Positions 1 through 33,433 of a stretch of DNA of 33,433 bases are shown here, piece after piece (within the stretch, counting starts at the first letter, position 1; each line of letters opens with the position of its first letter). Where the stretch lies: the IMG/VR virus record IMGVR_UViG_3300046373_000240, positions 1-33,433 of that record; one strand, 5' to 3'. This DNA is from a virus. The position numbers and the translations under genes are program-made. The notes beneath the pieces are model-generated. The model saw only the letters and a list, made by a program, of their open reading frames with translations, did not search any database and was not told the DNA's origin.

Positions 1-555
1 TGTTGTAGCCCCTGTCAATGTATTATCGAAAACATTACCGTTTGCCATGTCAAGCGTAACTGCACCTGTAGCTGCTGCATTAGTAGAAACAACCTCAGAA
101 TAATCTTTAATTTTAGGCTGCTGCAGATCGTTTCGGCCGTAAGCTACAGCGCCAGTCATAGTTCCGCCAGACAAATTCAATTTTAACGCAGCTACCGCAT
201 CCAATTCCGCTTGTGTGGCAATAGCGAAGGCTAATTTAGCTTCACTTATCGAAGCATCTGGAATAGTTCCAAGCACCAAACCCGTTAACTGTGCTTTAAT
301 ATCCTTCAACTGTTCGTGGATGGTAGCCCCTGTTACTCCTGTAATGGGTGCTGATCCTAAGTTCTCTGCACCGCTTGACAAAGCTATGACCGAATTCAAT
401 TGATCAATAACGCTGTTTATGGCTGTTTGGCACTGTACCGCCTGACTGTCTAAGGCTGTTTTAAATGCTGCTGAACTTGCGAATGTTGGTGTTGGCAAAT
501 CTGCTTGAGCAGAATGGTTGAAAGTGAAAGCCAGTATTTTACCGATGAATCCCAT
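1..555 (-). CDS. Tail fibre / receptor-binding-type protein, N-terminal part (runs off left edge)
   Basis: The frame is open from an ATG at 555 to the window edge, giving at least 185 residues. AGGAGG lies 6 bases upstream of the ATG. After an Ala/Ser/Thr-rich, probably helical start comes the motif LNLSGGTMTGAV, typical of phage tail-fibre and side-fibre proteins, followed by a repeat-like beta segment. It starts 10 bases after the stop of the preceding structural gene, so it belongs to the leftward late operon. Role inferred: host recognition. The C-terminal receptor-binding part is outside the window. Tail fibre is likely; a baseplate or appendage protein is possible. Confidence 0.7.
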   Translation of the reverse strand, partial: MGFIGKILAFTFNHSAQADLPTPTFASSAAFKTALDSQAVQCQTAINSVIDQLNSVIALSSGAENLGSAPITGVTGATIHEQLKDIKAQLTGLVLGTIPDASISEAKLAFAIATQAELDAVAALKLNLSGGTMTGAVAYGRNDLQQPKIKDYSEVVSTNAAATGAVTLDMANGNVFDNTLTGATT

Positions 556-565
556 ATCACACCTC

Positions 566-2413
566 CTACTTGAACTCTCTGTTTTGTTGAACTTTGAAAG
601 CAATCGAAAGAATACCCATACTCTCGTTATTGCGCGGATTTTTTAATATCATTTGGAAATAGTCGATTTTCTTCGCTTTCACCTTTGATGCGGATTCTTG
701 CGGAAAGGATGAAAGGAGATAGGAAAAGTGTGCGTAATCCCAATAGAGATAATTAAACAAATCCATTCTCGTTGTGCTGATCAATCCACTTACTGTTTTA
801 TCCGTAGCATAATATAAATCGGCCGACGTTTTTGTAGCAGGCTTTAAGCTAAAAAATGTTTTCATAACCGTTTTCAAGTGTTCATCATCGTTGTAGCTGA
901 AAATCTTGGACTTCCAATAATCGTTTATCGCTGTGCCATCGTCACTGTACACGTTAGCATCTGCGGCCTTATTGAAGCGATATACAAGCCCTGTGACGTT
1001 TGAACCGAAGTAAAGGGAATCCATCTCCAAGAAGCAAGAAGCAGGAATGTTGTCCCATATGAGCCATGGCGACTTAAAACCATCGTCAGGATAGGTAATA
1101 CGGTAATCCATGACGTAACAGTGGTTGTTAATGTTAATGATGTACTTCTTATCGTAGTCAACCGCTATAGCGTTTTGAAGATTGGTCTCCAAGAGCAAGG
1201 CTGAGTTGATATCATCACTGATACGGTTCACATTACGTTGATCGGATACTTGAGTCCCTTCAATCCTCACGGCTCCATTCGGACTGAGAAAAACGGGATT
1301 ATTCTCGATTAAGAGGTACGTTTCAGCAGCTATGCAAGCAAAACGCGAATTTAACGGTCTTGTTGGGAAGGTTACGACTCCCGCTGAATCCATCGTGTAA
1401 TCCATTTTCCAAGCCGTTGTGTCGTTTGGCGTTGGTTCTTTGACGATAATTGCACTGGAATACTGCTTTTTCATGCCTTTAATGATACCTGCGTCACTTC
1501 CGATTAAACTGAATGCAAACTCTGGAAAGTAGGTTGGTTTATTAAGGTCACAGCGCCTTAGAGTATTTGGATATGCTGAATTTCCAAAGCAAAATACGCG
1601 AGTATCGTTTGTGCCGCCATAGATTTCAAATCCTGTACAGTTTTTAATACGATTAGCGTACCCTGTAAGCGTCCTATAGGCTGTGATAATAACGTTGTTA
1701 GCCGTTCCCACGGCGGGAGCTACAGCAAATGTTACAAGCCCCGTGGTACGATTGACCGTGAAGTCAGTCCCTTCTACTAGAGCCGCACCATTCACGATTG
1801 CGGTTACTGCGGTTGCATCTAATAGCGGTATAGACAATTGGTAGGTTGTGACACCTCCCGGTGACGTGAAGCTGTCTTTAAACCCTGTGCCAAGGAGATT
1901 AAAGTTCTCATAGTTTGTACCTCCGCCCGTAGGAGCTCTGCCTAATGTCAAAGTAGGCACATAGGCAACGGTTGACACATCCACTGTCGTTACTCCATCG
2001 GTCCTTAGGAAGTTTGTACCATCAAATATGTAACAATAGTTTCCGAAGGTGAAATATTTACTCTTGGCATTGGCCAGACCTGTATAAATCGAAACAGGCT
2101 GAGCAGAACCCGATTGGGTATACAATCCCGTTCCCCAATGAATGAGAAAATACTTCGTGCCATCTTGCTTTTTGAATTGAAACATCCCGTTAATTTGTCC
2201 CGCACCCAGAGATGTAGCGAATATCCTCGCATATCCAAAGCGCGTGTCGGTGGCTTCCTTACTATCCAATACACGGTTTAACATATCGGGTGATTCTGAA
2301 TCATGGATCTGCGTAGGTGTAGCGTTTTGATTAATCCCCCTAAACTTCTTAATAGGGATGATTTCACTCTTGGGTTGCGGCGGGACTCTAAAGACTGTTG
2401 GTCTGAACATCAA
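566..2413 (-). CDS. Tail accessory / stabilisation-type structural protein, 615 aa
   Basis: The N-terminal stretch (FRGINQNATPTQIHDSESPDMLN) resembles the start of podovirus tail-accessory or 'stabilisation' proteins of the P22 gp10 kind, which open with a short line naming bound elements and then form a repeated beta-rich, propeller-like body. No transmembrane segment or enzymatic motif is visible. Residues around 190-260 look like an inserted all-beta domain with a VNGAALVEGTDFTVN motif. The start codon overlaps the stop of the upstream zinc-ribbon gene (ATGA), so translation is coupled. It sits between the connector-like protein and the tail fibre, where such tail proteins normally lie. 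The exact family is not certain. Confidence 0.55.
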   Translation of the reverse strand: MMFRPTVFRVPPQPKSEIIPIKKFRGINQNATPTQIHDSESPDMLNRVLDSKEATDTRFGYARIFATSLGAGQINGMFQFKKQDGTKYFLIHWGTGLYTQSGSAQPVSIYTGLANAKSKYFTFGNYCYIFDGTNFLRTDGVTTVDVSTVAYVPTLTLGRAPTGGGTNYENFNLLGTGFKDSFTSPGGVTTYQLSIPLLDATAVTAIVNGAALVEGTDFTVNRTTGLVTFAVAPAVGTANNVIITAYRTLTGYANRIKNCTGFEIYGGTNDTRVFCFGNSAYPNTLRRCDLNKPTYFPEFAFSLIGSDAGIIKGMKKQYSSAIIVKEPTPNDTTAWKMDYTMDSAGVVTFPTRPLNSRFACIAAETYLLIENNPVFLSPNGAVRIEGTQVSDQRNVNRISDDINSALLLETNLQNAIAVDYDKKYIININNHCYVMDYRITYPDDGFKSPWLIWDNIPASCFLEMDSLYFGSNVTGLVYRFNKAADANVYSDDGTAINDYWKSKIFSYNDDEHLKTVMKTFFSLKPATKTSADLYYATDKTVSGLISTTRMDLFNYLYWDYAHFSYLLSSFPQESASKVKAKKIDYFQMILKNPRNNESMGILSIAFKVQQNREFK

Positions 2414-2595
2414 TTCACCTTATTTCTAATCGTTTCAATGATTTGTGAAGGCGATTCAAGGTTGGATTCGTATTTCGTACACTTTGGATTAACGCAAACC
2501 GTGACCATAACGCTGAATATCTCCGTTGATCCTAAAGCACTTTCAAGCTTTGATGAGGCTATCCTTCCAGAAGAATCACATGTTGGACAATTCAT
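2410..2595 (-). CDS. Small zinc-ribbon protein, 61 aa
   Basis: Two Cys-x2-Cys-type pairs (MNCPTC near the N terminus and CVNPKC near residue 35-40) make a likely zinc ribbon. The gene overlaps both neighbours by 4 bases (ATGA at each end), so it is translationally coupled within the structural operon. Function is unknown. Similar tiny zinc proteins recur throughout this prophage. Confidence 0.65.
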   Translation of the reverse strand: MNCPTCDSSGRIASSKLESALGSTEIFSVMVTVCVNPKCTKYESNLESPSQIIETIRNKVN

Positions 2596-3533
2596 ATAAT
2601 CAACCCCAATGGATTTAGACTTAACACCATGGTTGCAACGCCTGAGTCTAATTGATCCAGGTTGCCTAACTCCGCTTGATACAAGTTTAAAAGTATCGTA
2701 GATATCGAAGCATTTTCCTCAACTAACGCCATGGCGCCCATATAGTAAGGAATGGCTTCACACGCATCAATGTCCACCTCAAAAACATAAGAGTCATCTG
2801 TTGCAGAGGTGATGTCGGCTGGGTATGAGTAGTACTCGATATCAAAGCTCCCTGTGTAAAAAAAATTCACAACTAAAACTCGCTTACCTTCCCATTTGTA
2901 GTCACTCATATGCTCATAAACTCTAGGGTCTGACTTATGAATGATACTTTTAAGCTTCATAAAGTTAGCCGGCATCGTGTATTTAACGTAAGGCGTATAG
3001 TCGGGAATGTCGTTTACAGTTGGAAATGTGTACTGGCATAGGTAACGATTACGGATATTGTAAGGATACAAGCCACCAAAGCGGATTCTCACTTGATTTG
3101 CCGCGCTAGATGGGTTTATCAGCCCTTTGTAAGCTGTGAAGGATGTAACTGTACTTGGGACGGTAATGGTGTTTAAAATCGTCCATACACCGTTTATTTG
3201 TTCTTCGATGTAAACCGAGCATTGGCGGTCGACCTCAAAATAATAGGCTCTCGAGCCTACAGCCGTTGTTAATACATAGTCGGTATTTAAATGTTGTACG
3301 ATATCAAAGCCTTGCAATAGGCCGAGTTGGTTTAAAATGGGGTTTTGGCTGAAACTGTACGTTGAAATAATCTTCTTAATGGTGGACACTTTTTTCTGGG
3401 CCGTGTCCGCGGCATTGTTGAAGGCTAATGTGTAATCTCCGTTTTGTGCAGCCGAATTTAGTGAGTTGTTGGTTGAATACTCGCGCATATACTGTATTGC
3501 TTTTATTTTGGCTAAACCTAATGTCATGGTCAT
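2592..3533 (-). CDS. Probable head-tail connector / adaptor protein, 313 aa
   Basis: A soluble protein with mixed alpha/beta content, no signal peptide and no enzymatic motif. It has an N-terminal helical part (LGLAKIKAIQYMREYS) and a central beta region (VYIEEQINGVWTILNT) like a small carbohydrate- or tail-binding jelly roll. Its position, two genes after the major capsid protein and just before the stabilisation-type protein, matches the tail-adaptor slot (P22 gp4-like) in podovirus gene order. The call is by position. The AGGTG-type ribosome site lies just upstream of ATG. Confidence 0.45.
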   Translation of the reverse strand: MTMTLGLAKIKAIQYMREYSTNNSLNSAAQNGDYTLAFNNAADTAQKKVSTIKKIISTYSFSQNPILNQLGLLQGFDIVQHLNTDYVLTTAVGSRAYYFEVDRQCSVYIEEQINGVWTILNTITVPSTVTSFTAYKGLINPSSAANQVRIRFGGLYPYNIRNRYLCQYTFPTVNDIPDYTPYVKYTMPANFMKLKSIIHKSDPRVYEHMSDYKWEGKRVLVVNFFYTGSFDIEYYSYPADITSATDDSYVFEVDIDACEAIPYYMGAMALVEENASISTILLNLYQAELGNLDQLDSGVATMVLSLNPLGLII

Positions 3534-3565
3534 AAAATCACCTCCAAATAAGAAAAAAAACTGGA

Positions 3566-3856
3566 CTAGATCAGCCCAGCGCCCTGCAATATTTCGTACA
3601 CGGTTAGTGGCACTTCAACTTCTACGCCGCGTTTGATTGTGTAGTTGTACCCGTTAACGGAAACTGTTTCACAAGGCCATTGAATGTTCTTATCTCCTGC
3701 TTCCACCAAGCGGTTTAAACGTTGCTTTTCGGATGGTTCGAGGTAAATCGTGATCTTGCGTTTGTCCTGTTCCGCCAATAGTTTTCCTGTGCTCTGTGCC
3801 ATTGTTTCCATTTGCGCTTCTGATACGTTCGTTCCGTTAACTTTTTCTCCTGCCAT
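3566..3856 (-). CDS. Small conserved phage protein following the capsid gene, 96 aa
   Basis: The first half is helical and charged. The second half contains a compact segment (CETVSVNGYNYTIKRGVEVEVPLTV, positions about 62-87) of a type often found in small proteins encoded right after phage major capsid genes: a short beta hairpin followed by a 'V-E-V-P-x-x-V-x-E-I-L' helix start. GGAGG lies upstream of the ATG. It follows the capsid exon 2 and a hairpin terminator. It may be a head-associated or head-tail protein, but no function can be assigned. Confidence 0.5.
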   Translation of the reverse strand: MAGEKVNGTNVSEAQMETMAQSTGKLLAEQDKRKITIYLEPSEKQRLNRLVEAGDKNIQWPCETVSVNGYNYTIKRGVEVEVPLTVYEILQGAGLI

Positions 3857-3878
3857 GAGTAAAAACCTCCATAAAATA

Positions 3879-3906
3879 GATTAAAGAGGGGTAGTTTGCC
3901 CCTCTA
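3879..3906 (-). terminator. Hairpin terminator after capsid exon 2
   Basis: On the minus strand AGAGGGG (3905-3899) pairs with CCCCTCT (3891-3885) across a 7-base loop, followed by a T-rich tail. It starts 4 bases beyond the capsid stop codon and could lower expression of the distal genes relative to the capsid protein. Confidence 0.6.
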
Positions 3907-3910
3907 TTTA

Positions 3911-3982
3911 TTAAGATGCTGCGTGTTCAATTCTAAGCATTGCAGTTTGTTGAAGGATAACTGCGGTGAAGAGTGCTTTCCA
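3911..3982 (-). CDS. Major capsid protein, exon 2 (last 23 codons)
   Basis: Reading leftward from TGG at 3982 gives WKALFTAVILQQTAMLRIEH and then AAS and a TAA stop. This is the usual C-terminal end of N4-gp56-family capsid proteins ('..GWKALFTAKILN..MVRIEH..'), which is missing from the main capsid frame. Joined to exon 1 after Gly285 it restores a 308-residue protein in frame. The exon boundary is set by P10 pairing (exon bases UGGA with intron bases UCUA) and by the intron's terminal G at 3983. Confidence 0.88.
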   Translation of the reverse strand, partial: WKALFTAVILQQTAMLRIEHAAS

Positions 3983-3984
3983 CA

Positions 3985-4013
3985 TTGTTGTTACTACTCT
4001 AATGTGATATAAT
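3985..4013 (+). promoter_or_regulatory. Extended -10 promoter for the intron endonuclease gene
   Basis: TTGTTG (3985-3990), 17-base spacer, TATAAT (4008-4013) with an extended TGA just before it. It lies entirely inside the intron near its 3' end and points into the endonuclease gene. The transcript would begin near 4020. Confidence 0.65.
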
Positions 4014-4062
4014 AGAACCATAAGATCAATTAACTACTATCTTATAGAAAGAAGGTTCTATT
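4011..4062 (+). promoter_or_regulatory. Inverted repeats around the endonuclease start that can hide its ribosome site
   Basis: AATAGAACC (4011-4019) pairs with GGTTCTATT (4054-4062), and inside it ATAAGAT (4020-4026) pairs with ATCTTAT (4039-4045). The outer 3' arm covers the ribosome site and runs up to the ATG. A transcript entering from upstream on the plus strand would fold it shut, while one starting near 4020 would lack most of the outer 5' arm. In the intron RNA the same stem brings the 3' splice site close to the core. Confidence 0.55.
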
Positions 4063-4983
4063 ATGTCAAAATCACCGACTAAAGAAATGCTCGAGATTGA
4101 CGTAAAATCTGATTTGTCATGGAAGGAGATAGCCGATAAATACGGTTATACCGACTCTCGTTTTCTCCGCAAGTTAGCGAAGAGGTACGAATTACCACCA
4201 AGAAGGAATATCATCACACCTTCTAAAGAAACGCTCGAGCAAATGATCTGCGTTGAAGGTTTGACGCCTCACGAAGTGGCTGACAAATTAGGTTACGGTG
4301 AAGGCGGTTGGTCGAATATTTATGCCTACTGTCGCAAGTACAATATTGAATTTGATTTCACTCCGAACGCTGATTTAAGAAACACATCATTTACAGAAGC
4401 GCAAAGGTCTATTGTGGTAGGTACATTGCTAGGTGACGGATATCTACGTCCATCCAATAAGAAAAATCCTAGTTACTCGCTCGTATTCGCTCATGGAGAG
4501 AAGCAACGAGAATACTTGGAATGGATGAAAGAACAATTAAACCCGTTCGTCCTTGCTGATGAACCTTACCAACAAAAGAAAACCTCTATTCACAATCATG
4601 CGCCTGTCTCCAATTACCACACTATCAGTCATTCATGGCTTACCGAACTGCGTAAAGCCTTTTATCCGAACGAAATAAAGACCGTTTCGCTTGAGTGGTT
4701 AAACCAAGTCGATGAATTAGCCTTAGCGGTTTGGTATATGGATGATGGTTCACTTAATAAGCGTTACGGTACAATGACTTTCTGCACGAATGGCTTCACC
4801 TACGAAGAACATTTGCTAATTCAGCAATGGTTCCTTGATCGTTGGGCTTTACCTGTCGTTATAGAAGATCGCCGTAATAATCAATATTCAATTCGTGTCA
4901 ATTCGACTGTGGCAAAAACACTCCGTGAAATACTCCGTCCTTACATTCCCCAATGCATGTCTTACAAAGTCGAATTCAATTAG
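4063..4983 (+). CDS. LAGLIDADG homing endonuclease inside the capsid intron, 306 aa
   Basis: Two LAGLIDADG helices are visible: IVVGTLLGDG (residues 117-126) and ALAVWYMDDG (220-229). Each ends in an acidic residue before Gly, as needed for metal-dependent cleavage, so one chain forms both halves of the active site. The first 100 residues carry two helix-turn-helix-like repeats (LSWKEIADKYGY, LTPHEVADKLGY), likely extra DNA contacts. The gene is antisense to the capsid gene and intron, and it has its own promoter and an AAGAAGG ribosome site. The predicted role is to cut intronless capsid alleles near the exon junction and drive intron homing. It is free of frameshifts. Confidence 0.9.
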   Translation: MSKSPTKEMLEIDVKSDLSWKEIADKYGYTDSRFLRKLAKRYELPPRRNIITPSKETLEQMICVEGLTPHEVADKLGYGEGGWSNIYAYCRKYNIEFDFTPNADLRNTSFTEAQRSIVVGTLLGDGYLRPSNKKNPSYSLVFAHGEKQREYLEWMKEQLNPFVLADEPYQQKKTSIHNHAPVSNYHTISHSWLTELRKAFYPNEIKTVSLEWLNQVDELALAVWYMDDGSLNKRYGTMTFCTNGFTYEEHLLIQQWFLDRWALPVVIEDRRNNQYSIRVNSTVAKTLREILRPYIPQCMSYKVEFN

Positions 4984-5190
4984 AGCGGGCTAGTCATTTC
5001 TGCTAGCCTCTCCCGTTTCACTTTTCGATTATAGCGGGAGCTCAGACTGTCGCATACGCTTTCGCGTCCCCTCTGTTCAGTCGTTCACGCTGCACGGTTT
5101 CCCTGCTTGCGCCCTGTTATCTCTCTCGAGACCTCCAAGTCTATTAAGTGGGGTTTTAAACGGGCTAGATTAGCACGCAACTAAAAGTTG

Positions 5191-6045
5191 ACCCGTTGTC
5201 GCACGTTGATCTAATGGATCGGCGCTACCCGCAGAACCTACAGGCTTGATAATGTTTTGCACGGCTCCGCTTCCTGCAACGTCCACGATCCCGTATGCAC
5301 CTTCACCAAGCACGATGGTTGCAAATACGTCAATAGCTGCTGCTCCTGCACCTGCGAACTTCTTCGCATTAGCAGTTTCCACGAAACGAACGCCATACAT
5401 ACGACCGATTTCACCGTTGAAGATTGCTTTCGATCCTGCGTATTGGTTAGCGGATACCCAGTTTGTATCACCTTGTAAGTCGAATGTTGCACCTGGTTCA
5501 ACAATAGCAACGAAGTCTCCGCCTTCAATCGGTTTAGCTTTGGCGCGTTTCAAGGTTCTAACAGCCTTACGGATCTCCAATACAGAAAGATTATCACCCG
5601 CAGCCACGGTTGCGCGAGATACGCGATTAGCAGCATATTGAACCGCAGTACCCGCAACAAGAATATCACGTGTAATTTGATCCAATGTGTCAGAAGCTTG
5701 CTCACCCAACACTGTCGCCATTTCATCCAATACAGGGTCAATCGCTTCAAGATCCAATACATCGGATATTTGCACGAAGTCACCATATTGCGAAGGGGAC
5801 GCGGTCAAAGCTGTGACGGTGATGGAGTTACCTGCAGGTGTCGTGCCTTCTGTCAAAGGCGTTAAAGCTGCAGTCAGGGAAGCAAACTTACGGAAGTTGA
5901 TTGTGTTACCTCCCGCTTTCGGCAAAGGACGTTTTTGGCCCCATTGCATGTGGATAAAATTGGGGATAAGGCGAGCTAAAAGCTTCATATCATAGTACGT
6001 TTTCATTTCTGCTGTAATCAGCGCGGTTGTTTGTGTTGTTGCCAT
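5191..6045 (-). CDS. Major capsid protein (N4-gp56 family), exon 1
   Basis: Codons 1-285 of the major capsid protein. Family hallmarks are LPKAGGNTINFRKF near residue 42, the 'LTEGTTPAGNSITVTAL' segment, 'SPSQYGDFVQISD', 'GEQASDTLDQITRD', and the terminal 'DPLDQRATTG'. Without splicing, the frame would continue six intron-encoded codons (QLLVAC) and stop at 5170, losing the conserved C terminus. It lies immediately downstream of the scaffold gene. The product builds the icosahedral shell. A functional capsid requires removal of the 3983-5190 intron. Confidence 0.9.
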
Positions 6046-6057
6046 TGCATATCACTC

Positions 6058-6825
6058 CTAGAATTTGATTTTTTCGCCTGCTTGTACCCTTCGGGAAATA
6101 TCCATAATGTCGGCGGTTGACATATTGGCAGGGTTAAATGCTAAATTATTCGGCTTATCTGTGGATGGTAGAACTTGATTGCTTGCCCGTTTGGTGACGT
6201 TGGCTAATACTTCTTGTTCCTTCTCTTGCCCGATTTTCGCTATCTTGTCTTCATAAGAAGCAAGTCGGTAAGCGTGGTTTAAACTGTACCCCTTTTGGTA
6301 TAGCTCTTTAACGGAATCAAAGTACTGATCAAAATCGGGGTTATCGGCTCTAATCTTTTCTAATTCACTTTGAAGCTGTCTTTCCTGCTCTTTCGTTTGG
6401 AACTGTTCGCGCTCTTGTTTAAGCTGTTGTAACTCGTCCTTCAGTGGTTTCAATTCACCACGGATAAAGTCCTCAGGCACACCATATTTCTTGGCTTCAT
6501 TCTGGACTTCTTGTTGACGCTCGTAATCATCTAACGCTTGTGTGTACTCTTCTACCGTTTCATAGCCGTAAATCTTTGCTTGTTTCTCCATATAAGAGAG
6601 TTTTGTTTGTGATTCCTGCATTTTCGTACTGTACTCTTGCTCAATTTGCTGACGAATCTGCACTTCTCTTGCTTTTAAAGCTGTTGAAAAGTCCTTGCCT
6701 TCGTTACCCTGACTCGCGACATCAGGTGTATCGGTTGTTACTGCGGTTTCATTTGTTTGCACATCGGCGACCTGTGCGGATTCAACGCCCGAATTTGTTT
6801 CAGTTGATACGGATACTTCTTCCAT
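6058..6825 (-). CDS. Capsid scaffolding protein, 255 aa
   Basis: Low-complexity acidic N terminus (Thr/Asp/Val-rich), a long coiled-coil centre (residues about 55-150, heavy in Glu, Gln and Lys) and a basic C-terminal tail (RRVQAGEKIKF). This is the composition of phage scaffolding proteins, whose basic end binds the inner capsid surface. The gene is directly upstream of the major capsid gene (12-base gap), the normal scaffold position. A GGAGG ribosome site precedes the ATG at 6825. No protease motif is visible, so it is not a protease-scaffold fusion. Confidence 0.8.
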   Translation of the reverse strand: MEEVSVSTETNSGVESAQVADVQTNETAVTTDTPDVASQGNEGKDFSTALKAREVQIRQQIEQEYSTKMQESQTKLSYMEKQAKIYGYETVEEYTQALDDYERQQEVQNEAKKYGVPEDFIRGELKPLKDELQQLKQEREQFQTKEQERQLQSELEKIRADNPDFDQYFDSVKELYQKGYSLNHAYRLASYEDKIAKIGQEKEQEVLANVTKRASNQVLPSTDKPNNLAFNPANMSTADIMDISRRVQAGEKIKF

Positions 6826-6893
6826 ACGAATTCCTCCTTGTTATGCGGCGACCATAACTCGTTAACGCCCGATTCGGATTTTTGTGCATAACA

Positions 6894-6921
6894 AAAGGCT
6901 ACCGACTTGCTACGATAGCCC
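6894..6921 (-). terminator. Hairpin terminator between portal and scaffold genes
   Basis: On the minus strand GGCTATCG and CGGTAGCC form an 8-bp stem with an 8-base loop, followed by TTTTGTT. It starts directly after the stop codon of the small cysteine-rich gene at 6924. Scaffold and capsid transcription must either pass it or start anew in 6830-6890. Confidence 0.65.
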
Positions 6922-6923
6922 CG

Positions 6924-7127
6924 CTAGAATACTTTTGACCCTACGTAATACCACACATCGTTGCTACCTTTCATCAGGAAAGGTTCTTTGCATGCGCTAC
7001 ATTTTAACTCTTGCAGTGTTTTCAACTGCTCATGATCGGCATATTGTTTTATCGCACAACAAGTGTATATAACAAAAGTTGTTGTTTGATTGCCGGCGCC
7101 TAAAGCAACCTTAGTTTTTCTTTCCAC
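6924..7127 (-). CDS. Small cysteine-rich (zinc-finger-like) protein
   Basis: The C-terminal part carries CC (IYTCCAIK) and CSAC (LKCSACKEPF) about 18 residues apart, as in Com-like zinc fingers of phages. The frame has no ATG. GTG at 7127 limits the overlap with the portal gene to 17 bases, while GTG at 7160 would give 78 residues. GGGAG lies 3 bases before GTG 7127. Function unknown. Confidence 0.5.
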   Translation of the reverse strand: MERKTKVALGAGNQTTTFVIYTCCAIKQYADHEQLKTLQELKCSACKEPFLMKGSNDVWYYVGSKVF

Positions 7128-9024
7128 CTGCTCCCACCGCCTGTTTTTCCTTCTTCGCACTCAATTCCGCATTAATCTTTGAGCTTTCTAAGCCCTGTGT
7201 GTGGTTTTGTGCGCTTAATGCTGAGCTAGCTTGATGTTGCAGTTCGATCTTAGTTAAATCATGCTTTTGGGCTTCTTGCTTCGCTTGATGCTCTAATTGC
7301 ATCTTAGTCAATTCCATTGCAGGACTATGGGGATCGACTGACTCAGGCTTCGCTTGTGGCTGTTGCAATTGCATCTCTTGCATGATTTCCTGCGGATTGA
7401 CTTGGATACCCATTTGTTGCAATAACTGAACCTTTGCGGTTACTGGAAGATCAGTAAACGATATTGAAATGCTCGGAACATCCTTAGGTGGTTCTTGATT
7501 CTGTTCTTTCTCTCTCAAGCGTTCAACAATCCTACTCTTATCAGGTACGCCATCCTGCATGTTAACGTATTCGGAAGGCAACAATAAACCTTTCTCGAAC
7601 AGGTCCGCACTCATTTGAGCGATGTAAGCTTTGGATGTTGGTGTACTACTTCCCGCGCTTATCTTCACGTCCAAGTCAATCTCCGCGTATTGTGCGCCTT
7701 GAAATGGTTTAAACTCTGGATTTCCTTTCTCATCCATCACACGAATGTAGCGAGTCTCGGTATAGTTCACTTTGACCAACCCGATGATTAACTCATATAC
7801 ATCCTTGATCGTGTCGTTGAGGTTACGGCCAATCCCCTTAATCGGAATGCTCGCTTGATCCTGCAACATCTGAATTGCAGCAGCTGCGGTCACTCCTGTC
7901 GGCGTGGCTCCTGTGTTGGCATCGTATATGCCGCCTATCTTCTCGATGTAGGTCGTCATGAGATCCGTTAGTTTATAAATGTCCTGCGGCATGCTTGGTG
8001 GTTCAACCCAATCCATGGCCCCTACTGTATCTTTAACGGTGTACACTCTTCCCGGTACCGCTGCCACTGATTCAGGATCAATCCCATTAGCTGCCTTGAC
8101 TAATAACATGGGGTTAGCGGTAAACATCATGTTAGTAACAGGCATTTCAATAAGCTTGTTCAATAGCTTCTGATTGTTTACAAGGTTCTTCGGCTCTCCA
8201 ATACCTAGTAGACTTTTACGCTTCTTTTTAGGTATGAAAGTAACAAATGGATATCGTCCATTAGGCGAAGCTTTCTCGATGCGTTTAAGAATCTTACCAC
8301 CTGCCGCATAAGTGCAATGCACGCCTTGTTCGTCTTTTTCCCAACACTCGTACCACATCGCGCAATCTTGCTTTGGTGCATTTTTCCCAGGACGGTTGTA
8401 AATCTCCGTTTGAAACTCTTGCTCTGGATCCACTTTAATGGTCTGTCCAAGCATCGTTTGTGCCGTCTGTTCAATCTGTTTGCAAGGTTTCAGTGTCGCA
8501 TAGATGATGTAACGGCAATCTTCCACGTCATTGGCTTGCGGATCGTGGTAAATGTTTGCAGGGTCGGGACACTCGATGCACACGTCACCTTGGAATAGAT
8601 TACCCTTTGCCTGACTGCCACCTGTGATTGAATTGTCCCAGTAAACTTTAAACCATCCTGTGCCAAGGAGTAACCCTGTTCTCACTACTTCATCTAGTTT
8701 GTCTACAAAGTCAGCTCGTTCCGTGATTACCTCGGTCACCTGTGTAAATAACTTTGCTACTTCATCGTCACCTTGAGAAGTCGGAAGGATTAACCCTGTT
8801 GGGCTGCTATTGGTCAACTGTGGGGCTTTCTGATCCACGACATAGGATATGTAGTTGATAACGGGATCAGGTCGCCATGACACACGCTGATCACTCCAAT
8901 GTTTGGCGAGGTAAAGGTTATCGTACTCGATCCAATCCTTATGGTCCTGCGCTAATGCCGATAACGACTCTTTAAACCACGTTTTGATCTGTGCAAACTT
9001 CGATTCGTCACCGAGTTTCTCCAT
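7111..9024 (-). CDS. Portal protein (P22-like family), 637 aa
   Basis: The length and motifs fit P22-type portals: an N-terminal helical part (WFKESLSALAQDHKDWIEYDNLYL), 'SWRPDPVINYISYVVDQKAPQLTNSSP', 'LLGTGWFKVYWD', and a stem/wing region 'FVTFIPKKKRKSLLGIGEPKNLVNNQKLLNKLIEM'. The last 120 residues are Gln-rich coiled coil (barrel-like tail). Twelve copies form the DNA-entry ring on which terminase docks. A GGAGGTG ribosome site precedes the ATG. Neighbours downstream are scaffold and capsid. It is separated from the terminase by the acetyltransferase insertion and two terminators. Confidence 0.85.
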   Translation of the reverse strand: MEKLGDESKFAQIKTWFKESLSALAQDHKDWIEYDNLYLAKHWSDQRVSWRPDPVINYISYVVDQKAPQLTNSSPTGLILPTSQGDDEVAKLFTQVTEVITERADFVDKLDEVVRTGLLLGTGWFKVYWDNSITGGSQAKGNLFQGDVCIECPDPANIYHDPQANDVEDCRYIIYATLKPCKQIEQTAQTMLGQTIKVDPEQEFQTEIYNRPGKNAPKQDCAMWYECWEKDEQGVHCTYAAGGKILKRIEKASPNGRYPFVTFIPKKKRKSLLGIGEPKNLVNNQKLLNKLIEMPVTNMMFTANPMLLVKAANGIDPESVAAVPGRVYTVKDTVGAMDWVEPPSMPQDIYKLTDLMTTYIEKIGGIYDANTGATPTGVTAAAAIQMLQDQASIPIKGIGRNLNDTIKDVYELIIGLVKVNYTETRYIRVMDEKGNPEFKPFQGAQYAEIDLDVKISAGSSTPTSKAYIAQMSADLFEKGLLLPSEYVNMQDGVPDKSRIVERLREKEQNQEPPKDVPSISISFTDLPVTAKVQLLQQMGIQVNPQEIMQEMQLQQPQAKPESVDPHSPAMELTKMQLEHQAKQEAQKHDLTKIELQHQASSALSAQNHTQGLESSKINAELSAKKEKQAVGAGGKKN

Positions 9025-9038
9025 GTTTCACCTCCAAA

Positions 9039-9061
9039 TAAAAAGACACCCGAAGGTGTCG
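9039..9061 (-). terminator. Hairpin terminator just upstream of the portal gene
   Basis: On the minus strand GACACC and GGTGTC pair around a TTCG tetraloop, followed by TTTTTATTT. It ends about 15 bases before the portal ATG, so it stops any unmodified leftward transcript before the head genes. No sigma-A promoter is visible between it and the portal. Confidence 0.75.
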
Positions 9062-9089
9062 TTGTTTAGCTAAAAAAATGTTAGTTGAA

Positions 9090-9117
9090 TAAAAAAAGAC
9101 CGCTCATAGAGCGACCT
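9090..9117 (-). terminator. Terminator overlapping the acetyltransferase stop codon
   Basis: CGCTC and GAGCG (minus strand) pair around a TAT loop, followed by a run of seven T. The stem includes the TGA stop of the acetyltransferase gene. With the 9039-9061 hairpin it forms a double terminator. Confidence 0.75.
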
Positions 9118-9679
9118 TCTGTTGCACGTCTAAATTGATGCCTGACCCTTTATCAGCTATAACCTTCGCCGGTATCCCCGCTATCGTCACATTATCAGGA
9201 AAACTTTTGTTTACCACTGCGTTCGCCCCGATTGTGACATTGTTGCCGATTGTTATTCCGCCGTATATTTTCGCCCCGGGACCAATGTATACATTATCGC
9301 CAATAATAGGAACTTCGCCCTTTCCTTCACCTATATTAACACTCACATGAATACGACAATTTTTTCCGACTTTGGCGTTCCTATTCACCACGATTGTACC
9401 GTAATGAGCAATGCTTAAACCTGGACCGAATACATTTAAAGGGATGCTTAGCCCAAGGCGCATACCCCACGTAATGTACCTGTACATATAGAATTTATAC
9501 ATTATATTGCCTATGATTCCTTTTTTTCTACAGTTGTGGTAAAACTCCATTTTTCTAAGCAACATTTGAAAATAAACTTGCGGAAAATGGTACCTATGTT
9601 TCATTTTGAATTTATGAAGATTATGCGCCATCAAGTCTTTTCTAAGATATTCTTCTAAATCCGCTTTGGATTGTATCAT
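9104..9679 (-). CDS. Serine acetyltransferase-like hexapeptide-repeat O-acetyltransferase, 191 aa
   Basis: Residues about 85-175 form a left-handed beta helix of hexapeptide repeats (IVVNRNAKVGKN, VSVNIGEG, VPIIGDNVYIGPGAKIYGGITIGNNVTIGANAVVN, shown in pieces), ending in the GIPAKVI motif. The His in SIAHYGTI is the likely catalytic base. The overall plan matches CysE/EpsC-type O-acetyltransferases. It is foreign to a packaging operon and has its own -10 element and terminator, the layout of a phage moron. Inferred role: acetylation of a cell-surface sugar or metabolite to change phage sensitivity of the lysogen. The substrate cannot be read from sequence. Confidence 0.75.
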   Translation of the reverse strand: MIQSKADLEEYLRKDLMAHNLHKFKMKHRYHFPQVYFQMLLRKMEFYHNCRKKGIIGNIMYKFYMYRYITWGMRLGLSIPLNVFGPGLSIAHYGTIVVNRNAKVGKNCRIHVSVNIGEGKGEVPIIGDNVYIGPGAKIYGGITIGNNVTIGANAVVNKSFPDNVTIAGIPAKVIADKGSGINLDVQQKVAL

Positions 9680-9726
9680 TGAATCACCCCCGCCATGTTA
9701 TGCATCATTTACCATAAAGTTACATG

Positions 9727-9732
9727 ATTATA
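9727..9732 (-). promoter_or_regulatory. -10 element of the acetyltransferase moron
   Basis: TATAAT on the minus strand, about 48 bases upstream of the ATG. The -35 region (around TAGAAT, 17 bases upstream) is poor, so the promoter may be weak or activator-dependent. GGGGGTG before the ATG is a strong ribosome site. Confidence 0.45.
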
Positions 9733-9752
9733 CTCCATTTGTAAACACTATT

Positions 9753-9989
9753 CTACATAAATCCCTCTAATGGAACGGGTGCAGGTGCAGGAGCAACCAA
9801 TAATTCGATTTCTCGTTTTATACTCGTAATATAATTTGCTTCCGTTTGTCCTTCAGGTGGTGTTAGACCCCATTCAAACTCTTTTACGAAAAAAGGATCA
9901 GGCGTGCCATTTTCCAACTTTTTCGTTTCATCTGTCCATATGAGAAAATGATAAGATGTTGCTGTTTTTTCGGCTAATAGATATTTCAC
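9753..9989 (-). CDS. Hypothetical phage protein, 78 aa
   Basis: An acidic small protein with an aromatic N-terminal beta segment (MKYLLAEKTATSYHFLIWTD) and a Pro/Ala-rich C terminus (APAPAPVPLEGFM). Similar small proteins often follow tail-fibre or appendage genes. The ribosome site before the ATG at 9989 is AGGGGGG. It follows the 176-residue structural protein by 12 bases. Function unknown. Confidence 0.55.
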   Translation of the reverse strand: MKYLLAEKTATSYHFLIWTDETKKLENGTPDPFFVKEFEWGLTPPEGQTEANYITSIKREIELLVAPAPAPVPLEGFM

Positions 9990-10001
9990 AGTGAACCCCC
10001 C

Positions 10002-10532
10002 CTATAAAACTAGATCGTATCCGAGTGAATACGTCCACGAACCTGTCGAACTATGACTGACTGAAGCCGTCCATGTTTTACCGACCGGAACACTGCCGAA
10101 TTTGTTGTTTGTGTCGTTGACCGAGGCCCCTGGGTAAACGAAAAGTCTAAATAATCCGTTGGTTGCGGCGGGTATTGGAAATGTTGCAGCACCTGGTGTG
10201 ATTTTCCCCGTCACGGGATCAACATGTCGGATGATTAACGTAAGTGTTTCCGTGCCTCCTGGATTTGCGGTAACGTCTAGCGTTAGAATGACGCCCCCGC
10301 TGTTATGGTTGGTCATATTGGCGGCTGTAACACTCACCGTTCTCGTTGAACTTGCTAATAGCGTACCTTGCATATTGCCGCGTTGAAGATCATAGGTATT
10401 ACCGTTATAAAGCATAAGCGGAATAATCGGCAAGGATGCGCCGTCTAATTTAACATTACTCCCCGTTAGTTGCACATTCTCCGCCCACTGTCCTGATCCT
10501 AAATCTTGATACAATCCATCATTACTTGACAT
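10002..10532 (-). CDS. Probable beta-sandwich virion protein, 176 aa
   Basis: Thr, Ser, Gly and Asn dominate and hydrophobic residues alternate (VILTLDVTANPGGTETLTLII), predicting an all-beta, Ig-like or jelly-roll fold. There is no signal peptide or catalytic motif. It lies 16 bases downstream of the large terminase stop. Such proteins are often capsid decoration or spike-associated proteins. That role is inferred only. Confidence 0.5.
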   Translation of the reverse strand: MSSNDGLYQDLGSGQWAENVQLTGSNVKLDGASLPIIPLMLYNGNTYDLQRGNMQGTLLASSTRTVSVTAANMTNHNSGGVILTLDVTANPGGTETLTLIIRHVDPVTGKITPGAATFPIPAATNGLFRLFVYPGASVNDTNNKFGSVPVGKTWTASVSHSSTGSWTYSLGYDLVL

Positions 10533-10548
10533 TACTTATTCCCCCTAT

Positions 10549-13065
10549 CTAATAGTCGTGCCATGATTGGCTAGTCTTTACATTGTCTTGTAAGGCATGT
10601 GGTAAATGTTTCTGTGGTAGCTGTTTCGTCATGGCGCTTTCGCTTCTGACTCCGTAATACTTCGGTATTGGCATCGACATAACAAAATACCGATCAACGT
10701 CTTGGCAGTTATGAACAAGGACACCATTCGCATAATACTCATGAATGGTGTCCACTGATAGGTTATATACTGCTTGCCTTTCCGTATTTCGCTTCACGCC
10801 AAGTACGTACCTTGCATTCTTTGGAGCAAGTCTTTGTTTTTGAATATCTATTGACGGTGTATAGAGTGTCGCAAACCGTGCAATTTCTGTTTTCATCGTC
10901 AATCCTTGATTTCCTGCGATTGTTTGACCTGCAATTAGCGGAACAAAAGCGGTCATTTTCTTTAAGACTAAGAGTTTCATAACTGTTATTACATTCTTCA
11001 CATAACTTTTTGTGAAGTTTACGGTTTTCCATAGTGATTTTAGCGTGTTCACTATGCCATGCTCTGCCTTCTTTTGTTTTATGCCATGCTTTAGCGCTTT
11101 CTTTAAGCTTGTCCATATGTTCTTTGCTAACCGTATGACTTTTACCATGATCTGATAAGTGTTTAAAGGCTTTTTTTGCTTCCAAGTTGCTTGGTTCGTT
11201 GTTTGCAGGATCATTGTCCTTATGGTGTACGTGGTGACCTTCTGGAATCTCTCCGTAATTGTCCCTATATACCGCATGATGCAAATATTCAACCTGTGTT
11301 GATTTGTTTTTTGTGCGTTTAAAATACCTTCTGTCTGAACTGTTCTTCGAATCGGGATATCTCCTGTATTTGTATCCGTTATACTCCACTCTTTCGACTG
11401 CCATTGCTCATCACTCCAATTACTTGATATCTTAATTATATCATAATAACTGAGTTCGTCCAAGCGTAAGAAACCTTTGTTTTCAACATATATTGGATGA
11501 TTCCCTGTTGCTGTTAATGAACTACCGTTTGAGAAATAAGCCGTATAAACTTCTGCGTTACTATTCGTCATTGCGCTTGCTGTGACGTTTCTGAGTCCTT
11601 GTCTCGTCATAACCTTATCGCCTATCTTGATACATTCAATTGGCACTTGGCCCTTATCCGTTTCGATCAATGTGCCAGCTACAAAACAGTGGTCTTCCTG
11701 TCCGTCTTTCAACTTTTCGGGATAGTTTTCATTCACCACTAGACTTGGATAGGTTCTAATCGTATTTGTGCAATTCGCTGTGAAGGTGAGCATTGCAGTA
11801 TCTTCACCGTATGCCCCTTTGAATGGCGCTAACCATTCGTGAAGCCTTGCCCAACCGCTGTGATGTTCCTTGTCAGCCTGGTCCATTGGCACGCCATTGT
11901 TATAAAAGGTATCTGCGATGGTTTCTCCTGTCTCTCCGTTAGGTGTCCAACACTGAGTATCAGCAACAGTCCATTCGATCTTTTCAGGTGTGCCATCTTC
12001 ATGTTTACTCATTTCGACGACTGTTTTAGCCTGCTCGGATACTCTAACCTTAGTTGGATAGTATTCACGATAGCATCTCGCCCATCCATCGGGACTGACT
12101 GCGTACCACTTCATACAGGCTCTGGATGAGTAACCATAGTCATAGGCTCGGTAAAGCATCCATGACTTAGGTGGCTTCCAGTAGCCTTTAACGTGAATCT
12201 CTTGATCCCACTCACCAAAGAAAGCCCCTTCGCCAGCTGTGAATGCATCTTCGGGATTGGTTGGATACTCTTGCCTGTATGATCTCGGTAAGGCTCGCTT
12301 GGTTTCCTCATACCATTCATCAGTTCTGCGTGGATCTGTGCGCCATGGTAAGAATGTGGTATGAAATCCATTCTCTCCTAATACGCCGCCGTTCCAAATC
12401 TCTTCAAACAGCGTTCCTCTTAAGCCTGTGCTAATTCCGATTACCTTCCCACCTGTAGGTCTGTTAATGGTTGGATAAGCTGCGGTAAATATCTCCTGTG
12501 CCCATTGTTGGAAGGCCCATTCATCGATGATAACTAAGTTTGCTGTGAAGGATCGTCCTGCATCTTTAGCAGCTGGCATAGCAAGAAAGCGACTCGTAGC
12601 TTTTCCGTCATGATAAATCTGAACGGTTAGCGTAGTCGCTTCATATGTGATCGGGAATGGTTTCTTAACGTCATGTGGACGTATCAACCATCTCGGCATA
12701 TTATCTAATTGGAATTTGGTACGTCTGACTAATTCTTTGGCATCCTCTTCACGCTTAGACATTCCCACTGTGGTATAACCAGGCTCGAATATCATTTGAT
12801 GATTACTATATGACAGTGCAAGCCATGTTAAACCCATTTGTCTAGCTTTAAGCGTTATATTAAGGCGGTAATCATCGAATGCTTGCAAAGCCCTCTTTTG
12901 TCCGTCCCATAGTTTGAATAGCTCCATCTGCTCGGGGATGTCTTTGTTTTCAATGTGGCAATAGTTTTCAATGAAGTATGATTTATTCTTTCTCATTTTA
13001 CGCATTTCAAGTTCAATTTTAGCTGCTGCTCTATACTCTAGTTCTGTTCGATTAAGTATGGCCAT
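10549..13065 (-). CDS. Terminase large subunit containing an intein, 838 aa precursor
   Basis: Packaging ATPase and nuclease. ATPase: Walker A-like KARQMGLTW (residues 73-81), Walker B LVIIDEW (177-183), coupling motif GISTG (210-214). RNase H-like nuclease acids: D309 (YRAYDYGY), D369 (VADTQ) and the C-terminal EDH...D cluster. The intein begins at C460, right after QEDH, and the C-extein resumes with CQDVDRYF. The mature protein would be about 511 residues. The start at 13065 (MAILNRTELE) has GGAG 10 bases upstream and overlaps the small terminase by 14 bases; an in-frame ATG at 13107 lacks a ribosome site. Confidence 0.9.
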   Translation of the reverse strand: MAILNRTELEYRAAAKIELEMRKMRKNKSYFIENYCHIENKDIPEQMELFKLWDGQKRALQAFDDYRLNITLKARQMGLTWLALSYSNHQMIFEPGYTTVGMSKREEDAKELVRRTKFQLDNMPRWLIRPHDVKKPFPITYEATTLTVQIYHDGKATSRFLAMPAAKDAGRSFTANLVIIDEWAFQQWAQEIFTAAYPTINRPTGGKVIGISTGLRGTLFEEIWNGGVLGENGFHTTFLPWRTDPRRTDEWYEETKRALPRSYRQEYPTNPEDAFTAGEGAFFGEWDQEIHVKGYWKPPKSWMLYRAYDYGYSSRACMKWYAVSPDGWARCYREYYPTKVRVSEQAKTVVEMSKHEDGTPEKIEWTVADTQCWTPNGETGETIADTFYNNGVPMDQADKEHHSGWARLHEWLAPFKGAYGEDTAMLTFTANCTNTIRTYPSLVVNENYPEKLKDGQEDHCFVAGTLIETDKGQVPIECIKIGDKVMTRQGLRNVTASAMTNSNAEVYTAYFSNGSSLTATGNHPIYVENKGFLRLDELSYYDIIKISSNWSDEQWQSKEWSITDTNTGDIPIRRTVQTEGILNAQKTNQHRLNICIMRYIGTITERFQKVTTYTIRTMILQTTNQATWKQKKPLNTYQIMVKVIRLAKNIWTSLKKALKHGIKQKKAEHGIVNTLKSLWKTVNFTKSYVKNVITVMKLLVLKKMTAFVPLIAGQTIAGNQGLTMKTEIARFATLYTPSIDIQKQRLAPKNARYVLGVKRNTERQAVYNLSVDTIHEYYANGVLVHNCQDVDRYFVMSMPIPKYYGVRSESAMTKQLPQKHLPHALQDNVKTSQSWHDY
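10708..11688 (-). mobile_element. Intein in the large terminase nuclease domain, 327 aa
   Basis: Block A starts with C1 (CFVAGTLIETDKGQVPIECI). Block B carries the TxxH-type sequence TATGNHPIYV (about residues 59-68). Blocks F and G are YNLSVDTIHEYYANGVLVHN, ending His-Asn with the next extein residue Cys. These are all the residues needed for class 1 splicing. It sits at the conserved 'EDH' nuclease motif, a typical invasion point. Between B and F the frame has about 200 codons of Lys-rich sequence with no recognised endonuclease domain. That stretch is the out-of-frame reading of the embedded HNH gene. Confidence 0.9.
10763..11404 (-). CDS. HNH homing endonuclease encoded in an alternative frame inside the intein, 213 aa
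   Basis: HNH core EIPEGHHVHHKDNDPANNEPSNLE (residues about 52-75) with the usual His-His, Asn and Asn-Leu-Glu positions. The C-terminal half has two zinc knuckles (CEECNNSYE...FCSANC and CTVCDTLYTVNRYSKTKTCSKEC), typical of phage intron and intein endonucleases. The ATG at 11404 has GGAG 9 bases upstream (embedded in intein codons). The frame is offset from the intein frame (11688-11404 leaves remainder 2), so it is a separate protein translated from the terminase mRNA. It ends inside intein block F. Predicted role: cutting intein-free terminase genes. Confidence 0.88.
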   Translation of the reverse strand: MAVERVEYNGYKYRRYPDSKNSSDRRYFKRTKNKSTQVEYLHHAVYRDNYGEIPEGHHVHHKDNDPANNEPSNLEAKKAFKHLSDHGKSHTVSKEHMDKLKESAKAWHKTKEGRAWHSEHAKITMENRKLHKKLCEECNNSYETLSLKENDRFCSANCRSNNRRKSRIDDENRNCTVCDTLYTVNRYSKTKTCSKECKVRTWREAKYGKASSI

Positions 13066-13612
13066 AAGCAATCTTCTCCAAGTCCTCATCTGATAAATCA
13101 GATACATGCCTGTGATTCAATGTTCCATTCATGCCAACACTAGAAGTGTTCTCGCCTTTCATCAAAGCTCGTTTATCATATAAAGTACCGAAGTACGTTG
13201 AAACCTGGCCTAATGGAATTGAAGTAATGGACGATAATGCTTTAATAACCTCAACAACATCTCCACCCTTTACATCCTCTTTATCTTCAAGCAACTCAAT
13301 TAGTCTATCTATCGTTGGTTGAAACTCATTCATAGCCACTGTAGCGACTCTAATCTTTTGTGTTCCCAAGTCTAAAGCTAACTCCATGTCACCCCAAATA
13401 CGGTCAATCATCATATTCTTTTTATCTTCTCGAAGTTTCTCATACTTCTCTTCTTCTTCGGGTACGTCCTTCATTTCTTTAGCAATTTTATCCACCGTAG
13501 CCCATGATATATTGAGCTTTTTCGCAATCTCATTTTTGTTATCGCTAAGAACAAGGTTAGCCTTGATGATTTCTTTCAACTCGTCCGTTAGCTTTTGTCC
13601 TTGCTTAGCCAT
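13052..13612 (-). CDS. Terminase small subunit, 186 aa
   Basis: The N-terminal helix-turn-helix (NEIAKKLNISWATVDKIAKEM, about residues 27-47) would bind the packaging site. Then follow a charged helical oligomerisation region and a C-terminal tail (DLSDEDLEKIAYGH) like those that contact the large subunit. It lies directly upstream of, and overlaps, the large terminase gene, the standard arrangement. GAGGTGATGAAAG precedes the ATG. The pac or cos site is likely inside or near this gene but cannot be located by eye. Confidence 0.8.
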   Translation of the reverse strand: MAKQGQKLTDELKEIIKANLVLSDNKNEIAKKLNISWATVDKIAKEMKDVPEEEEKYEKLREDKKNMMIDRIWGDMELALDLGTQKIRVATVAMNEFQPTIDRLIELLEDKEDVKGGDVVEVIKALSSITSIPLGQVSTYFGTLYDKRALMKGENTSSVGMNGTLNHRHVSDLSDEDLEKIAYGHT

Positions 13613-13627
13613 CTTTCATCACCTCAC

Positions 13628-13900
13628 TTATATTTCGACTAATAGTTTAACTCCGATTGTATTTGATCCATATCCATGTTTTGGCTTCTTAGGGACGATT
13701 ATAAAACTGTCTACTCTAACGTCGTATATTTCCTTGCCTTTTGTTTTTAACTCGTCCATAAGTTCTCCTACAATATCTGATATGGCACCTAGTATTTCTT
13801 CCTTCGTTGGTTCATGATCAAACTCTTTAAAATCACCGAATTGCGTTATTTTCTTTTCTAGCTCAATTGCTTCTTTAACTGTTACGGTTTCATATTCCAT
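13628..13900 (-). CDS. Hypothetical protein, 90 aa
   Basis: Soluble, acidic in the first half and beta-like in the second half (DVRVDSFIIVPKKP...TIGVKLLVEI). It overlaps the upstream membrane-protein gene by one base (13900) and precedes the small terminase by 15 bases. No family recognised. Confidence 0.55.
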   Translation of the reverse strand: MEYETVTVKEAIELEKKITQFGDFKEFDHEPTKEEILGAISDIVGELMDELKTKGKEIYDVRVDSFIIVPKKPKHGYGSNTIGVKLLVEI

Positions 13901-14142
13901 TAATGTTTCCTCGCTTCCTGTTCTCTCAAATACTCGGCTTCTTCTGAATGATCCACTGGCTTATAAATCTTTACCGGTTCTACTGCGTCTTTGTATTCTT
14001 GTATATCTTTGCTCATGATGCGGTCGTAAAGGTCTTTTCGTTCCTTCTGCCATTCCTGCGCTTGTTTGCCGTGACTGTGTAATGCGTAAATGTTAATAAC
14101 AGCTAGTGTGATAATTGCTGTAATTGTGGTGAATAGTTCCAT
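13900..14142 (-). CDS. Small membrane-anchored protein, 80 aa
   Basis: Residues 4-21 (FTTITAIITLAVINIYAL) form one N-terminal transmembrane helix. The rest is charged and coiled-coil-like (KQAQEWQKERKDLYDRIM). This plan is common in small phage proteins near packaging or lysis genes. It could be a spanin or holin accessory factor, but there is no evidence for either. Confidence 0.55.
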   Translation of the reverse strand: MELFTTITAIITLAVINIYALHSHGKQAQEWQKERKDLYDRIMSKDIQEYKDAVEPVKIYKPVDHSEEAEYLREQEARKH

Positions 14143-14205
14143 TTTGTATCAATCCTTTGTATCCGACTGGTGAACGATTGACACTTTCAACTCTATTTCG
14201 ATACA

Positions 14206-14391
14206 TTACGTTTCGACTTTTGCTCTGATTATCGAATCGCTATCGTTTGGAAATACTCTTGTTATCCAATCTTCAACGGCATTCTTTTCTTCCTCTGCGC
14301 CTGCTGCTGTGTATAACGCATCCACCCTGCCTTGTGCTAGTTCCCATAGAGTGCGAATCAATGCAATCTGACTAGTTGTTAAATTATTCAT
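14206..14391 (-). CDS. Hypothetical protein, 61 aa
   Basis: Starts at MNNLTTSQIA, where GGAG sits 8 bases upstream. An in-frame ATG 33 bases earlier has no ribosome site. Mostly helical (IALIRTLWELAQGRVDALYTAA). No family recognised. Confidence 0.5.
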   Translation of the reverse strand: MNNLTTSQIALIRTLWELAQGRVDALYTAAGAEEEKNAVEDWITRVFPNDSDSIIRAKVET

Positions 14392-14424
14392 CTTCTTCAC
14401 TCCCATAGGAAAAATATGGTTCAT

Positions 14425-14550
14425 TTACAGGTAAATCTTGTGATCTTTCAAGAAGCTTTTTAGCTCATTCCACTCTTCTGCGCAGTATTCTTCACTCCAA
14501 CTGTTCACCATTTGCTTTGGATAACCATGTCTAATCAACTTTTCTCTCAT
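14425..14550 (-). CDS. Tiny hypothetical protein, 41 aa
   Basis: MREKLIRHGYPKQMVNSWSE and onward to a TAA at 14425. GGAG lies 3 bases before the ATG and GGAGTGGAG slightly further. It is acidic and Trp-rich at its C-terminal half. It lies in the same leftward series as its neighbours. Function unknown. Confidence 0.5.
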   Translation of the reverse strand: MREKLIRHGYPKQMVNSWSEEYCAEEWNELKSFLKDHKIYL

Positions 14551-14636
14551 TCTCTCCACTCCTTTCCATGGTATAAACGTAAAATAGATAATCGAAATAG
14601 TAATAGAGTATTGGTGCTAGGTTTAGAAGGTCTAGA

Positions 14637-14759
14637 TTATAGGTGTTCACATGTTACTTTTTTCCTTTTACAAGCCCAACATTCACAGGTCATCGTCACG
14701 CTAACTCCAACGTTTAGTACGGCTTGCTTGGTTCCATTGCATATTCTGCATACTTTCAT
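14637..14759 (-). CDS. Tiny zinc-knuckle protein, 40 aa
   Basis: Six cysteines in pairs (CRIC, CECWAC, then TCEH) suggest a zinc ribbon. The ATG overlaps the upstream stop codon (ATGA, 14756-14759), so translation is coupled. Function unknown. Confidence 0.55.
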   Translation of the reverse strand: MKVCRICNGTKQAVLNVGVSVTMTCECWACKRKKVTCEHL

Positions 14760-14929
14760 TTCTTCATCCCTCCATATCGATCTATTTGGGTTTTGGTCTT
14801 TAATTCTATAAGTTCTTCGAGTCGGTGCTCGTTTAGGTGGGATAGCATATTATTTACACTTGTTGTTTCGTATTGGCATTGGTTGCAGATTTTATATGAC
14901 TTTCCTTCTTTTAATTTAACTGTAATCAT
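14756..14929 (-). CDS. Small C2H2-type zinc-finger protein, 57 aa
   Basis: CNQCQYETTSVNNMLSHLNEH fits Cys-x2-Cys...His-x3-His, unusual among phage proteins, which mostly use four-Cys ribbons. The start MITVKLKEG has a GGGTGG ribosome-site-like sequence; an in-frame start at 14992 lies inside the terminator. It is the first gene after the structured-RNA region, so it would be the first protein of the late operon. A regulatory DNA- or RNA-binding role is possible. Confidence 0.55.
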   Translation of the reverse strand: MITVKLKEGKSYKICNQCQYETTSVNNMLSHLNEHRLEELIELKTKTQIDRYGGMKK

Positions 14930-14983
14930 ACGGCTACCACCCTTCGGGTTAAGTGATTCGGTCGTCACGATGGCATCTGCGAT

Positions 14984-15021
14984 GCAAAACAAAAAGACAC
15001 CCCTCTCGAGAGTGTCCCGTA
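14984..15021 (-). terminator. Terminator at the end of the structured-RNA region
   Basis: GACACTCTC pairs with GAGGGGTGTC (minus strand, imperfect), followed by TTTTTGTTTT. It separates the noncoding region at 15.1-15.45 kb from the late genes. A small GCATC-GCA-GATGC inverted repeat follows immediately (about 14964-14977). Confidence 0.7.
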
Positions 15022-15112
15022 CTTCGATTTGTTTTAATTCCTCGAAAGAGTGGAATGAGAAGCTATGTGATATACACCCCAGGTAAGCCTAGTATGTATG
15101 ATCAACCTTGAT

Positions 15113-15192
15113 TGGGCGGGAATCAGGAATCGAACCTGATCGCAGATAACGGGAATCGAACCCATAATACAACCTGTCGCCAACCTTCCCGC
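15113..15192 (-). tRNA. tRNA-like element (acceptor stem and T arm intact, D arm atypical)
   Basis: GCGGGAA (15192-15186) pairs with TTCCCGC (15122-15116) as a 7-bp acceptor stem. TCAGG-TTCGATT-CCTGA is a perfect T arm. Total length is about 78 bases, as for a tRNA. A second stem-loop ATGGG-TTCGATT-CCCGT fills the anticodon-arm position and would read anticodon CGA, but position 37 is U and the D-arm region does not form a normal stem. It may be a diverged phage tRNA, a tRNA pseudogene or a tRNA mimic. The isotype is not assigned. Confidence 0.42.
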
Positions 15193-15198
15193 ATGTTA

Positions 15199-15322
15199 AA
15201 ACGTGGACATAGGACTTTTTCCTACGTATGATGCAGTGTCTCGCCTACCATCGGGCATACTTCGCAGGTACTATCCTACCTTGTATGTCCTCATCCCTGC
15301 GTCTTATTCCGCCACCACGTTT
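15199..15322 (-). ncRNA. Compact structured RNA of unknown class, about 124 nt
   Basis: Ends close with an 8-bp stem AAACGTGG/CCACGTTT. Inside on the minus strand: ACATAC...GTATG enclosing AGGTA-GGATAG-TACCT; a GATGGTAG/CTGCATC stem with a bulged G; and ACGTAGGA-AAAAG-TCCTATGT (8 bp). This gives a multi-branched junction. A tRNA-Leu-like string (GTGGTGGCGGAATAAGACGC) opens the molecule, but no TTC-type T loop exists. No open reading frame covers it. It does not match any RNA class I can name. Confidence 0.6.
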
Positions 15323-15414
15323 ATTACTAACGAATAGTGTTACTAGCGCATATTAGCAAGAGTGACTAACGGAAGTAAAGCTGTCGAAGTTCCATTAGCC
15401 AATCTCTTGATAAT
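15323..15414 (-). promoter_or_regulatory. 5' leader with long hairpins before the structured RNA
   Basis: GGCTAATGGAA pairs with TTCCGTTAGTC over 11 bp (with G.T pairs) around a 15-base loop at about 15367-15403. A second hairpin TTGCTA/TAGTAA follows. No coding frame is present. It is likely the 5' part of the same transcript. Confidence 0.5.
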
Positions 15415-15442
15415 ACTATAATATCACGTTTTAAAAGTCCAA
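15415..15442 (-). promoter_or_regulatory. Promoter for the structured RNA / late-operon leader
   Basis: TTGGAC (15442-15437), 16-base spacer, TATAGT (15420-15415). Transcription would start near 15408 and run left through the hairpins, structured RNA, tRNA-like element and terminator toward the late genes. It lies directly after the late-regulator gene. Confidence 0.6.
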
Positions 15443-15463
15443 AAGTGTACAAAAAGTGCGGCA

Positions 15464-15877
15464 TTAACTGACATTTTTCACTCTTGCATACTTCCGACTG
15501 ACACGTTTCGCCCAATCTAGCGAATACCCCAACTCGTCCGCTATTTCGTAAAGTGGTTTCATTTGGATATCACGCATGTAAAGGAATTTATAAGTCACTC
15601 CGTCAAACTCCGTCATTCTGCTTTCGATATCCTCCTTGGTTTGCTTCTTGTGTTCTAGCATGGTCACGCAGAGCAGTAGGTTAGCCTTGGCTTGATCGTA
15701 AATGCCTAACCCTATATCAAGCGGTACGAATACAACGTGACCGTCTGATGGCATCTTGCCTGATAATAGCTGACTGTGCGCTATCTTCAATTGGTATTCA
15801 AGGTCACTGCACCGTATCTCTAGGATACCAATCTCTCGGCATAGGTCGAAGTATGTAGTCCGCCAATCAATGTTCAT
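15464..15877 (-). CDS. Sigma-70 region-4-like late transcription regulator, 137 aa
   Basis: The C-terminal third (RMTEFDGVTYKFLYMRDIQM... YEIADELGYSLDWAKRVSRKYAR) has the pattern of ArpU/DUF1492-type proteins: 'l.yMRd......EIAdeLgyS...akri..ka', a sigma-factor region-4 HTH. The N-terminal half is a helical bundle. Such proteins sit at the end of early operons in Gram-positive phages and switch on the late promoter. Here it ends 22 bases before the promoter at 15437-15442, its probable target. Confidence 0.7.
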   Translation of the reverse strand: MNIDWRTTYFDLCREIGILEIRCSDLEYQLKIAHSQLLSGKMPSDGHVVFVPLDIGLGIYDQAKANLLLCVTMLEHKKQTKEDIESRMTEFDGVTYKFLYMRDIQMKPLYEIADELGYSLDWAKRVSRKYARVKNVS

Positions 15878-15890
15878 GTGTTTCCCTCCT

Positions 15891-16973
15891 TTAAGCTGCT
15901 AATCCCAAGTGAGTCTTAATTGCTATTATTTCAGCATTTAACGATTCCAACGTAATTACTTCGCTTTCCTGCTCCACCACTTGCTCCATAGATTCGTTTC
16001 GTACGTCTGCTGAATCTCCTTGGCTGTCTGTATCTTCCACCGTTGCTTGAAAGGGTATTTCCGTTACAGGTTCCACCTCTTCTGTTACATACTCGATAGT
16101 TTCTATTGTCGGAATGACAGCGTTTTGTGCTTCTTCCTCAGCTTTCTTTTGCTCTATTTCTGCACGGTATTGTGCAGCTTCTTCAAGGTTAAGGATGATG
16201 TATCTCTTTTCGTAAATGGCTTCATACGAGATTTCTTTCCCGGTTAACACTTCAACGGCCGTTTTAATTCTGCGGTCAATGCCTGTTTCATCTTGGTATT
16301 TAACGTCAGTGATTCTGACTTTTTTCGCTCTGATTTCTTCGGCAATCTTGGAAGTATCTTGCGGTACGTGAACCACGTTGAGAGCTCCGCGAACACCGAT
16401 TGCGATTTGAGTCTGCAATTCTTCAATATGCGTTTTTTGTTGTTCAATTTGAGAGTTTGCATCGTTCAACAATTCAGCGCCTTTGGTGACTTTGTTGCTT
16501 AACTCATCGTTTTCAATGGTTAGTTGATAGTTTTTAACTTCCAGATCACTGTTAGCGGATTGCAATTGCTCAGCTTTGCCCTCTGCCAACGATACACGCT
16601 CCATAATCGCTTTAATTTCTGCTTGGTGCAGTGCTTGCTGTTCACTTATCGCTTGCAGATTCTTTTCCGCTTGCTCCACATAAGCGTTTTGTACACCTGC
16701 ACGGACAAGTTTGTAAATATCATCGTCGGTGATTAATTCGGCAATGGTTAATCCTTCGATGGTCATCGTGTCCAGTATGTAACCAATGCTTTCGGTTGCT
16801 TCCTGTAGCTTGACTTCATGGGCCTGAATGTGTGATTCCGCTTCTGCCATTTCTTTTCTGAAATCTGTTAGCTGTACATTCCACAGATCAATTTGGCTTT
16901 GGTCTACTCCACCTGATTGTATTGCACGTTCGGTTGAATCGATATCCGCTTGTATTTCGTTGATTTTTCTCAT
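15891..16973 (-). CDS. Large coiled-coil protein of unknown function, 360 aa
   Basis: Starts at MRKINEI with GAGG 9 bases upstream. Residues about 10-210 are nearly continuous heptad-type coiled coil. A compact region (about 215-275; RITDVKYQDETGIDRRIKTAVEVLTGKEISYE) could be a folded domain. The tail is acidic and low-complexity (Glu/Val/Thr). It sits at the end of the replication operon. A structural or DNA-organising role is possible, and nothing more specific can be said. Confidence 0.55.
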   Translation of the reverse strand: MRKINEIQADIDSTERAIQSGGVDQSQIDLWNVQLTDFRKEMAEAESHIQAHEVKLQEATESIGYILDTMTIEGLTIAELITDDDIYKLVRAGVQNAYVEQAEKNLQAISEQQALHQAEIKAIMERVSLAEGKAEQLQSANSDLEVKNYQLTIENDELSNKVTKGAELLNDANSQIEQQKTHIEELQTQIAIGVRGALNVVHVPQDTSKIAEEIRAKKVRITDVKYQDETGIDRRIKTAVEVLTGKEISYEAIYEKRYIILNLEEAAQYRAEIEQKKAEEEAQNAVIPTIETIEYVTEEVEPVTEIPFQATVEDTDSQGDSADVRNESMEQVVEQESEVITLESLNAEIIAIKTHLGLAA

Positions 16974-16974
16974 T

Positions 16975-17133
16975 TTACACATCCTCAAATTGGTTTATTT
17001 TCGCTACATATTGACTATAATTATACCATTTTCTACATTTTAATACAAGATATGTCGTTTGATAATTCGACTTTATTTTGATATAATTATTGGCTTTTTT
17101 CGCATCTTTCAACTCTTTTAGTTTCTTGGCCAT
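16975..17133 (-). CDS. Small basic protein, 52 aa (possibly longer with an ATA start)
   Basis: Lys-rich (MAKKLKELKDAKKANNYIKI) with an aromatic C-terminal half. The stop lies one base before the ATG of the next gene. The ATG at 17133 has no ribosome site. The frame stays open to ATA at 17166, which has a perfect GGGAGG 8 bases upstream, so translation may begin there (63 aa counting to TAA minus stop: 63-11 accounted as 11 extra residues). Function unknown. Confidence 0.5.
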   Translation of the reverse strand: MAKKLKELKDAKKANNYIKIKSNYQTTYLVLKCRKWYNYSQYVAKINQFEDV

Positions 17134-17167
17134 ATCGCATAAAGTATCAATTCCCGTTTTGTCTATG

Positions 17168-17359
17168 TTAAATACCTCCCTTCGAAACGATCTGTAATGG
17201 TCTTATCCACGTTCTATACCTTTGGTGTGGTAATTGCTCACAATAATCGCATTCGTGGTTCTGTGACTCTCTCAGGCGGTCTAAAACGTATTCCTTGGTT
17301 GCCACCTTGTTTGGTGATGCTTCTAAGTGTTTGATTAGTTCAGAAATGACAGGGTTCAT
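17168..17359 (-). CDS. Hypothetical protein, 63 aa
   Basis: Helical N-terminal half, then ECDYCEQ, a single Cys-x2-Cys. Start overlaps the upstream stop by 4 bases (ATGA). No family recognised. Confidence 0.5.
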   Translation of the reverse strand: MNPVISELIKHLEASPNKVATKEYVLDRLRESQNHECDYCEQLPHQRYRTWIRPLQIVSKGGI

Positions 17360-17556
17360 GAATCTATCACGCTCAATCCGTCCGAATCATCAACAGTTAC
17401 AAAGTATTCTCCTTTTTGAAGTTGGAGGTCGGCTGTCTCTACTGCAAATTCTAGCAATATCGCATTTCCTATATCATCCGTATAGCAATCATCGCCATGT
17501 GTCTCTCTTAAATATTCTTCGTTTCCATGATTTGCTTTTGCGATTGCGAACTTCAC
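17356..17556 (-). CDS. Hypothetical protein, 66 aa, GTG start
   Basis: GTG at 17556 (reading MKFAIAKANHGNEEY) follows AAGGGGG and GAAGG. Acidic, mixed alpha/beta. It follows the zinc-ribbon gene by 3 bases. Function unknown. Confidence 0.5.
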   Translation of the reverse strand: MKFAIAKANHGNEEYLRETHGDDCYTDDIGNAILLEFAVETADLQLQKGEYFVTVDDSDGLSVIDS

Positions 17557-17559
17557 CCT

Positions 17560-17664
17560 TCACGCCCCCTTAGTTTCGATCTTTCCTGATCCAAAACAGT
17601 TGTCGCATATTTCGGATTGTTCTTTTACGATGGTTCCTTTACCTTTGCAGATTATGCAGGTCAT
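17560..17664 (-). CDS. Tiny zinc-ribbon protein, 34 aa
   Basis: CIICKGKG and CDNCFGSG are a DnaJ-type CxxCxGxG pair repeated once, enough for one zinc site. The ATG overlaps the rusA-like stop codon (ATGA). Function unknown. Confidence 0.55.
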   Translation of the reverse strand: MTCIICKGKGTIVKEQSEICDNCFGSGKIETKGA

Positions 17665-18008
17665 GGTGTGACCTCCGTTATCAAAATTTCTGCTTTTTCG
17701 TCTGCATGATAGTATTTATCAATCCGTAAGCTGACTACTTGCCTATCATCGTTCCAAGCGATTTTATTCAATCCATCCAAGTAGCTTTTTGCAAGGTTAT
17801 CAACGTCCATGTCATGACCTTTGGGACTAATAAACACCGTTATGGCTACATAATACTTTTTGTCGTTCGGTCTGCATCCTGCGGCTTTAGCTTCCCACCC
17901 TATCAACTCTTTATAGTCAAGGTATCTTTTGGCTTGGATGCTTTTATACTTGCTACGTTGTGTCATTCTGACAGCAGGAACGGGTCTGCCTTGTATGATT
18001 AGTTTCAT
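17661..18008 (-). CDS. rusA: RusA-family Holliday junction resolvase, 115 aa
   Basis: The conserved acidic cluster is visible: 'DMDVDNLAKSYLDGLNKIAWNDDRQV' (about residues 66-91), with Asp residues that bind Mg2+ and the Lys expected in RusA. Length is typical. RusA dimers cut four-way junctions, which resolves recombination intermediates and debranches phage DNA before packaging. Start and stop each overlap the neighbours by 4 bases. The ERF and SSB genes upstream fit the same recombination pathway. Confidence 0.88.
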   Translation of the reverse strand: MKLIIQGRPVPAVRMTQRSKYKSIQAKRYLDYKELIGWEAKAAGCRPNDKKYYVAITVFISPKGHDMDVDNLAKSYLDGLNKIAWNDDRQVVSLRIDKYYHADEKAEILITEVTP

Positions 18009-18250
18009 TGGCGATACTCTATGGACATAATTACATATCCATCCTTTACAAATTGCGGATCACTAAGGATATAAGTCACATCAACCGTTGTTACCGAACC
18101 TGTGAAACTTTCTCGATGCGGATCCCATTCTCTTAAAACTAATTCATCTCCAACTTGGTAATCACGATCATTCTTGCGAACTTCAAAATTCTTTGTTCCG
18201 TCAAATACTGCGTTGTAGTATTCAGGCCATGTTTTCAATTCATGTATCAT
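18005..18250 (-). CDS. DUF3850 / ASCH-like protein, 81 aa
   Basis: Pattern 'HELKTWPEYYNAVFDGTKNFEVRKNDRDYQVGDELVLREW' is that of DUF3850, a small ASCH-fold (PUA-like) protein common in phage early operons; members are thought to bind RNA or nucleotides. It overlaps the rusA-like gene by 4 bases. Precise function unknown. Confidence 0.75.
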   Translation of the reverse strand: MIHELKTWPEYYNAVFDGTKNFEVRKNDRDYQVGDELVLREWDPHRESFTGSVTTVDVTYILSDPQFVKDGYVIMSIEYRQ

Positions 18251-18273
18251 TTGGTTTGCTCCCTCGATCTGAT

Positions 18274-18333
18274 TTAAGCCAACTTTTTCTTCTTCTGCAT
18301 CTTTGATTTCTTTTGTCTCGGATGCATTAACAC
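18274..18333 (-). CDS. Possible microprotein, 19 aa, very basic
   Basis: GTG at 18333 (or ATG 18327) with AGGA 5 bases before GTG. The product is half Lys/Arg (MHPRQKKSKMQKKKK). It lies in the short gap between two genes. It may be a real coupled microgene or chance. Confidence 0.25.
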   Translation of the reverse strand: MLMHPRQKKSKMQKKKKLA

Positions 18334-18346
18334 TCTCTTCCTGCCT

Positions 18347-18637
18347 TTAACTGATGTTTTGAATGTGGGCATGTGTCCACTCCATTCCTCGACTGCGTAC
18401 AATCAGCTTTTCTTCCTGCTCTTTTAAAATCTCGTCTATTAATGCGGTAAATTCGATTTCAAGGTGATGTTGAATGAACGCTTCATTGGCTGAGAATAAT
18501 TTCATCTCGGTGATCATCTTTTGTTTACGATGTGCGAATCTAGCTAAGTCCTCTTTAAGTAAATAGCGATAAGATTCAAATACTTGATTGAATGCACATC
18601 GACTGCGTTGTTCTCTTCTTGCTTCTTGGGTGGTCAT
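18347..18637 (-). CDS. Hypothetical helical protein, 96 aa
   Basis: Long helices with many charged residues, no membrane segment. Start overlaps the yopX-like stop by 4 bases. No family recognised. Confidence 0.55.
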   Translation of the reverse strand: MTTQEARREQRSRCAFNQVFESYRYLLKEDLARFAHRKQKMITEMKLFSANEAFIQHHLEIEFTALIDEILKEQEEKLIVRSRGMEWTHAHIQNIS

Positions 18638-19077
18638 GGGGTTACCTCCGCTAGTAAATCAGCATTTTCATAAACGTTCCCAATAATTTCAATGGCTTTT
18701 CTTTCACATACATAAAAACCAAGCCCGATGTAACTCAAATCCTTATCTCTTTCATTCTGCTCAAGATGCTTATATTGTGGTGTTTGCGGACGATATCTAC
18801 CGATGTACTGGCTGTGATGGTACTCTACAATACATAACTCGTGGTATCCTGAGTTTTTTACAATATCCCCCTCATAAATCTCCTTGCCGTTTTTGTCCTT
18901 TAAGCCTGTGTATTGCATTAATTCAAAATCAGAAGTGCGGAACTTATGGAATCCTTTGTTCTCAACTGGGATATAAACACCTAGCGTTTTCACTTCAAAA
19001 TTAATACTTTCTAGTTTCTTGGCATCGACCATAATGTTAAGTGGTTTGTAAAATGCCCTAAATTTTATCTCTCTCAC
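18634..19077 (-). CDS. YopX-family protein, 147 aa
   Basis: Begins MREIKFRAFYKPLNIMV and contains 'LMQYTGLKDKNGKEIYEGDIVK', the signature of YopX proteins, followed by a beta-rich C-terminal part with 'EIIGNVYENADLL'. YopX proteins are frequent in Firmicute prophages near replication genes. Their structure is known but not their function. Confidence 0.85.
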   Translation of the reverse strand: MREIKFRAFYKPLNIMVDAKKLESINFEVKTLGVYIPVENKGFHKFRTSDFELMQYTGLKDKNGKEIYEGDIVKNSGYHELCIVEYHHSQYIGRYRPQTPQYKHLEQNERDKDLSYIGLGFYVCERKAIEIIGNVYENADLLAEVTP

Positions 19078-19110
19078 TTGTTTTCCTCCGTTAATTGTAT
19101 TTTTATAGAT

Positions 19111-19284
19111 TCAAAAATTAGGATCAGGCAAATCTCTGCATGTACACCACTTTTGATAAGTGTTAACATGAACGACTTTGTACCATTTATCAGTTTCATC
19201 AATTTTTATAACTTCGCCAACATCAGGTTTATAGGATAATTTAGCGACTTCTGAACCATCGTTTAAATTCATCGTGTATTTCAT
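19111..19284 (-). CDS. Hypothetical protein, 57 aa
   Basis: MKYTMNLNDGSEVAKLSYKP start with GGAGG 7 bases upstream. Beta-rich with a SH3-like 'GEVIKIDETDKWYKVVHV' core and a single CTC pair. The ATG overlaps the upstream stop (ATGA). Function unknown. Confidence 0.55.
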   Translation of the reverse strand: MKYTMNLNDGSEVAKLSYKPDVGEVIKIDETDKWYKVVHVNTYQKWCTCRDLPDPNF

Positions 19285-19445
19285 CCCGTTACCTCCATTT
19301 TCTTATTTCGTTCCTCTTGGTTTAATCCGACCCATAAATCTCCTGCGGTTCTATTTGCCAGTTGTATGACATCGCTTACGTGCATACCTTCTTCCAACAA
19401 ACCAAGAAGAGCTACTTGTAATAAAGTTCTGCTGTCTATTTTCAT
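19281..19445 (-). CDS. Hypothetical protein, 54 aa
   Basis: The start at MKIDSRTLLQ is set by GGAGG 7 bases upstream; a longer in-frame start lacks a site. One helical domain. It overlaps both neighbours by 4 bases. Confidence 0.5.
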   Translation of the reverse strand: MKIDSRTLLQVALLGLLEEGMHVSDVIQLANRTAGDLWVGLNQEERNKKMEVTG

Positions 19446-19558
19446 TGTGATTCCTCCATTTTCAAAATAGTTTCTCTCAGTACCTTCCGCATTGCCCAAC
19501 GTCTGACTTTGCTTGGTTCGTTTTCAATCATGCGTTCCATTCTTGTGATAACGTCCAT
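19442..19558 (-). CDS. Tiny basic helical protein, 38 aa
   Basis: MDVITRMERMIENEPSKVRR and onward, predicted one long helix. It begins at the base after the upstream TAA and ends in an ATGA overlap with the next start. AAGGAG is 12 bases upstream. Function unknown. Confidence 0.5.
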   Translation of the reverse strand: MDVITRMERMIENEPSKVRRWAMRKVLRETILKMEESQ

Positions 19559-19858
19559 TTAAGCGGTCAACTCCTTTAATAAATTGTTGTAGTGGACCAT
19601 TAGCCGAGCTTTTTCTTTCGGGTCCTCTGTGGCTTCGATCTTCTCTGCTCCGATTACTAAGCGGTCACTGATCTTTTGCCGTTTGTGGTCCGCTAATGCT
19701 TTGGCTAGTTCGTCATTGATTGTTTCTAAGCGGTCCAGACATTCACCATCGGATTCCATGAGCATTTCATATATTCGTTTATAGCTGAGCTCGTCTATTT
19801 GGTTGAGCTCCTTTGCTGATTTGAGCATTGTTAATTCAAACTCATAGTCGGGGCTCAT
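19559..19858 (-). CDS. Hypothetical helical protein next to the helicase, 99 aa
   Basis: Mostly helix (MLKSAKELNQIDELSYKRIYEML, ...). The start overlaps the dnaB-like stop by 4 bases, so it is coupled to the helicase. The position would suit a small helicase partner, but there is no motif evidence. Confidence 0.55.
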   Translation of the reverse strand: MSPDYEFELTMLKSAKELNQIDELSYKRIYEMLMESDGECLDRLETINDELAKALADHKRQKISDRLVIGAEKIEATEDPKEKARLMVHYNNLLKELTA

Positions 19859-21165
19859 ATTTTGACTTTACCTGTCATTCTCTGAATCTCTCCAAAGAAG
19901 TCTAGTTCAAAGTCTCGCATGCCTGTTTGCCTTCCCTTGGCTACGATGAAGTCAATGTGTGCAATAAGTGCGGTTGATTTTTCTTCATCCTTGTGGAGGA
20001 AGATAACGCTGTCTGCATCTTGTTCTATACTGCCGGAATCTCTTAGGTCCGACATAACAGGTCTTTTAGTGGACCGCTTATCAATTTCCCTATTCATTTG
20101 TGCTAATAACAGGACCGAGCATCCTAATTCTTTCGCAAGGTTTTTGCATTCCTTGGTCACTCTGCCGATTGCGTCTGTTTTGTTTTCGCCCCTCTTTTGA
20201 TTGAGCTCCAACAATCCCAAGTAATCAATCGCTACAAGCCCCAAAGAACCGTGCTCACGCTTTAGTTTCCTGCATTGTCCTGCGATATAATTAATGTCCA
20301 TCCGTGATGAATCATCGATAAACATATTAATATCTAGCATGACTCCCTCTGACTGTAAGATGGTGCTCTTGGCTCTCTCGTCTAAATTGGAATACTGTAT
20401 GTCTGAAAATGGGATCCCTGATATGTCCGATAGCATCCGATCAACGAGCTCCACCGTTTCCATTTCACAAGAGAAAAAGGCGGTTGGTCCATAGTCTTGC
20501 TTGGCTACGTTTCGGGCTATCTTTAAAGATAAAGCTGTCTTTCCTGCTCCCGGTCTGCCTGCTACCACGATTAAGCGATTACGCCCGATCCCCTTCATCC
20601 ACTTATCAATATCGAAGAGCCCCGTTGTTGGAGAATGGGTCCGTTGACCGCTAAGCTTATTGTGAATGTGCGGACCAATGATTTTGGATAGGCTAACTAG
20701 ATTGCCTTTTTTCGTGATTTCAAGATTATTAAACTTTTCACTTACTGCAGTAATGTAGTCCTCAATGGTTTCAAATTGGCCGCTTAGGGTTAAAGATTGA
20801 ATATCTTGTCCAAGTTGGAGCCCTCTGCGCTTTATAGCTGTATCACGGACCTTCTCGGCATAATATTTAACGAGCCCTGACGTAGCATTTGAGAACTTAA
20901 GCTGCCCGAAGTATTCCAGACCACCCACATGGTCTAGTAAGTCTTTTTCCTTAAGCCATTGTTTCAAAGTGTTGAAATCGTATTTGTTTTGCTCGTATAG
21001 TGCCTTTATGTTGGTGAATAGTGCGATATGGTGAGTGTGGCTAAAATCTAATTCGCCAACGATCCTCATTACTTCATGAGCGACATCTGGATTTTTTAAG
21101 AGAGCTCCTAATGTCATTTGCTCAGCTTCGATATCTGTTAAATCATTTAGGTCCTGCGGTTGCAT
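19855..21165 (-). CDS. dnaB: Replicative DnaB-family DNA helicase, 436 aa
   Basis: N-terminal DnaB domain (DIEAEQMTLGALLKNPDV, first 110 residues) and a RecA-like motor: Walker A GRPGAGKTAL (203-212), FFSCEMETVEL, Walker B LVAIDYLGLL, and LLLAQMNREIDKR with the DLRDSGSIEQDADSV loop and arginine finger region. This is the hexameric helicase that unwinds phage DNA. The start MQPQDLND is set by GGAGGTGG; a longer in-frame start lies inside the upstream gene. It overlaps the DnaD-like gene by 23 bases, a typical initiator-helicase pair. Confidence 0.92.
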   Translation of the reverse strand: MQPQDLNDLTDIEAEQMTLGALLKNPDVAHEVMRIVGELDFSHTHHIALFTNIKALYEQNKYDFNTLKQWLKEKDLLDHVGGLEYFGQLKFSNATSGLVKYYAEKVRDTAIKRRGLQLGQDIQSLTLSGQFETIEDYITAVSEKFNNLEITKKGNLVSLSKIIGPHIHNKLSGQRTHSPTTGLFDIDKWMKGIGRNRLIVVAGRPGAGKTALSLKIARNVAKQDYGPTAFFSCEMETVELVDRMLSDISGIPFSDIQYSNLDERAKSTILQSEGVMLDINMFIDDSSRMDINYIAGQCRKLKREHGSLGLVAIDYLGLLELNQKRGENKTDAIGRVTKECKNLAKELGCSVLLLAQMNREIDKRSTKRPVMSDLRDSGSIEQDADSVIFLHKDEEKSTALIAHIDFIVAKGRQTGMRDFELDFFGEIQRMTGKVKI

Positions 21166-21904
21166 GTTCCACCTCCACAAATTCAGGGTCATAGTTTAAA
21201 GGGGAATGGTTTTTTAATTCCTCTGCTTTGCGTTGTGCATTTATTGCTTCTTGCTCGGTTGGAGATACAAACCTCTGTACAATGGATTCCTTACTCGTTT
21301 TACCATCCCTATAAATGTTTCCTAGGGTTTTTAGCAAGTATCTATGGTCCTTATCTTTCGACCGTATAATGGCATCCTCGATTACTTCAAAATCCATCAA
21401 ATTGATATAGGATTCGACAAGTTCAATATTTTCGTGTTTGTCATATCTGACTTTGTGAAGATTAATAAGGGGGAGGATTTCAGTTTCCCTTCCCTTCCCT
21501 TCTGTTCTATTCCCTTCAGTTCCCTTCAGTTCAGAGGGAATTTCCGGGAATTTCCGGGAAAAGTCAGGAGGATCAGGAACTTTTGACTTCGTTCTCTTAT
21601 GCAAACCTTGTTGGTGTTCTTCGAAGTTTGTAACCTGCAAATACTGTTCCCCATTGACTTCATACCACTTTATAAGATCGGCATTGTGCAATTCCATGAG
21701 TGCTTTTTCTACATCCTCATGCGTCTCAGATAGCATTGGAATTATTAATGCCCTTAACTTATGTGGGCATCCTGTCAATCTACCGAAGTCGTCCGTGTGC
21801 GGAATGATCCAAGTGTAAAATAATCGTGAAAAGTGATTAGTTAACCTTAAATTCACTTTTTTAGATACGCTTATGACTTTGCTGAGCATTCTTTTTTCTG
21901 CCAT
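21143..21904 (-). CDS. DnaD-like replication initiator / replisome organiser, 253 aa
   Basis: The N-terminal winged-helix part (residues 1-95; 'YTWIIPHTDDFGRLTGCPHKLRALIIPM', 'ELHNADLIKWYEVNGEQYLQVTNFEEHQ') is typical of phage replisome organisers. The middle (about 100-145) is a low-complexity linker encoded by repeated DNA. The C-terminal helical part resembles a DnaD domain. Such proteins bind the origin inside their own gene and load DnaB, which is encoded next. ATG at 21904. Confidence 0.75.
   Translation of the reverse strand: MAEKRMLSKVISVSKKVNLRLTNHFSRLFYTWIIPHTDDFGRLTGCPHKLRALIIPMLSETHEDVEKALMELHNADLIKWYEVNGEQYLQVTNFEEHQQGLHKRTKSKVPDPPDFSRKFPEIPSELKGTEGNRTEGKGRETEILPLINLHKVRYDKHENIELVESYINLMDFEVIEDAIIRSKDKDHRYLLKTLGNIYRDGKTSKESIVQRFVSPTEQEAINAQRKAEELKNHSPLNYDPEFVEVEHATAGPK
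21481..21562. repeat. Iteron-like tandem repeats inside the replication gene (candidate origin)
   Basis: Plus strand: tandem TCCCTTCAGT (21511-21520, 21521-21530); TTCCC repeats at 21485-21500; tandem GGGAATTTCC (21536-21545, 21546-21555) plus GGGAA. The 10-base period puts the copies on one face of the helix. Phages such as lambda and many Gram-positive phages keep their origin in the initiator gene. Confidence 0.6.
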
Positions 21905-21952
21905 GATTCACCTACTTTCAACAGCATCTTTCGCTATGGTGACTAAATTTTT

Positions 21953-22114
21953 TTATACCGCTTTATCTTTGAACCACTTAATAACATCATCCCTATCAAA
22001 CCGGGTGTTTCTTGGTGTAAGATTAATCCGGGGTAACCCATCCTTTAGTAATTGTGCAAAGGTTGGTTTGCTGAGTTTTAATTCTTCTCTCATTTCCTTA
22101 GCGTTAAGCAACAT
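21953..22114 (-). CDS. Excisionase-like / MerR-type HTH DNA-binding protein, 53 aa
   Basis: Starts at MLLNAKEMREELKLSKPTFA with GGAGG 7 bases upstream. The pattern 'T.A.LLK.GLPRINL..R..RFDRDDVIKWF' is that of the small winged-helix proteins (excisionase/AlpA-like) that bind DNA next to a recombinase or promoter. It is the first gene of the replication operon. It may act in excision with the serine integrase or as an operon regulator. Neither is proven. Confidence 0.65.
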   Translation of the reverse strand: MLLNAKEMREELKLSKPTFAQLLKDGLPRINLTPRNTRFDRDDVIKWFKDKAV

Positions 22115-22135
22115 ACAATTACCTCCTTGACTCAT

Positions 22136-22190
22136 ATTATATCATAGATAACCTTATTTGTATCTTACATGACTCTATTTGTATCTATCA
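22136..22190 (-). promoter_or_regulatory. Promoter of the replication operon with duplicated operators
   Basis: Minus strand: GATACA (22164-22159), 17-base spacer, TATAAT (22141-22136) with extended TGA. The perfect 11-base repeat TATTTGTATCT occurs at 22155-22165 (over the -35) and 22176-22186, 21 bases apart, which is two helical turns. The likely binder is the HTH protein encoded rightward at 22250. Confidence 0.65.
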
Positions 22191-22249
22191 TATTTACTTT
22201 TCATTAACATGCATTATGATAAAATAAAGTTATTGACGAGGTGTTTGGT

Positions 22250-22456
22250 ATGAAATTGAAAAGCAATCTGCATAAATTAATGGGTGATCGTAAAATAAGA
22301 AGTATTTCGGAGCTCTCAGATGCTACCGGGATAACTCGTAAAACATTAACCCGGCTATACGATGATAAAGGGACCGCTATTGAATTTGAGACGGTTGTTA
22401 AATTGTGTACCTTCTTCAACTGTGAAGTAGGCGACTTACTCTTTATTGAGCGGTGA
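22250..22456 (+). CDS. Small Cro/CI-type HTH regulator, 68 aa
   Basis: 'IRSISELSDATGITRKTLTRLYDDKGTAIEFETVVKLCTFFNCEVGDLLFIE' is an XRE/Cro-type helix-turn-helix of the small YozG-like kind. The ATG at 22250 follows GAGGTG; the GTG at 22241 lies within the ribosome site. It is the only rightward gene in the early region and faces the duplicated operators, so it probably controls the replication operon, and perhaps itself. It converges with the next gene two bases away. Confidence 0.75.
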   Translation: MKLKSNLHKLMGDRKIRSISELSDATGITRKTLTRLYDDKGTAIEFETVVKLCTFFNCEVGDLLFIER

Positions 22457-22457
22457 T

Positions 22458-22604
22458 TTATTCTTCGAAGAACTTCAATTCGTGAAATTCGCCTGTTTGG
22501 TCAATTGCGTAATGACAATCATTTACTGCTTCAAAGTAACTATCAGGTTCATTTGGGTAATCAATCATTAATTCGCCATTTAGAAATAGTCCGATTTTTT
22601 TCAT
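22458..22604 (-). CDS. Hypothetical protein, 48 aa
   Basis: MKKIGLFLNGELMIDYPNEP start with AAGGAGG upstream. Acidic, beta-like. Last gene of the first leftward operon, tail to tail with the rightward HTH gene. Confidence 0.55.
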   Translation of the reverse strand: MKKIGLFLNGELMIDYPNEPDSYFEAVNDCHYAIDQTGEFHELKFFEE

Positions 22605-22635
22605 GAAAAGTGCCTCCTTTTCTTTTGAGTAATCC

Positions 22636-22682
22636 TACGCCCGACAGCATATGCTTAGAGCCTTTAGGCTCGGTAGCCGTGA
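22636..22682 (-). other. Conserved-looking RNA fold between two small genes
   Basis: On the minus strand CTAC-CCGA and TCGG...GTAG close a junction holding GAGCC-TAAA-GGCTC and AGCATATGCT hairpins. No T run follows, so it is not an intrinsic terminator. Its role is unknown; it could be a processing or regulatory element for the 48-aa gene. Confidence 0.4.
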
Positions 22683-22687
22683 AAGGG

Positions 22688-22786
22688 TCACCAATCATTA
22701 CCTAATCCTTTCCACCAAGCTAAAACTTTTTTATAAGCAATCGGATACAGACATATCACATGTGCGATTGGATTAAGTTTGTTCAT
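22688..22786 (-). CDS. Tiny protein, 32 aa
   Basis: MNKLNPIAHVICLYPIAYKK and a Trp-rich end. AGAGG lies upstream inside the preceding gene, which it overlaps by 14 bases. It may be a short membrane-associated peptide. Confidence 0.45.
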   Translation of the reverse strand: MNKLNPIAHVICLYPIAYKKVLAWWKGLGNDW

Positions 22787-23216
22787 GGGATAACCTCTGA
22801 ATTTCTTCAACTGCACATCTAGCAGTCTCTTCAACTTTTTCTATCCAATCTTTTGATTCAGATAAAGTTGTGTGATACGCTTCATCACCTGTTGCTATCC
22901 ATTCCAACCCCTTTACGGCTAGTTCATTAATAGCCTTGAGAGATTCAACTTCGAATTCTAATCCAGCAATATGCTCGCCTAGGTGCCTTTTAATGTCCTC
23001 TATTTCTTCCTTTTGGGATTCTATAGTGCCCTCTAGTTCGTGTAATACCTCAATCCATTCGTTCTTTGTATGGGTTCCCCAACTTGACATGTTGAAATTT
23101 TCAGTTAGCAATGAGTCTATTAATTTATTGCAATCAGATGGCTTCATGGGTTGCTTTAATCCAATGCTTATATAAATATCGTGTTCGGTTGTTAGTTCTT
23201 CGTTTATATCACTCAT
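22773..23216 (-). CDS. Hypothetical coiled-coil protein, 147 aa
   Basis: Acidic; long helix with heptads around residues 55-95. No family recognised. Start overlaps the upstream stop (ATGA). Confidence 0.55.
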   Translation of the reverse strand: MSDINEELTTEHDIYISIGLKQPMKPSDCNKLIDSLLTENFNMSSWGTHTKNEWIEVLHELEGTIESQKEEIEDIKRHLGEHIAGLEFEVESLKAINELAVKGLEWIATGDEAYHTTLSESKDWIEKVEETARCAVEEIQRLSHEQT

Positions 23217-23383
23217 AAAATCTGATTCACCCTTTCGTTGTAATTGATTCGGATATGCTGTACGCTCCGCTTGCTTTGTTTGGCGAGTACATCATCTTTC
23301 GGACTTGGTTTAATGTAGCCTGTACAGGATTTAAGCATATCAACGTTGGAAATAAATTTGGATGGGATGGGGATTGATTTCAT
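23213..23383 (-). CDS. Hypothetical protein, 56 aa
   Basis: MKSIPIPSKFISNVDMLKSC start with AAAGGTG upstream; basic C-terminal half. Coupled at both ends by 4-base overlaps. Confidence 0.5.
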   Translation of the reverse strand: MKSIPIPSKFISNVDMLKSCTGYIKPSPKDDVLAKQSKRSVQHIRINYNERVNQIL

Positions 23384-23514
23384 TCGGTTACACCTTTACC
23401 CCAACAAGATCCGCATATGTCTGTAATTATTTCTACTTCGTATGGTATATGTGGTGAAACAACACCACTTTCTTCCTCAACAAAACCTTTACCATCACAA
23501 TCAACACATTTCAT
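23380..23514 (-). CDS. Small zinc-ribbon protein, 44 aa
   Basis: CVDCDGKG and CGSCWGKG, a DnaJ-type pair. The start is set by GGAGG 7 bases before the ATG at 23514; the longer in-frame reading has no site. Function unknown. Confidence 0.55.
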   Translation of the reverse strand: MKCVDCDGKGFVEEESGVVSPHIPYEVEIITDICGSCWGKGVTE

Positions 23515-23587
23515 TTCGCTTCCTCCAGGAGTGTTTTTAATCGGCCTCCGCTGCGCTAAGTATTTCAGTCGAATTGGAGCAGATCGT

Positions 23588-23746
23588 TTAAAACCATTCA
23601 CCTTTAACATTTTGCAGTTCGTGCATAATGACTTGTTCCTCTGTTGCTAAACGAATAAGAAACTTTTTACCTTTTACCGTGATCATTGCTTCTTCATTGT
23701 TTTTTAGTGTAATTATTTTATTTTCAAAACGTTCGAATCTATCCAT
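23588..23746 (-). CDS. Hypothetical protein, 52 aa
   Basis: MDRFERFENKIITLKNNEEA start; AAGGAG lies inside the end of the preceding gene. The upstream gene's TGA ends 3 bases before the ATG. Mixed alpha/beta, no family. Confidence 0.5.
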   Translation of the reverse strand: MDRFERFENKIITLKNNEEAMITVKGKKFLIRLATEEQVIMHELQNVKGEWF

Positions 23747-23749
23747 CGT

Positions 23750-24103
23750 TCAAGCTCCTTCTTTTAGGGAAAATGGTAGTTTTAATGATTCAGGCAGCAC
23801 CCAAAAATGGTACATATTCGCTTCATCGACAAGCTGACTTGCGGAAGGGAATACTTCAATTGCAGTCCGTTCAGGTCCAAAAATTTCGTCTTTAATCCGT
23901 TGTTTTTCACTCCAAGGTATATCCGTATTGCGAACATTACGTATGCAGGCGTGTTCCACTAATCCCCATTCCGTTTCTACGGTACGAACCATGACGCAAT
24001 AAATGTTATCTATATCCACAAAGCAGCGGTCTAATTCTCCAAACCACCCATTGCCTACATGCCTGCTTTTAGGAGAAGGCTTGCCAATCCACCGTTTATT
24101 CAT
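23750..24103 (-). CDS. DUF7694-like phage protein, 117 aa
   Basis: Trp-rich, with 'CVMVRTVETEWGLVEHACIRNVRNTDIPWSEKQRIKDEIFGPERTAIEVFP', a pattern I associate with a conserved small phage domain (DUF7694). Function unknown. It overlaps the HNH gene by 4 bases. Confidence 0.6.
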   Translation of the reverse strand: MNKRWIGKPSPKSRHVGNGWFGELDRCFVDIDNIYCVMVRTVETEWGLVEHACIRNVRNTDIPWSEKQRIKDEIFGPERTAIEVFPSASQLVDEANMYHFWVLPESLKLPFSLKEGA

Positions 24104-24435
24104 TTCAATTCCTCCAATAGTTTAGGTATTAAATGCTTCTCTTGATAATCTTCAAACCATTTTCGATATTCCCTACACTTATGAGCCATTGCATGACATT
24201 CACCGCATACACAGACCCCGTTAGCAGGGTGACCTTCTCCTCCTGCGCTTGCAAAGGTAATATGATGGATGTTGTGATAGGGACGCTTACAGCGGACACA
24301 CAAGCCATCGTCACGCGCTATGATGATCTTGCGTACTTTTGGACTAAACTTAGTGTGATTCCCTCTCTTGGGCTTGTTACGCTTATGCTGTGGCTTTTCC
24401 ACTGGATTGAATTGATCCGCTAGATTGAGTGCCAT
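24100..24435 (-). CDS. HNH endonuclease family protein, 111 aa
   Basis: 'IIIARDDGLCVRCKRPYHNIHHITFASAGGEGHPANGVCVCGECHAMAH' shows the HNH/zinc-knuckle arrangement: Cys-x2-Cys, the HH pair, Asn and Cys-x2-Cys with a terminal His. It overlaps the upstream gene by about 50 bases. It may be a free-standing nuclease or a McrA-type host-directed nuclease of the phage recombination module. Confidence 0.75.
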   Translation of the reverse strand: MALNLADQFNPVEKPQHKRNKPKRGNHTKFSPKVRKIIIARDDGLCVRCKRPYHNIHHITFASAGGEGHPANGVCVCGECHAMAHKCREYRKWFEDYQEKHLIPKLLEELK

Positions 24436-24805
24436 CGGCTACATCCATCCTCATTCGCATTTTTAAACTGTGTATTTCCTCTGTGGTACTGGTAAATGCA
24501 TTGCGCCAACGGTTCATTAATTCGTAAGATTCCGCTTCCGCTTGTCGTAATTCGGTTACAGCTATCTCTGCATGCGCCTGTTTGTCCTTTGTAGCATTTG
24601 TAACAGCTAAAGCAAACTCATACTTCCTTTTGGCATAAACGCGCTTGTAATCGCCATCTAGGACGCTAGAAACACGACCGATAAATACAAGACATTTGGC
24701 TAGTAATTCAATGCGTTGGATAAGTGCGCCTGGAACGTCTAGGGGAAGCTTGTCGGCTTCCCTGCGTAGACGGGTGATTTCTGTTATGTGAGCATCTAAA
24801 TTCAT
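24383..24805 (-). CDS. Hypothetical helical protein, 140 aa
   Basis: Almost entirely helix and charged; Ser/Gly-rich end. It follows ssb by 12 bases. No family recognised. Confidence 0.5.
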   Translation of the reverse strand: MNLDAHITEITRLRREADKLPLDVPGALIQRIELLAKCLVFIGRVSSVLDGDYKRVYAKRKYEFALAVTNATKDKQAHAEIAVTELRQAEAESYELMNRWRNAFTSTTEEIHSLKMRMRMDVADGTQSSGSIQSSGKATA

Positions 24806-24817
24806 GCTGTTAACCTC

Positions 24818-25216
24818 CTAAAATGGAAGATCGTCATCTGAAATATCTATTGGCTTTCCATCGTCCTCAATTGGTGGTGGAGTGGTATCTTTTGGTTGAC
24901 CGTTGCTTTCAGCCTTTTCAAGAAACCTAACATTTTCGGCTAGTATTTCAGTGACATATACTTTGCGACCATCTTTTTCATAATTACGTGTTTTTATGCG
25001 ACCATTTACAGAACACAAGCGACCTTTTTTGAGATAATTGGCGCAAGCTTCGGCTGTTTGCTTCCAGGTAACAATGTTTATAAAATCAGCTTTTGGATCT
25101 GTTTTAGCAAAGGGATCTTCAACCGCTAGAGTAAAAGAACAGGTAGCCACGCCCGAAGGCGTGTACCTCAATTCAGGATCCCTTGTTAGTCTTCCAACCA
25201 ATGCAGCTACGTTCAT
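24818..25216 (-). CDS. ssb: Single-stranded DNA-binding protein, 132 aa
   Basis: OB fold with the SSB opening '[32 protein letters not shown]', FINIVTW, '[19 protein letters not shown]' and the acidic tip DDDLPF that recruits partner proteins. It starts right after the ERF stop codon. It coats ssDNA during phage replication and recombination. Confidence 0.93.
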
Positions 25217-25864
25217 TTATGCACTCTCCTTCATTTTCTCTTGCAGCTTTTTAGCTAAAAAAGTGTTCATATTGGCGTTGGATTGTTTGGCTGTTTTTTG
25301 CTTTCCGTACCAATCGTCAAAGGCATCCATGTTGCCAGCTAGCGCTTCCCACTTGGCTCTGACTTGCGGCAATAGTTTGGCATCCTCTTCCAGTGCCTTC
25401 TGTTTGTCTTTTTCATGTTGCTCGTCCAATGTTGCGCTGCTGATTTTGTCTGGATCTTCACCTGTTGGGATTGCGAACGTCCGAAGCAACAAATATTTGT
25501 AACTGTATGTCATCGCTTTCCCTACACCTTTATCCTGTGAGTCTGCACCCGATCCACTAGAAGCTAGTAATTCGAATTGTCCAGTCGCAATGTCCACGAT
25601 TTTATACTGCGTGTCTACAATACTCAGATAGCCTTTTAAGACACCTTCCTTGTCTCGTAACTCTTCTCTATTGTGAGACTGAGCAACGGGCAGGATGACC
25701 AAACCATTGGCTATAAGCGACTCTCTAACGACTTGTGTAACCTTTTCCTCAGACATTGCTTTGTATGATCCACTTGCACCAGTTGAAACTTTATCATCCT
25801 TCTGTAAATACTGGATGTCCTGCATGACTTTGCTGATTCTCTGGTATAGATTCATTTCGCTCAT
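25217..25864 (-). CDS. erf: ERF-family single-strand annealing protein, 215 aa
   Basis: Pattern of ERF recombinases: 'LYQRISKVMQDIQYLQKDDKV', 'YKAMSEEKVTQVVRESLIANGLVILP', 'VDTQYKIVDIATGQFE' and 'GSGADSQDKGVGKAMTYSYKYLLLRTFAIPTGEDPD'. The start MSEMNLYQ is set by GGGAG 9 bases upstream; an earlier in-frame start lies in the Gp157 gene. ERF proteins anneal complementary strands. The SSB and RusA-type genes complete a recombination set. Confidence 0.9.
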   Translation of the reverse strand: MSEMNLYQRISKVMQDIQYLQKDDKVSTGASGSYKAMSEEKVTQVVRESLIANGLVILPVAQSHNREELRDKEGVLKGYLSIVDTQYKIVDIATGQFELLASSGSGADSQDKGVGKAMTYSYKYLLLRTFAIPTGEDPDKISSATLDEQHEKDKQKALEEDAKLLPQVRAKWEALAGNMDAFDDWYGKQKTAKQSNANMNTFLAKKLQEKMKESA

Positions 25865-25877
25865 ATCGCTCAACTCC

Positions 25878-26369
25878 CTATTTAATCCGAATGGTTTTAC
25901 GTTGCGATATTTCACAGCCGGGTATGACGGTTCCTGACTTTAGTATTTCCAATACATTACGTTTATCAAGGGTTGTTACTTGCTTTGTGTTGAAATATTC
26001 AGCAGGTATTTCAGATTCATTAAGCACGTTAACACTTGGTGGGCACAGTCCTAGAGTGATATTAAAAATGGAGGATTTAACTTTATCCTTTCCGGTCCGC
26101 AACATTTCATTTTCAACGTAACTTTCCAACCAATCAATTTCCTTTGCCAGCTTGTCCGCACGTTGTTTTAGGCGCTTTGCTTCGGCATCAATGGCTGTAT
26201 GCTCACTAATTTTGGATTGCATTAGCTTGATGATGTTTTCAGCCTTGCGGTCAAATACATCGTTAATACCGTTTAGCATGGATTCTAGTGTTTCGTTATC
26301 TGTATCTACCTCTAGCATTTCAGCTAGTACATTGTATTGCTCTGATAGGTCATATAATTTCATACTCAT
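25878..26369 (-). CDS. Gp157-family protein, 163 aa
   Basis: Long central coiled coil ('KAENIIKLMQSKISEHTAIDAEAKRLKQRADKLAKEIDWLESYVENEM', in the family's position) and a C-terminal 'FNITLGLCPPSVNVLNESEIPAEYF'. Gp157 proteins from Streptococcus phages are linked to phage resistance and DNA metabolism; function is not settled. ATG at 26369 follows GGAG. Confidence 0.85.
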   Translation of the reverse strand: MSMKLYDLSEQYNVLAEMLEVDTDNETLESMLNGINDVFDRKAENIIKLMQSKISEHTAIDAEAKRLKQRADKLAKEIDWLESYVENEMLRTGKDKVKSSIFNITLGLCPPSVNVLNESEIPAEYFNTKQVTTLDKRNVLEILKSGTVIPGCEISQRKTIRIK

Positions 26370-26400
26370 ATATTTTCACTTCTCCTTATTTGGTGTATAA

Positions 26401-26565
26401 TTAACCTGCAAAGTTCCAATCAAGATCAAAGCTTTCGATGGCTACCATTACGAGTGGTAGCTTCTTCTTTTGTTCGTTGACGATTTTCTTTTGTTCTTCA
26501 TGAGCTGACGTTCCTTTAAGGCGCATCATGTTATTTTGAGAATGGATGATTTGTTGTAATGTCAT
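26401..26565 (-). CDS. Hypothetical protein, 54 aa
   Basis: MTLQQIIHSQNNMMRLKGTS start, AAGGAG upstream. Coupled to the upstream gene by 4-base overlap. Function unknown. Confidence 0.55.
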   Translation of the reverse strand: MTLQQIIHSQNNMMRLKGTSAHEEQKKIVNEQKKKLPLVMVAIESFDLDWNFAG

Positions 26566-26825
26566 AGGGATTCTCCTTTCTGTAAAAATTGATTTCCGAG
26601 ATACTCATTTAGTATTTCTTGGTGCAAATCAATAACATCGTCCGCGCTCCACAAAGTGTCGTATTCGCCTATGATCTTTTCGCCATCCCATAAGAATGTT
26701 TCCCATGCGTTAGAACTGAAATATTCGTTTGAATAGTTTCGCCATCCGCTTGAAATCCGTACAGTGTCGTTGATTCGAGTGTGTATGCCTGTTCTCAATG
26801 ATTCTTGCGATTTGTATTCGCTCAT
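26562..26825 (-). CDS. Hypothetical protein, 87 aa
   Basis: Trp- and Tyr-rich acidic protein (NYSNEYFSSNAWETFLWDG). No family recognised. 4-base overlaps with both neighbours. Confidence 0.5.
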   Translation of the reverse strand: MSEYKSQESLRTGIHTRINDTVRISSGWRNYSNEYFSSNAWETFLWDGEKIIGEYDTLWSADDVIDLHQEILNEYLGNQFLQKGESL

Positions 26826-26941
26826 TCCTCACCCTCCGATATATCAACTATGCCCTCTAATTCATCCGGTTTAACGGTTTCCACTTGCTTGTCCTCCTTG
26901 GAATAAAATTTGATAATATCTTCCACTGACTCAAAACTCAT
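26822..26941 (-). CDS. Tiny acidic protein, 39 aa
   Basis: MSFESVEDIIKFYSKEDKQV start in an ATGA overlap with the previous gene; about a third acidic residues. A GTG with GGAGG inside the frame could give a shorter form. Confidence 0.45.
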   Translation of the reverse strand: MSFESVEDIIKFYSKEDKQVETVKPDELEGIVDISEGEE

Positions 26942-27171
26942 GCCGCTGTATTAGCTCCTTCAATTTCGGAATTAAGCTCCAACTGTTTAAATCCATCCTC
27001 TTGTAAAGCTTCCCATAGCTTAAATGGCATGATTTCCACGACAGATAATAACTTGTCCCTCTTAATCTCATACATAGCTGATTCAGGGCTTGTAGCGCTC
27101 CAAGAAAGGATACGTCCGCATTCGGTTATAGCGCGGTATTCAATGACTGGTAAGGCTACTGAGTTAGTCAT
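26938..27171 (-). CDS. Hypothetical protein, 77 aa
   Basis: Start at ATG 27171 (MTNSVALPV) with TAGGTG upstream; a GTG nine bases earlier is the ribosome-site region. Mixed fold, no family. Overlaps both neighbours by 4 bases. Confidence 0.5.
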   Translation of the reverse strand: MTNSVALPVIEYRAITECGRILSWSATSPESAMYEIKRDKLLSVVEIMPFKLWEALQEDGFKQLELNSEIEGANTAA

Positions 27172-27404
27172 GATTGACACCTACCCATAAATTGAATCTG
27201 CTTTTTGATGATTATCGTTTCTTCGTTGTGGCGCATTCCTATTGACCAACCGCCATATTGAGGACTAAAGTAACTTGTTGTCCTGACAATTTTTACAACT
27301 GGTCGCCAATCTTGGCATAATCCACGGTACGCATAAGCTTCACTACTATGTTGAATTCCGCAACTACCGAAAAGTGGTTCACTATGCTGCGTTTGGTTTG
27401 ACAT
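27168..27404 (-). CDS. Hypothetical protein, 78 aa
   Basis: Aromatic and Cys-containing; 'TSYFSPQYGGWSIGMRHNEE' is its most distinctive part. Overlaps the upstream gene by 23 bases. Function unknown. Confidence 0.5.
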   Translation of the reverse strand: MSNQTQHSEPLFGSCGIQHSSEAYAYRGLCQDWRPVVKIVRTTSYFSPQYGGWSIGMRHNEETIIIKKQIQFMGRCQS

Positions 27405-27594
27405 TCTGTACCTCCTTCAATAACTCTTTGTAATGCATCAATAACGTTTGTTGAGCAAGGTATAATTCAGCGGAATTCCCAGGTCTGAATAGGTCTATAC
27501 AGTAATCATCACGATCCGATGGCCTGCCGACTATCGCTTCTGCATAAGCTTCTGATTCATCTGAAAATATTTTGTAAGCTTGTTCAGGTGTCAT
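27382..27594 (-). CDS. Hypothetical protein, 70 aa
   Basis: Acidic helical protein (MTPEQAYKIFSDESEAYAEA). Start in ATGA overlap with the previous gene. No family recognised. Confidence 0.5.
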   Translation of the reverse strand: MTPEQAYKIFSDESEAYAEAIVGRPSDRDDYCIDLFRPGNSAELYLAQQTLLMHYKELLKEVQNVKPNAA

Positions 27595-27752
27595 TTCAAC
27601 CCACGCTCCTTTTTATAACGCATAGCATCGTTCCAACCTTGGTCATAGCTTTGTTGGCAAGGTATTTTTACCTCTGCATGTGGAGCAGAATAAGATTCTA
27701 ATGGTGGAGAAAATATGTGATTGATGCGGATATCTTTGATTGTTTGGTTCAT
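27591..27752 (-). CDS. Hypothetical protein, 53 aa
   Basis: MNQTIKDIRINHIFSPPLES start with GAGAGGAAG upstream and a 'QQSYDQGWNDAMRYKKERG' end, a Trp-containing helix seen in several small phage proteins. Function unknown. Confidence 0.5.
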   Translation of the reverse strand: MNQTIKDIRINHIFSPPLESYSAPHAEVKIPCQQSYDQGWNDAMRYKKERGLK

Positions 27753-27766
27753 ACTTTTCTTCCTCT

Positions 27767-28033
27767 CTATGCAAAATAGTGGTTGTATTTATCGTTGATC
27801 TTTTCAACCATAAAAATTCGTCCCTCATCTGTGTTGAGCCAATCATTCAGCTTTTTAGTGCTATTAAAAGTTTTAATGACCCCCAACGCTTTGAAAGTAG
27901 AAAAGTTCACTTCCTTACGTGTTAGTCGTTCTTCTCCCTCTTCGTTATCAAAGAAAACTTTTATTTCGTAGAATTTGAGACCGTAAATGTTGCTCATACA
28001 CCCTACTTGAAGTCGTTTCACTTTTCGTCCCAA
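27767..28033 (-). CDS. Hypothetical protein, 88 aa, TTG start
   Basis: TTG at 28033 follows a perfect AAGGAGG by 7 bases; an internal ATG (residue 13) has only a weak site. Beta then helical, basic at the N terminus. No family recognised. Confidence 0.55.
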   Translation of the reverse strand: MGRKVKRLQVGCMSNIYGLKFYEIKVFFDNEEGEERLTRKEVNFSTFKALGVIKTFNSTKKLNDWLNTDEGRIFMVEKINDKYNHYFA

Positions 28034-28140
28034 CGCCTTACCTCCTTTGAACTTAATGTTTGCTTCGAGTCGACCGCATTACCCGAGCCGTGGAAGAGGT
28101 TTTCATCCTCTCTATGCAGATAGCTTGTCCATAAGGGATT

Positions 28141-28326
28141 TTACTCCCCGCTTGCCTTTTGAATTGGTGTATACGTTCCGTTTGCAATGGCTCTTTTCAA
28201 TACCTTAGCGAGTAATTCAGCAATCCATATTTCTGTTTCGCGTGAAAACTTTGGCTTGTTATCCATATTCGCATCACCCCGTACAATCATATGAGGCGGT
28301 TTAAGGTGTACAACCCTATTTTCCAT
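28141..28326 (-). CDS. Hypothetical protein, 61 aa
   Basis: MENRVVHLKPPHMIVRGDAN; GGAGG 11 bases before the ATG. The region 28034-28140 between it and the next gene holds no convincing gene or terminator. Confidence 0.5.
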   Translation of the reverse strand: MENRVVHLKPPHMIVRGDANMDNKPKFSRETEIWIAELLAKVLKRAIANGTYTPIQKASGE

Positions 28327-28412
28327 AAGTTTTCATCCTCCTAAATGGATTCCATATTGTGACAACATTTTCAGTAAAATTATGGTATAAATATTAAAGT
28401 GTTAGGAATGTG

Positions 28413-29027
28413 TTAGTTTGCGACTTTTTTAGGTATCCAACCGCCTATATACTGGATTCCTTTTTGAAAATCTAACTTTGCAACATCGCGGTAACTCGGT
28501 ACTCCGAAACGATCGCGTATTTCTCTGTGCAGCTCAGCAAATGCTAGCTTCCGTTGTTCTTTAATTTCGATGATGGAGTAAACTCTGCGGGCAATGGCTT
28601 TTTGAAGTAATTGTTGCTCGTGTGAATCTAGCGTTACAAAGGAGTTGAGTTTGGTTTCGAGTTCATTTACTTTTTGGAGTAGTTCGGGAGTTTCAGTAGT
28701 AGGTACATAGATTCCATTTTTGCGGATAGAAGGAAGAACTTCGTTAAAGACCCAATCTTGAAATTTCTTAGCTTCTTTTTTATTGGAGCGGAATATTACG
28801 CGGTATAAATTTGGTTCGTTGATAAACCACATTTCTTGATCTCCGCTTGTGGTAGGGACTTCGATTTTAGCGACCCCCCTATCATCAAGCCGTTTAACTG
28901 TATCTGTGATATTTCCGATTTCTAAAATGTCACAAACATCCTTTAAGCAAAACATTGGTTCGTTATCGATCATTGAAATTCTCACTTCATTTGGTTCGTA
29001 GTTGAATGATTTGACTAATTCGTTCAT
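28413..29027 (-). CDS. Phage antirepressor (Bro-N plus ORF6C domains), 204 aa
   Basis: The Bro-N domain spans about residues 1-105 ('MFCLKDVCDILEIGNITDTVKRLDDRG', 'WFINEPNLYRVIFRSNKKEAKKFQDWVFNEVLPSIRKNG'). A helical linker and an ORF6C-like C-terminal DNA-binding part ('RFGVPSYRDVAKLDFQKGIQYIGGW') follow. Start at MNELVKSF is favoured by GGAGG 7 bases upstream; the ATG two codons earlier is too near the site. Family role: antagonises the prophage repressor, turning on lytic growth. It follows the Cro-like gene. Confidence 0.88.
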   Translation of the reverse strand: MNELVKSFNYEPNEVRISMIDNEPMFCLKDVCDILEIGNITDTVKRLDDRGVAKIEVPTTSGDQEMWFINEPNLYRVIFRSNKKEAKKFQDWVFNEVLPSIRKNGIYVPTTETPELLQKVNELETKLNSFVTLDSHEQQLLQKAIARRVYSIIEIKEQRKLAFAELHREIRDRFGVPSYRDVAKLDFQKGIQYIGGWIPKKVAN

Positions 29028-29048
29028 TTCCATTCCTCCATGGGTTTA

Positions 29049-29261
29049 TTAGTTTGCTTGCTTCAATACGGGGCATTTTTCGTCAAAAAAAATCTGCCAA
29101 TTAAACTTTAAAGCCTTTGCAATCTTTTTTGCCACCGAGACACTTAATCCTTTTCCGCGCTCTACATTGGAGTAGGCGCTTCGGCTTATTCCTGCTAGTA
29201 AAGCAACTTGGCTTTGTGTGAGTGACCCTCTTTTTTCGATTAACCATAAGCGTTCAATCAT
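29049..29261 (-). CDS. Cro-like XRE-family repressor, 70 aa
   Basis: HTH: 'LTQSQVALLAGISRSAYSNVERGKGLSVSVAKKIAKAL' (about residues 14-51). Start at MIERLWL with GGAGG 8 bases upstream. First gene of the leftward early operon, back to back with the CI-like gene and sharing its operator region, the classic Cro position. Confidence 0.8.
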   Translation of the reverse strand: MIERLWLIEKRGSLTQSQVALLAGISRSAYSNVERGKGLSVSVAKKIAKALKFNWQIFFDEKCPVLKQAN

Positions 29262-29279
29262 GTTTAACACCTCCTGTCG

Positions 29280-29420
29280 GCTTCATAGTGAAGCACCTTA
29301 TGTCATAACTATAATGCTTCAAATTGAGTCTGTCAACATCTTTTTTACTTCTTTTTGAAGCATGTATATATGATTCGATTTGAAGCCATTATAATAGAAT
29401 ATTGAAAGGAGATGAAGCAT
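29280..29420. promoter_or_regulatory. Divergent promoter and operator region of the repressor switch
   Basis: Leftward promoter: TTGACA (29336-29331), 17-base spacer, TATAGT (29313-29308), with an operator half-site in the spacer. Rightward -10: TATAAT (29390-29395). Half-site TGAAGC (or its complement) occurs in a perfect palindrome GCTTCA-TAG-TGAAGC (29280-29294), and at about 29315-29321, 29356-29361, 29381-29386 and 29413-29418. These are probable operators for CI- and Cro-like proteins. Confidence 0.75.
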
Positions 29421-29421
29421 T

Positions 29422-29748
29422 GTGATTGGAAAGAAAATAACTGAGTTGAGAAATAAAAAGGGGCTGACTCAATTACGAGCTGCTAAGATGTTAAAAATGC
29501 CGCGAAGTACTTACTCAAACTACGAATTAGACAAGCGAGAACCTGATTTTGACACAGCTCAAAAACTTGCTTCATTTTTCGAAATATCTGTAGATGAATT
29601 GTTAGGAGTAGTTCCGCAGAATACTCTTATAGAAGAAACAGAAATGGAACGAATGAAACGTGAGATCCGGGAGATCGTTAGCAGGGCAAAAACCGAGGAA
29701 GATGTTAAAAGCGTGTTACATGTTATTAAGAAAGCTTTGAAGGAATAG
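29422..29748 (+). CDS. CI-like repressor, XRE family, 108 aa, GTG start
   Basis: The XRE HTH 'KKITELRNKKGLTQLRAAKMLKMPRSTYSNYELDKREPDFDTAQKLASFFEISVDELLG' fills residues 3-62; a coiled-coil-like tail is probably for dimerisation. There is no peptidase domain, so it is not self-cleaving like lambda CI. GTG 29422 follows AAGGAG. It is transcribed divergently from the Cro-like gene and should maintain lysogeny. Confidence 0.8.
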   Translation: MIGKKITELRNKKGLTQLRAAKMLKMPRSTYSNYELDKREPDFDTAQKLASFFEISVDELLGVVPQNTLIEETEMERMKREIREIVSRAKTEEDVKSVLHVIKKALKE

Positions 29749-29783
29749 CAAATACTCCAGCCGATGGGGACATTTCGAGGTAT

Positions 29784-29966
29784 ATGGTGAAGAGAGATTT
29801 AATTAGATTTGTTGGGATACTAATTATCATTTTATTTTTCAGCTATTTTGTTTATCCAACACCTATTTATTACACTAAAACAACAAACGATGTAGTCATT
29901 AAAATTAATAGATTAACCGGAACAAATTATTACTTTGACCCACAAACTAGAGAATGGAAAAAATAA
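29784..29966 (+). CDS. Small membrane protein beside the repressor, 60 aa
   Basis: Residues 5-25 (DLIRFVGILIIILFFSYFVY) form one transmembrane helix. The outside part ends in a small 'VVIKINRLTGTNYYFDPQTREWKK'. GAGG is 3 bases from ATG 29784 (6 from the following GTG). Membrane proteins at this position in prophages are often superinfection-exclusion factors. That is an inference. Confidence 0.55.
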   Translation: MVKRDLIRFVGILIIILFFSYFVYPTPIYYTKTTNDVVIKINRLTGTNYYFDPQTREWKK

Positions 29967-29990
29967 AAACGCCCCGTGAAGGCGTTCCCT
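29962..29990 (-). terminator. Terminator of the 36-residue gene, convergent with the repressor operon
   Basis: AACGCC-TTCACGG-GGCGTT followed on the minus strand by TTTTATTTTTT. On the plus strand the same hairpin follows the membrane protein stop, without a T run, so it is best leftward but may act both ways. Confidence 0.7.
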
Positions 29991-29995
29991 GTCAT

Positions 29996-30106
29996 TTATG
30001 TAAAGGTTTTCGACAACCGGCTCAAAAAATCTAATATTTCCTTTAATTGTTTCTTATTCGCCTTTTCAATCAACCTATCAATCTCTTGTCTAGTAGCATC
30101 TTCCAT
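29996..30106 (-). CDS. SOS-controlled microprotein, 36 aa
   Basis: MEDATRQEIDRLIEKANKKQ followed by a second helical stretch (LKEILDFLSRL) to TAA at 29996. It has GGGAG 9 bases before the ATG, a full promoter upstream with a LexA box in it, and a strong terminator downstream, so it is a complete unit. It lies between the repressor/membrane-protein unit and an HTH gene. The two amphipathic helices suit a protein-protein interaction peptide such as an antirepressor. Function unknown. Confidence 0.65.
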   Translation of the reverse strand: MEDATRQEIDRLIEKANKKQLKEILDFLSRLSKTFT

Positions 30107-30143
30107 CGCTTCATCTCCCGAGTTGTATTGCAGCCGTGTTCCT

Positions 30144-30172
30144 ATTATATGAGAACGTACGTTTGCTTTCAA
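30144..30172 (-). promoter_or_regulatory. LexA (DinR)-box promoter of the 36-residue gene
   Basis: TTGAAA (30172-30167), 17-base spacer, TATAAT (30149-30144). The spacer holds AGAACGTACGTTTG (30152-30165), matching 13 of 14 positions of the Bacillus consensus CGAACRNRYGTTYG. LexA bound here would block RNA polymerase, and DNA damage would release it. Confidence 0.8.
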
Positions 30173-30220
30173 GATGTTTTTTATTCGACATATTACGACA
30201 TATATATGAAAGGTGATACA

Positions 30221-30433
30221 TTGGCTCTCCGGTTAAGGAGAAGCCGCATACCTGATCTCTTGCTCAAGAAAGGAAAGTCTCAAGTTGATTTGGCTATTTA
30301 TTTGAATGTTTCCGAATCTCATATCTCACGTGTAATTCGGTTAAAGTCCAATCTATCGACAGTCAAATCAAAGATGGCAGCGGACTACTTCGGTTGTTCC
30401 ATAGACGATCTTTGGGAATGGGAATATTATTAG
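30221..30433 (+). CDS. XRE-family HTH regulator, 70 aa, TTG start
   Basis: 'LLLKKGKSQVDLAIYLNVSESHISRVIRLKSNLSTVKSKMAADYFGCSIDDLWEWE' is an XRE HTH. The start is TTG 30221, which has AAAGGTGAT upstream; the long upstream frame (from 30047) overlaps the 36-residue gene and its promoter. Repeated CGACATAT (30185-30192, 30196-30203) precede it and could be operators. The riboswitch transcript would run antisense to it. Confidence 0.65.
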   Translation: MALRLRRSRIPDLLLKKGKSQVDLAIYLNVSESHISRVIRLKSNLSTVKSKMAADYFGCSIDDLWEWEYY

Positions 30434-30504
30434 GTGTGTGGTGTGGACTTTTCGTCCCTCCTTCCGAGAAAACTTAACAATTAGTTCACTTTCTAATAAA
30501 AAAT

Positions 30505-30533
30505 AAGTACACAAAAACCGCCTTAAGGCAACT
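30505..30533 (-). terminator. Riboswitch expression-platform terminator
   Basis: On the minus strand AGTTGCC and GGCGGTT pair around TTAA (with G.T pairs), followed by TTTTT. The 5' arm is the same GTTGCC that closes aptamer P1, so aptamer folding and termination exclude each other. Ligand binding should therefore favour read-through. Confidence 0.65.
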
Positions 30534-30592
30534 GGCTGGCATATTATAGCCCCTGTAGTTTTGCGTCCTATCCTTTCGGATAGTTTGCCTTT
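30527..30592 (-). ncRNA. c-di-GMP class I (GEMM-I) riboswitch aptamer
   Basis: Minus strand: GGCAAAC (30589-30583), stem-loop CTATCC-GAAA-GGATAG with the GNRA tetraloop, the invariant GACGCAAA, then a second hairpin ending GCCAGCCAG and GTTGCC (30532-30527) closing P1. These are the core features of GEMM-I aptamers, including the Bacillus-type GCCAG..TTGCC end. It points leftward, away from the integrase. Confidence 0.82.
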
Positions 30593-30621
30593 TCATAAGA
30601 GCGGTTTCTAGGTGTTTGATT

Positions 30622-30651
30622 AGAATAGCATATTTTGCCATTCTATGTCAC
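30622..30651 (-). promoter_or_regulatory. Promoter of the riboswitch transcript
   Basis: GTGACA (30651-30646), 18-base spacer, TATTCT (30627-30622) with extended TGC. The transcript would start about 25 bases before the aptamer. The interval 30434-30760 (327 bases) thus holds terminator, aptamer and this promoter; the stretch 30660-30750 before the integrase shows no clear sigma-A promoter. Confidence 0.6.
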
Positions 30652-30760
30652 CTGCCTAAAGTATGGAAATAGATAAAATTTTTCTCAGCGTATGTTCGCT
30701 ATCGTTCGTGCATTTAACTTTAAAGTGTAACTAAAGAACTATTTTTACAGGAGGATATTT

Positions 30761-32179
30761 ATGAGAGTAGGACTTTATTGCCGTGTCAGCACAGACGAGC
30801 AAGCAACACACGGATTTTCAATAGATAATCAGAAAGAACGACTTATTGCATTCTGCGCTTCTCAGGGGTGGGGTGAATACACATTATATGTAGATGATGG
30901 ATACACAGGAACCAAACTAGATCGCCCTGCTATGAAGCGTATGAGAAGGCATGTAGAAGAAGGTAAGCTAGATATGATCGTCGTTTACAAATTGGATCGG
31001 TTAGGACGTAAGCAGCTGGACGTTTTACATCTTCTTGATTTCTTTGAACAGTTTAATGTTGCATTCAAATCAGCTACAGAACCTTTTGATACCTCAACAC
31101 CACTTGGCAAGGCGATGATTGGGATTTTAGCTGTGTTTGCTCAACTCGAAAGGGATATGATCATCGAACGTACAACATCCGGCAGAAGGCAACGTGTGAG
31201 TTCTGGATTATGGTACGGTGGCAGACCGCCTTTCGGATACAGTTGGACGAAAGAAACGGAATCACTTGAGATACTGGAAGATGAAGCCTATGTTGTAAAA
31301 GAAATATTTGATCAATACTTACAAGGTAAGTCTAGACTAGCTATATCCGATTGGGCAGCAAGCCAAACCAACGCCAGGGTATTTGACCATAGTGTGATTA
31401 GAGATATTTTAGCTAGACCAGTATACATCGGGAAATTGGTAAATAACGGTTCATTAGTTGAAGGAAGGCATAAAGCCATTATTGACGATGAAACCTTTTA
31501 TAAAGTTCAAATTGAATCAGCTCGGAGAAAAGAAGGCATGTCGCCCATCGGGGAATATTTATTAACGGGCCTGTTGAAATGTGGTGTGTGCGGAGCTGGT
31601 GTAGTCCACGTCATCCGTACCACAAATAAGAACAGTAAAACCTACTCCTATGAGTTATATGCCTGTAAGAATCAGCATGTGAGAGCGAAGGATCGGGGGA
31701 ATAACTGCTCGTTGGGATACAGAAGGAGAGAATTGGTCGAAGCACATGTGGTTGAACAAATGAAGGCATTGCCCAATAATCAATCTGACTTTAAAAAAGC
31801 CATGAGTAAAAATGTGGAGGAAAGATTCAGTGACGAAGTGGTCAAGGCTCTCCGTGAAAAATTACACATAGCTACAGTTGGTTTAGAGAACTTGTATGAT
31901 GCGGTTCAAAATGGCGATATTAAAATGTCTTTTGTGGTAGATCGGATAAAGAACTTAGAAGCATCCCGAGAAATGATTGAAAAGCAGCTCGAAGATATTA
32001 AAGATGAAACACCAAAATACCTAGAGCCAGAAAACTTCTACCTCATGATTAATGAAGTCGGGGAACTGTGGGACCACTGCACTTATGATGAACGAAAGAT
32101 GCTGATAAGGAAAGTGGTAAAACACGTCACGTTAAAACCTGACTCCGTATTGGATATAGAATGGAATACAGTACAATAG
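30761..32179 (+). CDS. int: Large serine integrase, 472 aa
   Basis: The resolvase-type catalytic domain starts 'RVGLYCRVSTDEQ' with the nucleophile Ser10 and R8; 'VVYKLDRLGR' and 'LGKAMIGILAVFAQLERDMIIERT' follow. The recombinase domain ('RPPFGYSW' on), a zinc-ribbon ('CGVCGAG' with later Cys) and a C-terminal coiled coil (about 365-420) complete a large serine recombinase. It inserts the phage into spoVR and, with a directionality factor, excises it. GGAGG lies 7 bases before the ATG. It is next to its attachment site, as usual. Confidence 0.95.
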   Translation: MRVGLYCRVSTDEQATHGFSIDNQKERLIAFCASQGWGEYTLYVDDGYTGTKLDRPAMKRMRRHVEEGKLDMIVVYKLDRLGRKQLDVLHLLDFFEQFNVAFKSATEPFDTSTPLGKAMIGILAVFAQLERDMIIERTTSGRRQRVSSGLWYGGRPPFGYSWTKETESLEILEDEAYVVKEIFDQYLQGKSRLAISDWAASQTNARVFDHSVIRDILARPVYIGKLVNNGSLVEGRHKAIIDDETFYKVQIESARRKEGMSPIGEYLLTGLLKCGVCGAGVVHVIRTTNKNSKTYSYELYACKNQHVRAKDRGNNCSLGYRRRELVEAHVVEQMKALPNNQSDFKKAMSKNVEERFSDEVVKALREKLHIATVGLENLYDAVQNGDIKMSFVVDRIKNLEASREMIEKQLEDIKDETPKYLEPENFYLMINEVGELWDHCTYDERKMLIRKVVKHVTLKPDSVLDIEWNTVQ

Positions 32180-32197
32180 TTTTCATATTATTGGGTA

Positions 32198-32221
32198 ACC
32201 GCCAAAAGCTTTCATCGAATG
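32198..32221 (+). other. attR region: junction of prophage and spoVR
   Basis: Between the integrase stop and the SpoVR Met, in the SpoVR frame, the codons read T-A-K-S-F-H-R-M, and K-S-F-H-R-M-K is normal SpoVR sequence. Upstream of this the frame is prophage and stops at the integrase TAG. The crossover core lies within or just before AAAAGCTTT (32204-32212). Serine integrases use a 2-base core; exact bases need attL. Confidence 0.75.
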
Positions 32222-33433
32222 AAAACACAATATGATCTGGGATTGAGCAAAATTTATGAGCTAGTTATTAACTCCAACCCTTGTTATGCCTTTCTGCTTG
32301 ATGGAAACTCTCTAATCCAGAATAAACTAATTGTTGCCCATGTTTTGGCACATTGTGATTTTTTCAAAAACAATGCCCGCTTTTCAAAAACAAATCGGAA
32401 TATGGTTGAAAGTATGTCAGCTGCTTCTGAACGAATCAGTCAATATGAAATAAAATTCGGTACAGAAACCGTAGAGACATTTTTGGATGCGGTGCTTGCC
32501 ATTCAGGAGCATGTCGATCCAAGTCATTATAGGCATAAGCATAATGAGGATGAACATGGCGAGCAACAGAAAAATCAACAGAAATTTACCGAATACAACG
32601 ACCTTTGGAATTTAGAATCAGTAGAAGCATATGAAAAATCAGAAACCAAACGTTTCCCGCCTGACCCGGAAAAAGACATACTATCATTCATTGAAACTCA
32701 TTCTTTTCACCTTGAAGCATGGCAACGTGACATTCTCACGATGCTCCGTGAGGAAATGCTTTACTTCTTTCCACAAATGGAAACTAAAATTATGAATGAG
32801 GGCTGGGCATCTTATTGGCACATTCGTATCCTACGAGAGTTGGAACTAACCTCCGAAGAAACGTTGGAATTTGCTAAGCTGAACTCCGCTGTTGTGCAGC
32901 CATCCCAAACTAGTTTAAACCCCTATTATCTAGGCTTGAAAATATTCGAAGACATTGAGCGTAGATGGGATCAACCTACTCCTGAGGATAAAGTACGTTT
33001 TGGATATAAAGGTGGTCAGGGTCGCGAAAAAATGTTTGAAGTTCGCGAGTTTGATTCAGACACCTCCTTTATTCGCAGCTATCTAACAAAGGAATTGGTC
33101 GATGATTTGGATTTGTACGTCTTTGAGAAAAAAGGTGCGGAGTGGAAAATTACCGATAAAACCTGGGAAACCGTTCGTGATCAGCTTGTTTATTCACGCA
33201 TCAATGGCGGTTTTCCTTACCTGTTTGTTGAGGATGGAAATTACTTGGACAACGGTGAGCTGTATCTCAAGCATGCTTTTGAAGGTAATGAATTGGATTT
33301 AAAATATATTGAACGCACCTTACCGTATGTGGTTCAGCTTTGGGGTAAACCTGTACATCTGCAGACGACTATTGAGGATAAAGCTGTATTGTTTAGTCAT
33401 GATGGTAAGAAATCAAATCGAAGATTTTTGTAA
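32219..33433 (+). CDS. spoVR: SpoVR, 3' part of the host gene split by the prophage (404 codons)
   Basis: SpoVR sequence from '[29 protein letters not shown]' through '[14 protein letters not shown]', '[12 protein letters not shown]', '[22 protein letters not shown]' and '[19 protein letters not shown]'. The family is about 465-470 residues and takes part in spore cortex formation in Bacillus. About 65 N-terminal residues are missing, and the Met at 32219 has no ribosome site, so this half is probably silent until the prophage excises and the gene is rejoined. The stop is at the window's last bases. Confidence 0.92.

Follow-up and report, generated by a model that had tools for sequence, protein, structure and literature searches.

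An antisense-oriented c-di-GMP-I riboswitch in the immunity region of a prophage at spoVR

c-di-GMP is a messenger for motile versus sessile life, and a riboswitch for it inside a prophage raises the question of what a virus might control with such a signal. The riboswitch considered here lies in a stretch of viral DNA of 33,433 nucleotides, called the window below. A first-pass annotation had placed it in a prophage immunity region with no adjacent target gene and had supposed that a prophage that reads c-di-GMP could tie its decisions to host state. We examined the identity and direction of the aptamer, the genes that a leftward transcript from it would meet, and the recurrence of the arrangement in other phages.

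The aptamer and its prophage

An Rfam scan of the whole 33.4-kb window matched a single RNA family, c-di-GMP-I-GGC (RF03167), at 30598-30523 on the minus strand, as reported by cmscan with 63.9 bits against a gathering threshold of 59 and an E value of 4.8e-13. Scored with the ordinary c-di-GMP-I model (RF01051), the same aptamer reaches 68.6 bits against a cut-off of 35, which exceeds its RF03167 score. Moreover, its core has GACGCAAA in the place where the GGC variant has GACGCGAA. Because of the higher RF01051 score and the presence of GACGCAAA instead of GACGCGAA, we call the aptamer an ordinary class I member; the GGC variant and its ligand were rejected, since the G that replaces A after GACGC is absent. 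The canonical ligand-contact positions (GGC and GACGCAAA) are present, as evidenced by an alignment with the RF01051 consensus and the phage relatives. Also, the window RNA folds more stably than its shuffles (z from -3.4 to -4.0). The first-pass annotation had called a leftward GEMM-I aptamer, and the covariance model for that class, with a match well above its cut-off and on the minus strand, bears out both class and direction. We regard the aptamer and its direction as secure at the level of sequence, and we infer that it binds its ligand. Although the window element shares the sequence and fold of the RF01051 aptamer, it differs from a typical member of that family in that it is not directly upstream of a sense gene; it lies behind an HTH gene in a prophage immunity region.

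The window makes up the right end of a prophage in a spore-forming bacterium (Table 1). The integrase gene stops shortly before a reading frame whose match to the SpoVR profile begins at position 63, and in a comparison with the intact SpoVR of genome G411 the similarity starts just upstream of 32219. In another genome, G157, spoVR is broken at the same place, a related integrase is present, and the junction has similar phage sequence. The window prophage (junction 32180-32260) is probably a vrin-like element that would have to be excised to make spoVR whole. Insertions in spoVR are known from the Geobacillus element vrin (PMC4191935, PMC6957869), to which we liken the window prophage by insertion site alone (PMC4191935). 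Leftward from the riboswitch, the order is the HTH gene (+), a 36-residue ORF (-), a 60-residue ORF (+), the CI-like gene (+), the Cro-like gene (-), the Bro-N/ORF6C gene (-), and then leftward phage genes. The CI-like, Cro-like, and antirepressor-type genes, together with the integrase at the split spoVR, support the immunity-region setting given at first pass. Control of the integrase by the riboswitch was rejected because the riboswitch points the opposite way. The prophage also carries a tRNA-Ser gene (anticodon cga) at 15113-15191.

Table 1. Features at the right end of the window (strand as read in the window; "." where no strand applies)
Feature	Position	Strand	Basis or remark
Bro-N/ORF6C antirepressor-type gene	28413..29033	-	Profile searches
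Cro-like HTH gene	29049..29270	-	Profile searches
CI-like HTH repressor gene, 108 aa	29422..29748	+	Profile searches; HTH only, no peptidase domain
Intrinsic terminator behind peptide gene	29965..29989	-	Sequence prediction
36-residue peptide gene, MEDATRQEIDRLIEKANKKQLKEILDFLSRLSKTFT	29996..30106	-	First plausible sense gene for the riboswitch; Shine-Dalgarno-like sequence
Promoter of peptide gene, TTGAAA-17-TATAAT	30144..30172	-	11/12
LexA-like box AGAACGTACGTTTG in peptide-promoter spacer	30152..30165	.	Motif match, 2 mismatches to 14-mer
Spo0A-box-like TGTCGAA between HTH start and LexA box	30184..30190	-	At chance frequency in the whole window
Small XRE/HTH (HTH_3) gene	about 30221..30433	+	Family profile; TTG start assumed; antisense to riboswitch transcript
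Terminator-like hairpin AGTTGCC-TTAA-GGCGGTT + TTTG	30516..30533	-	Partly aptamer nucleotides; U-run behind
c-di-GMP-I riboswitch aptamer	30523..30598	-	Rfam covariance models
Promoter-like site of riboswitch, GTGACA-18-TGcTATTCT	30622..30651	-	9/12, TG before -10 (extended -10); prediction only
Large serine integrase gene	30761..32179	+	Profile match; diverges from riboswitch
Host spoVR, C-terminal part, split by prophage	32219..33433	+	Profile match and comparison with intact SpoVR

Several side observations concern relatives of the integrase and other phage aptamers. None of the integrase relatives has a riboswitch in its immunity region; in one of them, G291, a riboswitch lies upstream of a separate large ORF of 964 aa that is sensor-like by sequence. 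A BsrG-type type I toxin-antitoxin RNA adjoins the integrase relative of L056 (9933-10192), and a CRISPR array adjoins that of G295 (L027, 3696-4125). In L126 (G759), a phage has an aptamer of the window's type (core at 2022-2063 when the locus is reversed) immediately before, and in sense with, a small XRE-type gene, which is followed by further small ORFs and an apparent lysis cassette; c-di-GMP might control lysis in this phage. Tandem c-di-GMP-I-like aptamers lie upstream of masked stretches in L114 and L115 (G591 and G601). Finally, four aptamers (L100, L102, L187, and L139) read AGC in place of the GGC seen in the rest. GEMM-Ib riboswitches, which sense 3',3'-cGAMP, are marked by a G-to-A change at this ligand-contact position, and a phage with such an aptamer could be reading CBASS defense, which we offer as a lead only.

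Genes and signals along the leftward strand

A riboswitch was counted as antisense-acting when it lay no more than 500 nt from an opposite-strand gene and was directed into that gene. The window riboswitch points into the small XRE/HTH gene, the end of which lies 90 nt from the aptamer on the opposite strand. Directly downstream of the riboswitch there is no sense gene; the first plausible one, the 36-residue peptide gene, starts (ATG) 417 nt past the aptamer and carries a LexA-like box in its promoter. These findings agree with the first-pass annotation, in which the riboswitch was antisense to an HTH regulator and its first sense gene was a 36-residue SOS gene some 400 bases away. By itself, the window LexA box is not above chance for a 33-kb window; the position of this predicted site is supported by the relatives described below. 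Because its own promoter is strong, the peptide gene may do without the riboswitch. Between the riboswitch's own terminator-like elements and the terminator at 29989-29965, no leftward terminator-like site was found.

How the riboswitch would act on its own transcript is less simple. The promoter claimed for it has a counterpart in the promoter-like site predicted upstream of the aptamer, and the claim of a terminator that competes with P1 stands in part: a hairpin at 30533-30516 does share aptamer nucleotides, but an extended P1 (AGAAACCGC..GCGGUUUUU, with its 5' arm at about 30609-30601) is itself the dominant, terminator-like structure in the window. In folding, this extended P1 totals -34 to -37 kcal/mol, much stronger than the hairpin, and it takes up the same U-run. 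Because the U-run of the hairpin is occupied by so stable a structure, we assign no firm sign to the window switch, which could mostly terminate or be insensitive. Folding gives a GC-rich P1 followed by U5 in both the window and L179, which suggests an OFF switch in which P1, closed by the ligand-bound aptamer, would serve as the terminator. In L111, a P1 of A and U only hides the U-run, and the terminator is formed from the aptamer core; its switch looks like an ON switch, the reverse of those in the window and L179.

Control of the window riboswitch promoter by Spo0A was rejected, as TGTCGAA, the core of the Spo0A box, is absent from the 190 nt that precede the aptamer core. The same box core, mostly as TTTGTCGAA, does precede 6 of the 16 phage-type c-di-GMP-I aptamers (L108, L109, L110, L111, L139, and L100 [G411a]), where shuffles expect 0.28, and 3 of 29 host aptamers. 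Spo0A, the sporulation master regulator, may control the promoters of the phage aptamers that bear it.

Recurrence of the arrangement in other phages

In four other viral contigs (L110, L111, L112, and L179) and in two loci of G411, an opposite-strand aptamer lies just 3' of a gene of the window's HTH family. The two G411 proteins, each with a c-di-GMP-I aptamer just behind its gene, are 54% and 48% identical to the window HTH protein. A first pattern, built from the G411 and window aptamers, found L110, L111, and L112. Since this pattern was biased towards HTH-adjacent aptamers, a general GEMM class I pattern, not built on HTH neighbors, was also run; it matched 64 stretches, among them many near-identical aptamers that, going by their sequence, we take for C. 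difficile prophages, and gave one further HTH-antisense case, L179. Strict peptide-pattern searches of viral contigs for further HTH relatives found little, and a search of phage records for relatives of the whole region found only integrase fragments, with no HTH match in that collection.

The full order, namely, riboswitch, antisense HTH gene, sense LexA-box peptide gene, antisense CI-like gene, and Cro-like gene, is common to the window, L111, and L179. In L110 and G411a, a Cro-like XRE gene takes the place of the peptide gene as the sense partner, and contig L112 stops at the HTH gene, with the partner outside the contig. A 65-aa reading frame behind the riboswitch of G411a was dropped from consideration, as it is not conserved in the window. 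Two further loci are arranged somewhat differently: in L152, a different antisense gene follows the riboswitch, and a similar peptide and a CI-like gene come next; in L139, the riboswitch precedes a terminator-like hairpin, beyond which lie a small ORF in sense and then an antisense repressor-like gene. The peptide and CI-like genes of L111 and L179 overlap, which leaves room for other antisense effects there.

In a tree of the HTH family, which was built on about 75 residues and is a guide only, the riboswitch-bearing members form one clade (38-79% identity) and two distant branches. These three separate places imply that the association of riboswitch and HTH gene arose or was exchanged at least three times, and chance carry-over would be hard put to explain it. 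Given this recurrence across distantly related phages, the riboswitch most likely targets the antisense HTH gene together with its divergent partner. The phrase "no adjacent target gene" is, therefore, literally correct for the window but passes over this likely target. A link between the prophage's decision and c-di-GMP is plausible, and the comparison makes it much better supported.

The pair of regulator and small ORF can also be followed apart from the riboswitch. The HTH-family profile has matches in 89 out of 396 genomes from a single bacterial family, which we take, by its size and by the matches, for Paenibacillaceae. A perfect GAACNNNNGTTC stands no more than 140 nt from the HTH start in 18 of the best 30 loci, against 0.04 expected from shuffles; the distance is mostly 32-50 nt, and a small ORF lies beyond the box in most of these 18. 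This excess strongly supports the view of the small ORF as an SOS gene in general, the LexA boxes being predicted sites, and it is the LexA-type box on the small ORF that makes the module look SOS-linked. Divergent pairs of an XRE/HTH gene and a LexA-box small ORF are widespread (L201-L229), mostly without a riboswitch. Among the best 30 HTH-family loci, only those of G411 have one; as most members of the family are without it, the riboswitch appears to be an optional part. The peptides of the window, L111, L179, L152, and G665 have a short motif (..I..A...QL..) in common, and Pfam and PHROG profile searches with a subset of the peptides matched no family. Profile searches found no peptidase domain in the CI-like repressors examined, so their SOS induction would require an antirepressor, as in the Gifsy phages.

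A possible second input to prophage induction

We propose that the riboswitch gives the prophage induction module a second input, in which read-through lowers the regulator and raises the peptide, a reading to which we give about an even chance. The module would consist of the rightward XRE/HTH regulator gene and the divergent, leftward peptide gene with a LexA box in its own promoter. On DNA damage, the peptide would probably disable the noncleavable CI-like repressor. A second leftward promoter, behind the HTH gene, would drive a transcript that begins with the riboswitch; on read-through, this single RNA would first cross the HTH gene in antisense, then cover the peptide gene in sense, and stop at the terminator behind the latter, lowering the HTH regulator and raising the peptide together. 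The aptamer, the order and directions of the genes, the LexA boxes of the relatives, the recurrence, and the terminator behind the peptide gene can all be read in the sequence; ligand binding, read-through and its sign, the antisense effect, and an antirepressor role of the peptide belong to the proposal.

The riboswitch might instead act on the HTH gene only, with read-through RNA shutting that gene as a cis-antisense and the peptide driven solely by its own LexA promoter. Such a restricted role would suit L110 and the two G411 loci (G411a and G411b), where the riboswitch lies beside the HTH gene without a LexA-box peptide, as well as the 11/12 promoter of the peptide gene itself and the antisense-acting c-di-GMP-I riboswitch put forward for a Paenibacillus XRE gene (PMC9943018). 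However, no leftward terminator-like site separates the HTH and peptide genes, the next one being right behind the peptide gene, and the partner gene is in sense wherever it is visible. We consider action on the HTH gene alone rather unlikely. It is improbable that the riboswitch yields a short terminated RNA only or is a carried-over host element without a role in the immunity region: the recurrence of one position behind members of a single HTH family, at three separate places in the tree and in elements with 21-53% protein identity between them, argues against this idea, even though the extended P1 with its U-run is very stable and such hosts can hold around 20 riboswitches of this sort (c-di-GMP-I-type matches number 17 in G001 and 20 in G291), a ready source.

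Recombination directionality factors are often small, and the peptide could be one, in which case the riboswitch and LexA box would govern excision from spoVR and not repressor inactivation. The adjoining serine integrase and the insertion in a sporulation gene are in keeping with such a function, as is the excision of spoVR-type elements during sporulation (PMC4191935, PMC6957869). Nevertheless, L110 has a similar module with an apparent tyrosine-type integrase, as judged from sequence, and the peptide/HTH pair adjoins a CI-like gene in phages with different integrases, and we hold a role in excision to be very improbable.

Read-through that lowers the regulator and raises the peptide, as we propose, would draw on parts that are individually familiar. 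The C. difficile prophage riboswitches Cdi1_4 and Cdi1_5 are, like the window element, phage-borne c-di-GMP-I riboswitches served by a distal promoter, a second promoter following downstream, and their product is an antisense RNA (PMC3649979, PMC7699646); c-di-GMP reduced their downstream transcripts (PMC7699646). Their product, however, is an antitoxin RNA in a lysis/type I toxin-antitoxin region, whereas in the window the antisense target would be an immunity-region regulator, followed by a peptide gene in sense. Going by its description in the relevant part of PMC9943018, the antisense-acting c-di-GMP-I riboswitch proposed at the XRE gene P40081_02330 of Paenibacillus sp. FSL P4-0081 is of the same class, lies opposite an XRE gene, and is probably the same kind of element; that description predicts it to be a host regulator of biofilm or sporulation, and a prophage, a LexA box, and a small ORF are not among the features it gives.

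The divergent pair has its own relatives. In the TF-smORF modules of temperate phages, an XRE-type regulator is likewise divergent from a small ORF, and inactivation of cI by the small protein is established (PMC10432266). Those modules are SOS independent, occur in plasmid-like phages, and have a regulator that activates the small ORF, whereas the window small ORF has a LexA box and would receive the riboswitch transcript. The Gifsy phages have LexA-controlled antirepressors (PMC3121763), small proteins acting with a repressor that lacks self-cleavage, and the window resembles them in its CI-like repressor without a peptidase domain and may do so in the LexA-like box at its peptide gene. However, the Gifsy antirepressor gene lies outside the immunity region, whereas the gene of the window peptide, a putative antirepressor, lies inside it, between the CI-like and HTH genes. 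Thus, each part is already known, and the combination looks new: in the open-access literature, we found no c-di-GMP riboswitch described as lying opposite an immunity regulator in the immunity region of a prophage, and no description of a LexA-linked XRE/small-ORF pair in these Paenibacillaceae-type prophages.

Natural signals other than DNA damage that induce prophages are mostly unknown, as stated for the TF-smORF modules (PMC10432266). Here, a candidate inducing signal, c-di-GMP, is legible from sequence and directly testable. Because the same layout is found in distantly related viruses, the virus probably reads this host lifestyle signal as well as DNA damage. It is possible, though we put it somewhat below an even chance, that in several lineages of temperate phages that infect spore-forming Bacilli, c-di-GMP has become an input to the lysis-lysogeny decision through an antisense riboswitch, one transcript of which would both silence an immunity regulator and express an SOS-type antirepressor peptide, making a circuit with two inputs, DNA damage and host lifestyle. 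If true, this would place an antisense riboswitch at the lysis-lysogeny switch.
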